A stretch of DNA of 45,203 nucleotides from positions 1 to 45,203 of the IMG/VR virus record IMGVR_UViG_3300035016_000004. One strand, written 5' to 3'. Shown here one piece after another: positions 1 through 45,203 of the stretch; within the stretch, counting starts at the first letter, position 1; each line of letters opens with the position of its first letter. Under the pieces are notes generated by a model that saw only the letters and a list, made by a program, of their open reading frames with translations, ran no database searches and was not told the DNA's origin. The DNA comes from a virus. The translations under genes and the position numbers were made by a program.

Positions 1-75
1 CATGGTCCGTCTCTATCGCAGAGCCGCCAGTTGATCACCTGTCGCCGCTAGCGCGAACAAGCCAATATGTCATGA

Positions 76-127
76 TTGCGCCTGGCAGGGGCTGGGGGAC
101 TCGAACCCACGACCCTCGGTTTTGGAG
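76..127. repeat. attL: attL, 52-bp direct repeat
   Basis: Identical to 45077..45128. The repeat covers the 3' part of tRNA-Trp from the anticodon loop through CCA plus seven bases beyond it. The flanks diverge at once on both sides (a75 versus g45076, g128 versus a45129). This is the distal copy, next to the small Cys-rich gene and far from the integrase. Confidence 0.95.
83..127 (-). pseudogene. tRNA-Trp 3' fragment in attL
   Basis: This is the 3' 45 nucleotides of tRNA-Trp, from the anticodon loop to the encoded CCA. The sequence upstream of it (128 rightward) is phage DNA and cannot form the D arm or the 5' acceptor strand, so the fragment is not functional. It marks the displaced 3' end of the original host gene. 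Confidence 0.9.
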
Positions 128-177
128 GAGGCTGCCCTTCCCAGCGATTCTGGGCTGTTTCTCTTGGTCGTAGGCGA

Positions 178-229
178 CTAACCTAGCCAGATTTTCGCGG
201 AACAGAACAGGAAGGTGACTAACCTTGCC
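178..229 (+). promoter_or_regulatory. Candidate integrase arm-type sites, left arm
   Basis: Two direct copies of CTAACCTWGCC start at 178 and 219, 41 bp apart, just inside attL. Shorter CTAACC copies in the same orientation lie at 44997 and 45018, just inside attR. Tyrosine integrases bind short repeated arm sites on both sides of the core, so this is a reasonable inference. The second copy overlaps the region upstream of a small ORF. Confidence 0.4.
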
Positions 230-371
230 GACCCGCGAGCAAATCGCCGACCACCTCATGGCGCCGTCTACCCCATCAGCCCTGTGGACGCACGACCAGG
301 TGCGGGCTGTGCTGATCAAAGCCATCGAGGCAGACCGGAAGGCCCCGCAGATCGCCAGAGATAGCCGCTGA
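225..371 (+). CDS. Small hypothetical protein at left prophage end (48 aa)
   Basis: This short reading frame starts at TTG. A strong ribosome-binding site (AGGAAGG, 9 nt away) precedes it, and a stop in the same frame lies just before it. The product is hydrophilic, with a central WTHDQVR segment and a mostly helical second half. I do not recognise the family. It converges on the minus-strand gene at 378..623, leaving 6 bp between them. The clean Shine-Dalgarno and protein-like composition support it, but the TTG start and attL position leave doubt. Confidence 0.45.
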   Translation: MPTREQIADHLMAPSTPSALWTHDQVRAVLIKAIEADRKAPQIARDSR

Positions 372-377
372 CGGGCG

Positions 378-623
378 TTAGACCGGCGCAGGGTCTGTGG
401 GTGGGGTAACGTGAATGGTGAGGTCCTTGCCCCCGCATACGGCGCAACGCAACCGGGGCGCCAGAGGCTGGGGATCCCCGATCGCGACGAAGTCACGGCC
501 GAGCCGATCAACCATCAGATCGAGGTCGACGCCGGCCGAGTGCCGGCAATCCTCTGCATTGCAGTATGCTGTCAGCTGGTAGCCCTTGTCTCGCAACGTG
601 CCGAGTAGGCGATAGTCATCCAT
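378..623 (-). CDS. Small Cys-rich (zinc-ribbon-like) protein (81 aa)
   Basis: Last gene of the leftward late region. The product has two cysteine pairs: CNAEDC near residues 22-27 and CAVC near 60-63, plus His28. The spacing resembles a degenerate zinc ribbon. The opening MDDYRLLGTLRDKGYQL resembles short conserved proteins common in Rhizobiales genomes and their prophages. Function is unknown. No strong ribosome-binding site precedes the ATG, which lies 18 bp after the membrane-protein gene upstream. Confidence 0.75.
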   Translation of the reverse strand: MDDYRLLGTLRDKGYQLTAYCNAEDCRHSAGVDLDLMVDRLGRDFVAIGDPQPLAPRLRCAVCGGKDLTIHVTPPTDPAPV

Positions 624-641
624 GGCTGCGATGATAGCCGC

Positions 642-977
642 CTATTTCCCCGAGCGCACGATCTCCCTGGTCAGTTCGCGGACATCTGTCCGGGCTTCCC
701 GTATCTCAGCCTCCACCGATTCGGCCGCTGCGGTGCTGGCCTCGATCGCCTTGGTGTTGTTGTCGGTCGCGGTGCTGAGACGCCCGACTGCGGCGATCAA
801 CTCGTCAGCCTTCTTGCTGTCGATCACTGCGCCCAGGATGCGAGCGCTGTCCGTTGCCGGTGGAGCCTTGCGGCCCATGCGCTCCCCCAGCCATGCCAGA
901 CCGACGATGATAGCGAGGCTGACGGCAAAGAGAACCACTGCCCACGGCGGCAGCTGCGAAAGATCAGGTAGGACCAC
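642..977 (-). CDS. Membrane-anchored coiled-coil protein (lysis region)
   Basis: One N-terminal transmembrane segment (roughly residues 10-30) is followed by a charged, helical, coiled-coil-prone tail rich in Glu, Ala and Thr to the C-terminus. This is the layout expected of an inner-membrane i-spanin or an Rz-like accessory protein, but no outer-membrane partner with a lipobox was found, so the role is only suggested by position. GTG at 977 follows a GGTGAG element. TTG 989 or GTG 986 are alternative starts. It overlaps the end of the upstream membrane-protein gene, implying translational coupling. Confidence 0.75.
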   Translation of the reverse strand: MVLPDLSQLPPWAVVLFAVSLAIIVGLAWLGERMGRKAPPATDSARILGAVIDSKKADELIAAVGRLSTATDNNTKAIEASTAAAESVEAEIREARTDVRELTREIVRSGK

Positions 978-1419
978 TGCTCTCACCAACGTCTTTGGAC
1001 GCCCTCAGGATGTTCACCAGTTCCATGATGACGAACGTTGGATAGACAGCTAGCCAGGTGCTGATCACGCCGGATGCAGCGAAGGCACACGACCAACCGA
1101 TAAAGATGAGGCAACCCACTCCGGCCGATACCTGCCGGATGCGCGGGGTGACGTGTTTCCGGGCGCCGTTGACGATCAATCCAAATATGCGGAGCAGACC
1201 GAGGAAGAGCATCAGCCAGCCCAGCAGGTTCTCGTCCCCAAAGAGGGTGCGGAAGGCAGCCCAGGCAGGCTGCGCGAACGTCACCTCTGGCAGCAGGAGC
1301 ACGACCCCCAGCAAGCCCGTGATGACCGCCAGGAACCATTCCGGCATGCGAGGGCCGAACCTATGGGCGACCTGCACCCATATGCCCGGCCCGGAGTATG
1401 GCATCCGGTCCACGGTCAT
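964..1419 (-). CDS. Polytopic membrane protein, lysis region (151 aa)
   Basis: About four hydrophobic segments are visible (near residues 29-45, 66-87, 99-115 and 118-138), with short basic loops. Such proteins sit beside endolysins in several alphaproteobacterial prophages, but I do not recognise a named family. Its ATG overlaps the stop of the preceding gene as ATGA, so the two are probably translated together. It could be a holin or holin regulator; there is no direct evidence for either. Confidence 0.75.
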   Translation of the reverse strand: MTVDRMPYSGPGIWVQVAHRFGPRMPEWFLAVITGLLGVVLLLPEVTFAQPAWAAFRTLFGDENLLGWLMLFLGLLRIFGLIVNGARKHVTPRIRQVSAGVGCLIFIGWSCAFAASGVISTWLAVYPTFVIMELVNILRASKDVGESSGPT

Positions 1420-1772
1420 TTCCCGACTATCACATCCCAGAGGGTGCGCCTGGGTGGGATGATCTCGCCACGATGAACAATGGCCGGCTGATCAGGCGCT
1501 ACCCGAACGGACGTTCCCTCGACAGTCTTCACCACCGTCTGCGGCCGCACTGTAGCGCGATAGCTGTTCCACTGTGCCCATGCCCACAGCGCGAAGCCGA
1601 TCAGAGCGCCGATGGTGAGTCCGCCACCCTGCCCCGTCACGATGGAGATGATGATGGCCTGATACTCGGCCGGCATGGAATTGTAGAACGTGACCAGCGC
1701 CACGATGAGGCCGGTGAACTCGGGGACGCGGCGGATGAGCCACTGGACGGCTACGTTTTGCAGGATGTTCAT
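1416..1772 (-). CDS. Small membrane protein, holin candidate (118 aa)
   Basis: The N-terminal half has two hydrophobic segments (about residues 16-30 and 36-66). The second is Gly-rich and ends in a Trp-rich boundary, followed by a soluble, basic tail of about 45 residues. Size and location, two genes after the endolysin, fit a class II holin. An AAGGT element precedes the ATG. Holins are poorly conserved, so the call is positional. Confidence 0.65.
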   Translation of the reverse strand: MNILQNVAVQWLIRRVPEFTGLIVALVTFYNSMPAEYQAIIISIVTGQGGGLTIGALIGFALWAWAQWNSYRATVRPQTVVKTVEGTSVRVAPDQPAIVHRGEIIPPRRTLWDVIVGK

Positions 1773-1784
1773 GGTGCGGACCTT

Positions 1785-1976
1785 TCAGAGGATGATGATG
1801 GCGATACCGCCGCCGATGCCGGCGAGGGCTAGGATGAAGAACCAGATGGCCGAATTGCCGTCGGACGAGCCGGTAGCGGCACGCTCCAAGGCGCCGGCCC
1901 AGAGGACCAGCAGGGTCAGCAGCAGGCAGACGCCGCCGCCGATGAGGCAGAGCGTGGCAAGGATGACTTCGGCCAC
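1785..1976 (-). CDS. Two-TM small protein, holin candidate (63 aa)
   Basis: Nearly the whole protein is two transmembrane segments (about 4-28 and 43-62) joined by a short polar loop, ending Ile-Ile-Ile-Leu. It lies directly downstream of the endolysin gene. The start is GTG, with GGAGG five bases upstream. The size and hairpin topology suit a class II holin, and this is the best positional candidate of the three membrane proteins here. Confidence 0.7.
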   Translation of the reverse strand: MAEVILATLCLIGGGVCLLLTLLVLWAGALERAATGSSDGNSAIWFFILALAGIGGGIAIIIL

Positions 1977-1985
1977 GGTGGCCTC

Positions 1986-2708
1986 CTATCGAGGGATGAT
2001 GGGCAGGAAGAGCAGAGCAGCCACCAGGGCCGCGAGCACGGCAGCAGCGATGATCCAGCCGGGAATGCCGCTCCGGCCCTTGGCGGGCTCCGGGAGTGGC
2101 GCTGTGGCTGGCGGTTCTGGGTAGCGGGGTATGTCGGGTGCTGGCGGGCGCGGAAACGGCTGTACGGGCTTCTCTGCCACCATCTCCCGTATTTTCATCA
2201 GGATCGGCGCAACGCCGAGCTGCTGATCGACATGGTTCGGATCGAACTTGCCGTCAGCGACGTACTTGCCCTTCTGGTACTGATCGGTTCCGGCCCAGAG
2301 GTACGGCGACGGCAGGCCCTTGTTGCGATAGCCGAGGCCATTGTAGGCCTCCAGCTTGTCGAGGGTGGTGCCTATGCCCCAGTCCTTGTTCCGGGCCAGA
2401 TGGGGATGGCAGTTGACCAGGGCGTCAATCGCGGCCTCTTCCCAAGTCGAGAACGGCCCGCGCCCCTTTGGCACCAGCGTGGTTGTCTTGCCGGTGCCAA
2501 TGATCTTCTGCCCATTGTGCAGGACGCCCCGGAAGTCGTTGGAGCTTTCCCGGTAGTGGATGACGCCAATAACGTCCCACGGAACGCCAGTGGCTTTGGA
2601 CGCCAACTCATAGCGGGATCGGTTGGCAATGATCTTCGCTGCTTGGGCGTTGATCTGTGTGGAGCGGGTAAAGAGCGCCCGGCTCCAGCGTTCAGCGTTG
2701 CTGGCCAT
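1986..2708 (-). CDS. Endolysin, lysozyme-like domain with C-terminal membrane anchor
   Basis: The N-terminal ~170 residues match the lysozyme-like family known as COG5526-type. Key segments are IHYRESSNDF with the candidate catalytic Glu54, LHNGQ, TWEEAAIDAL, KLEAYNGLGYR and SPYLWAGTDQY. A Pro-rich linker (about 181-209) then leads to a single hydrophobic segment (about 216-238) at the extreme C-terminus. The predicted role is cleavage of peptidoglycan during lysis. The ATG at 2708 overlaps the stop of a 17-codon leader ORF as TGATG and is preferred over GTG 2711. The terminal anchor is unusual for an endolysin. Confidence 0.85.
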   Translation of the reverse strand: MASNAERWSRALFTRSTQINAQAAKIIANRSRYELASKATGVPWDVIGVIHYRESSNDFRGVLHNGQKIIGTGKTTTLVPKGRGPFSTWEEAAIDALVNCHPHLARNKDWGIGTTLDKLEAYNGLGYRNKGLPSPYLWAGTDQYQKGKYVADGKFDPNHVDQQLGVAPILMKIREMVAEKPVQPFPRPPAPDIPRYPEPPATAPLPEPAKGRSGIPGWIIAAAVLAALVAALLFLPIIPR

Positions 2709-2761
2709 CACGCCCTCCCGTCCATAGGGAAGTCGCGCCAGCTCGCGTAGATTTTGGCCAT
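2708..2761 (-). CDS. 17-aa leader ORF coupled to endolysin
   Basis: Encodes MAKIYASWRDFPMDGRA. It has the best ribosome-binding site in the neighbourhood (AGGAG, 7-nt spacer) and its TGA overlaps the endolysin ATG. The endolysin start itself has only a GGGAGGG inside this ORF. The arrangement suggests translational coupling or a timing device for lysis. It lies directly below a terminator hairpin. Confidence 0.5.
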   Translation of the reverse strand: MAKIYASWRDFPMDGRA

Positions 2762-2783
2762 TTTAAAGCTCCTAAATGTAATG

Positions 2784-2811
2784 AAAAAGGCCACCCCGCA
2801 GGATGGCCTTT
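2784..2811 (-). terminator. Intrinsic terminator-like hairpin before lysis genes
   Basis: An 8-bp stem (AAGGCCA pairs with TGGCCTT, 2786-2793 with 2804-2811) encloses a 10-nt loop. On the minus strand it is followed by TTTTTCATT. It separates the antirepressor genes from the endolysin, so lysis genes need read-through, antitermination or a promoter I cannot see. The plus-strand side has a weaker T-tract. Confidence 0.7.
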
Positions 2812-2836
2812 CTGAATTGCCTTGTGGTCGGCGCGT

Positions 2837-3139
2837 CTAGTGGCTGGCGACTTCCCGCAGATTGCCGGAAACGTAGCTTGATCCGACGTTCCAAGAGTAC
2901 GCGACCAGCGCATCTCGGAACTCCTTGCTGTCACGAAAGCGGTTCATGATCCTGTTTACCGCCGTCAGACCATCAACAGTGATGGTTGTTGGCCAAGGCT
3001 CGAAGGCCAAGGACATGTCCCCGTCGAGATTTTGGATCACACAAGTAAGCGCGCCGCCGTCCTCAGCTTCGCCAAGAAGGCGATCTACCTCGGCCTCAGC
3101 GTCTGACATGGGCTGAGGAAAGCGGATCACGTCGCCCAT
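2837..3139 (-). CDS. Hypothetical acidic protein (100 aa)
   Basis: The start codon overlaps the antirepressor stop as TAATG. The product is acidic at the N-terminus (residues 12-28) and appears globular after that, with no recognised motif. It may be a partner of the antirepressor-like protein because the two are coupled. It is followed by an intrinsic terminator. Confidence 0.65.
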   Translation of the reverse strand: MGDVIRFPQPMSDAEAEVDRLLGEAEDGGALTCVIQNLDGDMSLAFEPWPTTITVDGLTAVNRIMNRFRDSKEFRDALVAYSWNVGSSYVSGNLREVASH

Positions 3140-3630
3140 TACGCAGCCTCGGACTTCGGCTTGTCGTCCACCGTCTTGACGGCGCCGTAGTAGTCCAAAG
3201 CGTACTGGCGGTTCTCTTCCACCATGGCCGGCACCATTGGGAGACCGAACTTAACCCAAAGCTGACCGGCGGCTTTCGCGCCGAAAGTCTGCCGGGCTTC
3301 AGTGACCATGCGCAGTTTCGAGTTTTCGGGCTCGTGGGGCTGCTCGTGATCTTCGATGACGATGGAATCGGTCTTCTCGCCCTTATAGAAGTGGCGATGA
3401 AGGACGCCGTGGCACTCGCGTTGGTACATAATGACCTTCTCGCGAACTGCTTCGTCCTTGATCCGGCTGCTGTCGATGCCGAACAGCCAACCGTTCACCA
3501 AGTCCATTCGTAGGCACGTGACCTCCGCAACCCCGAAAACACTCTGGGCCACCTGCATGACGCAGGTGCCTTCACGGAGAACGGGATCACGATTGAGGTT
3601 GTCAGACCCTGATAATCTCAACTTTGTCAC
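3139..3630 (-). CDS. P22-type antirepressor N domain protein, N-terminally shortened
   Basis: The region from NRDPVL through LVNGWLFGIDSSR to YQRECHGVLHRHF matches the phage antirepressor N-terminal (P22_AR_N) family. That family normally begins about 40 residues earlier, with a segment ending W-x-x-Q before the R-D-P-V-L motif. Here those residues are missing. The frame starts at GTG 3630, four bases inside the end of the sulfotransferase gene, and the preceding codons of that frame are not antirepressor-like. The C-terminal 60 residues are unrecognised. It may be a remnant clipped when the sulfotransferase arrived, or a functional short form. Confidence 0.75.
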   Translation of the reverse strand: MTKLRLSGSDNLNRDPVLREGTCVMQVAQSVFGVAEVTCLRMDLVNGWLFGIDSSRIKDEAVREKVIMYQRECHGVLHRHFYKGEKTDSIVIEDHEQPHEPENSKLRMVTEARQTFGAKAAGQLWVKFGLPMVPAMVEENRQYALDYYGAVKTVDDKPKSEAA

Positions 3631-4619
3631 CTCCGCCGCAGAATTCGTTGGGCTGAATACCGAATGACCTGCAATTTCTCGCTTGCTTTTCTGGAAGTAG
3701 CCCTTGCGGCGAAGACTAGCGGGACAATGATCCCAACCCTTCTTTTCGCTGCGGCCTTCAGGCCATCCATCGCATAGCCATACCGATTGCCTACGCTGAT
3801 CACCTCAGGCAAGAACCGGTCATACAGCTGGAGGCGAGTTTCCAGACCGCCACGGCGCCCGGTCTCGAAGAACTCCGCCAGCGCCGCGATATGAAATGCA
3901 TCCAGGCTCGCATGACGCCCGATTGACGGCTTCAAACCCGAACCGGCGACAAGATCGTTGGGCCCAATACCTGAGAACGAACTATTGCTGATGAGCCCAC
4001 CCTCCAAGGCGGCCCAATCATAGCGCTCGCTGTCGAGGCCAATGAACCTCAATACTTCATTCAGCGTCTCTCGAGGGTAGGTTACCAGCCTCTCGTACGA
4101 CACACGCATCGTGTTGGGCATCTGGGCGTCCCTATAGTCGAGCGACAAGGACGCGTTCATAAAGGCGAGCGCCGCAGACTCTGGGCCCTCTCCGTATCGC
4201 TTCAGTGCCGACGCGAAGATATCGCGAGGGTCGCGCTCAAGAACAACCGTCTTCACATCCAAGCCATCGAGCTTCGCTAATGCCAGGATTTCCGGCAAGA
4301 GCCCGGTAAGTTTGCCCCCGTAGACGGAAGCCCCCGGTGCCGGCGCGACACTCAGAACCTTGGATTTGAAAACTGGGAGGGCCGTTCGCGCGAGCTCGGC
4401 CCAACGGTCGATGAATGCCGTGCTGACGTGAGCGTTCATCAGCGGCAATGCCTGCCCAGTCTCGGAGGCTGCGATCGGCGTCAGATCCCTGAGATCGGTG
4501 ACCGTGTCTGGAGCGAACGATAGTTCAGGGTGACGCGCACGAGCTCCCCCGTGCAACATGTTGCCCAACAGCGTAGTGCCGGAACGCATGGGACCGGTGA
4601 CCAACACGAGACGCCCCAA
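3627..4619 (-). CDS. PAPS-dependent sulfotransferase family protein (cargo gene)
   Basis: The 5'-phosphosulfate-binding loop GPMRSGTT is at residues 9-16, and the 3'-phosphate-binding segment ERDPRDIFASALKRYG is at about 128-143, followed by a typical SYERLVTYPRETL helix. The family transfers sulfate from PAPS to sugars, peptides or small molecules; the substrate is unknown. At 330 residues it is full-length. TTG 4619, with AAGGAG nine bases upstream, is preferred over TTG 4658. It sits between the receptor-binding fibre and the antirepressor, where phages carry cargo genes. Surface-glycan modification after lysogeny is one possibility (inference). Confidence 0.88.
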   Translation of the reverse strand: MGRLVLVTGPMRSGTTLLGNMLHGGARARHPELSFAPDTVTDLRDLTPIAASETGQALPLMNAHVSTAFIDRWAELARTALPVFKSKVLSVAPAPGASVYGGKLTGLLPEILALAKLDGLDVKTVVLERDPRDIFASALKRYGEGPESAALAFMNASLSLDYRDAQMPNTMRVSYERLVTYPRETLNEVLRFIGLDSERYDWAALEGGLISNSSFSGIGPNDLVAGSGLKPSIGRHASLDAFHIAALAEFFETGRRGGLETRLQLYDRFLPEVISVGNRYGYAMDGLKAAAKRRVGIIVPLVFAARATSRKASEKLQVIRYSAQRILRRR

Positions 4620-4785
4620 GATGAGCCACTCCTTGAACTCTGTAATTCCGCTATCCAACTAGCCCGGCCTTCGATTTGTCATCAAGGCCAATCTCACCCA
4701 AACGGCCGCAACTTGATCGTTCAGCGCAGCCGTGGCATGCAGTCTGATAGACGTTGTAGTCTAAGCCGATTGGGAGTGCTACCTG

Positions 4786-5046
4786 ATGAAGCTGGAGAGC
4801 GGACTATGCATCAGTTTGGACCAGGCTGCCGCGATGATTTTCCCGCGTTGGTCGATGGATCGCCCCAGCATTTCCAACGATGAATGGAGACGGCGGGTCT
4901 TCGACGCGCCAAATTCCGTTGTGATGGTTTTCCCTTTGTGGTGCGCCAAAAGAGGTTTAACCGCCGAGCTGACAGTTGACCAATCCACGCAGCGCTACTG
5001 TTTCCAGTTGGGAGAGCACCTCGATCAGCTCGGCTCGGTCATGTAA
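4786..5046 (+). CDS. Doubtful ORF in 4620-5024 gap (86 aa)
   Basis: The 400 bp between the sulfotransferase start and the fibre stop hold no convincing gene. This plus-strand frame has a GGGAG eight bases before its ATG and ends 22 bp inside the 3' end of the fibre gene. A minus-strand frame (4779..4988) starting at GTG lacks a ribosome-binding site. Neither product resembles a known family. The stretch may be remnant DNA that came with the sulfotransferase, or may hold its promoter. Confidence 0.25.
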   Translation: MKLESGLCISLDQAAAMIFPRWSMDRPSISNDEWRRRVFDAPNSVVMVFPLWCAKRGLTAELTVDQSTQRYCFQLGEHLDQLGSVM

Positions 5047-6563
5047 TAGCCGAGCACCCAGACGCTTAGGGAAACACCGCCGGTGCAAAAATAGGCGATA
5101 TCACCCGTGCTGTTGCATCGGATCGTTGGAAAGTTATAGGCCCGAATACCGCTAGCAGCACACGCACCCACCGGGAGATCATTGAGAGTGCCTGGTGAGC
5201 GCAAGTAAGCCTGACCTGGAGAGCCCGAAGGATCGATCCGGGTCATGAGATGGACCAGTCTGGCGTTGTCAGGAACAACCGAAAGTGTGTTGAAGTTGAA
5301 GTAACTGGCTGCTGTCCCAGCGTTAAGTACTCGCCAGGGGTTCAACTCTCCGCTATCCGTCAGCCGCACATATGGCCAGGGCCAGTTGGCCGCGTCATGG
5401 TTGGGGATGCCGTCCCACAAGCTGTTGTAAACAAAGCCAAAGCGCAACTTTCGGACGTGCATGTACCCCGCCGGAAGCGCCACACCGCTGTAGGTGATGG
5501 AATTGGAGATCACCGCGCCAAAGGCCCCGTCTGATGCACGGCGCAGCACGTATACGTGGTAGCCTACCCCATCGACAGGAGCTCCGGCATCAATGCCACC
5601 GACCCCCACGGCGGCCATATCAATATCGTAGTAGGCGGTCGTCCTTGCCACCAGTTGCCCATCCGGGCCGAATACAACTCCGGGGTAAAGCCGCAGCACA
5701 TTAGTGGACATCTTGTCCGGCTTGAGACCGTTGATCTGGTAGTCGCCGAACGCTTCCGCTGAGAGCCGAGCATCCAGCGGCACCATCTGCTTTAACAGTT
5801 TTCCGGTGGTGCCATCAAAGCCAGCGAGGCGTCCCGCTACAGAGCTGGCCGGGCCGACCACGTCACCCGTGCCGGTGCCATCAGTGCCCTGTCGCGCCAG
5901 CAAGCCCCAGTAGGCGTTGCTGGTGGTGGGGAGAACAGGAGGGGCGTTGCCGGTCGTCGCGCCGAGCGCCACCCACGACGATCCATTGTACAGGACAGCA
6001 TCGCCTTCGACGTATGCAGTGGCACCGCTGTAGTCGCCCTTTGGCGTAACACCGCGAGGACCGATCGGCCCTGTGTCACCCGTGTCGCCTTTGAACTCCA
6101 CCGGGCCGATCCAGTCGTCATAGGCGCTCGATGCCTTGGCCCAGATCACGCCATCGTCCTTGACGAGCACCCTGAAGTTCGCCCGAAGCGGGTTGCCAGT
6201 CGTTTCCAACGCCAGTCGAGCAGCATCGTCCTCGACCATGATGTCAGCCCAGGCCGTTATGTCGCCCAGCTGTTCCAGCACCCGCCGCGTCTGCGCGGTG
6301 CTGCGCTCGATGATCCCGACATAGCGGATTTCATAGGCGGCATCGGCGAGTGCCGTTCCAGGCCACGCCGCCGCCAGTGTCAGTTCACCGTTGGCTTGAA
6401 CACTGGCGATACGCTGTGGCGGCACCAAGGGCTGCGCCAGATCGCAAAACAGGTCGCCCGGCATGATAGCGTCGTCACCCCAGAGCGTGCCGGCGCCAGT
6501 GACAGACGTGGAGCCGTTCGCCACCGACGCAGTGCCGGTGTCGTACCAAGTTGGGAGGTTCAT
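5025..6563 (-). CDS. Tail fibre / receptor-binding protein (512 aa)
   Basis: The modules are: an N-terminal domain (1-84) with the opening NLPTWYDTGTASV seen in phage fibre proteins; a helical linker; a short collagen-like stretch GDTGDTGPIGPRG (159-171); a segment resembling carbohydrate-binding type 5/12 modules (GDYSGATAYVEGDAV, about 176-203); and a long variable C-terminus rich in aromatic and small residues. It is the last structural tail gene and so the likely host-recognition protein. The stop is followed directly by the cargo region. Confidence 0.8.
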   Translation of the reverse strand: MNLPTWYDTGTASVANGSTSVTGAGTLWGDDAIMPGDLFCDLAQPLVPPQRIASVQANGELTLAAAWPGTALADAAYEIRYVGIIERSTAQTRRVLEQLGDITAWADIMVEDDAARLALETTGNPLRANFRVLVKDDGVIWAKASSAYDDWIGPVEFKGDTGDTGPIGPRGVTPKGDYSGATAYVEGDAVLYNGSSWVALGATTGNAPPVLPTTSNAYWGLLARQGTDGTGTGDVVGPASSVAGRLAGFDGTTGKLLKQMVPLDARLSAEAFGDYQINGLKPDKMSTNVLRLYPGVVFGPDGQLVARTTAYYDIDMAAVGVGGIDAGAPVDGVGYHVYVLRRASDGAFGAVISNSITYSGVALPAGYMHVRKLRFGFVYNSLWDGIPNHDAANWPWPYVRLTDSGELNPWRVLNAGTAASYFNFNTLSVVPDNARLVHLMTRIDPSGSPGQAYLRSPGTLNDLPVGACAASGIRAYNFPTIRCNSTGDIAYFCTGGVSLSVWVLGYYMTEPS

Positions 6564-6571
6564 TGATTATC

Positions 6572-7315
6572 CTATGGAGCGATATAGCCGGGTGTGATGA
6601 TCACGGTCCCGCGCCAGGTGGATGCGTAGTTGGAATTGTCGACGGTCGAGCAGGCGTTCGCCTCACCCCGGCGCTTGTTGACGTTGCCGCCCGACTTGGC
6701 TTCGATTAGGTGCGCCGGCCAGCACCGGGGGTCGGAGCCGTAGGTCCACCCCTCCTGATAGCCACCAACGCCGGTGTATTGGCTGTTGCCGGGTGCCCAG
6801 ATACCCTGGTTCCCCGCGTCCTTGATCGACTGCTTGCGCCGCAAGTAGATGCTGTTCCCGATCCGCTCGAAGCGGAAGATGCGGATCAGCGGCCCCGCCC
6901 TTTCGAGTTCGCAGGACCCGCCGTTGAGCCAAGTCCGCTGCCCCTCCGCGAGAGACTTCGGGAAGGGCTTCCCCACATAGGTTGAGGGCTCCACGATCCG
7001 GGTTAGCTCAACCTCTATCTCGAAGTGATTGACCCCTACAGGTAAGGTCGCGACTGGTGCCGAAAGGCTTTCCCACTCGCCGGGAATGATGCTCGCGTAG
7101 GTGGCGCAGTTGGTAAAGATCGTGCCGAACATCTCGTCTATGGTCACGTCCAGGCCATAGGCGTTGTCCATGGCCGGATGCGGGTAGGAAATATCGAAGT
7201 TTGTCAGAGTCGTTGCGGAACCGGGCACAAGCTGCACCGGCACCCGCGTGGTCGACCAGAGAACCGTGCTACCTTCCGTCTGAGTGATTGTCCCACCGCT
7301 TCCGAATACCGGCAT
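6572..7315 (-). CDS. Tail-tip associated protein, unknown (247 aa)
   Basis: The product is rich in Thr, Gly and aromatic residues with few charged helices, typical of beta-rich virion proteins. It lies between the tail-tip genes and the fibre with 2-8 bp gaps, so it is very likely co-translated and structural. There is no recognised domain. It could be a second receptor-binding or fibre-attachment protein. Confidence 0.7.
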   Translation of the reverse strand: MPVFGSGGTITQTEGSTVLWSTTRVPVQLVPGSATTLTNFDISYPHPAMDNAYGLDVTIDEMFGTIFTNCATYASIIPGEWESLSAPVATLPVGVNHFEIEVELTRIVEPSTYVGKPFPKSLAEGQRTWLNGGSCELERAGPLIRIFRFERIGNSIYLRRKQSIKDAGNQGIWAPGNSQYTGVGGYQEGWTYGSDPRCWPAHLIEAKSGGNVNKRRGEANACSTVDNSNYASTWRGTVIITPGYIAP

Positions 7316-7317
7316 GA

Positions 7318-8085
7318 CTACAGCCCCACCGTCGCGTAGGCTGGCGCGGCCATGCTGCCATTGTAGCCCGCCTCGGTAGTCAGCACACCGCCGTTCGCCA
7401 CCCGCTTGTGCCCGTTGCTCACGTCCAGCGTCGGTCCGCTGTCCATGGAGAACTCCTGCGCGTCACCGACCCCAGTCCGGCGCAGATACCTGCCGTCCGA
7501 GCGCACGATGCCCCGCGCCAGCGTCATGAGGCTGCCGGCCTTGCCGAACAGGGGCTGGGCCGGATCAGCCGTTGCCTGCCTGAAGACGAACACGCGGTAG
7601 GTCTGGTTGTGCGCCGGCAGGGACACGTCGCTGGAGAAGGCCGTCTCGCGGAGATAGACCCCCGTCGTGGTGGTGAAGACAGAGACCGTCCTGCGGTATT
7701 GGGTGGAGTCCTGGATCATCTGCCCGGACGTGACCACCTTGCCGGCGATCGTCACCTTCACGCGCGGCTTATAGCCCAGATTGTGGGTCAGCAGCAGGAT
7801 GTCCGTGACGCGCGTGTTGCCATGGACGGTGAGGCCAACGGCACCGATGCCGAGCAGGGTCGAACCAGGAGCGAGGCTGGCGTGTGCGATAGGCACGTCC
7901 GTTGGCCCCGCTGCCAGTTCGAACTGATCGAGAGCCGAGTGCCAGATGATCGAGCTGAGATAGTTGATCGGGTCTTTCGCCGGCGCGTTGCATGGCGCGT
8001 TGATGTCGAAGATGTCGCCGCCACCGGCAGCTTCGACGAAGCACGCCACGACGCCGGCAGACTCAAAACCTCTGATCACTGCCAT
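7318..8085 (-). CDS. Tail protein, unknown (255 aa)
   Basis: Beta-rich composition with repeated Val/Thr strands and no transmembrane helix. It follows the large tail-tip protein by 5 bp. The C-terminal GIVRSDGRYLRRTGVGDAQ and following turn-rich region resemble virion adhesion modules, but no family is recognised. It is probably part of the tail tip or side fibre. Confidence 0.7.
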   Translation of the reverse strand: MAVIRGFESAGVVACFVEAAGGGDIFDINAPCNAPAKDPINYLSSIIWHSALDQFELAAGPTDVPIAHASLAPGSTLLGIGAVGLTVHGNTRVTDILLLTHNLGYKPRVKVTIAGKVVTSGQMIQDSTQYRRTVSVFTTTTGVYLRETAFSSDVSLPAHNQTYRVFVFRQATADPAQPLFGKAGSLMTLARGIVRSDGRYLRRTGVGDAQEFSMDSGPTLDVSNGHKRVANGGVLTTEAGYNGSMAAPAYATVGL

Positions 8086-8090
8086 TGCTG

Positions 8091-10469
8091 CTACCCGAAA
8101 CTGAAATCGCCGTTGAGCATGTTAATGACCACAGCGTCATTGGCGGACCGGAAGAAGCCGTTCTCGTCCATGAGACCGATGGGAACGCCTGCTGAGGTGA
8201 AGAAGGCTGTCTGCCCCGCCATCAGGCCGATGCGCGTGGGGTCCGTTGGATCAGCCGGCACATCGAGGAACAGCGTGGCCGCCCGGAACGTCCCGTCGTT
8301 GACCGCCGCCTGGATGGCATAGCGGGCCGAATAGCCCGACGGAGCGGCCACAGCCTCCCAGCGAACGTTGACCTCGGCAGTGTTGCCGCCCATGGCCGCA
8401 TAGAGGCTTTCCAACGCGAGGGCGATTGCACCACCAGGTCCAAGCGCGACTTCGATGATCTCGGTGAAGCTGGCTTCCAGCCCCTCGAGTTCCACCGTGA
8501 TCTCGCGGAACAAGGCCTCGCGCTTGGTGTAGTTCTCGCGGTCCACTTCCTCGAGCAGAGTGCCGATCTGCTTGAACTGCTCGATCAACTGGCGTGGCTT
8601 GAGGCCGAGTTGCGCCAGCACGTCCTGCGCGACGTTGGCCAGGTCGATCGCAATGTCACTGGCGCCGAGCTTGACGTTCGGTGTGGTGACGCCGAGCCAG
8701 TCGCCTTCGACGATGTTGCCGCTGCCGTCCAAGGATTGGTTCGACCACAAGGTGACGCGGCCGGAGAAGGGCAGATACTTGCCGCGCACCTCATAGGTCG
8801 TATTGGGCAGCAGTGTCGAGATCGACGGCACTGCCGAAGGGCTCGCTACAGCAGGATCGTACGGCAGTTCACCGTCGAAGATGATGTTCTCGCTGCCCCA
8901 GGTCTCTCGCACCTGGACCTCGACGGCCCGAACGTCGACCAGGCCACTGGCCCAGAACACTTCGATAGCAGGCCGGCGGCTCGCGCCATCAGCATCCACC
9001 ACCACGAAGGGCGCGACATTCCACCCTGTCATCACCTGCGGCGCCGGCCGCGCGATCACCAGCGGTGCAACATCCCACGGCAACTCATAGTCGCTGTCCC
9101 AGCCATAGTCGGCCGGTTCGATCTCCTGCAGGCCAACGAACTGGTTGGCGTTCGGCAGGTCTTCCATGGCCGTGATGAGAAACTGCTTGGCCTCATAACC
9201 ATTACGGTCGCTGGTCCAGGCGGCGACGTCCAGCACCTCATATTCCCACCACTCGGGCAGCATCGTCTGGGTATGCCGGCGGAAGCGGCGGGTCTCCTCG
9301 ATCGCCGCGCGCATCAGCTCCTGCACCTGCACGGCGTAGGGCACGGCCTTGAAGTCGGTCGAGAACGGCAGGCGGCGCCCGTCAGCGACTTCGAGGTCAC
9401 TGCGGTAGCGTGGTGGAGCCTCCTTGGTTTCCCATGCCTCGGCGGGCTCGGGATAGGTCGCGGCGATGCCGTTGAACAGGCTTTCGAGGCCCGGGAACGG
9501 CTCGAACGTCTGCTGCTCGGTAATCACCATGTCTTCGTCGGTGATCCCCACCACGGGAGCGCCAGGCTCACCCACGAGAAACTTGAATACGCCGCCGACA
9601 TCGGCCCACCGGCCCTGGCAGCTTTTCAGCAACTCGCCGACGATGGCATGGGGTTCCGCATCGAGCGAGACCTCAAGGCCCATACGGAACCGCGGCATGG
9701 TCCCGCCACCGGCAAGAGCAATGGCCACGTCGCATTTGTCGGCTTCAGTTTCGATGTTGCTCAGGCGGAAGTTATTGTCGGTATAGGTCTGGGGGCCGTA
9801 AACCCACGCGCCGCCATAGGAGAGGCCCTTGAGCAGCGTGTAGGCGGCCACGATTGGGTTGTCGTGCGCATCGTCGCCGCGCGGGTCGTCCAGCGCGATA
9901 CCATCGACCTCTGCCAGATATTCAGGAAAGCCAGAGAAGAGCTCGCGGTTCACCAGAGCCGTCGCGACGAAATACCCTAGGCCAAGGCCGATCATCTCGG
10001 CGGTATAGGGGCGGTCGGGATCGCTGCCGAACTGATTGCGCATCAGCGGATCGGCAGCGGTCTGGTCGCCGAGATAGGGGTTGATCCAGAGATGGTCGAC
10101 GCCGCCAACGCGATACTCGAGCACGGCATAGCCCAGGTCGCCGGTCTTGGACGCGTCCAGCGTCACCCGCTCGCCATTGACGAAGAAGCCACTGAATCCC
10201 CGGATCGGCAGATAGCTGACCTCGATGACCTTGGAGTAATAGGCGTTCGGCGTCTCGCCGGCATTGCCCCAGGTGCCGGCATACTTGAGCTTTCCAGCCG
10301 TGCCGTAGCGCCCGATGATGAACGAGGGCGAGTGGTCGCCGCCGGTCTGCAAGGTGCCGCGAACGCCGGAGACCTTCTGCTTCTGGTCCTGCTTGCCGAT
10401 CGACGAGATGATTTGGCCGGCAACGCTCAGAACGATGCCGACAAGGATCTGGATAAGCCAAATGGGCAT
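8091..10469 (-). CDS. Large tail-tip / host-specificity protein (792 aa)
   Basis: The N-terminus is hydrophobic (residues 3-25). A segment about positions 85-330 resembles the hub region of lambda J-like and GTA-type tail-tip proteins (phage-tail_3 family), including a VSYLPIRGFSGFFVNG strand. The middle contains a fibronectin-like segment (TTYEVRGKYLPFSGRVTLW). A helical stretch (about 610-690) precedes a C-terminal attachment module. The start overlaps the stop of the preceding hub gene by one base. The likely role is assembling the tail tip and carrying the fibre. It is shorter than lambda J (about 1130 residues). Confidence 0.85.
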   Translation of the reverse strand: MPIWLIQILVGIVLSVAGQIISSIGKQDQKQKVSGVRGTLQTGGDHSPSFIIGRYGTAGKLKYAGTWGNAGETPNAYYSKVIEVSYLPIRGFSGFFVNGERVTLDASKTGDLGYAVLEYRVGGVDHLWINPYLGDQTAADPLMRNQFGSDPDRPYTAEMIGLGLGYFVATALVNRELFSGFPEYLAEVDGIALDDPRGDDAHDNPIVAAYTLLKGLSYGGAWVYGPQTYTDNNFRLSNIETEADKCDVAIALAGGGTMPRFRMGLEVSLDAEPHAIVGELLKSCQGRWADVGGVFKFLVGEPGAPVVGITDEDMVITEQQTFEPFPGLESLFNGIAATYPEPAEAWETKEAPPRYRSDLEVADGRRLPFSTDFKAVPYAVQVQELMRAAIEETRRFRRHTQTMLPEWWEYEVLDVAAWTSDRNGYEAKQFLITAMEDLPNANQFVGLQEIEPADYGWDSDYELPWDVAPLVIARPAPQVMTGWNVAPFVVVDADGASRRPAIEVFWASGLVDVRAVEVQVRETWGSENIIFDGELPYDPAVASPSAVPSISTLLPNTTYEVRGKYLPFSGRVTLWSNQSLDGSGNIVEGDWLGVTTPNVKLGASDIAIDLANVAQDVLAQLGLKPRQLIEQFKQIGTLLEEVDRENYTKREALFREITVELEGLEASFTEIIEVALGPGGAIALALESLYAAMGGNTAEVNVRWEAVAAPSGYSARYAIQAAVNDGTFRAATLFLDVPADPTDPTRIGLMAGQTAFFTSAGVPIGLMDENGFFRSANDAVVINMLNGDFSFG

Positions 10470-11092
10470 CAGGATTTAGCCTCGCCCCAGAAGATGGGCC
10501 ATTGACCGGCCGTGCCGGCATATTGGTTGATCCGGTCGCCGTCTCGGAGCCGGTAGGTTTCGTCGCTGCTCTTGACCGGGTTCGTCCTGGTCAGTTCGCG
10601 AGTGTGCGACACGATCTTGAGCGTCACGCTGCCCTGCCCGCCGACAGCCGGCGTCACGATCGGCGTGCCGTTGATCTGGCCCAACCGCCGGCATCGCGGC
10701 GCGGCGACCAGCAGCATCGAGGCGGGGTCGAGATAGCCCCGATGAATCTGCACCCGGGCGTTTCGGCAGTTGTGGCCGCGTATCATTTCCTCGACCACCG
10801 GATGCAGGTGATTGAGCACCACCTCGGTGGTGTCCACCTCCACGCCAATATGCATCGGGATGGGGTCCATCGACGTCAGTGGGGCGTTATCGCCATAGAA
10901 CGTGTGGCTGACCGTTGCCCCGTTAGCGCCGTCGATCACGTTGGTGATCACGTCGTCTCCGAAGTTGGTGAAGCCGAACGTCACCTCATCACCATCAAAG
11001 GTCAGCACGGTGCAGACTATGAAGTCGCGCGGGATGATGCGCGAGCGATCGCGCACCGCGCCCTGCGTGGCGGCGTCGAGAATACGGACCAT
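10469..11092 (-). CDS. Tail hub-like protein, DUF2163-like position (207 aa)
   Basis: The order tape measure, this upstream pair, then large tip protein matches gene transfer agent and related siphophage tails, where a distal tail protein and a hub protein occupy these two slots. The C-terminus SSDETYRLRDGDRINQYAG resembles the W/Y-x-R-x-x-D endings of hub proteins. Two cysteines (109 and 134) could form an iron-sulfur or zinc site as in related hubs, but this is speculative. Assignment is mainly by position. Confidence 0.65.
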   Translation of the reverse strand: MVRILDAATQGAVRDRSRIIPRDFIVCTVLTFDGDEVTFGFTNFGDDVITNVIDGANGATVSHTFYGDNAPLTSMDPIPMHIGVEVDTTEVVLNHLHPVVEEMIRGHNCRNARVQIHRGYLDPASMLLVAAPRCRRLGQINGTPIVTPAVGGQGSVTLKIVSHTRELTRTNPVKSSDETYRLRDGDRINQYAGTAGQWPIFWGEAKS

Positions 11093-11099
11093 TGACTGC

Positions 11100-11756
11100 C
11101 TACCCTGCCGCGAGTGTCTGGATCACCCGGAAGCTGATGCGCGTCCGGTTTGCGCTGTGCATTTGCTGGCTGACGGTGCCGGCAACCATTTTTACCTTGG
11201 CTGCGGGCCGTGCGAAGGTCACCGAGAGGGCTTCAGTGACGCCGGGGCGCAAATGAGGGCGGACCTCAACCAATGCCGTCAGGCCAGCCCCGCTGGCCGC
11301 AACATCGGCTCCCAGCCTGTAGAGCCCCCGCCGAGAGGGGGAGCCGTAGTCGACCGCGAACATGTCCCCAGCGGATAGCTTGTAGCCAGCAGGAAGGCCG
11401 GAGATCGCAACCTCCTTGCGGTTGGCAGCAATGGTGGCCAGCACAGGCGCGGAAGCGCCGTAGATCGTGCTGTGCGGGTCCATCTTCGGATACCACCCCA
11501 GCGGGTTGGCGAGATAGAAGGCATGGATAGCGCCGTCGAGCATGTCGATCCTTGCCGCCATGGCGCGGGCATCGGTGTGCAGCAGGGGCCGCAGGCTGAC
11601 TTCGCCCATCCACAGAGACGGCGCCAGATCAGCCGCGAGGGCTTCACCAGAACCGAGCCCAGTCAGTTCCTGCTGCCGGGTCAGTTCCCACACGACGCTC
11701 TGCACCGGCAGGATGTCGCCGAGGTCGGCCTGGGCGATCGGGAATGTGGCGGCCAT
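11100..11756 (-). CDS. Distal-tail-like protein (218 aa)
   Basis: Starts at ATG 11756, overlapping the tape-measure stop as TGATG. The first half contains the SLWMGEVSLRPLLHTDARAM segment and an FYLANPLGWYP motif. Both are typical of proteins that sit after the tape measure in alphaproteobacterial siphophages and act as the distal tail adaptor. The C-terminus SANRTRISFRVIQTLAAG is a beta-strand end seen in such proteins. No enzymatic motif was seen. Confidence 0.7.
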   Translation of the reverse strand: MAATFPIAQADLGDILPVQSVVWELTRQQELTGLGSGEALAADLAPSLWMGEVSLRPLLHTDARAMAARIDMLDGAIHAFYLANPLGWYPKMDPHSTIYGASAPVLATIAANRKEVAISGLPAGYKLSAGDMFAVDYGSPSRRGLYRLGADVAASGAGLTALVEVRPHLRPGVTEALSVTFARPAAKVKMVAGTVSQQMHSANRTRISFRVIQTLAAG

Positions 11757-13630
11757 CAACCATTCTCCGGCATTGAACTGTTTGCGTGGTGCCGGATCAT
11801 CTGGGGCAGCTCGAAGCGCGACCAGGTGCGCAACTGCTCCACGGTCACCGAGTCGGCGCCGGCACCAACGTGGATTACAGGCGCCACCACCAGGCTAGAG
11901 CCATTGCCGCCCGAGCTCTGCGGGAGCTTCGGCATCACGACGCCATCTGACGACGGCATCCAGTATTCGCTGTTGGGCGTGTTCTCGTTGATCTTGTAGA
12001 TGCGGCCGGCCTGCACCGGGCCGCCAGTCGCCCGCCCGCCGCCGAACAGGCTGCCGAAGATGTTCCCGCCTCCGCCACCGCCGAAAGCGCCGGCAAAGAG
12101 CCCGTCCAGCCCCGCGTTCAGCAGCTTGCTGCCAATGTTGTTGAGCGCGTTGCCCAGCGCCTCGGTCGCATCCTTGCCGGCGAGCATGTCGCTGATGAAG
12201 CCCTGCAGCGCACCCTTCGCTATATCCTGAAACTCGCGCATCTGCTCGTTGGCAGCCTCGATGGCCTGCTGTTCAAGATAGGTGGCGTTGACCAGGTCGG
12301 TGATGGCCTGACGCTCAGCATCGGTAGCCGCAGCGCCGGCACGGCGCATGGCGTTGGCCACAGCCTTCTGCTGCTCTGTCAGTCCGAGCAATTCGTATTC
12401 GTGCTCGAGTTCTTCGATGAGAGCGATGACAGCCTCGCGCTCCCGGTCGGCTTCCTTGGCGGCGCTCTTGCCGCCCGATGCCAGTTGAGAGCGGCGTTCC
12501 TCGGCAGCGAGGCGGCCTTGCGCGATTTCCAGTGCCTGCGCATCGCTTAGCAGGGCATTGTCGCGCTCAGCCTCGGACTTCACCCGGGCGATCTCGCTCT
12601 CGAGCTCGAGCTGTTCGCGGGTCAGCCCGTTGATCCGCTGCTGCTCCGTCACGAAGTCTCTGTTCGCGCTGAAGGCATCGACTTGGGCGTCAGGCTCATT
12701 CAGGGCCGCCTGCTCAGCGCGGAACCGGGCAGCCTCGCGAGAGGCGGTAGCCAGCGCCTCGGTCACGCCGCCAAGTATCCCTTGCAGCGAAACGAGGCTA
12801 GGGACGGTGCTGGCGCCGGTAGTCTCCGCGAGCAGCGCCATCATGCGCTCAAGGTCTTCCGTGGTTGCGGTGCCGTCCTCTACCCGCTGGCGCAACGTGT
12901 TGAACTCTGCCTGTAGCGCATCAATTTCCTGCGCACTGGCACCGAAGGCGGCAAGGTCCATGCGAGCGGCAGCGAACTCCGCCCGAATGTCGCCCAACGA
13001 TGCCCTGAGAGCATCAAACTGCTGCTGCACCACGACATCATAGGCGGTGCTCAGGTCCTGCTGCTGGCTGGCACGGTCCAGCTGATCCACATAGGCCCGA
13101 AGAGCAGGAACGGCTTCGCCCCACTTTTCAGCGACACCGCGAATGGTGTCGTTATGCTCCTTCATCAGATCTTCGGCAGACTTTCCGTCGCCGAGCAACG
13201 AGCCGAGGTACTGAGCCGCAGCGCCGCCCAGCGCGATGGCGGCGATCGTCGCCAGGGAGATAGGGTTCACCAGCTGCAGAAAGGCCCCGCTTAGTGCCGC
13301 GATCGGGCTCTTGGTCTGGTTGAGCACGGAACTGAGTTGCGTGCCCTGCTGCATGGCGATCAGGAACGGCGACTGCCCGCCCTGAAGCTGCACCGCGATG
13401 TCCTGGAACTGGGCAGCGATGTTGCCGGTCTGGCCGGCAATAGGGCTGAGCGCGCGAGCTGTATTCGCTCCAGCGTTGTCAATCGACTTGGCCATGCCGT
13501 TGAAGCGAGACTGCACCCGCTTCACATTGGTGTCCGTCACACCCATGGCCTTCTGCCATTCACGGTTGTACTTCGTGAAGGAGGCCTCCATCTGGACGAC
13601 GAGGCGCTGTAGGTCTACTTCGTTGGCCAC
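11756..13630 (-). CDS. Tail tape measure protein (624 aa)
   Basis: The N-terminus (about 1-120) matches the prophage tail length tape measure family (MANEVDLQRLVVQMEASFTK, then PIAGQTGNIAAQFQDIAVQL). A hydrophobic patch (115-150) is followed by long Ala/Glu-rich coiled coils and a Gly-rich C-terminus GGGRATGGPVQAGRIYKI with the usual NEYWMP-like ending. It sets tail length and is a scaffold for tube assembly; 624 residues predict a tail of roughly 90-100 nm by the usual 1.5 Å per residue rule. The start is GTG with AGG eight bases upstream. Confidence 0.93.
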   Translation of the reverse strand: MANEVDLQRLVVQMEASFTKYNREWQKAMGVTDTNVKRVQSRFNGMAKSIDNAGANTARALSPIAGQTGNIAAQFQDIAVQLQGGQSPFLIAMQQGTQLSSVLNQTKSPIAALSGAFLQLVNPISLATIAAIALGGAAAQYLGSLLGDGKSAEDLMKEHNDTIRGVAEKWGEAVPALRAYVDQLDRASQQQDLSTAYDVVVQQQFDALRASLGDIRAEFAAARMDLAAFGASAQEIDALQAEFNTLRQRVEDGTATTEDLERMMALLAETTGASTVPSLVSLQGILGGVTEALATASREAARFRAEQAALNEPDAQVDAFSANRDFVTEQQRINGLTREQLELESEIARVKSEAERDNALLSDAQALEIAQGRLAAEERRSQLASGGKSAAKEADREREAVIALIEELEHEYELLGLTEQQKAVANAMRRAGAAATDAERQAITDLVNATYLEQQAIEAANEQMREFQDIAKGALQGFISDMLAGKDATEALGNALNNIGSKLLNAGLDGLFAGAFGGGGGGNIFGSLFGGGRATGGPVQAGRIYKINENTPNSEYWMPSSDGVVMPKLPQSSGGNGSSLVVAPVIHVGAGADSVTVEQLRTWSRFELPQMIRHHANSSMPENG

Positions 13631-13657
13631 GTGGATAACCTTGTAGAGAGGAGCCGA

Positions 13658-14191
13658 ATGATGAACAGAGCCGTTTTGGTCTCTGCGCTGTCTCTGATTT
13701 TGATGTCGTCAGCAGCCGCCCAGAGTGGCGCAGACGCGCTCAGAGCTTTTGGCCTCGATAGCTCCGCTGCGATCGAGCAAAACCTGGACCGGCTCAACGA
13801 CGTGCGCAAAACCGTGGTGCCCAACTTCGATGCAGTTTGGACAGGCGTTCAACCCGTCTTCCCTGCATCAGTAATGATTGGCGCTCAGGACAACACCATC
13901 AGGATGATGAGCATAGGCACCAAGGGCTATGTGGGCGCCGATGATAGGCACGACATTCGAGCCCTTGAAGCGGGGTACGGCCTGGAAGGCCTCGATCGAC
14001 ACGAAGGCGAGTGCGATAGTGCGATGGAAGCTGACGGGCTTGAGTGCCTGGTCGTCTACTACGCCTGCCCTGTGGCTAGTCCCGAATGCCACCTGATGCT
14101 CCTAAGTATCGGCACTCCAGGCAACGAGGAGCGGGGCCTCACGAAAGTGACGTGGACAAGCGAACCCACCAATAAACTACGCGGGGAGTAA
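13658..14191 (+). CDS. Secreted/periplasmic protein on the opposite strand inside the tail operon (177 aa)
   Basis: A signal peptide is clear: MMNRAVLVSALSLILMSSAAA, with cleavage predicted after AAA and before QSGADAL. The mature part is about 155 residues with four cysteines in one stretch (CDS, LEC, YYAC, PEC), probably two disulfides. GAGAGGAG lies just upstream of the ATG pair at 13658/13661. It runs against all surrounding genes and overlaps the 3' end of the second chaperone frame by 15 bp. I do not recognise the family. Export plus reversed orientation suggests a lysogen-expressed cargo gene acting at the cell surface. Confidence 0.8.
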   Translation: MMNRAVLVSALSLILMSSAAAQSGADALRAFGLDSSAAIEQNLDRLNDVRKTVVPNFDAVWTGVQPVFPASVMIGAQDNTIRMMSIGTKGYVGADDRHDIRALEAGYGLEGLDRHEGECDSAMEADGLECLVVYYACPVASPECHLMLLSIGTPGNEERGLTKVTWTSEPTNKLRGE

Positions 14192-14491
14192 ACGGCACCT
14201 TCCGCCGTCCCAGACCACCAGGGGAAGAGTGCAGCCGTCTTCGGCCGGCCCCTCATCGATCCAATCGAACAAAGCCTCTGCCTCGCTCTCGGTGAGCTTG
14301 CCGTTCTCCGGCGTGTTCGCCGCGACATACCCATTCCACGCCGCCAGGAACTGCCACAGGCTCTGCCGGTCCACCTCTCGCGGCGACAGGCCCATGATGA
14401 TGCCCTGCTTGTAGACCAGGGCTATTCGGAGCTTTCCGTTGGGGAGGTCGTCGATGCGCTCACCCCCTCCCCCTCTGACTCCCCCGGCTTT
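14177..14491 (-). CDS. Second tail-chaperone frame (T-like), read by -1 frameshift
   Basis: This frame is open from just after a TGA at 14494..14492 to its stop at 14177. It overlaps the 3' end of the first chaperone gene in the -1 frame. It reads sensibly upstream of any start codon (ERIDDLPNGKLRIALVYKQG), then MGLSPREVDRQSLWQFLAAW, as in small tail-assembly chaperone proteins of GTA-type phages. The ATG at 14395 lacks a ribosome-binding site. Expression as a fusion by -1 slippage is therefore more likely than independent initiation. Confidence 0.7.
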   Translation of the reverse strand, partial: KAGGVRGGGGERIDDLPNGKLRIALVYKQGIIMGLSPREVDRQSLWQFLAAWNGYVAANTPENGKLTESEAEALFDWIDEGPAEDGCTLPLVVWDGGRCRLLPA

Positions 14492-14805
14492 TCATCCGGC
14501 GCCCCCTGCAATGCGGTGCCGAGGATGCCCTGAGCCAAGGGCAGACTTTCGAGGGGCGGCCTGCTCTCGACGTAGCTCTGTACGAACTGGAGCGCCTTGG
14601 GCGCATCCAAGCCGCCGCCGATCAGGCCGAGGCGAATGGTATTGCTGATGTCACCGAGCCGCCAGGTGCCGGTCATCAGCCGGTTGTAGACCACGAACGG
14701 ACCAGCGTCGGCCGCTTCCTGGAGCTTGACAAGCTCCCCCCACGCGAGACGGAAGACCTTGTCCCCGTCCGCGAAGGGCAGTGTGATTGAACCGTCGCGG
14801 CTCAT
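14422..14805 (-). CDS. Tail assembly chaperone, first frame (G-like, 127 aa)
   Basis: Starts at ATG 14805, overlapping the tail-tube stop as TGATG. The product resembles the gene-transfer-agent family chaperone: SITLPFADGDKVFRLAWGEL, then LMTGTWRLGDISNTIRLGLIGGG. It ends with a low-complexity Glu/Ser/Thr tail encoded by G-rich repeats. Such proteins coat the tape measure before the tube forms. Position between tube and tape measure is canonical. Confidence 0.88.
   Translation of the reverse strand: MSRDGSITLPFADGDKVFRLAWGELVKLQEAADAGPFVVYNRLMTGTWRLGDISNTIRLGLIGGGLDAPKALQFVQSYVESRPPLESLPLAQGILGTALQGAPDEKPGESEGEGVSASTTSPTESSE
14463..14485 (-). promoter_or_regulatory. Probable -1 ribosomal frameshift site
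   Basis: Three G5 runs occur at 14481-14485, 14469-14473 and 14463-14467 within the only window where both frames are open. At the last, the zero frame reads GAG GGG GTG. A glycine tRNA on GGG can slip back one base and still pair with GGG. Slippage here joins the first chaperone to the second frame as in lambda G/GT. The exact slip position is inferred. Confidence 0.65.
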
Positions 14806-15248
14806 CAGGTGTTCGCCGCGGTGGCATCGGCCATAGTGCCATCGGACTGCATGCTGATGTTCGCAGTCACGCGCCGGCCGTTGGGCGCATTCCATTCGAT
14901 GCTCTCGACGTGAAGCCGTCCGGTAAAGGTCAGCGTCTCGGTCGGCATTTCGATCTCGATCTTGGAATTGACAGAATCCACCGACTTCCACGCGGCCAGC
15001 CAGGTGGCGACCGATTCAGTGGCAAGAACGCCCTCGCCACTGACCGAGATAGAGAGAGACACGGCATCGCGCAGCAGCCACGAGACTGCATCCGGATCCG
15101 TGCAGCTCACGCCCTGCGTATCTTCCAGGCCCTTGTTCAGGGTCACGGATTTTGAGGTGAAGCCGCAGGGCGCGGCAAAGGTGCCCGGGGTTTCGGTCTC
15201 GAGGAGGACGCGCACCTTGCCGCCCTTGATAGTCGTCGCGTCAGCCAT
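14805..15248 (-). CDS. Major tail tube protein (147 aa)
   Basis: Resembles the phage major tail protein family (Phage_tail_2-like). It shows the TIKGGKVRVLLE N-terminal strand, the LEDTQGVSCTDPDAVSW insertion and a C-terminal ESIEWNAPNGRRVTANISMQS strand, with size typical of tube subunits. ATG 15248 is preferred because GGAGG lies six bases upstream; ATG 15260 is inside that leader. A strong terminator-like hairpin lies just upstream of the ribosome-binding site. Confidence 0.85.
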   Translation of the reverse strand: MADATTIKGGKVRVLLETETPGTFAAPCGFTSKSVTLNKGLEDTQGVSCTDPDAVSWLLRDAVSLSISVSGEGVLATESVATWLAAWKSVDSVNSKIEIEMPTETLTFTGRLHVESIEWNAPNGRRVTANISMQSDGTMADATAANT

Positions 15249-15261
15249 TGCGGCCTCCATG

Positions 15262-15283
15262 AAAAAGGCCGCTCAAGGCGGCC
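15262..15283 (-). terminator. Intrinsic terminator-like hairpin upstream of tail tube gene
   Basis: GGCCGC and GCGGCC (15267-15272 with 15278-15283) form a 6-bp all-GC stem with a 5-nt loop, followed on the minus strand by T5 (15266-15262). It lies between the head-tail connector genes and the tail tube gene inside the late operon. It would reduce tail transcription unless antiterminated, or it may act as an mRNA processing or stability element. Confidence 0.7.
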
Positions 15284-15290
15284 GGGTTGG

Positions 15291-15722
15291 TCAGGGTGTT
15301 TCCACCGTGGCGGTAAAGGTCACAACGCCATGGGTAATGGCGGGGTTTGGGTCATCCATGATGCGAGTGATCTCATGCTGGAGGCTCACCAGCGCATTGG
15401 TCGATAGGGTTAGTTCGGCGTCGTGCAGGGCACGCTTCACCGCGCCACTGATCTTCCTGCACTGCACCGAGCCGTAGGCTTCGTCGCTACCATTCGCCCA
15501 GACGTCGAATTGCAGGCTGATTTCCTCGCCGTCCATGCAGTCGTAGTCGTCAGGGATCGACGTACTCGGGCCAAGCGAGATGTATGGAAAAACGATCGCC
15601 GGAGCGCCGTCTTGATCTTCCGGCACGCGGTCATAAATCCGGGTGCTGACAAATGACGTGACAGCAGCCGTCGCCCGCAGCCGGTTGATGGCCGCGAGGA
15701 TCAGTTCGTAGCCGGCGTCCAT
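15291..15722 (-). CDS. Tail completion protein, DUF3168-like (143 aa)
   Basis: Matches the DUF3168 family of tail terminator/completion proteins: AAINRLRATAAVTSFVSTRI, then RVPEDQDGAPAIVFPYISLG and LQFDVWANGS. The last is the conserved D-x-W strand. It caps the tail tube and joins it to the head connector. ATG 15722 is chosen because GGAGG is six bases upstream; it overlaps the upstream gene's stop. Confidence 0.87.
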   Translation of the reverse strand: MDAGYELILAAINRLRATAAVTSFVSTRIYDRVPEDQDGAPAIVFPYISLGPSTSIPDDYDCMDGEEISLQFDVWANGSDEAYGSVQCRKISGAVKRALHDAELTLSTNALVSLQHEITRIMDDPNPAITHGVVTFTATVETP

Positions 15723-16201
15723 CATGAGCCTCCAGCGGCTGCGGTACGCGCTGCCTTGCGGATGGCGCGAGTAGTTCTGCCTTTGATGCGCTTCTTCAGC
15801 GCTCGATAGGCCGGGTAGAAAAATGGCTGGGCGCGAGTGCCAGGATGTTGTGTGCCGGCGAACTGGCCGCCCTGGACGTGCGGCGACGTGCCGAACTCGA
15901 TCCATCTGGCATGGAACGCTTCGCCGCCGCCTGCATATATCGTGATGGCCATGTTCCCGGTGCCCTTGCCCTTTTGGCGGACTGTGCCGAGAACCATCGA
16001 GCCCTTGGGCGCATCGCCCCAGGTCCAGCCGATCGACATTTGCAGATCGCCACCGTCCACCGGAGCCAGCGACTTGGCGAGGCGCACCATCTCTTCAGCG
16101 CTTTGCTCCATCGCCTTCGCGATTTCCTGCCGCGCAAGAATGGGAATTCGCTGCATCTTTCGTTTGAGCTTATCCGCACCTTGGACAGTGACAGAGGCCA
16201 T
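15722..16201 (-). CDS. HK97 gp10-like tail/neck protein (159 aa)
   Basis: Typical HK97-gp10 family pattern: an N-terminal helix beginning ADKLKRKMQRIP, the RLAKSLAPVDGGDLQMSIGW motif, and the HARWIEFGTSPH motif (about residues 97-108). The C-terminus is basic and Ala-rich. It acts at the neck during joining of head and tail. Its ATG overlaps the stop of the upstream adaptor gene. Confidence 0.9.
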   Translation of the reverse strand: MASVTVQGADKLKRKMQRIPILARQEIAKAMEQSAEEMVRLAKSLAPVDGGDLQMSIGWTWGDAPKGSMVLGTVRQKGKGTGNMAITIYAGGGEAFHARWIEFGTSPHVQGGQFAGTQHPGTRAQPFFYPAYRALKKRIKGRTTRAIRKAARTAAAGGS

Positions 16202-16578
16202 CAGGAAGGCGTCCCGCTGGTCACTAGAAACTCAAGCCACGCATTCTTGCCATCGGGATCAGCAGGCGGCGATTTCACAGCAAAAACTCGATTGCTATCC
16301 CGCGCATCCACCAACTGCCAGGCCACGGTGACGCCGCGGGTCTGGGCCGTATTTCGGACAGTCACCACATAGGGCTGCTGGCCGCTGAGACGCGCCGCGT
16401 CGACCGCCTCGGTGCCCACGCGCGGGCGCATGCCAGCTGAGACTGTGAACTGGGTGGCGAACTCACCGGAGCCCGGGATGGGGTCACCACCCCAACCGTC
16501 ACCACCGCCAGCGATATCGCGACGTTGGAAATGCAGCCGCTCGCGCAGCGCCCCTGCCCGGCGGAAGTTCTCAGCCAT
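16201..16578 (-). CDS. Head closure / head-tail joining protein (125 aa)
   Basis: Matches the phage head-tail joining family (SPP1 gp16-like): LRERLHFQRRD, the Trp/Gly insertion GGGDGWGG, RPRVGTEAVDAARLSG and the final ARDSNRVFAVKSP strand before a short tail. It closes the portal vertex after DNA packaging. It starts one base after the stop of a 48-codon membrane peptide. Confidence 0.9.
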   Translation of the reverse strand: MAENFRRAGALRERLHFQRRDIAGGGDGWGGDPIPGSGEFATQFTVSAGMRPRVGTEAVDAARLSGQQPYVVTVRNTAQTRGVTVAWQLVDARDSNRVFAVKSPPADPDGKNAWLEFLVTSGTPS

Positions 16579-16579
16579 C

Positions 16580-16726
16580 TCAGATTACGCCCATCAATCG
16601 CAGTACAGACACGACGATCACGGTTTGCAGCGCGGTGCGCAGAGCCACGCCGAGCATCTGACCCAGCCAAATGGCCGGCCTCTGCCCACCCGCCTCGGAG
16701 TACCCGTCGCGGAGAGCATCAAACAT
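16580..16726 (-). CDS. Small membrane peptide in connector operon (48 aa)
   Basis: ATG 16726 overlaps the 3' end of the upstream gene by eight bases, and its TGA lies one base before the head-closure ATG. This fills an otherwise empty slot in a tightly packed operon. The product has a polar first third and a hydrophobic helix (about 24-47) with two arginines. Similar short membrane peptides occur at this position in some siphophages, but the function is unknown. Confidence 0.6.
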   Translation of the reverse strand: MFDALRDGYSEAGGQRPAIWLGQMLGVALRTALQTVIVVSVLRLMGVI

Positions 16727-16937
16727 TTGACGATTTCGCCTTGTCGGCCCTGGCCCCAGCGCCGACCTTCTCGCCTTTCTTGGCCTTCAGGGCAGCGTCG
16801 ACAACGGCATTGGTGATCTTGCCGGAAACAGCCGCACCAGTGACGATATCGCCCTCATGGCCCTTCTTGAAGGCCACGGTGGTTTGCGACGTCGGCTTGA
16901 AGTCGAAGTCTTCGGTGAAGCGGAAGCGTTCGGTCAT
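16719..16937 (-). CDS. Small structural-region protein (72 aa)
   Basis: A short basic protein with the segment QTTVAFKKGHEGDIVTGAA, like small beta proteins found between connector genes, followed by a Lys/Ala-rich tail. Its start overlaps the stop of the connector gene as ATGA. No family was recognised; a role in the virion neck or capsid decoration is possible. Confidence 0.7.
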   Translation of the reverse strand: MTERFRFTEDFDFKPTSQTTVAFKKGHEGDIVTGAAVSGKITNAVVDAALKAKKGEKVGAGARADKAKSSNV

Positions 16938-17599
16938 ATCGAGGTCCTTCTGAAGGGCGCCAGCAGCGCGTTTACGGCAAAGGGAAGTTGGGAAATCGAG
17001 TCGGAAACGGTGACTTCCCGGTTTTCGTACCAGTGGCCCACCATTAGCAGGATCGCGACCTTGATCGCGCTCGGAACTGTGCTGACGGCCGGGGCCGCTT
17101 CGACGGGCGGATCAGCCTCGGGATCGGCATCAACGGCCGGTGTCGTCGGATACCCAGCCTTGAACGTCACGCTGACCGGATCACTCTCATAGAGCCCGGT
17201 CGGGAAGCTATATGCACTGCGGAAGCGGACATGGGCATTGCCGCCTGCATCGGTCCGGAGCAGATATTCGTCGGAGTCGATGGTCGCAATCTGCCCCTCG
17301 TCATTGCGCCAGGTGATGCTGACGATTTCGATGACAGGCCCCAGAGGCAGCTTCAGTTCGGTGCAGAAACGGTCGAAGTCCATGCGCCAGGTCTGCTCGA
17401 CCAGGGCCCGGCTCAGAATGCCCGTCCAGCCGTCCAGGTGCGAAACAGCAGCCTCGATGTAGGCATCGATCAGCGCGTCATCATCACCGGGAAGCATAGC
17501 CCCGTCCGCGTCATAGATCGCCACCCGCAGGTGTTTCTTGGCCTCGTCCAGAGAGACGGGCAAGCTGGCTGGCGGTATGACTAGGACGGGGCTGCGCAT
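16934..17599 (-). CDS. Head-tail connector, gp6-like (221 aa)
   Basis: The N-terminal half is helical and matches the phage head-tail connector family (HK97 gp6/Phage_connect_1): SLDEAKKHLRV near the start, then DDALIDAYIEAAVSHLDGWTG, and the typical C-terminal HWYENREV motif (about 190-197). A Pro/Ala/Glu-rich insertion (about 158-173) is extra. It forms a ring under the portal. The chain is longer than the usual ~100-190 residues because of the added central beta domain. Confidence 0.87.
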   Translation of the reverse strand: MRSPVLVIPPASLPVSLDEAKKHLRVAIYDADGAMLPGDDDALIDAYIEAAVSHLDGWTGILSRALVEQTWRMDFDRFCTELKLPLGPVIEIVSITWRNDEGQIATIDSDEYLLRTDAGGNAHVRFRSAYSFPTGLYESDPVSVTFKAGYPTTPAVDADPEADPPVEAAPAVSTVPSAIKVAILLMVGHWYENREVTVSDSISQLPFAVNALLAPFRRTSI

Positions 17600-17602
17600 G
17601 GT

Positions 17603-18004
17603 TTACTCGCCCTTGGCTTCGTTGCCGTAGACGCTCAAGTCGAGGCCTTGGCCGACGAAGTTCGGATCGCTCGGATGGCGACGACGCGGGTCGTTGAAAT
17701 CACCGCCGTTCTGGACGGCAGACGTGCCCTTGCGGGGATTGTTGTCCACGGCCGGGTGATCGGTCGGGATCGCCTGCTTGATTTCATCCTCGATGAATGC
17801 GCCGCTGGGGCTTTCCATCGTGGTTGCAGGTGCTGGGTTGGTGACGGCCATGGTCTCGGGAAGGCGGTTCTCTTCCTTCGCCTTGGCAGTCGCGTTCTCG
17901 GCGGCTTCAACGCGCTTTGCAGTCTCCTGCTCGGCGGTCTTCTGGATGTTGGCCGCTGCGGATGCGTTGGCAGCGCCAGCGGTATTCTCAGGCTTCTTGG
18001 CCAT
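17603..18004 (-). CDS. Low-complexity protein downstream of capsid (133 aa)
   Basis: Starts at ATG 18004 with AGGAGA six bases upstream. The first 45 residues are Ala/Glu/Lys-rich and helical; the rest is Pro/Asp/Asn-rich and probably disordered. There is no recognised domain. Its slot directly after the capsid gene suggests a minor head protein or decoration factor, without proof. Confidence 0.65.
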   Translation of the reverse strand: MAKKPENTAGAANASAAANIQKTAEQETAKRVEAAENATAKAKEENRLPETMAVTNPAPATTMESPSGAFIEDEIKQAIPTDHPAVDNNPRKGTSAVQNGGDFNDPRRRHPSDPNFVGQGLDLSVYGNEAKGE

Positions 18005-18030
18005 GATCATTCTCCTGATGGGAGGGTTTA

Positions 18031-18048
18031 GGCGGCCCGTAGGCCGCC
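18031..18048. other. GC-rich stem-loop after capsid gene
   Basis: GGCGGCC and GGCCGCC form a perfect 7-bp stem with a CGTA loop. On the minus strand only a weak T run follows, so it is a poor terminator. A stem here could protect the 3' end of the capsid mRNA and raise capsid yield relative to downstream genes, which is common in phages (inference). Confidence 0.5.
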
Positions 18049-18063
18049 CTGCTCGGCTGACGC

Positions 18064-19320
18064 TTACGCGGCGGCCATCTTGAGGGCCTTGATGGCCTGG
18101 GGATCCTGCACACCGCCACCGACGCGCTTCGTGGTGTAGAACATCACGTAGGGCTTGTTGGTGTAGGGGTCGCGGAGGACGCGGACGCCCTGGCGATCAA
18201 CGATCAGGTAGCCGCGGCGGAAGTCACCGAAGGCAATCGGCACGGCGCCGGCTGCGGCATTCGGCATCGCTGCCATCTCGGTGATCGGATAGCCCAGCAG
18301 AGTAGCCGGAACACCCGCCTGGATGGACGGCTGCCACATGTAGTTGCCGGTCGTGTCCTTGAGCTTGCGGATCGAAGACTGAGTGAGCCGGTTCATGACG
18401 AAGCGGGCATTGGCGCCCATTTCGCCGGGGAGCGCGGTCACGAGGTCGATCAGCTCGTCACCGGTGACAGCAGCCGTGGCGGCGGCAGTCGTGGTGGCGA
18501 TTGCACCAAGGGGGTTCACCGCCGCATTGGCAGCGCCAGTGACGAAGGTCAGGAAGCCATAGGGCTTGTTGGTGCCGTTGCCCGACACGAAGGCAATGCC
18601 TTCCTGATAGGCGAACTCGGTCTGGACTTCGCCGGCCAGCCACTGCTCGAGGTTGATGACGGAGTCATCGAGCAGCTGCTGAGTGGCCGCCGGGTTCGCA
18701 TACAGCTCGCCGGTCGCAAAGGTCATGGTCCCGAATTCCGGCGATGCGGTCTCGGGGCGAGCGGCAGTTTCACCGACCCAGCCGGAGCCGGTACCGCGGA
18801 GATTGAACAGCCGCTTGAAGCCAGCGCCACCGATGTTGATCACCTGGGCGATCTGACGCATGGGCGAAATCTCGACCAGTTCGTCAGTGATCGTGCGATC
18901 CCATTCGACCGGAGCCAGATAGCCACCTTCGTCATCGGCACCCTTGTTGAGAGCGGCGTTGACGTCGCCCTTGCGGAAGTGAGCGTTGAAGGCCGTGGTG
19001 TATTCACGGTCAACCGGCTGGCCCTGGCCAGCGCCCATTTCGGCAGCGGCGAGCTTGGCGTTCAGATCGTCAATGGCGGTCTGAAAATCGCCCACGCTGG
19101 AATTGATCTTGTCCAGCTTCTCGTTCAGCACAACGTCATCGACCTTGGCCTTGAGCTTCTGGTCGTGGGTGGCCTTGAATTCCTCAAACGACTTGTTGAG
19201 GGCTTCGATCAGGGCCTTGGGATCGGCCGCATCAGCACGGAGCCGAGCGCCGGTGACAGCGCGCGGGGTGACGAGCGCCGTCGAGCCCGCCAGGATGGCG
19301 AGCGCGGGAGAGTGCTTCAT
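18064..19320 (-). CDS. Major capsid protein, HK97 fold (418 aa)
   Basis: The N-terminal ~100 residues form a coiled-coil delta (scaffolding) domain. The HK97-fold core starts near residue 120 (GGYLAPVEWDRTITDEL) and includes GWVGETAARPETASPEF, then the A-domain and the final FGDFRRGYLIVDRQGVRVLRD, typical of the family. The delta domain is presumably removed by the adjacent ClpP-like protease. AGGAG precedes the ATG. The protein has the usual length for delta-domain-bearing capsids. Confidence 0.96.
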   Translation of the reverse strand: MKHSPALAILAGSTALVTPRAVTGARLRADAADPKALIEALNKSFEEFKATHDQKLKAKVDDVVLNEKLDKINSSVGDFQTAIDDLNAKLAAAEMGAGQGQPVDREYTTAFNAHFRKGDVNAALNKGADDEGGYLAPVEWDRTITDELVEISPMRQIAQVINIGGAGFKRLFNLRGTGSGWVGETAARPETASPEFGTMTFATGELYANPAATQQLLDDSVINLEQWLAGEVQTEFAYQEGIAFVSGNGTNKPYGFLTFVTGAANAAVNPLGAIATTTAAATAAVTGDELIDLVTALPGEMGANARFVMNRLTQSSIRKLKDTTGNYMWQPSIQAGVPATLLGYPITEMAAMPNAAAGAVPIAFGDFRRGYLIVDRQGVRVLRDPYTNKPYVMFYTTKRVGGGVQDPQAIKALKMAAA

Positions 19321-19331
19321 GGGAGTAGCTC

Positions 19332-20213
19332 CTACGATTGAAGCGTTGAAAGGAGGCCGGAAAGACCCGACCAGTCGTCGCCAGCGCCCGGCGTGGCATC
19401 ATCGAGGACAGCGCCTGGCGTGCCCTTGATTTTGTTGATGCGGGCCCGCGCTTCGGTGCGCGTGTGACCCGCAGAAACCAGTTCAAGCTCCAGCGCTCTG
19501 AGGTCATTGACCTCACGATCGCGAGCTTTCGCATTCTCATCGACCTTCACGGCATCCGCATCGAGCAGCGCATCGGCAAAGCCGCGTTCGATCGCCATGG
19601 ACCCCGACATGAAGGTCTCGTCGTCCATCCACTTGGCGATCTTTTTGGCATCGCCACCTGTGCGCTGCGCGTAGACGTCGACCATGGCCTGGTCGAAAGG
19701 CTCGAGGAAATCGGCCGTCTCGCGCATGTCGTGCCGATTGCCCATCGCGAGCACCCAGCAGTTATGGATCATGATGAAGGACGCGGCGCCGACTTCGATC
19801 GTGTCGCCAGCCATCGCGATGATCGAGGCCGCCGAAGCGGCCATGCCCATGACCTTGATCGTGATCGGTTGGGAGTGCTCGCGCAGCACGTTGTAAACCG
19901 CAATGCCTTCGAACATGTCGCCGCCGGGCGAATTGATCTGCACTTCCACCGGCCGCGCGCCGATCGCGCGCAGCTGCGATGCCACCTTCTTTGCCGTAAC
20001 TCCGCCGCCAGACCAGAAGTCTTCACCGATGACGTCGAACATGGTGATGACGTTGTCGCCGTGCTCTACCGCGTTCGGGCGCAGCCCCGCGGCCTCATTC
20101 GACCATTTCTCGAATACCTGCGGCTTGGTCAGCGCAGACACCTCGCGCGTGGCCGGCATCGGCATGGCGCCTGGGCGAGCCTTGGCAAAAATACGGACAT
20201 TACGCTGGGTCAT
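19332..20213 (-). CDS. ClpP-like prohead (head maturation) protease
   Basis: ClpP-fold serine protease: INSPGGDMFEGIAVYN (94-108), the nucleophile Ser127 in GMAASAAS, His150 in IMIHN, and an Asp at 197/198 in the MDDETFM segment. ClpP-type proteases in this slot remove the capsid delta domain during prohead maturation. Start at ATG 20213 (AGGAGAG upstream), overlapping the portal 3' end by 14 bp. The C-terminal 60 residues are helical and may target the protein into the prohead. Confidence 0.93.
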   Translation of the reverse strand: MTQRNVRIFAKARPGAMPMPATREVSALTKPQVFEKWSNEAAGLRPNAVEHGDNVITMFDVIGEDFWSGGGVTAKKVASQLRAIGARPVEVQINSPGGDMFEGIAVYNVLREHSQPITIKVMGMAASAASIIAMAGDTIEVGAASFIMIHNCWVLAMGNRHDMRETADFLEPFDQAMVDVYAQRTGGDAKKIAKWMDDETFMSGSMAIERGFADALLDADAVKVDENAKARDREVNDLRALELELVSAGHTRTEARARINKIKGTPGAVLDDATPGAGDDWSGLSGLLSTLQS

Positions 20214-21489
20214 TCGGCTCTCCTGCGGGAGTGTTGCCACTGGTCATCGGGTTGGGCGCCACTTCGCGCTTTGGCAGGTCCATCGTTTCGCGGACCTCTT
20301 CGTAATCCATCCAAGGCTGATGGCCGCCGGCGCCGAGTGCCTTGCTGAAGAAGTCGGCCTGATCCTTCATCGAGCCGCGCAGCAGCGCGCCCTCGTTGAA
20401 CTTGGCCTCGTATTCATCGGCTTCGTCGTCAGTGAGCAGCGACCGTTCAATCGCCTGCTGCCAGGCCTCGAACCACGGGTTCAGAGCGTAACGCACGAAG
20501 AACTGCCCCAGCACGTCGATACCGGAGCCCCAGGAGGTGTCATCGACGCCCAGCAAGGGCCGTGGCACACCAAACGGGCGGGCAATCTCTTCGATCTGGT
20601 GCTTGGAGCTCTCCACACGCTGACTGTCGCGGCCATTGGCGGCAAAGGGCTTCGCTTCGAGCCCTTGCTCTGCAACGATCCACTTATGGGCCTGGTCGGC
20701 GCCCTCGCGCTCGTCCATCTGGCCCTTAAGGCGCTCATAGGCTTCCGGCGACAGCTTGTCCTTCACCGCCAGCACGCCGCCGACGATCATTCCATTGCGG
20801 AACAGTCGTGCCGCAGCCTTGTCGCTCTGGATAGCCAGGGCAATCGCCTCTGCTGACTGTTTTACCAGCGACAAGCCGGTGATGCCGTCCGCCGACATCC
20901 CGTAGCGCAGATGAAAGACGTCATCGGGCGCCAGGGTGATCTGGCCGCCGTCCGGGCGGGTGTAGACGTACTCGATGCGCCAGTCCGGACGCTGCCGCGC
21001 CGTCACACGCTCGGGATCGAGCGGGATCAGCGCTGTGACGTTCCCGCGGCTGCGGATGATCCGAGCAAAAGCATCGCCATGGGTGAGCGCGCGCTGCTGC
21101 ATGAGAACGCGAAACTCGAATGAGGTCTGCCATGGGTTCGGCTTCCGATGCAGAACTCGGAAGAGCGGGTGATCCTTGGCCTTTTCCTTGGTTTCCTTGC
21201 TCCGCAGATGCAGCGGCAGATAGCCGATCGCGAACGAGATCAGCGAGACACACCGCAATACCGTCGGGTTCTTCAGCGCGGTCTTCACCGTGACGGAAAC
21301 GCCAGCATCGGTCATGCCGCCAGAGCGCATGAATTCCAGAAGCCGCGGATCATCGAAATCGTAGAAGGCGGAAACTTGGCCGACCATCGACTGGGCAGAT
21401 GGCTCCTGGACCGCTTCCATCACGGGCTCCACATGCACCGGCAGATTGGCTACCGGCGGTGATGGGCGGAATACGTCGAAGATACCCAT
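20200..21489 (-). CDS. Portal protein, HK97 family (429 aa)
   Basis: Matches the HK97-family portal: TALKNPTVLRCVSLISFAIGYLPL (about 70-93), LHRKPNPWQTSFEF, MQQRALTHGDAFARI, LGVDDTSWGSGI (about 308-319) and FFVRYALNPWFEAW. A dodecameric ring forms the DNA entry vertex and binds the terminase. It lies 6 bp downstream of the large terminase gene. Confidence 0.96.
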   Translation of the reverse strand: MGIFDVFRPSPPVANLPVHVEPVMEAVQEPSAQSMVGQVSAFYDFDDPRLLEFMRSGGMTDAGVSVTVKTALKNPTVLRCVSLISFAIGYLPLHLRSKETKEKAKDHPLFRVLHRKPNPWQTSFEFRVLMQQRALTHGDAFARIIRSRGNVTALIPLDPERVTARQRPDWRIEYVYTRPDGGQITLAPDDVFHLRYGMSADGITGLSLVKQSAEAIALAIQSDKAAARLFRNGMIVGGVLAVKDKLSPEAYERLKGQMDEREGADQAHKWIVAEQGLEAKPFAANGRDSQRVESSKHQIEEIARPFGVPRPLLGVDDTSWGSGIDVLGQFFVRYALNPWFEAWQQAIERSLLTDDEADEYEAKFNEGALLRGSMKDQADFFSKALGAGGHQPWMDYEEVRETMDLPKREVAPNPMTSGNTPAGEPNDPA

Positions 21490-21495
21490 TCCACC

Positions 21496-23187
21496 TCACA
21501 CAGTCAGAAGGCCGCGGGTTTCGTAGACCGAGACGCCTTGCGCCTCAGGGTTCCGAACCATCACGGTCACGGCGTTGAAGAGCGCCATCATCGGGTCGAT
21601 CTTGGCGTCACCAGCGTTTTGCTTCGTGGCGCGGATAGCCGTCGCCGTGGCTTCGATCTTCAGGTTGCCGACGCACCAGGCCATCATCGGCGAGACGGCA
21701 TGCTTGAACGTCCCGTTCGCCAGCCGGCGCTCGGTCGTCTTGATGGCATTCATCATCATAATTCCCTGGGGAGCTCCGACGAGCAGGCCATCCTCCTGGG
21801 TCACATCGATCTCAGCCAGAGCCTCAACCATCTCGCCCAAGCCCGCGGCGTCAGCAGAGACACAGGCCAACAGCCCGCGCTCTTTGACATCGCGAATGAT
21901 CTCCACGATAGCGGATATATCCTCGAGCTCGTCGGTGACGATCGTCAGCTCGCCCGCCTTCTTGAAGTCCTGCAGCCGTGCTGCGATGCTCTTGCGGCGC
22001 TCCAGCACACCCTCATGAGCCCATGCGTGGGCCCAGGATATCCATTCCTTGGTGACCTTGTGCCGGCCGACCAATGTCATGCCGTAGAGATCGTCCAGGC
22101 CACCGCCGTCTAGACCTGGCACCACGACCTCGCACATGTCGAGGAAGGCGCCGAGGCCCTCCAGCGTACAGCCGATTTCCGGCGTGTCACCTTTCTTCCA
22201 GTAGTCGGCACCAGGCCAGCGGTTGGCCCGCAGGTTCATGCCGATTTCGACGTTCAGGTGTTTGGCGAGGAACGTGCGACGGGCATCCGGATCGGAAGCC
22301 TTCTTCAGCTCGTCCTCAAGCCATTCCTGGTCGACCGATCGCCCCATGTTCGGGTTGGTGACATAGAAGTTTTCCGGCTCCAGGTACGATTCCGCCGCCA
22401 GCATCTTGGGCGGGAATTCGTACAGCAGCCCGAAGCTCTTCCGGTCCTCGATCTTCCCGTCTCGAATGTCCCGGTAATAGTCCAGCTTCGCCTTGAACAC
22501 GCCCGCAGGCGGCTCATCACTCTGCGTCGACAGATAGATCACGAAGCCTTCCGGCCGTGAGACCAGGCCGCCGGTCGCCTCCCGCAGCATCGCATCTGCA
22601 TGCGGACGCTTGCCGAACACCCAGAGTTCGTCAACGAGCACCCTGCCCGCCTTCTTGCCTGAGACCGTGTCGGTATCGGCCGCAACAACCTTCAGCTGGG
22701 CCTTGTTGATCCGATGAGTGATCGTCCGCAGGTGATCCTGGACATGAAGCAGCGCCTCAAGGTCAGGATCCGCGCGCACCATGGCGGCCGCAGGCTTGAA
22801 ACTATTCTGCGCCACCTCGATCGTCGGCGCCAGGATCAGAAGCTCCTCTGAATTCCGCCAGTTCAGCAACAGCGCTGTCAGCATGATGCCGGCGGCGATC
22901 GTGGACTTGGAATTCTTCTTGCTGATGAGCAGGAAGAATTCCCTGATCATCTGCCGGCCGGTATCGGCGTCATAAGCGCCGAAGATGGCAGCGACGAAAT
23001 CGAACACCCACTGCTCGCAAGCCTCCCCAAAGGTCGGGCTGCCCGCGGCATCGACAATGCGCAACTCCTTGAAGATGCGAACCGCCTCTTCCGCCTCATC
23101 GGGGAATAGCGGCTTGAACGGCACCATGCTCCTGCCGGTGACGATCCTGCGCTCCCAATCGAGGCAGGCAGTCGTCCATTCCTTCAT
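21496..23187 (-). CDS. terL: Terminase large subunit (563 aa)
   Basis: Terminase_1-type packaging motor. A Walker A-like segment is LISKKNSKST (about 88-96), Walker B is VLVDEL (182-187), the coupling segment is YLSTQSDEPP, and the nuclease domain begins near VVPGLDGGGLDD, which supplies its first acidic metal ligand. It cuts concatemers and drives DNA into the prohead using ATP. ATG overlaps the small-subunit stop as ATGA. Confidence 0.96.
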   Translation of the reverse strand: MKEWTTACLDWERRIVTGRSMVPFKPLFPDEAEEAVRIFKELRIVDAAGSPTFGEACEQWVFDFVAAIFGAYDADTGRQMIREFFLLISKKNSKSTIAAGIMLTALLLNWRNSEELLILAPTIEVAQNSFKPAAAMVRADPDLEALLHVQDHLRTITHRINKAQLKVVAADTDTVSGKKAGRVLVDELWVFGKRPHADAMLREATGGLVSRPEGFVIYLSTQSDEPPAGVFKAKLDYYRDIRDGKIEDRKSFGLLYEFPPKMLAAESYLEPENFYVTNPNMGRSVDQEWLEDELKKASDPDARRTFLAKHLNVEIGMNLRANRWPGADYWKKGDTPEIGCTLEGLGAFLDMCEVVVPGLDGGGLDDLYGMTLVGRHKVTKEWISWAHAWAHEGVLERRKSIAARLQDFKKAGELTIVTDELEDISAIVEIIRDVKERGLLACVSADAAGLGEMVEALAEIDVTQEDGLLVGAPQGIMMMNAIKTTERRLANGTFKHAVSPMMAWCVGNLKIEATATAIRATKQNAGDAKIDPMMALFNAVTVMVRNPEAQGVSVYETRGLLTV

Positions 23188-23753
23188 TTCGTGTTGTCAG
23201 CCACGAGACGGGGTGGTGTCCTGGTCGCAAACTTGTTCGCCGCGCCCTCCGCCGCGCGCCGCGCCTCTTCCTTCTTGCCGCCGGCCGGCGCTGCAGCTTC
23301 GTTCAGCGTCTTCATGGTCGTGGCCAGATCCTTCAGTGTCTTCGAACGCTCGCTCAGCGACAGCGCCCGCAACAGCGCCTGCCGGCGTCTCGGATCGCCC
23401 TCTTCCCGGCAGATCATGTCCTCGAGCTCGCCGGCATGCGACGTGACTGCCTCCAGCTCATCGATCATGCGGCCGGTCAGTACCCGGGCCCGGTCCGTCA
23501 GCGCCTCTGGCTTCACCGTGGCCGGCGGAATTATCTCACCCTGCATGGGTGCGGACCGCTGCGCCTTCGCTTCTTCGAACGGCGTCTGCGCCTTCGGCTT
23601 CCTCGTCCAGTCTTCGGCCCTGGCCTTCTTGTGGATCGCCGTATCGCTCACGCCATACCAGCGGGCGATCTCTCGGATCGTCATCACGCCAGCCCTGTAA
23701 TCGGCTTCGATGCCTTTCCAGTCTATGGCCTTGTTTTGCTTACGCTTTGCCAC
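23184..23753 (-). CDS. Putative terminase small subunit (189 aa)
   Basis: The N-terminus contains a helix-turn-helix (ADYRAGVMTIREIARWYGVSD, with TAIHKKARAEDW following), which resembles small terminase DNA-binding domains. A helical middle (about 100-150) could serve oligomerisation. The stop overlaps the large-subunit start. It recognises the packaging site on phage DNA. Position and HTH make the call fairly safe, although small subunits diverge strongly. Confidence 0.85.
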   Translation of the reverse strand: MAKRKQNKAIDWKGIEADYRAGVMTIREIARWYGVSDTAIHKKARAEDWTRKPKAQTPFEEAKAQRSAPMQGEIIPPATVKPEALTDRARVLTGRMIDELEAVTSHAGELEDMICREEGDPRRRQALLRALSLSERSKTLKDLATTMKTLNEAAAPAGGKKEEARRAAEGAANKFATRTPPRLVADNTK

Positions 23754-23870
23754 GTTGAGTTTGCACCTTGGTTTGCACCTGCAAACTTACAGGCAGGCAG
23801 AAAATCTCTGCGTGAGGGGGACGCGGGTGCGGAAGGCGAGGGCCTTCCAGACTTTTGCTACCCCCCCCGG

Positions 23871-24071
23871 TCACTTCTTCCGCGGCATGGGCGGTTCGCC
23901 CTCAGTCGGTGATGTGGTTGGTTGGTAGTATCCACGACGAGGCGGCAGAGGAGGTGAAGGCACGCGGCTGTACCCGCCTGCCAGAGCGATGGCGACAGCC
24001 GCAGGCACAGCGACGAGGCACGCACCGGCCAGCGCGGCAGTGATCAGCAGACGAAGCAGGTCAGGCGTCAT
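23871..24071 (-). CDS. Small membrane protein upstream of terminase (66 aa)
   Basis: ATG 24071 overlaps the HNH stop as ATGA. A hydrophobic segment (about 8-33) is followed by a Pro/Arg-rich tail. It could be a signal anchor. No family recognised. A 117-bp gap separates it from the small terminase, and the packaging (cos or pac) site may lie there. Confidence 0.55.
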   Translation of the reverse strand: MTPDLLRLLITAALAGACLVAVPAAVAIALAGGYSRVPSPPLPPRRGYYQPTTSPTEGEPPMPRKK

Positions 24072-24418
24072 GCTTTCCGCTCTTCCCTCTGCGCCTCGCT
24101 GTCGTGCCAGGACTTGGCCACGCTTTCGAGATTGGCTGGATTCCAAAACAGTTCAGGGTCACCCTTGTGCGGCACCTTGTGGTGCACCACAGCGCTATTG
24201 GGTGCCGGCGCCTTGCCTGAAAGGATCACGCCAGTGTGCTGGCAGGTGTAGAGATCGCGTTCTAGCACCTGCTGCCGTAGACTCTGCCAGCGTGCCGAGT
24301 GATACCAGCCGCGCACTGTTGCGTCTGGGCTGTAGCGTGTGTCTCTGATTTCTCGGGGTGTGGATAGGCGAGGAGGTAGCTTGCTCAGCCTGGGCTTGAG
24401 GGTGGTAAGCTTGGGCAT
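24068..24418 (-). CDS. HNH endonuclease near terminase (116 aa)
   Basis: HNH core: a WQSLRQQVLERDLYTC lead-in with one Cys (where typical HNH proteins have C-x-x-C), the central VVHHKVPHKGDPELF motif, then NPANLESVAKSWHDSE. HNH proteins next to terminases stimulate cos cleavage in HK97-like phages. The second structural cysteine pair is absent. ATG follows immediately after the upstream stop (TGAATG). Confidence 0.88.
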   Translation of the reverse strand: MPKLTTLKPRLSKLPPRLSTPREIRDTRYSPDATVRGWYHSARWQSLRQQVLERDLYTCQHTGVILSGKAPAPNSAVVHHKVPHKGDPELFWNPANLESVAKSWHDSEAQREERKA

Positions 24419-24571
24419 TCATGCCCTTTCCCGCCTTGCGTCGCGGCGCCGGGCATGACGATTGCCACGCTCCTCGAAAGGATTTCCAATCAACGGCACT
24501 GTCGGCAGCACGCCCTGCACAGGCTGCGCAGCGAGGCAAAGCATCACCGCTAGAGTGAAGATCATGGACAT
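24419..24571 (-). CDS. Small secreted or anchored peptide (50 aa)
   Basis: First gene of the late transcript. A signal-peptide-like start (MSMIFTLAVMLCLAAQPVQG) precedes a basic, Arg-rich tail. TGA is adjacent to the HNH ATG. Similar small exported proteins occur before HNH/terminase genes in related prophages, but I cannot name a family. The bidirectional terminator lies 14 bp upstream of its start. Confidence 0.55.
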   Translation of the reverse strand: MSMIFTLAVMLCLAAQPVQGVLPTVPLIGNPFEERGNRHARRRDARRERA

Positions 24572-24584
24572 GCCTGTGTGCTAG

Positions 24585-24619
24585 AAAAGCAAAAGGCCCG
24601 CCGAAGCGGACCCATTTTT
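24585..24619 (-). terminator. Strong UUCG-loop terminator before the late operon
   Basis: On the minus strand GGTCCGC-TTCG-GCGGGCC (24612-24595) gives a 7-bp stem (one G-U pair) with a UUCG tetraloop, followed by TTTTGCTTTT (24594-24585). On the plus strand the same hairpin has one A-C mismatch and is followed by T5 (24615-24619), so it may work weakly both ways. It sits between the NusG-like gene and the structural genes. The 120 bp between it and the NusG-like stop hold no gene. Confidence 0.85.
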
Positions 24620-24739
24620 AGGGACAATGCCGGCCTGCGCGATTTCCAGTATCGCCGGGCCTGCCGGACCTCGGCTCAATGGCTGGTCACGGATCGCATG
24701 GTTGTCCACTCACCCTTATGCAGTGATTTGCCCGTGCAT

Positions 24740-25312
24740 TCAAGCAGCGTCTGCTATGTCTGCCTTTCCATCCTCAAGCATTGTTCCCAGGATCCGGGCC
24801 CGCTCGCCAGCCGCCCTGATCACCAATGGCCGATCCTTCGCCGCCTTGAGCTTGAGGTTGGTATGGGTGCGCAAGACGCCACGCCCCTGGACGCTGATCA
24901 GTGCGGCAGAGCGCTCTACCTCTTGACCCTTATGCAGCACCAGATGGCGCTCTAGAGTGAGCTGACCGTCCAGTTGCCGGCCCCGATACTCCAGCCAGCC
25001 ACGGCTCGCGGTATCAATGCGGCGTGGCCGGCCGTCAACCGACAGCACGCCATTGACCAAGTGCATGGACATGACCCGATACCAGACAGGTGCGGTCGGG
25101 AAGCCCACGAAAATGGTCCCTGATATCGTGGCGTGAGCGACTTCCATCTTCCCTTTCGAGTATCGGTTCTTTTTGCGGAACCTGGTCGATGTTGGGATGA
25201 AGGTCATGGCTCCCATCTTGTTCAGCAGGTAGCCGGCCACGTATTCCTTCTGACGCACCACATCGAGCGCATACCAGTGGAGCTCGTCATCGTCATATTG
25301 CCGCTTAGCCAT
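24740..25312 (-). CDS. NusG-like (NGN domain) transcription antitermination factor candidate
   Basis: Residues 11-100 resemble the NusG N-terminal domain: WYALDVVRQKEYVAGYLLNK, then MTFIPTSTRFRK, GTIFVGFPTAPVWYRVM and NGVLSVDGRPRRI. NGN domains bind the RNA polymerase clamp. The C-terminal 85 residues lack a recognisable KOW motif. It lies just before a strong terminator and the whole structural operon, the place expected for a late-gene antiterminator. Its ATG overlaps the 3' end of a 53-codon gene. RfaH/LoaP-type paralogs work in the same way; the target here is inferred. Confidence 0.82.
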   Translation of the reverse strand: MAKRQYDDDELHWYALDVVRQKEYVAGYLLNKMGAMTFIPTSTRFRKKNRYSKGKMEVAHATISGTIFVGFPTAPVWYRVMSMHLVNGVLSVDGRPRRIDTASRGWLEYRGRQLDGQLTLERHLVLHKGQEVERSAALISVQGRGVLRTHTNLKLKAAKDRPLVIRAAGERARILGTMLEDGKADIADAA

Positions 25313-25466
25313 GGGACCTGTCCTTCTTCACTTCCGATGCAACACACCGGTCTAATTCCCTGAGAGCCGCCTTCACCTCAGCCATCGCCGCCGTCGCCCG
25401 AATGTCCGCTCGGCCATATTCCGCAGCGATTTCCCGTATCGCAGCGATGAACCGACTTCCGCTCAC
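25305..25466 (-). CDS. Small helical protein (53 aa)
   Basis: GTG 25466 overlaps the upstream stop as GTGA. The product SGSRFIAAIREIAAEYGR... is helical and charged throughout, ending basic. No family recognised. Placement between the replication protein and the NusG-like gene with coupled overlaps on both sides supports it. Confidence 0.55.
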   Translation of the reverse strand: MSGSRFIAAIREIAAEYGRADIRATAAMAEVKAALRELDRCVASEVKKDRSHG

Positions 25467-25609
25467 TGATCTGCCCTTGCCTGTTCGATCCGCACCTTTG
25501 CGACAGCAAATGCCGCTTCTGCTGGTTTCCGGTAATGTCTCCATTCGGGATCGTGAACCGACTTCGCCATGGCTCTTGCCATCTGTTCGATGATGGATTC
25601 GTCCGTCAT
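25463..25609 (-). CDS. Small hypothetical protein (48 aa)
   Basis: The ATG overlaps the replication-gene stop as ATGA, and its own TGA overlaps the next GTG. The sequence MTDESIIEQMARAMAKSVHDPEW resembles short Rhizobiales phage proteins that begin with this helix and a conserved Trp. Function is unknown; coding is supported by the two coupled junctions. Confidence 0.65.
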   Translation of the reverse strand: MTDESIIEQMARAMAKSVHDPEWRHYRKPAEAAFAVAKVRIEQARADQ

Positions 25610-26460
25610 GCCCGCATCCTCGCCTGCTCGATTTCCTCGATGCGGAAGGTGGCCTTGCCGCTCTTGCCGAGGATGATTGGTTTACCGCGCATCTTCTGGA
25701 CCGCTTGGAAGTCCGGATGGTCAGGACCTAGCGCCACCAGCCCTTCGACAGTCGCTGGGGCTGGGTCGGACTTTAGCGGCACGTGCAGGGCATCCATCCA
25801 CGCTCCTGACCGGATCCACTTCCCCAGCCCTTTGCGGAATTCTGCCTGGCTCTCCGGCGTGGAATGGCGAGCCTCGCTGTCCTCGATGTGCCACTGACGG
25901 AAGCGCTTGACCGCCAACAGCAGCCGGTGGGTTTCTTCATCGCTGAGCAGATCGAACGCCTGTTGAGCCTCTGCCCGGTTGGTCAGCCGGCGTCTGGGGT
26001 ACAACTTCCAAACTTCATCGAACGATGCTCGCGCGCTCGCCCGTTCCGGTTCATTCTTCCGGTGTTCTTCCGGTTCCTTTAGAGGCACGCCACCAGTGTC
26101 ACCCTCGGGGGTGTCAGCCCTGTCACCCTCGGGGGTGTCAGCAGCGCTACCCTTTGCTCGCTGGGAGGGCGTCAGGCTGGCGCCCCTAGTGAAGCCGACG
26201 ATCCGGTACTCATTTGCCTGCTGTCGGCCGGTGGCGTCGATCTTTTCGATCACTTCAATTACGCCGTTCTCCGCCAACCACTTTAACCAGCGCTGAACAC
26301 TGCGGCGCGACATGCTGCTTTCTTCGGACAGGCGAGCGACCGAGGGGCAGCACAAGCCCGTGGTGTGGTTGTGTGCGTTCGCCAAGCACACGAGGAGCAT
26401 CTTGGCGGCCACCTCCGGCACGTGGGTGTCGAGAACGAAAGCTACAGCCTGAATGCTCAT
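25606..26460 (-). CDS. Winged-helix replication protein candidate (284 aa)
   Basis: The N-terminal domain (about 1-95) is a helix-turn-helix/winged helix: VPEVAAKMLLVCLANAHN, then CPSVARLSEESSMSRRSVQ and WLAENGVIEVIEK. This layout is shared by phage replication initiators. A charged linker includes the repeated DTPEGD. The C-terminal half contains VWKLYPRRRLTNRAEAQQAF, a domain often seen in phage replisome proteins. Direct repeats lie inside the gene, as the lambda origin lies within O. No helicase or helicase loader is obvious in the phage, so this may recruit host factors. Confidence 0.75.
   Translation of the reverse strand: MSIQAVAFVLDTHVPEVAAKMLLVCLANAHNHTTGLCCPSVARLSEESSMSRRSVQRWLKWLAENGVIEVIEKIDATGRQQANEYRIVGFTRGASLTPSQRAKGSAADTPEGDRADTPEGDTGGVPLKEPEEHRKNEPERASARASFDEVWKLYPRRRLTNRAEAQQAFDLLSDEETHRLLLAVKRFRQWHIEDSEARHSTPESQAEFRKGLGKWIRSGAWMDALHVPLKSDPAPATVEGLVALGPDHPDFQAVQKMRGKPIILGKSGKATFRIEEIEQARMRA
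26044..26142. repeat. Iteron-like repeats within the replication gene
   Basis: Two perfect 22-bp direct repeats begin at 26097 and 26121 (period 24). Each is nearly a dyad (TGTCACCC / GGGTGTCA). Three TTCCGGT copies lie just left at 26044, 26057 and 26068, the last two within 10-bp repeats. The protein repeat DTPEGD explains the codons only in part, because silent positions are also identical. Candidate replication origin. Confidence 0.5.
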
Positions 26461-26912
26461 GGTACTCTGGCTCCCTTCCGCAAATTGCACGGGCCGCACA
26501 GCACCTGAAGATTTTCAGCCGTAGTCGCGCCACCCTTCGATTCCGGGAAGACGTGATCGATGTGGAGGTCGTGATGATCGCCGCACTGCTGGCAGCGATA
26601 TGCGTCCCGCTCGAGAACTAGCTTGCGCAGTGCAGGCGATATGGCCGCCTTTGGCGTCGACTGCCTGCCGCGCGGGCGGTTGGCTTCGTACTCCTCAATC
26701 TGCTCTTGGGTGGAGAAAGGGGCAATTGGCTCACCCGTGTGCTTCATGGCCCATTCGTGCGCCAGAATCCGCACGCATTCGAAGCACACTCCGCGTTCTT
26801 GGTACTCGCACTGGACGAAGAACTCTGCTCCACAGACCTTGCACGACGAACGGGGAACGCCTGCGCGCTCCATCGCCTCGTTGAAGGCTCGTTCATAAGG
26901 GTCGTTACTCAC
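26457..26912 (-). CDS. HNH endonuclease with N-terminal Cys pairs (151 aa)
   Basis: N-terminal CKVC (24-27) and CFEC (43-46) form a zinc ribbon. The C-terminal HNH has CQQC, then DLHIDHVFPESKGGATTAENLQVLC and a final CNLRKG. All HNH ligands are present. Unlike the copy next to the terminase, it lies between two replication genes. Start GTG overlaps the DnaA-like stop as GTGA. It could be a homing-type nuclease or a resolvase-like replication factor. Confidence 0.85.
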   Translation of the reverse strand: MSNDPYERAFNEAMERAGVPRSSCKVCGAEFFVQCEYQERGVCFECVRILAHEWAMKHTGEPIAPFSTQEQIEEYEANRPRGRQSTPKAAISPALRKLVLERDAYRCQQCGDHHDLHIDHVFPESKGGATTAENLQVLCGPCNLRKGARVP

Positions 26913-27391
26913 CGCTCACCCCGCGCCGAATACTTGGGCTTCTTCCACTCCAGGCCCGCCAGCAAAGCCGCATGGCGCCGGACAGCGTGCAGAATGGTCG
27001 TATGGTCGCGCCCGCCGAGCTTGCGGCCGATCTGGGGCAGGCTGAGGGTGGTTTCCTTCTTCAGCCGGTAGGAGGCCTCCTGCCGCGCGAGAACAATGGC
27101 CCTGCCCCGCTGCCCTCCTGTCAGTTCGGCCTTGGTGACCTCGTGCTTGCTGCACACTTCCCTGAGGATGCGCTGCGCGTCCGACATCGGCAGTGGCGAC
27201 GGATAGGATGGCAGGATGTTGAGGATGTCGCGCGGCTTCCTGACCTTGGGCCGCGGCAGCAACTTCAGCCCTCGTTCGGCCGCGATAGCTTCCAGCTCCT
27301 CCCGCATTGCCCGCTGAAATCGATCATCCTGGGCGCGAATATGGATCCGGAGGCGATCCTCGCTGGCAGTCTTCCATAGAGACGCGCTCAT
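26909..27391 (-). CDS. DnaA domain IV-like DNA-binding protein (160 aa)
   Basis: The C-terminus contains the DnaA signature helix-turn-helix: SLPQIGRKLGGRDHTTILHAVRR (about 122-144), matching the DnaA box-binding loop R-D-H-T-T. The AAA+ ATPase domain is absent; the first 80 residues are helical and basic. It starts at ATG 27391 with GGAGG upstream. Such proteins may bind DnaA boxes on phage or host DNA to help replication or limit host initiation. Confidence 0.85.
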   Translation of the reverse strand: MSASLWKTASEDRLRIHIRAQDDRFQRAMREELEAIAAERGLKLLPRPKVRKPRDILNILPSYPSPLPMSDAQRILREVCSKHEVTKAELTGGQRGRAIVLARQEASYRLKKETTLSLPQIGRKLGGRDHTTILHAVRRHAALLAGLEWKKPKYSARGER

Positions 27392-27564
27392 GCTGCCCTC
27401 CGCTCTTGCTCTGCTGCCCATGCAACGAGGTCGTCTGCCTGTTTCTTCGATAGGCCTTGAGCCTGCCGGCGCTTACGTCTGGCGACATGCATGTCAGGGG
27501 TGGAGATTTCCCATTGGCGGGTTTGTAGTTCGGCTATTGCCCATTGATGGTTGCTGTTGGTCAT
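27388..27564 (-). CDS. Small hypothetical protein (58 aa)
   Basis: ATG overlaps the methyltransferase stop and its TGA overlaps the DnaA-like ATG, giving a fully coupled slot. Basic centre (ARRKRRQAQGLSKKQ) between Trp-rich and Ala/Glu-rich helices. It resembles the small helical proteins found near phage replication genes, with no known function. Confidence 0.65.
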   Translation of the reverse strand: MTNSNHQWAIAELQTRQWEISTPDMHVARRKRRQAQGLSKKQADDLVAWAAEQERRAA

Positions 27565-28907
27565 GCAGCGTCTCCATCGAATAGCGGGGTGCCTTCGGCG
27601 CCCTGCAGCTTGTTCTTTGACTTGGCCACCGCCGCGCGCTTTGTCGGGTTCTGGGCAAGCTCCATGCGGCGGGCAATATCGGCCTGATATTCTGGCTCGC
27701 GCTCGATCAGCACGGCCCGCATGCCCTCACGGAATGCTGCCTCGCCAGTTGTGCCGGTACCGGCGAACGGGTCGAGCACGCTACCGCCCGGCGGCGTCAC
27801 CAGCCGCACGAGGTATTGCATCAGGTCAACAGGCTTCACGGTTGGGTGCTTGGAGCCGATACGGTCATCAGCATCGGCCTTACTCGAATAGAAGAACCGC
27901 GCTGCTGATCCGGAGTTTGCGCCCTTTGGTGCGGTCATCGAGACCGTAGGGTCGCCATAGGTGTTGACCTTGGATCGCGCGGTGCCAACTGCAGGTCCGC
28001 CTCCGCTATCGGTATCGGGGAATGCCGCCAAAACCTCTTCGCTGCCGTCGTGGATGATGTTAGCGGGCCAACGGCCATTCGCGCTGCCGACCATCACCGC
28101 CGCAGGCTTCCAACTATCATCCTCATGCGGAAAATCGTTGCCGCCGCCACGCTTTAGATTTCTGGTGTCCGCATCACCAACGCGACATCCGCCGATGTTG
28201 ATTGCTCCGGTACCGTGCTCCAGCACGTTCTCAGCAACGGTCCCGCCAAGCGGCTTGCGGGCCATGACAATCGGTTCCCACGCTGGCTTGAGGGCGGTAC
28301 CCCAGCCCTCCCAGTAGGCGGCGGCTGGCGTTGCCGGTACCGTGATGGGCGACTGTTTCAGTTCCTCAAACGCCCGCGCGCCGACGATCTCCCCACCCTT
28401 GCGGGCGGATCGGGCAATTCCAGCACGGACGGTACCGACGACCTCGCGGTCTGCCCCTGCCCGCTTGTCGATGCCCTTGCTGACATCATGCGACTTCGGA
28501 AAGCCCGATCCATAAGCCCAGCCGATCTGGTCGCGGATCTCAAAGCCCGCGTCCTCGATGGCAACAGCCAGTCGGTGATAGGTGCGGGTACCGCTGAAAG
28601 CGAGGACATGGCCGCCGGGCTTCAGAACGCGCAGCACCTCTGCCCAAAACGTTTCGGCAAAGGCGGCTTCGCCATTGTCCCATTTCTTGCCCATGAACCC
28701 CGCGCCAGTGCGGCCATAGGGGTTTCCGATATTCTCCGTGCGCTCATTGCGCGGAGAATTGGCGAACCGCTTTGATATGGAGACCAGGGCATAAGGCGGA
28801 TCGCACACGACGGAGTCGATCGACGCATCTGGAATATCGCGGATCATCTCGCGGCAATCGCCAGCGTGGAGCGTCACGCGGCCATCGAGGAACTGCTGAA
28901 CTGTCAC
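27561..28907 (-). CDS. N4/N6 DNA methyltransferase, beta-type order (448 aa)
   Basis: Motif IV DPPY is at residues 36-39 and motif I (VLDPFAGTGTTGEAAF) is near residues 377-392. In this order the S-adenosylmethionine motif comes last, as in the beta class of site-specific methyltransferases. The central 250 residues supply the target-recognition region. No partner restriction gene is next to it, so it is an orphan methylase, useful to phage as protection from host restriction. Target sequence cannot be inferred. Confidence 0.9.
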   Translation of the reverse strand: MTVQQFLDGRVTLHAGDCREMIRDIPDASIDSVVCDPPYALVSISKRFANSPRNERTENIGNPYGRTGAGFMGKKWDNGEAAFAETFWAEVLRVLKPGGHVLAFSGTRTYHRLAVAIEDAGFEIRDQIGWAYGSGFPKSHDVSKGIDKRAGADREVVGTVRAGIARSARKGGEIVGARAFEELKQSPITVPATPAAAYWEGWGTALKPAWEPIVMARKPLGGTVAENVLEHGTGAINIGGCRVGDADTRNLKRGGGNDFPHEDDSWKPAAVMVGSANGRWPANIIHDGSEEVLAAFPDTDSGGGPAVGTARSKVNTYGDPTVSMTAPKGANSGSAARFFYSSKADADDRIGSKHPTVKPVDLMQYLVRLVTPPGGSVLDPFAGTGTTGEAAFREGMRAVLIEREPEYQADIARRMELAQNPTKRAAVAKSKNKLQGAEGTPLFDGDAA

Positions 28908-29137
28908 AGCCCACCACCCTGCAGCCGCTCCACCATGGCAATGGCTCGACGGTTTGCTACTGCTGCTCGGGCTTGTGCTGATAACTCTGCTGGACGTGAT
29001 GATGCTGCCTTCTGGGCTAGCTTCTCACGCTGGGAATGACGGGTGACGCCGCGCGCTTTGAGGCCAGCCAGCAATGCGGCTGCAACCTCCTCTTGCTTTC
29101 TGATGACCTTGCGGGATTGGGGCATGGAGAGGGTCAT
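28904..29137 (-). CDS. Small helical hypothetical protein (77 aa)
   Basis: ATG 29137 overlaps the preceding stop as ATGA. Highly helical and Ala/Arg/Lys-rich, with a QREKLAQKAASSRPAELSAQA pattern that may be a coiled coil. No family recognised. Its stop overlaps the methyltransferase ATG. Confidence 0.6.
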   Translation of the reverse strand: MTLSMPQSRKVIRKQEEVAAALLAGLKARGVTRHSQREKLAQKAASSRPAELSAQARAAVANRRAIAMVERLQGGGL

Positions 29138-29475
29138 TGAGCCGTCTCCCTGATGACCGCTATTACCTCGGCTTTCAGGCTGTCGATTGCGCCAGTCGCG
29201 AAACCTTTCTGACCATCGTTCTTGCCATCCCAGACGATCGAAGCTGCTGATGGGCATTCGAGGGACAGGCGATGCGCCATCGCCAGCGCTTCATCCTGGG
29301 AGCCGTAAGTGAGCGGGAGTCTTAGCGTCGTTGTCGCATGGGTCACGACCCAAAGCGCAGCGTCGTTGATGTGCCGGTGCGCGCAAAAGCTTGCATCGGC
29401 ATATGGTCGATAACCGACAACCTCCACCAATTCAGTGGTGCCGCGGATGCCGAGAATGAAACGCTCTGGCGCCAT
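29134..29475 (-). CDS. Hypothetical protein (113 aa)
   Basis: A mixed alpha/beta protein of normal composition with a cluster of Ala/Thr/Leu strands in the middle and a helical C-terminus. No recognised motif. It follows the zinc-ribbon gene by 2 bp, and is probably an early protein expressed with the replication block. Confidence 0.6.
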   Translation of the reverse strand: MAPERFILGIRGTTELVEVVGYRPYADASFCAHRHINDAALWVVTHATTTLRLPLTYGSQDEALAMAHRLSLECPSAASIVWDGKNDGQKGFATGAIDSLKAEVIAVIRETAQ

Positions 29476-29477
29476 AG

Positions 29478-29678
29478 TCAGAACTCCAGTTCGATCGCCG
29501 GCGGAGGAGGCTTAGGACGCCCCATTCCCTTCGGCTTGTGTCCGATGTGGAACTGTCCGCAGTGCGGGCAGCGGTAGATGTCGAGATGACGGGGATTGGC
29601 ACCACGAGCGATTGCCCAGGTCGCGAATGGCTTCTTGTCCTGGCACTGTCCGGACTGGCTGAAGGTGCCGATGGTCAT
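29478..29678 (-). CDS. Small zinc-ribbon protein (66 aa)
   Basis: CPHCGQFHIGH near residues 37-47 forms one C-x-x-C knuckle with a nearby His pair, and the C-terminus is Pro-rich. This pattern, with the K-P-F-A-T motif upstream, is common in small Rhizobiales phage proteins. Function unknown; nucleic-acid binding is likely. It lies 3 bp downstream of its neighbour. Confidence 0.75.
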   Translation of the reverse strand: MTIGTFSQSGQCQDKKPFATWAIARGANPRHLDIYRCPHCGQFHIGHKPKGMGRPKPPPPAIELEF

Positions 29679-29681
29679 GGA

Positions 29682-30200
29682 TCACATGCCCCAGCCGTGT
29701 GACTGGTCGGCTCGCTCGTCGGCTTCGGTGAAGCCTGCTCCGGACAAATCCAGTCCGCGAAAGCATTCGCCTTCTGCATCCTCGACTTCGCCCACTTCGC
29801 ACGGATCAGCAGCGGCAATGAGCGCAGCAAGGCGTTCCTGACGAGCTTTGAGATGTTGCCTTTCACGGCGGGCCTCCTCGACAGCAACGGCCGTCAGGTC
29901 TTGGATTTCGTAATGGTCGACGCGCCGGGCTTCGTGCTTCCACAGGGCCCGAACCCTGCGCTCCGTCCACTGGCGGGACCGGTCGCGCACGACGTCGACG
30001 GGCAGCGCCCGCTCATGACGCTTCAGCGCCTCGAAGATTTCACCGATCGCCGTGGTGACGTTCCGCCCGGTTCGCACCGGGAACGCCTCCTGCATCAGAT
30101 CGGCGGCAAACTGCACGTCAGTCATGGCAACACGCGGCTTGGCCGGATTGGCCAAGCTCTTGGCTAACTTTCCCACGTCCTTGGCTCCACTTGCTGGCAT
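29682..30200 (-). CDS. Hypothetical protein, basic/helical (172 aa)
   Basis: Residues 26-115 look like one globular helical domain (MTDVQFAADLMQEAFPV, then RDRSRQWTERRVRALWKHEARRVD), followed by an acidic C-terminus. The basic middle may bind nucleic acid. ATG 30200 is not preceded by a ribosome-binding site; ATG 30125 is an alternative. It is divergent from the small plus-strand gene at 30241. Confidence 0.6.
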   Translation of the reverse strand: MPASGAKDVGKLAKSLANPAKPRVAMTDVQFAADLMQEAFPVRTGRNVTTAIGEIFEALKRHERALPVDVVRDRSRQWTERRVRALWKHEARRVDHYEIQDLTAVAVEEARRERQHLKARQERLAALIAAADPCEVGEVEDAEGECFRGLDLSGAGFTEADERADQSHGWGM

Positions 30201-30240
30201 TGTTTGAACCAGCAGATGAAGCAGACGAAAGGCGACGACG

Positions 30241-30480
30241 ATGGATTACCCGGTCAGCGACGAATTGAGAGCGCAGCTGAGCGGGCAAAAGATGCTCGGA
30301 ACGATGGTTGGAGCCGTCGAACCGAACTGGATGAAGTGGGCGAATGACGCGATCGACGCAGGGACTGACATCGATGCTCACTCGCCCTCGGGCGGGGAGG
30401 ATCGTCCGAATGGAAAGCCAAGGCTGCGCATCATCAGAGCGCGGCCGTTTCTGGCAGTGATTGATGGCGGTAGGGCTTAG
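30241..30480 (+). CDS. Small plus-strand protein within the minus-strand block (79 aa)
   Basis: An AAAGGCGA element precedes the ATG. The product has a helical, Met/Trp-bearing first half (QKMLGTMVGAVEPNWMKWA), then a charged loop and a final strand. It is flanked by minus-strand genes: divergent from the one to the left, and convergent with 30483..30596 with 2 bp between stops. The tight convergent junction supports coding. Family unknown. Confidence 0.6.
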   Translation: MDYPVSDELRAQLSGQKMLGTMVGAVEPNWMKWANDAIDAGTDIDAHSPSGGEDRPNGKPRLRIIRARPFLAVIDGGRA

Positions 30481-30482
30481 GG

Positions 30483-30596
30483 TCATCCCAAGCCTCCGAT
30501 GACCTGCAGGACGAGCGCCGACCACAGGACGAGCCCGAGCGATGCCATCACAGCGCTTAGCGCAAGCAACCGGCTATGGACGCGACTGTGCGCCAT
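30483..30596 (-). CDS. Small single-TM membrane peptide (37 aa)
   Basis: ATG overlaps the GapR-ParB fusion stop by one base (TGATG). Composition: short basic N-terminus and one hydrophobic segment (about 10-34), ending Gly-Gly-Leu-Gly. Too short to identify, but the coupled start and clean topology make it credible as a membrane micropeptide. No known function. Confidence 0.5.
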   Translation of the reverse strand: MAHSRVHSRLLALSAVMASLGLVLWSALVLQVIGGLG

Positions 30597-31711
30597 CAAA
30601 CCGGCTCCATCCAGAGTTCAAAGGCGCGGTAGATGTCGTCTTTGCGGCTGGGCTCCTGGCGGGCGAGATTGGCCGCGATCAGGCGCTTCTGCTGCTCGGT
30701 GAGCATCCGGCCTTCGACGTTGAGCCTGATGATGTCCACCAGGAGGTCATCGCCGGCGTACTGGACGACGGGATAGGCCATAGCCGAGCCGTCGAGCTCG
30801 ACCATGTTGCGGGCCGCCATGTACCGGGCCCAGCCGTCGAGGATGACCTTGCCTTTCTTCACGATCGGCTGGGCAGCACCACGCTCGAGCTCATCGGCGA
30901 TTACAGCGGTGTCTTGCCCCATGGTCCCGAAGGCCGTGGAGATAGCGCCGCGCTCTACGCCTTCTGGCGGATGGGTTTCCCAGGTGCTGACGCCGGGTTC
31001 GGCATACTTGGGGGCCGGAGCGGCAGAGGCCGAAGCCTCCACCGACTTACCCGCTGCTTTGGGGGCTTCGCTCGAACCATCGACGGCCGAATTGGTTGCC
31101 GTCTCTCCGGCTGTCGCGTCCATATCCTCAGACGTTGCAGCTGGTGCCCGGTCACCAGCAACCCTATTCACCACTTCGGCTTGCTCTGGTGCATCGGCTG
31201 CCGCCGATACCTCGGACATCGCAGACCCAGAGTTCGCGTCATCAGCAGCTTTCGCTACGGGATTAGGTGCGACCTGACCTTTCGGGGCGGGATTGGTCAG
31301 GTCGCTGCCAGCCTGGGGGGCAGACTGGGTTTCGGGTTTTTTGAGATTGTCGACCGATACGATGGCCATGGACGGATCGGTGCGGAGTGCTGCGATAGGG
31401 TCGCTCGGCTCTCCCGCGCTGCGCGCCTGCGCGATTGCAATAGTCGTGCCAGTTGCACTCGCCCGCGGCGCCATGAGGCTGTCCACGTAGAGGTCGACCG
31501 TGGCATTGAGGTCCTGGACAGCCGCATCGTCAGCCTTGGCAACGGTGCGGAAGGCGGCGCGAAGCGCCTTGCCGTCAAACCCCTGAGACTTGAGTTCGGC
31601 AAACAGTTCCTTCAGGTCATCACTGATGGCCTGCTTCTCGCCCTCGAGGCGCTGCCAGCGCTCGAAGCCATTGCGCAGGATGTCGTCGGCGATGCTGTTC
31701 CTGCCGTCCAT
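30596..31711 (-). CDS. GapR (DUF2312)-ParB-like fusion protein (371 aa)
   Basis: Residues 4-80 match the GapR DNA-binding domain (ILRNGFERWQRLEGEKQAIS, then ELKSQGFDGKALR). In alphaproteobacteria GapR binds overtwisted AT-rich DNA and supports replication. A disordered Ala/Glu/Ser/Pro-rich linker spans about 100-245. Residues 267-358 look ParB-like: QPIVKKGKVILDGWARYMAAR, YPVVQYAGDD, and LTEQQKRLIAANLARQE. The two halves are normally separate genes. It may be a partition, plasmid-like maintenance or replication factor. It lies directly after the LexA-type gene. Confidence 0.85.
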   Translation of the reverse strand: MDGRNSIADDILRNGFERWQRLEGEKQAISDDLKELFAELKSQGFDGKALRAAFRTVAKADDAAVQDLNATVDLYVDSLMAPRASATGTTIAIAQARSAGEPSDPIAALRTDPSMAIVSVDNLKKPETQSAPQAGSDLTNPAPKGQVAPNPVAKAADDANSGSAMSEVSAAADAPEQAEVVNRVAGDRAPAATSEDMDATAGETATNSAVDGSSEAPKAAGKSVEASASAAPAPKYAEPGVSTWETHPPEGVERGAISTAFGTMGQDTAVIADELERGAAQPIVKKGKVILDGWARYMAARNMVELDGSAMAYPVVQYAGDDLLVDIIRLNVEGRMLTEQQKRLIAANLARQEPSRKDDIYRAFELWMEPV

Positions 31712-31714
31712 GAC

Positions 31715-32056
31715 CTAAGCCCTCCCCACGATAGCGATCGAGCGCGGACACCGCGGAACCATGGTGATCAGCCCGCGATGCTCAAGCTGCTTCATGACCG
31801 AATGGGCACGGCTGAGAGTGATGCCGAGGCCGGTGGCGATTTCGCGGATCGTTGGCGAGACGCCATCGGCGGTAATCTGAGACTTGAGCAGGTCGAATGC
31901 CGCCTGCTGGCGCTTTGTCAGGCCCGCATGAACGCCCTGCCCCAACTCCATCAGGATCCGGGCAACGAACTCTCGGTCATCCTCGATGTGGCGGAACTGG
32001 TCGCAGAGGATATCTGCACGCTCAGCGATGTCTGCTGGGATTGGTGGGAGGTTCAT
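31715..32056 (-). CDS. LexA-type winged-helix DNA-binding protein (113 aa)
   Basis: Residues 45-106 match the LexA N-terminal domain: LTKRQQAAFDLLKSQITAD, then SPTIREIATGLGITLSRAHS and LEHRGLITMVPR. The peptidase half of LexA is missing, so this protein binds DNA but cannot self-cleave. It could be a lytic regulator or a decoy for host LexA sites. ATG 32056 is coupled to the upstream stop. Confidence 0.85.
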   Translation of the reverse strand: MNLPPIPADIAERADILCDQFRHIEDDREFVARILMELGQGVHAGLTKRQQAAFDLLKSQITADGVSPTIREIATGLGITLSRAHSVMKQLEHRGLITMVPRCPRSIAIVGRA

Positions 32057-32283
32057 GCTGCCACCCCGCGCGCGCAAAGGTTGGCCGCATACAGCTGTTC
32101 AGCCGACACCCCCGCCCGTTCAATGAGGATTTGCCAGTGACGATCAGGCACGCCGATCGACGGCCATTTGTAGACGGCGTCTTTCTTGATGGCGCCGCCG
32201 CTAGCCTCTGCTATCGCAGCAGGGCCGCCCGCCATTTTGATGATCTCGGCAACTGTCAGGGTGCTATCCATGCCCGTATCCAT
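32053..32283 (-). CDS. Cro-like HTH regulator (76 aa)
   Basis: A small helix-turn-helix of the Cro/carph-isopro type: TVAEIIKMAGGPAAIAEAS, then KKDAVYKWPSIGVPDRHWQI, the region that contacts DNA. It is divergent from the CI-like repressor across 62 bp holding three dyads, the textbook arrangement for a Cro protein. ATG 32283 is adjacent to operator 1; ATG 32271 is an alternative. Confidence 0.82.
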   Translation of the reverse strand: MDTGMDSTLTVAEIIKMAGGPAAIAEASGGAIKKDAVYKWPSIGVPDRHWQILIERAGVSAEQLYAANLCARGVAA

Positions 32284-32285
32284 AC

Positions 32286-32340
32286 TGGATTTAAATTCCA
32301 GTTTCAATGCCTGATAATTCCAATTCGGAATTATTTTCCT
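32286..32340. promoter_or_regulatory. Three-operator immunity region between cro-like and cI-like genes
   Basis: Three 15-bp elements follow the pattern TGGA-N7-TCCA: a perfect one at 32286-32300, one with a degenerate left half-site at 32308-32322 (right half TCCA conserved), and one relaxed on both sides at 32326-32340 (GGA-N7-TCC). Their spacing is 22 and 18 bp. A GATAAT at 32313-32318 could be the -10 for the repressor gene. The first element also recurs at 34981. Confidence 0.75.
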
Positions 32341-32345
32341 GACCT

Positions 32346-33062
32346 ATGCTGCTCGCCATGAAATGGTGGGAACGACTTCAGGCTCGGATTGATGAGCTCG
32401 GCTGGAACAAGGCCGAGCTCCACCGGCGCTCGGGCATCTCTTACGACAGCCTCAATAAGTACCTTCGTGGCGAGGTCGACAACCCCCGCGGCAATGTTCT
32501 CGAGATCTTGGCGAAGGCGATCGACAAGACGGCTCTTTGGCTCAAAGAGGGCATCGAGGCGGAAGGAGCAGAGGTCCGACGCATCTCGCGCTCTCCCGGC
32601 ACTGCGCCCGTTGTGGCGATCGTGGAGGCCGGCGCCTGGCGTGAAGTGGATGAGCTGGCGCAGGATGATCCCGAATGGGTCACCGTCCCAGCAGACGACA
32701 AGTTCCCCGACGCAACCCAGCGCGTCTATGACGTCGCCGGCGACAGCATGAATGCACTGCTGCCGCACCCCATCACACCCGGATCGCGTTTGGTCGCTAT
32801 CGACTATGACGAGATCGCCAACCGCTCGCCACTTCGCAGCGGCCTGGTCGTGGTGATCCAGCGCTCGAAGAATGGCGGCCAGGAGCGGGAGCTCTCGGTG
32901 AAGCAGGTCGAGTGGTTCGAGGATCGGATCGAATTTCAGCCGCGATCAACCAACCCCAAGCACAAGCCGATCGTCGTGGAGCATGACAACTGGGAAGACA
33001 ACGGCGTTGAAGTGGCCATCGTCGGACTGGTGAGGGATATCATCCATAGGTTGCCGGGATGA
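32346..33062 (+). CDS. CI-type phage repressor with S24 autopeptidase domain (238 aa)
   Basis: The N-terminal HTH (about 9-62; WNKAELHRRSGISYDSLNKYLRG) is followed by the LexA/CI peptidase domain. The cleavage pair Ala95-Gly96 lies in VEAGAW, the Ser nucleophile is Ser134 in GDSM and the general base is Lys186 in ELSVKQ. It keeps the prophage silent and should self-cleave after DNA damage. It starts at ATG 32346 (ATG 32358 alternative), six bases after the operator region. Leads a coupled rightward group. Confidence 0.93.
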   Translation: MLLAMKWWERLQARIDELGWNKAELHRRSGISYDSLNKYLRGEVDNPRGNVLEILAKAIDKTALWLKEGIEAEGAEVRRISRSPGTAPVVAIVEAGAWREVDELAQDDPEWVTVPADDKFPDATQRVYDVAGDSMNALLPHPITPGSRLVAIDYDEIANRSPLRSGLVVVIQRSKNGGQERELSVKQVEWFEDRIEFQPRSTNPKHKPIVVEHDNWEDNGVEVAIVGLVRDIIHRLPG

Positions 33063-33292
33063 CGCCTGCCCGCTTCAATCAGGCCTTGGAAGCCCTGCAC
33101 TGGTCGACCGAAACGCTGGCTGGGATTCTTGGCTGCGATGAAAGCCTGACCGCGGCATACTCGATGGGGCTGACTGAAGTGCCGATGAAACTGGGTGTGT
33201 GGCTGGAAGTGTTGGCACAGGCTCATGAAGCGGCAGAGCATGGGCGGCCTGTCGGGTTGAAGGGAAAGCCGTATTCGGGAGCGTTGGATTAA
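33059..33292 (+). CDS. Small HTH-like protein coupled to the repressor (77 aa)
   Basis: ATG overlaps the repressor stop as ATGA. FNQALEALHWSTETLAGILGCDESLTAAYSMG reads like a partial HTH, and the second half is helical. It could modulate the repressor or be a second regulator. No family is certain. Confidence 0.65.
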   Translation: MTPARFNQALEALHWSTETLAGILGCDESLTAAYSMGLTEVPMKLGVWLEVLAQAHEAAEHGRPVGLKGKPYSGALD

Positions 33293-33597
33293 TGGCAGAG
33301 AACGCAGACTACACAGCAGATGAAGCTGCAGAAATGGCGTGGGCGAAGCTGCTGGCCGCGAATGCGCCCATAGAATTGACAGCGCGCGAGTTAGATCGGC
33401 TTATTTCGGCCCTATACCGCGTCAACTCTGCCGTATTTCGCAGCAACTCAGCTATTTTTGCGTTGATGTCATCAAATCCAGAGCAGGCGCTCAGTGAGGC
33501 AAAAACCGCTATCAACGAAGCCAACATAGCTTTGGCCAACCTCAATTCCGCCTACAAGGCGCTGAAGCTCCGCTCGGCTGGAGGTGGCGATGAGTAG
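33292..33597 (+). CDS. Helical hypothetical protein (101 aa)
   Basis: Heptad-like helices run through the middle (RLISALYRVNSAVFRSNSAI) and C-terminal half (AKTAINEANIALANLNSAYKAL). The start shares one base with the previous stop. It probably belongs to the repressor transcript expressed in lysogens. Unknown function. Confidence 0.6.
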   Translation: MAENADYTADEAAEMAWAKLLAANAPIELTARELDRLISALYRVNSAVFRSNSAIFALMSSNPEQALSEAKTAINEANIALANLNSAYKALKLRSAGGGDE

Positions 33598-34051
33598 GCC
33601 TTATTTGGTCGTAAGCAACGACGCAGCCGCTGCTGCAAACTCAGCGCCATACGCGCATTCATTTGAGGCGCCGGGCTTGCAATTCGGCGATGGAGGGGGC
33701 AATTCTGGCGGTATGAGCACAGACCTCGACGTACATGGTCGTCTTTCTCGCCTAGAGGGCGGTAACGGAATGCTTCAGCTTTCCGTCGCCGTAGTCTCGG
33801 CTGCACTGCTCGGCGCTATGGCCATTATCGTGGCTGTCCAATTGACCACGGCGTCCAAAGTCGACGCTCTCGCCAGCAAAGTGGACGCACTGCCCGGCGA
33901 AATCCGCAGCGAGCTCACTGAGGTAATCAGAACAGTGTCCACTGCCGTGTCGGCAGGCAACTCTCGTTCTGAACCTGTTGTCGTGGTGCTCCCCGCACAA
34001 GGTGAGCAGGAAATCCCCGAGCGTCCGGCCACCGCCGCCCCATCTGAATAG
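33590..34051 (+). CDS. Bitopic membrane protein of the lysogenic transcript (153 aa)
   Basis: ATG 33590, with GGAGG six bases away, overlaps the previous stop. A Gly/Ser-rich cytosolic part is followed by one transmembrane segment (about 63-86), a Val/Asp/Ala-rich heptad pattern (SKVDALASKVDALPG) and a Pro-rich end. Topology suggests a membrane-anchored coiled coil with its C-terminus in the periplasm. Being co-expressed with CI, it may act in superinfection exclusion (inference). Confidence 0.65.
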   Translation: MSRPYLVVSNDAAAAANSAPYAHSFEAPGLQFGDGGGNSGGMSTDLDVHGRLSRLEGGNGMLQLSVAVVSAALLGAMAIIVAVQLTTASKVDALASKVDALPGEIRSELTEVIRTVSTAVSAGNSRSEPVVVVLPAQGEQEIPERPATAAPSE

Positions 34052-34068
34052 ATTCTCGGCCTCCTCTC

Positions 34069-34326
34069 CTACCCCATCTCCGGCACGTCACCATGCCTTG
34101 CCAGGATCACCGGATCATCAAAATCCCCGGTATCGGCATCGCCAGTTCGTGAGAATGCGATGACGGCGTGACGCGTGGTGGCGATCTGTTGCGCCAAGCG
34201 CAGGCAGTGTTCCTTGTCCCGCGCAATCCTGGGCTCATCCGCCTGCACCGCCCTGCCCTTCTTGCGATAGCCCTGCACCACGTAGTGGGTGTTTGACCCG
34301 TCGATCATCAGATTTCCGACTTGCAT
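34069..34326 (-). CDS. Small minus-strand protein (85 aa)
   Basis: AGGAGA lies six bases before ATG 34326. The protein is a compact alpha/beta chain (MQVGNLMIDGSNTHYVVQGY). It ends 18 bp after the plus-strand membrane-protein gene ends, a convergent boundary. Together with the next two genes it forms a short leftward group from the 34.9 kb promoter region. Confidence 0.65.
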   Translation of the reverse strand: MQVGNLMIDGSNTHYVVQGYRKKGRAVQADEPRIARDKEHCLRLAQQIATTRHAVIAFSRTGDADTGDFDDPVILARHGDVPEMG

Positions 34327-34336
34327 GTGTATTCTC

Positions 34337-34651
34337 CTAGTGGGTTGTGGCGCCGGCCGGGTCGAACGACCGCAGCACGTTCCGGATTTCCGGAATGACC
34401 GTCGGGTCCAAATGGCACATGATCGTCGAATCTGGATGCGCAACCGCCTCCTCCGGATCCGGCATTCTGTTCATGATCGGGATAATGCCGAAGTCCTCTT
34501 CGTCAGCGAACGGGCCATACGGCTCAATGCGAAAGCGGTAGAGCGGGAAGTGCCCTTCGAGGAATGATCGCAGCTGCGGCTCTGCCCATTCGATGGCTTT
34601 GCCCATGCCGGCCGGCGCGATGACGATAAATTCGCTGACATCATGCTGCAC
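34337..34651 (-). CDS. Hypothetical protein (104 aa)
   Basis: GTG 34651 has GGGAGG six bases upstream and overlaps the 3' end of the zinc-ribbon gene. The product has an EFIVIAPAGMGKAIEWAEPQL beginning, like a small alpha/beta fold, and ends with Pro/Asp-rich turns. No family recognised. Confidence 0.6.
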   Translation of the reverse strand: MQHDVSEFIVIAPAGMGKAIEWAEPQLRSFLEGHFPLYRFRIEPYGPFADEEDFGIIPIMNRMPDPEEAVAHPDSTIMCHLDPTVIPEIRNVLRSFDPAGATTH

Positions 34652-34865
34652 GGGTAGCCTCCCGGATCTTAAAGGCCACGATCGACGCATAAGGCGCCTC
34701 GCAGCTCGGACAGCCGAACTTCATGTCACGCACCTCTGGGAATTCCATCAGCTCGTCTCCGTCTGCTGGAGTCCCTGCCCCAGCTGGTAGCGTCACTGTC
34801 TGCTGATAAAGCTTGGCGCAGCCGCCGCAGCGGACGTGAAGCAATACCGATGATCCGTCACACAT
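34641..34865 (-). CDS. Small zinc-ribbon protein (74 aa)
   Basis: CGGC and CPSC knuckles (near residues 13-16 and 52-55) surround a beta region, a simple zinc ribbon. GGAGG five bases before ATG. First gene of the leftward group, divergent from the controlled rightward promoter at 34964. Probably binds nucleic acid or protein. Confidence 0.7.
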   Translation of the reverse strand: MCDGSSVLLHVRCGGCAKLYQQTVTLPAGAGTPADGDELMEFPEVRDMKFGCPSCEAPYASIVAFKIREATRAA

Positions 34866-34941
34866 AACCGCCTCCGGTTTGTTCTCGTTACGTTCTCATT
34901 AAGGATTGGGATGCGCCGAGAGTCGAGTCGGAATCGCTGGT

Positions 34942-34956
34942 TGGAAGATAATTCCA
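34942..34956. promoter_or_regulatory. Distal operator copy upstream of right-hand promoter
   Basis: TGGAAGATAATTCCA has the same TGGA-N7-TCCA dyad as the immunity operators. It lies 22 bp upstream of the -35 box of the rightward promoter and between it and the minus-strand zinc-ribbon gene, so a repressor bound here could control both directions. Confidence 0.6.
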
Positions 34957-34963
34957 TTTCCTG

Positions 34964-34992
34964 TTGACAGCGGCACATATTGGATTTAAATT
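34964..34992 (+). promoter_or_regulatory. Sigma-70-like promoter overlapped by repressor operator
   Basis: TTGACA at 34964-34969, a 17-bp spacer and TAAATT at 34987-34992. The operator dyad at 34981-34995 covers the -10 box, so repressor binding should block it. It should fire the rightward early genes beginning at 35041 after induction. Confidence 0.75.
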
Positions 34993-34995
34993 CCA
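34981..34995. promoter_or_regulatory. Operator overlapping the early promoter -10
   Basis: TGGATTTAAATTCCA is identical to the 15 bp at 32286-32300; over 19 bp the two differ at one base. It covers the -10 of the promoter at 34964-34992. This is direct evidence that the immunity repressor also controls the genes to the right, 2.7 kb from its own gene. Confidence 0.8.
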
Positions 34996-35040
34996 GTCCA
35001 TCAGATCAGCGAGGCGAGCGCCTCTATGGAGGATGGAAAA

Positions 35041-35255
35041 TGAACGCCAAGACCATTCGCGACGCACTGAACTACGAAGCCCGGAACAATCTGACCGGCA
35101 ATGCCGCGTTCGCTCTACTGGGTTTCGCCAGTGTCGCCACCGACGCTGAACTCGTTCGCTTCGCACAGCTAATCGACAATGCCGTCGACGGCAGCGAGCG
35201 CATGATTGCACCTCCCATGGACAGCGCTGAAATCGCTCGCGCCAACGCCGATTGA
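35041..35255 (+). CDS. First early gene, hypothetical (71 aa)
   Basis: GGAGG seven bases before ATG. The product (MNAKTIRDALNYEARNNLTG, ending IARANAD) is helical with no recognised motif. The first gene of the early rightward transcript is often a regulator or host-takeover protein, but nothing in the sequence proves this. A small inverted repeat follows in the 60-bp gap to the next gene. Confidence 0.65.
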
Positions 35256-35314
35256 TCCCTCATCAGCCAGCCTCCGCAGTGGGGCTGGTCAATGAAGGAT
35301 CAGGAGATTTCGAG

Positions 35315-35617
35315 ATGATCAGCAAAGACACCGCGACCGATATTGCCCTTACCTATCGCGAGATCGAAGTAGGCGAAAAGCTGCTCGAAGAGATCGTCGA
35401 GACGATGAGCCGGCGCGAGGTGCCAGACGTTCGCGATGCATTTGGCCGGCGGCGGCATGGCCTGGAGCTTGGCATCCCCACCAGCGACAACGCCAAGCGC
35501 ATGTTCGATGTGCCGTGGAACCTCGCCAAGCCCATCATCGAGGCTCACATCGCCAGCAAGAAGGCGATGCTTTCCGCACTGACCGAGAAAGCGCGCGGCG
35601 AGATCGAAGCCGCTTGA
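35315..35617 (+). CDS. Early hypothetical protein (100 aa)
   Basis: AGGAG upstream of ATG 35315. Helical N-terminus with a KLLEEIVETMSRREVPDVRDAF stretch, then a GLELGIPTSDNAKR middle and an Ala/Lys-rich helical end. The pattern is typical of small phage regulators in Rhizobiales, but the family is unknown. Confidence 0.65.
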   Translation: MISKDTATDIALTYREIEVGEKLLEEIVETMSRREVPDVRDAFGRRRHGLELGIPTSDNAKRMFDVPWNLAKPIIEAHIASKKAMLSALTEKARGEIEAA

Positions 35618-35669
35618 CCCCTCACCCCCAGGGACGGCGGGCCTGTGCTGCAAAGCCCAGGAGCGGACA

Positions 35670-36041
35670 ATGCACCCGCCGATTTCTTCCATGATCGACC
35701 AGTACGAACAGGCTGCTCAGCAGATGCTCATAGACCAGCTCGAGGCGGTATCGCCCAGCCTGGCGACATGGGCCTTCGCAGAGTTTGATGCTGGGACTTC
35801 TGCCCGGTCGATCGAAGCAATGCTTTTCCGTTCCAGCGGCTGCGCAACTCGGCTGAGAGATGTCGCTACTGGCCTGGCATCTGCCGTTCAGTTCGATGAC
35901 ACCGGGGCAATGGTCGCTGGTCACCTGCAGGGCGGCAATGGCGGGCTGCTCTCTCGCGAGACCATACACAAGGCCGGTCTCGTTCAACTCACCCTCAACG
36001 ATATCAAGAAGCTGCTGCCAGACGGCAGCAAGAAAGGCTGA
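35670..36041 (+). CDS. Early hypothetical protein (123 aa)
   Basis: AGGAG seven bases before ATG. Mostly helical, with a C-terminal TLNDIKKLLPDG motif. No family recognised. It begins a dense run of small genes with single-base or 4-bp overlaps that lasts to 39.1 kb. Confidence 0.65.
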   Translation: MHPPISSMIDQYEQAAQQMLIDQLEAVSPSLATWAFAEFDAGTSARSIEAMLFRSSGCATRLRDVATGLASAVQFDDTGAMVAGHLQGGNGGLLSRETIHKAGLVQLTLNDIKKLLPDGSKKG

Positions 36042-36044
36042 CCC

Positions 36045-36323
36045 ATGGCTCGCACTGCTGGACTTCGTGTCGACGGACAGGGCTGGAAAAGCTCGTTCTA
36101 TCCTCGCCCTGCCAAGCCATCTGTCGGACCCATACCGACGCCAGAGGAGGCAGCGGAGCGCAACCGCAAGACCGATGAGCTCATAGCCCGGATATTCCAG
36201 GAGAATGGCGTGGCGGTCGACAACGAGAACGACGCCACCCGCAAGCTCAAGGACCGAGAGGCGCGTGCCTCCGTCGAAGGCGATACCGACCTGAACCATG
36301 ACAATGTGGAGGGGGCGGAATGA
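36045..36323 (+). CDS. Early hypothetical protein (92 aa)
   Basis: Starts three bases after the upstream stop. A polar, helical protein with two charged stretches (PTPEEAAERNRKTDELIARI and TRKLKDREARASVEGD). Unknown function. Confidence 0.6.
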   Translation: MARTAGLRVDGQGWKSSFYPRPAKPSVGPIPTPEEAAERNRKTDELIARIFQENGVAVDNENDATRKLKDREARASVEGDTDLNHDNVEGAE

Positions 36324-36547
36324 TGCGCCAGCGCGATCAGAAATCCATGCAGGACCAGTGCGACGACTTCAATGCCCGCTATTCGGTCGGGGACAAGATC
36401 AAGTTCTGGACCGGCCCGCGCGAGGGCAACCCTACGCATGAGGGCGTGATCCGATTTCCGGCCAGCGTCATGGGCGGGCATACACCCTGCGTCTGGGTTG
36501 CTGGCGCCGGCAGCATCGCCCTGTCGCATTTCGGTGGACCAGCATGA
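36320..36547 (+). CDS. Early hypothetical protein (75 aa)
   Basis: ATG overlaps the previous stop as ATGA. The middle DKIKFWTGPREGNPTHEGVI resembles a small SH3-like or beta-barrel DNA-binding segment with two aromatics. One Cys in the C-terminal half. Unknown function. Confidence 0.6.
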   Translation: MMRQRDQKSMQDQCDDFNARYSVGDKIKFWTGPREGNPTHEGVIRFPASVMGGHTPCVWVAGAGSIALSHFGGPA

Positions 36548-36648
36548 ACCTCACCCTCAACACCACCATCATCCTTACCTTTGCAGCGCTGATGACTGTT
36601 GGCGGCTACTGGTGGCGGTTCGATGCTCCGATATGGGGAGCGTTCTGA
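36544..36648 (+). CDS. Single-TM micropeptide (34 aa)
   Basis: ATGA overlap with the previous gene, and its TGA directly abuts the next ATG. One hydrophobic segment (about 5-22) and a Trp-rich end (YWWRFDAPIWGAF). Coding is inferred from the coupled slot and transmembrane-like composition. Unknown role. Confidence 0.5.
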   Translation: MNLTLNTTIILTFAALMTVGGYWWRFDAPIWGAF

Positions 36649-36921
36649 ATGGACAGCCCCTTTGCCGATCGGCCCGAGCGGCCGCCATCGACTTCCAGCG
36701 CTGTGTACGGGCTCAAGATATCGAGCGACGTCAATGTCCCCGATGGCACCCAGGTTTGGATGCAGGGTCGTGAGGTCGTCGACGTAACCACGGACGACCG
36801 AGCCAAGTTCTTTGCCATGTTCGGCCTGATGCGCATTCCGACGCTGCATGCCGATGGCGTCCTGCTGTCCGTCGCCGATTTCGCGAGCTTCAAAGCCTCA
36901 GCAAAGGATGCTTGGCCATGA
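36649..36921 (+). CDS. Early hypothetical protein (90 aa)
   Basis: Immediately follows the micropeptide. A mixed protein with a VYGLKISSDVNVPDGTQVWMQG beta region and a C-terminal helix. No recognised motif. Its TGA overlaps the next ATG. Confidence 0.6.
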   Translation: MDSPFADRPERPPSTSSAVYGLKISSDVNVPDGTQVWMQGREVVDVTTDDRAKFFAMFGLMRIPTLHADGVLLSVADFASFKASAKDAWP

Positions 36922-37061
36922 CCTCCGTCCTTACCACCAAGTTCACCTGCGACCACAAGGGCAACTGGACTGAGGTTCCTGTGATCCTGACTCGTTCTGG
37001 AAATGGATGGGTGGAGAGTGCTCCGCCGACACTGCCGATTGTCCGAAAGGAAGCAGCATGA
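36918..37061 (+). CDS. Small hypothetical protein before C5-methyltransferase (47 aa)
   Basis: ATGA overlaps on both sides. Sequence MTSVLTTKFTCDHKGNWTEV has one Cys-x-His pair and beta character. It may be a short accessory of the methyltransferase that follows. Confidence 0.55.
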   Translation: MTSVLTTKFTCDHKGNWTEVPVILTRSGNGWVESAPPTLPIVRKEAA

Positions 37062-38902
37062 ACGCTCAGCTTCCTCCATCCTTCTGGCAACTCGACCAGG
37101 CCGGGCCCGACGACATCGAACTGATCGTTGACAGCTTCGCCGGTGGCGGTGGGGCATCCACTGGCATCGAAATGGCCCTTGGCCGCTCGCCTGACTACGC
37201 CATCAACCACGATGCCGAAGCCCTGGCGCTGCACGCCGCGAACCATCCCGACACGGTCCACCTCAGCAAGAACATCTACAAGGTCGACCCGATGGACGTG
37301 GTGGGCCGCCGCAAGGTGGGGCTGCTGTGGGCATCGCCGGACTGCAAGCACTTTTCCAAGGCCAAGGGCGGCGCACCGGTGAAGCGCGAGATCCGCGACC
37401 TGGCGTGGACGGTGGTGCTGTGGGCGGAGCGCGTGCGTCCGCGCGTGATCATCCTGGAGAATGTCGAGGAATTCCAGACCTGGGGGCCGCTGATCGAGAC
37501 GCCCAAGGGCATCTTCCCCTGCCCAGACCGCAAGGGCGAGACGTTCAAGGAATGGATCGGCGCGCTCAAGAAGCACGGCTACAAGGTCGAGTGGAAGGAA
37601 CTGCGCGCCTGCGACTATGGCGCCCCAACGACGCGCAAGCGGCTGTTCCTGATCGCCCGCTGCGACAACCAGAAAATCGTCTGGCCTGCGCCGACGCACG
37701 GCGCAGGCCGGCTGCCCTACCACACCGCCGCCAGCCATGTGATCGATTGGTCGATTCCGTGCCCATCGATATTCGACACGTCCGAAGAGATCATGGCCAA
37801 GCATGGCGTCCGTGCCATCCGTCCGCTGGCCGAAAACACGATGGCCCGTATCGCCAAGGGCGTGAAGCGGTACGTGCTCGACGCGGCCAAGCCGTTCATC
37901 ATCAAATTCCAGACTGGCGCTGTCGGCTCCGACGTAGACGCCCCGCTGCCAACCGTCACTGCCAACAGCTTTATAAAGCGCCCGGGCGGGGCCGCGCCGC
38001 TCGGCGTTGTCATGCCTCACCTGATGACCATGCGGAACGCCGGCAAGCCCCATAACGAGGCTGACAAACCCACCCATACCGTCACGGCGGGCGGCGCTGG
38101 CCTTTCCCTGGTCGCCCCGGTCCTCTCGTCCGCCCAGCATGGCGGTTCGCACCGTTCGGCCGACGAGCCGCACCGGACCATTGCCGCCAGCGACAAGGAC
38201 CAGAACCAGATTATCGCCGCCACGATGGTGCAGACGGGCTACGGCGAACGGCCAGGGCAGGAGCCCCGGGCCCTGGATATCGGCAAGCCGCTGGGCACGG
38301 TTGTAGCCGGTGGGGCGAAGCATGCCGTCGTCTCCGCCTTCCTCGCCCAGCACAATACAATGCCCGGCGGCGGTATTCATGCCGGCCATCATGCCGACGA
38401 GCCGGTCTCGGCCGTCACAGCAACGGGCAGCCAGCAGACTGTTGTCTCCGCCGGCCTGATGAACATGAAGGGCAGCGACCGACGCATGACCAGCGTCGAG
38501 GAGCCAAACCCGACTGTTACCGCCGACGGCACTCACCAGGCCGAGGTCCGCGCCTTCCTGATGAAATACTATGGCGTCGACCAGGATCCCCGTATCGAGG
38601 AACCACTGTCGACGGTCACCACCAAGGACCGTTTCGGCATCGTCACGGTCGAAGGCGAGCCATACCAGATCGTGGACATCGGCATGCGAATGCTGACCCC
38701 GCGCGAGTTGTTCAAGGCCCAGGGCTTCCCCGCCGATTACGAGATTGAAACGGGCGTCTTTGCCGATGGCGAGCGGCGGCAGCTGACCCGCACGGCGCAG
38801 GTCCGCATGTGCGGCAACAGCGTCTGCCCGCCCATCGCTGCCGCCCTGGTGCGCGCAAATTGCGCGGACATGGCCGTTCAGATGGAAGAGGCAGCAGCAT
38901 GA
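37058..38902 (+). CDS. C5-cytosine DNA methyltransferase with repeat-rich C-terminus (614 aa)
   Basis: Motif I FAGGGGASTG (27-36) binds S-adenosylmethionine; the catalytic Cys96 lies in SPDCKHFS (a variant of the usual P-C-Q/F-S motif, as in several phage enzymes); ENV is at 134-136 and RKRLFLIAR is motif VIII. From about residue 300 the chain repeats a P-x-x-T-V-T-A-like unit at least five times (target-recognition region), then a final RELFKAQGFPADYEI motif. No restriction partner is adjacent. It starts at ATG 37058, coupled to the gene upstream. Protection from host restriction is likely. Confidence 0.92.
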   Translation: MNAQLPPSFWQLDQAGPDDIELIVDSFAGGGGASTGIEMALGRSPDYAINHDAEALALHAANHPDTVHLSKNIYKVDPMDVVGRRKVGLLWASPDCKHFSKAKGGAPVKREIRDLAWTVVLWAERVRPRVIILENVEEFQTWGPLIETPKGIFPCPDRKGETFKEWIGALKKHGYKVEWKELRACDYGAPTTRKRLFLIARCDNQKIVWPAPTHGAGRLPYHTAASHVIDWSIPCPSIFDTSEEIMAKHGVRAIRPLAENTMARIAKGVKRYVLDAAKPFIIKFQTGAVGSDVDAPLPTVTANSFIKRPGGAAPLGVVMPHLMTMRNAGKPHNEADKPTHTVTAGGAGLSLVAPVLSSAQHGGSHRSADEPHRTIAASDKDQNQIIAATMVQTGYGERPGQEPRALDIGKPLGTVVAGGAKHAVVSAFLAQHNTMPGGGIHAGHHADEPVSAVTATGSQQTVVSAGLMNMKGSDRRMTSVEEPNPTVTADGTHQAEVRAFLMKYYGVDQDPRIEEPLSTVTTKDRFGIVTVEGEPYQIVDIGMRMLTPRELFKAQGFPADYEIETGVFADGERRQLTRTAQVRMCGNSVCPPIAAALVRANCADMAVQMEEAAA

Positions 38903-39114
38903 AGAAGCTCACCGACCAAGACCGTCATCTCCTCCAAAGAGTATCAGCAGCAGGAGGATCTCATTGCTTCCGCCAGGAGGACAATATCCCAGCAGCTGGA
39001 CATAAGGCTCTGAGGGGATTGGCTGGGCGTGGGTATCTGACCGTTGAGGCTACCGATGATGGGCCGCTGGTGACGCTCACCGCTCAGGGTCGGGCGGAGG
39101 TGGATCATGGCTGA
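38899..39114 (+). CDS. Small winged-helix-like protein (71 aa)
   Basis: Overlaps the methyltransferase stop as ATGA. DQDRHLLQRVSAAGGSHCF, then HKALRGLAGRGYLTVEATDD looks like a two-helix plus wing fold. Possibly a DNA-binding protein. Its last 8 bp overlap the DUF4326 gene. Confidence 0.6.
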   Translation: MKKLTDQDRHLLQRVSAAGGSHCFRQEDNIPAAGHKALRGLAGRGYLTVEATDDGPLVTLTAQGRAEVDHG

Positions 39115-39481
39115 GCGAATCCAGCTATCCCGCCGCAAGGGTTGGCGCATGCCGGCCAACACCGTGAAGGTCAGCCGCCCCGGCAAGTTCGGCAATCCCT
39201 TCCCCGTCAAGAAAGCCACATCCACCACGATGGGCGTGACCTCTGATGTTTGGATTGTCGGAACTTGGGAAGGCCCTGCCCTCTGGATCAAGCACTCAGA
39301 AGCCGAAGCCATAGAATTGGCGGTCAAGGCCTATCGCGCTTGGATCACCCATCCTGCGCAGTCGGCGCTTTTGGCCGGCGCTCAACTCGAATTGCGCGGC
39401 CAGGATCTCGCCTGCTGGTGCAAGCCCGGCCAGCCCTGCCATGCTGATGTGCTGCTGGAGCTTGCCAATGCCCCGGCATAA
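39107..39481 (+). CDS. DUF4326 domain protein (124 aa)
   Basis: IQLSRRKGWRMPANTVKVSRP, GKFGNPF and LACWCKPGQPCHADVLLELAN match the DUF4326 family, found in many phages and bacteria and of unknown activity. The three conserved cysteines C102, C104 and C110 sit in the C-terminal motif and could bind a metal. It is coupled to both neighbours. Confidence 0.88.
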   Translation: MAERIQLSRRKGWRMPANTVKVSRPGKFGNPFPVKKATSTTMGVTSDVWIVGTWEGPALWIKHSEAEAIELAVKAYRAWITHPAQSALLAGAQLELRGQDLACWCKPGQPCHADVLLELANAPA

Positions 39482-39869
39482 CTTCTCGGACAAGGTAAAG
39501 CGCCTGGCTAGGGAGCGCTCAGGCGGCTTCTGTGAGGCCATGGGCGAAGTCTACGGGCTTCCGGTCGGTCAGCGCTGCAATGCCGCCATGGACGGCAAGC
39601 GCGTCGAGATAGACCACTACCCGTTGCCAGCCACGGACGAAGGCAGCGACACGCTGGAGAATGCGGTCGCCTGTTGCACCGACTGCCATGGCTTCAAGAC
39701 CCGCACCTATGACGTTCCGATGCAGGCCAAGAGCAAGCGTGTCGCTACCCGCCATCTCGGACTATCGCAACCAGGCTCCCTGCCCGGCGCCAGGGTCAAA
39801 TACTCACGCGCTCGGGGCGTCTTCTACGATCGCCTTACCGGCGAAACCCTCGAGGATCACCAGCCATGA
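39468..39869 (+). CDS. HNH endonuclease (133 aa)
   Basis: GGAG precedes ATG 39468, which lies inside the end of the DUF4326 gene. HNH core: EIDHYPLPATDEGSDTLENAVACCTDCHGFK, with a preceding Cys (CNAAMD) and a long basic C-terminus. The first ligand set is unusual. It could be a homing nuclease or a phage recombination nuclease. Confidence 0.82.
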   Translation: MPRHNFSDKVKRLARERSGGFCEAMGEVYGLPVGQRCNAAMDGKRVEIDHYPLPATDEGSDTLENAVACCTDCHGFKTRTYDVPMQAKSKRVATRHLGLSQPGSLPGARVKYSRARGVFYDRLTGETLEDHQP

Positions 39870-40255
39870 CAGCCGTAATGACCACACTGACTGACCTGCT
39901 GGAGCGGGTGAAGGCGGCGACGGGGCCGGATCGGGAATTGGATCACGCCCTATGGTTGCACTTCGATGAAACGGCAAAGGCCAAACATGACGCGGGGCGC
40001 ATCCCGCTGCCGTGGACGTGGTGCCTGACCAGTTCCGTAGATGACGCCCTTGCTCTGGTGGAGCGGTTGCTGCCGGGTACGGCTAGTGAACGAACTTCGT
40101 GGCGCAACCACTATCGTTGCACTCTCATCGAGACTGACGAAAAGGGCTGGCACAACGGCGGGAAGCATTTCCGGGTTGATGCATCAAGCGAAGCATCGGA
40201 GCCCCTCGCCATCATCGCCGCCCTTCTCCAAGCACTCACCCAGGAGCCGAAATGA
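39866..40255 (+). CDS. Hypothetical protein (129 aa)
   Basis: ATGA overlaps both neighbours. LTDLLERVKAATGPDRELDHALWL and WTSSVDDALALVERLLPG type segments, with a conserved Trp in the middle, are common in proteins of Rhizobiales phages; the activity is unknown. Sits one gene upstream of the DpdA-like module. Confidence 0.7.
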   Translation: MTAVMTTLTDLLERVKAATGPDRELDHALWLHFDETAKAKHDAGRIPLPWTWCLTSSVDDALALVERLLPGTASERTSWRNHYRCTLIETDEKGWHNGGKHFRVDASSEASEPLAIIAALLQALTQEPK

Positions 40256-40995
40256 CCACCAAGGAACAGCTATCGACTGAGAGGCTGGATGAAATGCTGG
40301 CGGATTGTGAAGGCGCGACGATGGTCGGCATTGGAGGGTGGCGCTACACGGCGACCGTCACTTTCGACACCATGCGCGAAGTCCTCACCCTCGCCAAGTC
40401 TGCCCTGCGTGGGGATGGCCTCTCCCTAGTTCGGACTGCCCTAAACCGCGCTGAGGCATTCGCTTCGGACTACGAGTTCGACAGCGACGAGGGCTGCCAC
40501 ACGCCGTCTGACATTGAACGCATGCTTATGCTCGACATGCTAAACGGGCTGTTCGATGACGAAGAGTTCGTCAAAGCAATCACCCGACCCCTCTCCGCTA
40601 TCAGCCTATCCCCTGCGGGTGGGGGTGATGCCTGCGGGACGTGCGGCGGGACTGGCGAGATTGACCAGTTTGCTGGCGGCGGGTGGCCCGGACAGGCAAT
40701 GCAACACGTTCCGTGTCCCGACTGCGCCACCCTCTCCCAGCCCAATACCCATGAGGGGGAGGCTGTGGCTTGGCGACCCACCTATGAGCAGATCATCGAA
40801 CTGGTGGAAGCCTGCCGAGTGCGCAGGGACAAGGCGGGCGAAAGCTCGCGTATGATGTCCAAGTGGATCAGCGAAGGTCTCAACGCCCTCTACGCCCATC
40901 CTCCACGCCCTGAAACAGTGACGGATGGCACGACGAAGCGCCCAAGTAATTGGGGTGAGTGGGAGCGCCAGCAGCAAGAGAGCGAGCGAGAATGA
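40252..40995 (+). CDS. Hypothetical protein with DnaJ-like zinc knuckles (247 aa)
   Basis: N-terminal half is helical (EQLSTERLDEMLADCEGATM and LSLVRTALNRAEAF). The middle (about 127-160) has CGTCGGTGEID and later CPDC, a two-knuckle zinc site like the DnaJ type (C-x-x-C-G). The C-terminal 70 residues contain WRPTYEQIIELVEACR. It is coupled by ATGA to the DpdA-like gene and may be an accessory, but no direct evidence exists. Confidence 0.7.
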   Translation: MTTKEQLSTERLDEMLADCEGATMVGIGGWRYTATVTFDTMREVLTLAKSALRGDGLSLVRTALNRAEAFASDYEFDSDEGCHTPSDIERMLMLDMLNGLFDDEEFVKAITRPLSAISLSPAGGGDACGTCGGTGEIDQFAGGGWPGQAMQHVPCPDCATLSQPNTHEGEAVAWRPTYEQIIELVEACRVRRDKAGESSRMMSKWISEGLNALYAHPPRPETVTDGTTKRPSNWGEWERQQQESERE

Positions 40996-41594
40996 TCGCT
41001 CTACTCGACAATGGGCAGGACCTAGACCAGTGTGCCGCCGAGTTAGGCTGCGACGTTGGCCAGTTATTGACTGCTCTTACTCGCTACACATTGCGCGACC
41101 CGACGAAGCCATGGGCAATCGACAATGGCGGGTACAAAACCCTCGACATCCCAGCGTTGCTGGCACTGCTAAAGCGAGAGGAGCATCACAAGGAAGCCTG
41201 CCTATTCGTCGCCGTCCCCGACATTGTGGGGTCTGCGCGGCGCACGATTGAAGTGTTTGAGCACTGGAAGCCTCGGCTGCAGGGATGGAAGCTAGCCCTA
41301 GTTTGTCAGGACGGCCAAGAACACCTCCCGATCCCATGGAATGATATTGACGCGGTGTTCATCGGCGGCACTACCGCATGGAAGTGCGGCCCCCATGCCG
41401 AACACATCATCCGCGCCGCCAAAGCGCTTGGGAAGCATGTCCACGCCGGACGCGTCAACAGCCCCGAACGCTTTTCACATTTTGAAAAGCTCGGTGCTGA
41501 CACCTGTGATGGGACGGGCATCGGACGATACAGCCACATGCGCGAGGCAGTAGCCGGGCGCGACAATCAAAGGACATTGCTCGATGCAGTTTAA
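40992..41594 (+). CDS. DpdA-like / tRNA-guanine transglycosylase superfamily enzyme (200 aa)
   Basis: The chain has the order of TGT active-site segments: AIDNGGY with Asp44 (compare DSGGFQ of TGT), VPDIVG with Asp77, FIGGTTAW (GG at 125-126), HAGRVNS, and GADTCDGT whose Asp173 aligns with the TGT nucleophile. The C-terminal zinc-binding C-x-C-x-x-C of tRNA TGTs is absent and the length is about half, as in phage DpdA enzymes that insert a 7-deazaguanine base into DNA. It is immediately followed by a queuosine-precursor transporter gene. A tRNA-acting or unrelated TIM-barrel function is possible but less likely. Confidence 0.82.
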   Translation: MIALLDNGQDLDQCAAELGCDVGQLLTALTRYTLRDPTKPWAIDNGGYKTLDIPALLALLKREEHHKEACLFVAVPDIVGSARRTIEVFEHWKPRLQGWKLALVCQDGQEHLPIPWNDIDAVFIGGTTAWKCGPHAEHIIRAAKALGKHVHAGRVNSPERFSHFEKLGADTCDGTGIGRYSHMREAVAGRDNQRTLLDAV

Positions 41595-42201
41595 GACAAT
41601 CGCCGCCATTGCTGGTTTCGCCCTCACGGTCCCCGCCGCCAACTGGCTTATTGGGAATGTTGGGACTCAATTCGAGCCGAACGGACCCCACCTCATTCCC
41701 GTAGGGTTCGGGCTCATGGCCCCTTCGGGCGTGTTGATGGTCGGGGCTGGCCTAGTCTTGCGTGACATGGTGCACGAACTGGGCGGATGGCGCACCGCTT
41801 TTGCCGCAATACTTGTCGGCGCTATCCTGTCCTGGTTTGTGGCGCCGCCTGCATTGGTTGTCGCATCTGTGGCGGCATTCGCCCTGGCGGAGACTGCGGA
41901 CCTTCTTGTCTATGCGCCGCTGAGAAAGCGCCGTCTCGGGCTTGCCGTGCTACTCAGCGGGATAGTCGGAGCCGCTGTGGATAGCGCGGTGTTTCTATGG
42001 CTCGCCTTTGGTTCGCTCGCCTTTATCGAGGGGCAGATCCTCGGAAAGGTATGGATGAGCGCTGCGGCGTTTCTGGTGCTATTCGCCGTCCGCCGTTGTT
42101 GGTTCGGGCATCGGTGGGGCACGGTCGAAGCGGGTGGGCCTAACGGCTGGTTGCTCGCCAAATGCGACCGCTGCGGCCACTGCCCGAACCCGATGGTGTA
42201 G
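41584..42201 (+). CDS. VUT/YhhQ-type queuosine-precursor transporter with zinc tail (205 aa)
   Basis: About five or six transmembrane segments (roughly 6-24, 39-58, 70-100, 113-136 and 145-165). Motifs include GLVLRDMVHELGG, ETADLLVYAPLRKR and VDSAVFLWLAFG, typical of the VUT family that imports preQ0/preQ1 or queuine. The last 35 residues after the final helix hold CDRCGHC, a knuckle not usual in the family. AAAGGA precedes the ATG, which overlaps the DpdA-like stop. It should feed base substrate to the upstream enzyme. Confidence 0.85.
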   Translation: MQFKTIAAIAGFALTVPAANWLIGNVGTQFEPNGPHLIPVGFGLMAPSGVLMVGAGLVLRDMVHELGGWRTAFAAILVGAILSWFVAPPALVVASVAAFALAETADLLVYAPLRKRRLGLAVLLSGIVGAAVDSAVFLWLAFGSLAFIEGQILGKVWMSAAAFLVLFAVRRCWFGHRWGTVEAGGPNGWLLAKCDRCGHCPNPMV

Positions 42202-42274
42202 ATCATGACCACTAACCCGAATACCGCAGCCCTCCGAGCAGCCCTGTCCATTAATTGTGAGGTGAAGTGATGGG

Positions 42275-42439
42275 CTATTCCGGCTTTGAACGTTGCCGCC
42301 GCTTTATCTCGCGCTCGATAGCCTCTCGGATCATGTCGAGCCTTGGCTCCGCTTCGGACAGGACAGCGTCTATCCTTGCGGTTGTCCCTTCGGCCAACGG
42401 CAAGCGCAACTGCTCGGTCCATTCCTTTTTGCGTCCCAC
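42275..42439 (-). CDS. Ribbon-helix-helix DNA-binding protein (54 aa)
   Basis: RLPLAEGTTARIDAVLSEAEPRLDMIREAIEREIKRRQ in overlapping pieces (VGRKKEWTEQLRLPLAEG, then ARIDAVLSEAEPRLDMIREA) matches small CopG-type regulators. Start taken at GTG 42439; longer starts at 42520 or 42514 lie inside the dyad and add a non-family N-terminus. TTGACT-17 bp-TATTGC upstream puts transcription at or near the GTG, so the mRNA may be leaderless. It opposes all neighbouring genes. Confidence 0.65.
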   Translation of the reverse strand: MGRKKEWTEQLRLPLAEGTTARIDAVLSEAEPRLDMIREAIEREIKRRQRSKPE

Positions 42440-42487
42440 GCGGGGAGCAATAGCGTGAACATGATTTTGAGTCAAAGCGCACCTATT

Positions 42488-42527
42488 CGTGTACACGGTA
42501 TTGACTTGTACCATGTACATGATACAA
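42488..42527. promoter_or_regulatory. Two dyads and plus-strand promoter between RHH and next operon
   Basis: A 10-bp perfect palindrome CGTGTACACG (42488-42497) and a 22-bp near-perfect dyad (42506-42527, centred on ATGTACAT, two mismatches) lie 24 bp apart between divergent genes. TTGACT at 42501 and TACAAC at 42523 could be -35/-10 for the plus-strand genes. The RHH protein is the obvious ligand, giving an autoregulated divergent switch. Confidence 0.6.
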
Positions 42528-42559
42528 CTTCAATCAGGAACACGATTGGAGCGCGGAAA

Positions 42560-42883
42560 ATGACCAAGCATCCTACGAACCCCGGCCTTTACTGGGCAAC
42601 ACTCGATGACGGCAATGGTAACATTGAGGTCACTGTCCTGCGAGTCGAGGCATTCCAAGAGACGCCCCTTGACGAAGCGGCCATGTGTCACTTCGCAGAT
42701 GCCAGAGATGGCGACCTGCAATTCGAGGTAAAGGGCTTCGCGCCACAGGTCGTCAGGCCGTGGTGCACCATCTATCTCGGCTACCGCACTTCAACGAGCC
42801 GTGACGAGGTTCTGGTGACATGGCACGGCCCGGTTAAGCCTCCCGCATCGGCTCGCAACCAGAAGGCTGAGGTGACGGCATGA
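42560..42883 (+). CDS. Hypothetical protein (107 aa)
   Basis: GGAGCG six bases before ATG 42560. A compact mixed protein starting MTKHPTNPGLYWATLDDGNG, then IEVTVLRVEAF, with a VVRPWCTIYLGYR strand near the middle. Starts the last rightward operon, under the dyad/promoter. It may be a metabolic or inhibitor protein; unknown. Confidence 0.65.
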   Translation: MTKHPTNPGLYWATLDDGNGNIEVTVLRVEAFQETPLDEAAMCHFADARDGDLQFEVKGFAPQVVRPWCTIYLGYRTSTSRDEVLVTWHGPVKPPASARNQKAEVTA

Positions 42884-43020
42884 CGTGGATCATCATAGCC
42901 CTTGCTATCCCAGTCTATGCCCTCGGGCATGGGCTGGGCATGCTTCATTGCCGATACATCATTGGTCGGTGGCCCGAGAAGAACGGCTTTCGTGCAATTC
43001 CCAAACAGGTGCAGCCATGA
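42880..43020 (+). CDS. Membrane micropeptide (46 aa)
   Basis: ATGA overlaps on both sides. One hydrophobic segment (MTWIIIALAIPVYALGHGLG, the first twenty residues) and a basic tail. The coupled junctions make coding likely; no family known. Confidence 0.55.
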   Translation: MTWIIIALAIPVYALGHGLGMLHCRYIIGRWPEKNGFRAIPKQVQP

Positions 43021-43421
43021 CCCTAACCGACCAGGGACAGGCAACAGGCGATTGGCATATGGAGGCGATCTACGAACAGATCGAGGAACTCCAGCAAGCC
43101 GCCAAGCAGACCGGCAGCGAGCCTATGGAGACGCTGTTTTCCGACGCTGCCGACATGGCGCTTTGGCTTCTTTCCGCTCTGGAGCAGATGCGCCGCGAAC
43201 GGGATGAGGCGCGGACGAGCCACCAAGCCGCCCGAGAAAACTTCCTGACCATGCAGGGCGCGGCTGCTGAACTGCTCAAGCGCGCCACCGCCGCCGAAGC
43301 CCGTATCAAGCGGGCAGAGGAAGTCGTGAGGACCGTTGCTGACGAGTTCGACGGCACAGTCACCAGCGCGGAGCGCATGCGTGATACAGCCCGTTCATTC
43401 CTTCAGGAAAGCGGTGAATGA
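43017..43421 (+). CDS. Coiled-coil hypothetical protein (134 aa)
   Basis: Start overlaps the previous stop as ATGA. Nearly all helical, with heptads in ALEQMRRERDEARTSHQAAR and AAELLKRATAAEARIKRAEE. Such proteins in early phage operons are often Ea8.5-like or coiled-coil regulators; unknown here. Confidence 0.65.
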   Translation: MTLTDQGQATGDWHMEAIYEQIEELQQAAKQTGSEPMETLFSDAADMALWLLSALEQMRRERDEARTSHQAARENFLTMQGAAAELLKRATAAEARIKRAEEVVRTVADEFDGTVTSAERMRDTARSFLQESGE

Positions 43422-43615
43422 CCAAGACGCCAAACCCCGGCAGCGCAGAGGCCATCGAGCAAGGATGCACATGCCCCGTCATAGACAACCACTACGGACG
43501 CGGCGTTCCCGTGGGCAAGGACGGTGCACCGCTATTCTGGCACAGTGAGAAGTGCCCACTGCACGGTCGCATCGCCCTTCAGGATAGCGGGGAGGCGGAC
43601 GGCAAGCCGTCCTGA
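43418..43615 (+). CDS. Small conserved Cys-rich protein (65 aa)
   Basis: NPGSAEAIEQGCTCPVIDNHYGRG and SEKCPLHGR match a short conserved protein seen widely in alphaproteobacterial phages and genomes. Three cysteines and a His (C17, C19, C46 and H49) could bind zinc. Coupled to its neighbour by ATGA. Function unknown. Confidence 0.75.
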   Translation: MTKTPNPGSAEAIEQGCTCPVIDNHYGRGVPVGKDGAPLFWHSEKCPLHGRIALQDSGEADGKPS

Positions 43616-43619
43616 CGCC

Positions 43620-43883
43620 ATGAAGCTACCCGCCCCGCCCAAGCGCATGCTGACCAAGGACGAGGCCGCAAGTTATTGCGGCTTCCCGACCACTGCACGC
43701 TTCGAAACTGCATGCCGCACCCACGTTGAGCCTGTGAATTACGGTAACTGTGTGCGCTATGATCGCGTCCGGCTCGATGAATGGCTGGACAGCATGACCG
43801 CTTCTCCGGCTTCTCTTGAGCAGAGCATCATCGAGGCCGCTTTCAGTGCTGGTAAAGGTCGTGGGCATAAAGCGATACAATGA
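43620..43883 (+). CDS. Excisionase / MerR-type HTH candidate (87 aa)
   Basis: MLTKDEAASYCGFPTTARFE resembles the N-terminal helix of excisionases and AlpA-like DNA-binding proteins, and RYDRVRLDEWLDSM is the typical wing/helix end. It lies directly upstream of the integrase, as excisionases do, and overlaps it by about 38 bp. It probably bends att DNA and directs excision. Confidence 0.8.
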   Translation: MKLPAPPKRMLTKDEAASYCGFPTTARFETACRTHVEPVNYGNCVRYDRVRLDEWLDSMTASPASLEQSIIEAAFSAGKGRGHKAIQ

Positions 43884-45000
43884 CCGGCATGGCCGGCCCA
43901 GGCTCTATTACCGGCGCAAGGGCTGCCCGACCGTCGCCCTGGATCCGAGCCTGAGCGGCACCGAGCTGGCCGCCGAGGTCAACCGGCTGGACAAGCTCTA
44001 CAAGCCCTTCGCCATCCGCGCGAACACGCTGCGCTCGCTCGTGGCCGCTTACCAGGACAAGTCCAACCACTGGAAGGGCCTACGGCAGCGGACGCGCGAC
44101 GACTACGAGCGCGTTTTCAAGCTGCTCGGCACCACCCAGGACAACACGCTGTCGGTCTTCACTCCCCCGCTAATCGCCGGTCTTCGTGACAAGGCACGCG
44201 ACGAGAACGGCTTCAAGTTCGCAAACCAGATGCTTGTCACGCTCAACAGCGTCTTCAGCTTCGGAGTCGAGTATGGGCATGTGCCGTCGAACCCGGTATC
44301 GGAGATCAGCAAGATTGCGCGGCCGACCGACCTTCCCGAGGCGAACCGCCCATGGACGCCCAACGAGGCTGTGGCACTGATGAAGGCGCCGATCTATCTC
44401 GCGGCACCGATTGCCATGGCAGCGTATCTCGCCCTGCGCGAAGGTGACATCCTCAAGATGTCCAAGGCGGCGATCACTGAGCGACTTTTGGCTATCACGA
44501 CGAGCAAGACCCGACGGGCGCTCGAGTTGCCCGTGTGCGATGATCTCTGGTCGATTCTGCTGGCCTACCAGAAGTGGCGAATGGCGCTTTGGGATGCGAA
44601 GCGCGAGCGCGCAAGGAAGCGAAGGCCGCTAGAAGACGTTCAGGACCTGGTGACGACGATGTTCGTCAACTCCAGGGGAGCAGCGTGGACGGAGGATGGC
44701 TTCAGGACGTCATGGGGGAAATGGCGCGACCAACTCGAGGATGCCGAGAAGATCGGCGCCGGGGTCACGTTCCATGGCGGACGGCATACCGTCGCCACCA
44801 TCCTCGCTGAGTGCGGCTTCGAGCCCCAGCAGGTGAAGCATCTACTGGGCCATGGCACCGAGACGATGACGGAGCACTATCAGCGCCGCGCCAAGCGCCG
44901 CGGCATGCTCAAAGACATGACCGACGCCGTACAAAAGGCCTATCGGCTGGGCGGTGAGAATGTCGTCCTGCTGGGGCAAGTCGGGAACGAGAACGGCTAA
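43846..45000 (+). CDS. int: Tyrosine recombinase integrase (384 aa)
   Basis: Catalytic residues are all present: Arg198 (LREGD), Lys221 (TSKTRR), His310 and Arg313 (FHGGRHT), His336 (LLGHG) and Tyr345 (MTEHYQRR). A SAM-like core-binding domain precedes them at about 60-150. GTG 43846 is preceded by GAGG nine bases upstream and overlaps the excisionase gene; an upstream TTG (43816) or downstream GTG (43861) are alternatives. It recombines attP with the 3' end of tRNA-Trp, 77 bp downstream. Full-length, intact. Confidence 0.95.
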   Translation: MLVKVVGIKRYNDRHGRPRLYYRRKGCPTVALDPSLSGTELAAEVNRLDKLYKPFAIRANTLRSLVAAYQDKSNHWKGLRQRTRDDYERVFKLLGTTQDNTLSVFTPPLIAGLRDKARDENGFKFANQMLVTLNSVFSFGVEYGHVPSNPVSEISKIARPTDLPEANRPWTPNEAVALMKAPIYLAAPIAMAAYLALREGDILKMSKAAITERLLAITTSKTRRALELPVCDDLWSILLAYQKWRMALWDAKRERARKRRPLEDVQDLVTTMFVNSRGAAWTEDGFRTSWGKWRDQLEDAEKIGAGVTFHGGRHTVATILAECGFEPQQVKHLLGHGTETMTEHYQRRAKRRGMLKDMTDAVQKAYRLGGENVVLLGQVGNENG

Positions 45001-45023
45001 CCTGCGGTCTGCCCGTTCTAACC
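44997..45023 (+). promoter_or_regulatory. Candidate integrase arm-type sites, right arm
   Basis: CTAACC begins at 44997 (spanning the integrase stop) and again at 45018, in the same orientation as the two left-arm copies at 178 and 219. The spacing is 21 bp. Recurrence on both prophage ends is the main evidence. Confidence 0.35.
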
Positions 45024-45076
45024 GTTCACATCTGTTCTGGTAGGCGACCGGAGAATTTCTCAACAATCGTAAGTAG

Positions 45077-45128
45077 TTGCGCCTGGCAGGGGCTGGGGGA
45101 CTCGAACCCACGACCCTCGGTTTTGGAG
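45077..45128. repeat. attR: attR, 52-bp direct repeat
   Basis: Identical to attL at 76..127. It lies 76 bp after the integrase stop. It covers the 3' part of tRNA-Trp, so phage DNA restores a complete tRNA after integration. Confidence 0.95.
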
Positions 45129-45159
45129 ACCGATGCTCTACCAACTGAGCTAAACCCCT
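45084..45159 (-). tRNA. tRNA-Trp (anticodon CCA), integration site
   Basis: A 76-nt cloverleaf on the minus strand. The acceptor AGGGGTT pairs with AGCCCCT (one G-U), the D arm is AGCTCAGTTGG, the anticodon loop CTCCAAA gives anticodon CCA, the T arm is GGGTTCGAGTC, and the 3' CCA is encoded at 45084-45086. Its 5' half is host DNA (45129-45159) and its 3' half lies within attR, so it is functional only because the phage carries the same 3' sequence. Confidence 0.97.
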
Positions 45160-45203
45160 TCAGGCGATGGCTTGTCTAATGGCAATGGGCGCGTTTCGCA
45201 AGA

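Follow-up and report, generated by a model that had tools for sequence, protein, structure and literature searches.

A prophage in an IMG/VR virus record of 45,203 nt, analysed over its full length and referred to below as the window, contains two overlapping genes that probably act together in hypermodification of phage DNA. In the reading that we consider likely, ORF A is a minimal phage member of the TGT/DpdA superfamily of transglycosylases that places a 7-deazaguanine in DNA and is fed by import through ORF B. The established basis of this proposal comprises a fold model of ORF A, its conserved residues, its homology to phage DpdA, the overlap of the two genes and the association of the ORF A family with genes for 7-deazaguanine metabolism. 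The coordinates of the features are collected in the table.

Table. Features of the prophage discussed in the text, with positions in the window.
Feature	Position	Strand	Remarks
Short DpdA-like protein (ORF A)	40992-41594	+	200 aa, phrog_15826; likely 7-deazaguanine (base-exchange) transglycosylase
Vut_1/YhhQ-family (QPTR) membrane protein (ORF B)	41584-42201	+	205 aa, phrog_4899; likely 7-deazaguanine base importer
247-aa ORF, no assigned function	40252-40995	+	ATGA overlap with ORF A start, same gene run
Orphan C5-cytosine DNA methyltransferase	37007-38902	+	631 aa
Orphan N6/N4 DNA methyltransferase	27561-28907	-	448 aa
Tyrosine integrase	43816-45000	+	
Left attachment-site core	76-127	.	52 bp
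Right attachment-site core, inside tRNA-Trp	45077-45128	.	52 bp
Repressor-like protein	32346-33062		
DUF4326 gene	39107-39481		within ORF A/ORF B gene run
NusG-like protein	24740-25312	-	190 aa

Reading of the open reading frames bears out the two genes and the 11-bp overlap described in the original prediction. ORF A runs from an ATG at 40992 to a stop codon at 41592-41594, ORF B starts with an ATG at 41584, and the shared stretch is 41584-41594. The ATG of ORF A itself shares bases with the stop codon of the 247-aa ORF before it (ATGA, 40992-40995), so that A and B belong to a close-packed plus-strand run starting at the C5 methyltransferase. An integrated prophage is delimited by a 52-bp direct repeat, whose right copy lies in a tRNA-Trp gene beside the tyrosine integrase; judged from these ends, the prophage is intact. 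A repressor-like protein together with head, tail and packaging genes is consistent with a temperate tailed phage. The temperate lifestyle and the two methyltransferases that had been predicted, one of N6/N4 and one of C5 type, are thus both borne out, as is the absence of queD, queC and folE from the window; profile searches there found no queE either. The DUF4326 gene within the run has a relative in locus L022, no more than 1.2 kb downstream of the short DpdA, and another in L105, about 4.5 kb off. Elsewhere in the window, the NusG-like protein is possibly a phage antitermination factor.

ORF A matches only one family, phrog_15826, which PHROG labels 'unknown function'. Nothing above cut-off was found in Pfam or NCBIfam, the Pfam search giving a weak EAL match at E 0.017. 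Relatives are nevertheless widespread: an IMG/VR scan recovered at least 374 on virus contigs and an alignment-based scan found 30 loci in bacterial genomes, where a scan with the single ORF A sequence had returned no match. Across an alignment of 66 members, P76, D77, Q106, F123, G125, G126, K131, H151 and D173 are invariant and D44 (at least 90% conserved), N45, D107, G108, G153, R154 and N156 nearly so. The active-site segments named in the original prediction (D44, D77, the FIGG motif and D173) are therefore correct; D173, the Asp that follows Cys in ADTCDG, matches the position of the TGT nucleophile. Against its nearest relatives ORF A shows a dN/dS of about 0.06-0.14 where dS is computable, indicating that the gene is maintained under purifying selection. 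The 200-aa sequence has no CxCxxC...H cysteine cluster and so, as had been claimed, lacks the zinc site of tRNA TGT, but this absence does not distinguish it from canonical phage DpdA, since the phiG7 protein is likewise devoid of the site.

Structure prediction and comparison with TGT had been put forward as a check of the original prediction, and a TGT-like TIM barrel was obtained. AlphaFold, run on the alignment of 66 relatives in place of the single sequence (pLDDT 48.5), produced a complete eight-stranded barrel with a pLDDT of 96 and a pTM of 0.92. In this model strands 3, 4, 5, 6, 7 and 8 precede D44, D77, Q106, G125/126, G153 and D173, respectively, with H151 alongside G153 among the conserved residues at the strand ends. 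The counterparts in Zymomonas TGT are Asp102, Asp156, Gln203, Gly229/230, Gly261 and Asp280. A Foldseek search of the PDB returned thiazole synthase on top, followed by many tRNA-guanine transglycosylases (E 2e-5 to 1e-4), and its matches among viral models include the queuine tRNA-ribosyltransferases of Mycobacterium phage Bella96 and Arthrobacter phage Sonali. VIA-align placed pyruvate kinase and other TIM barrels above TGT, which was absent from the top rows; fold alone thus does not settle function. Indeed, TIM barrels are mutually similar, and the barrel is a necessary but not a sufficient basis for assigning one. Taken with the barrel, the order of the residues in the model supports the pattern of the TGT/DpdA superfamily.

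Profile comparison links ORF A more specifically to phage DpdA. Aligned by hhalign with a canonical profile built from phiG7, R29Z, Sonali gp87, Pam5 and RHph_N3_2, the ORF A family scored E 2e-6 with 89% probability over 143 columns; D44 is paired with the DSG aspartate, D173 with the CD aspartate, and the GG motifs are aligned as well. The DpdA of Rhizobium phage RHph_N3_2 provides a bridge, matching both phrog_887 (7e-51) and phrog_15826 (7e-5), and together these results support the proposed distant homology. In three short-form records a weak phrog_887 match falls at the short gene itself. Like phage DpdA (phrog_887; Hutinet et al. 2019, PMC6884629), ORF A combines a TGT-like barrel and motif order with preQ0 synthesis genes or a YhhQ-type transporter as neighbours. 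Unlike canonical DpdA, it stays, when searched alone, below the cut-off for phrog_887 and for Pfam DpdA (PF23859), is ~200 rather than ~306 aa long, lacks the DpdA C-terminal part and carries a TGT-like Gln106 where the canonical proteins have His. The direct relatives in GreaseLightnin (Mycobacterium), Aoka and Sonali (Arthrobacter) and ReqiPine5 (gp03; Rhodococcus), with ~39-46% identity over the matched part, come from phages of actinobacterial hosts and are called 'DpdA-like tRNA-guanine transglycosylase' by annotation alone; in GreaseLightnin, Aoka and ReqiPine5 a VUT gene adjoins the short DpdA, as in the window.

By contrast, comparison with a bacterial TGT profile was not significant, even with 31 TGT sequences, and we therefore claim homology to phage DpdA only. 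Canonical phage DpdA reached a best E of 0.0025 in the same test. Searches of PDB sequences by phmmer and profile found no TGT for ORF A, nor did the Pfam TGT family (PF01702) match. In the hhalign alignment with E. coli TGT, whose score is non-significant, the D44, Q106, GG and DxxD regions are in register. Bacterial TGT shares the fold and has the motifs DSGG, QG, GG and FDC where ORF A has DNGG, QDG, GG and CDG, but it is a protein of ~375 aa with a zinc site.

The second gene was predicted to encode a queuosine-precursor transporter, and membership of the YhhQ-type family is supported by a Pfam Vut_1 (PF02592) match above cut-off (40.7 versus 27.2 bits). ORF B has about six hydrophobic segments, of which two overlap. 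It shares these and the Vut_1 domain with YhhQ/QPTR (PF02592/COG1738) but belongs to a distinct phage branch and has an extra Cys-rich tail. Because it falls below the cut-off of the NCBIfam equivalog TIGR00697, 'queuosine precursor transporter' (41.3 versus 50.95 bits), its substrate is suggested by gene context only. That context recurs with other DpdA families. Pseudanabaena phage Pam5 and Rhizobium phage RHph_N3_2 have a phrog_887-type DpdA beside the same transporter family, and Sinorhizobium phage phiLM21 has a Pfam DpdA there. In a CAjan-like Seuratvirus record, the corresponding protein is labelled 'preQ0 transporter' with reference to CAjan. The pairing of different DpdA families with one transporter family is good evidence that the two partners cooperate, with the short form standing in for a DpdA. 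The ORF B tail (residues 172-205; 42097-42198), with the Cys/His pattern WFGHRW...KCDRCGHC, resembles a small zinc ribbon and is missing from the VUT relatives that we read.

Across the family, the predicted connection to the 7-deazaguanine pathway is supported by gene neighbourhoods. Relatives were grouped at 80% identity, and the surrounding sequence was searched with QueC, QueD, QueE, FolE, VUT (YhhQ-type transporter) and canonical DpdA as queries. With iterated profiles, 37 of the 83 clusters had such a gene within 1.5 kb of the short gene (33 by single-sequence search), compared with 0.4% of equal-sized distal windows, taken from the same loci no closer than 4 kb, a roughly hundredfold enrichment; more than half of the clusters have no known supply gene nearby. 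Counted on the well-supported branches of a tree, the VUT neighbour changed at least four times and Que neighbours at least six, indicating repeated gain or loss of the association. Where the short DpdA is closely related to ORF A, the gene at the neighbouring position is either VUT (L022, L023, L026, L029, L035, L038 and L072) or a divergent QueD-like gene (L024, L025, L027, L030, L032, L033 and L101), the latter with sub-threshold PTPS matches in the two tested and an HGHTYEV motif in L101. In locus L091 the Pfam-confirmed order is QueD-shortDpdA-QueE-QueC-FolE, and the short form is the only DpdA found. Searches of QueC-positive records, one of them 55.5 kb, for phrog_887, phrog_7068 and Pfam DpdA found none, although controls for the last two matched nowhere and several of the records are fragments. 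VUT was considered as a constant companion of the short DpdA and rejected, being present in only 10 of 56 other records. Seven loci (L057, L058, L066, L075, L080, L085 and L094) have a lone QueD beside the short DpdA and no other preQ0 gene detected nearby; these phages look as if they supply one step of a host pathway only.

An association of this kind concerns the 7-deazaguanine pathway and not DNA as such, and it would also be compatible with ORF A as a TGT-superfamily enzyme whose substrate, for base exchange or release, is tRNA or a free nucleoside or nucleotide, the pair then scavenging queuosine precursors. Known TGTs and transporters of the superfamily do serve tRNA, and QPTR-TGT fusions have been reported for tRNA salvage (PMC11130926). 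We regard this alternative as unlikely, however, because ORF A has neither a Pfam TGT match nor the zinc site nor the tRNA-binding C-terminal part, its profile is nearest to phage DpdA and not TGT, the family is carried on hundreds of virus contigs, and the short gene can adjoin DNA polymerase genes.

The last arrangement is seen in phiG7 (L010:11932-12524) and SHIN8 (L164:1432-2024), both Seuratvirus records with a canonical DpdA, where the short DpdA lies between polymerase beta-subunit and polymerase genes. In both it is split, at the same place, into two overlapping ORFs in different frames, so that the short gene seems dispensable there; a CAjan-like record (L131) lacks it. Short and canonical forms also occur together in R29Z and Sonali. 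Such coexistence, and the frameshifted copies, could mean that ORF A is an accessory that needs a canonical DpdA or shifts its site preference, and that it has little or no activity alone in this prophage. This we consider decidedly improbable: strong canonical matches number three in 57 short-form records, by which a general accessory role was rejected, and some QueC operons contain no candidate inserter other than the short form. Even less credible is some other TIM-barrel activity, such as that of a phosphodiesterase or a sugar-phosphate enzyme, with no part in 7-deazaguanine metabolism, since the high rank of other barrels in VIA-align and Foldseek and the weak EAL match are set against the gene enrichment and the TGT/DpdA residue pattern.

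For the preferred reading, insertion of a 7-deazaguanine into DNA, we infer a DNA substrate, the identity of the base, catalytic roles for the residues, the transport substrate and protection of the phage. ORF A would take selected guanines out of phage DNA by forming a covalent intermediate through Asp173, while Asp44 would serve as the general acid/base and the incoming base would be recognised by Asp77 and Gln106. The replacement would be a 7-deazaguanine, preQ0 or a near relative, and import of the base or a precursor by ORF B would keep the pool sufficient during infection. Related phages could meet this need with genes placed next to the same enzyme, either a single one (QueD, QueC or QueE) or an entire preQ0 operon. 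The modified DNA would be poorly cut by guanine-reading restriction enzymes.

Published precedents bear on this scheme in different ways. Deletion of the CAjan DpdA abolishes modification and restores sensitivity to restriction (PMC6884629), and kinship to phage DpdA thus points to DNA as the substrate of ORF A. Among phages with DpdA but without synthesis genes, the DpdA-only phage Orion has no detectable 7-deazaguanine and Salmonella phage 7-11 has trace dADG (PMC6884629); in Pantoea phage MED16, about 0.13% of Gs are modified, with little effect on restriction (PMC8306585). Given these mixed results, we offer anti-restriction in this prophage as a hypothesis. The host may also contribute. 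QueC, TGT and two Vut_1 transporters are all encoded in the Novosphingobium assembly that is the nearest cellular carrier of a short DpdA, and in a similar host the phage importer would supplement the supply and not be its sole source.

DpdA-only phages, phage YhhQ and possible precursor import were all described in 2019 (PMC6884629), and some short relatives already bear a DpdA-like label in phage records. The points that appear to be new are that phrog_15826 forms a coherent subfamily of short DpdA proteins, that it is repeatedly coupled to just one supply gene, and that it occurs as the sole DpdA found in preQ0 operons, whether complete or partial; in the part of the literature covered, we found no paper describing the family in these terms. 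A wider proposal, on which we are evenly divided, is that phrog_15826 constitutes an undescribed, widespread class of very small, stand-alone DNA 7-deazaguanine transglycosylases, forming a two-gene plug-in with one supply gene (importer, QueD, QueC or QueE) that tops up the host pool, and that here the importer alone may support DNA hypermodification. If so, a family labelled as of unknown function in hundreds of phage contigs would join the anti-restriction toolbox. Hutinet et al. (2019) left open whether DpdA-only phages modify their DNA and whether YhhQ feeds DpdA (PMC6884629); both questions could be tested in a compact, easily cloned form with the short family, whose supply genes are interchangeable. 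Should the short form prove active on its own, it would provide a minimal tool for the insertion of 7-deazaguanines into DNA.

Two further features of short-DpdA loci were noted. A PAPS-reductase-like PP-loop protein is encoded near the gene in 7 of the 83 clusters, compared with 2.4% of distal windows (L013:3517-4434, L016:7343-8386 and L126:9090-9878; also L108, L123, L125 and L129). The short DpdA is also found in several actinobacterial genomes, with loci in Nonomuraea, Nocardia and Actinomadura. In the Nonomuraea loci L125 and L126 (L126:7098-10636), a C5-methyltransferase-like gene and a PP-loop gene are followed by the short DpdA, an arrangement that may represent an integrated element or else a modification island of the host.
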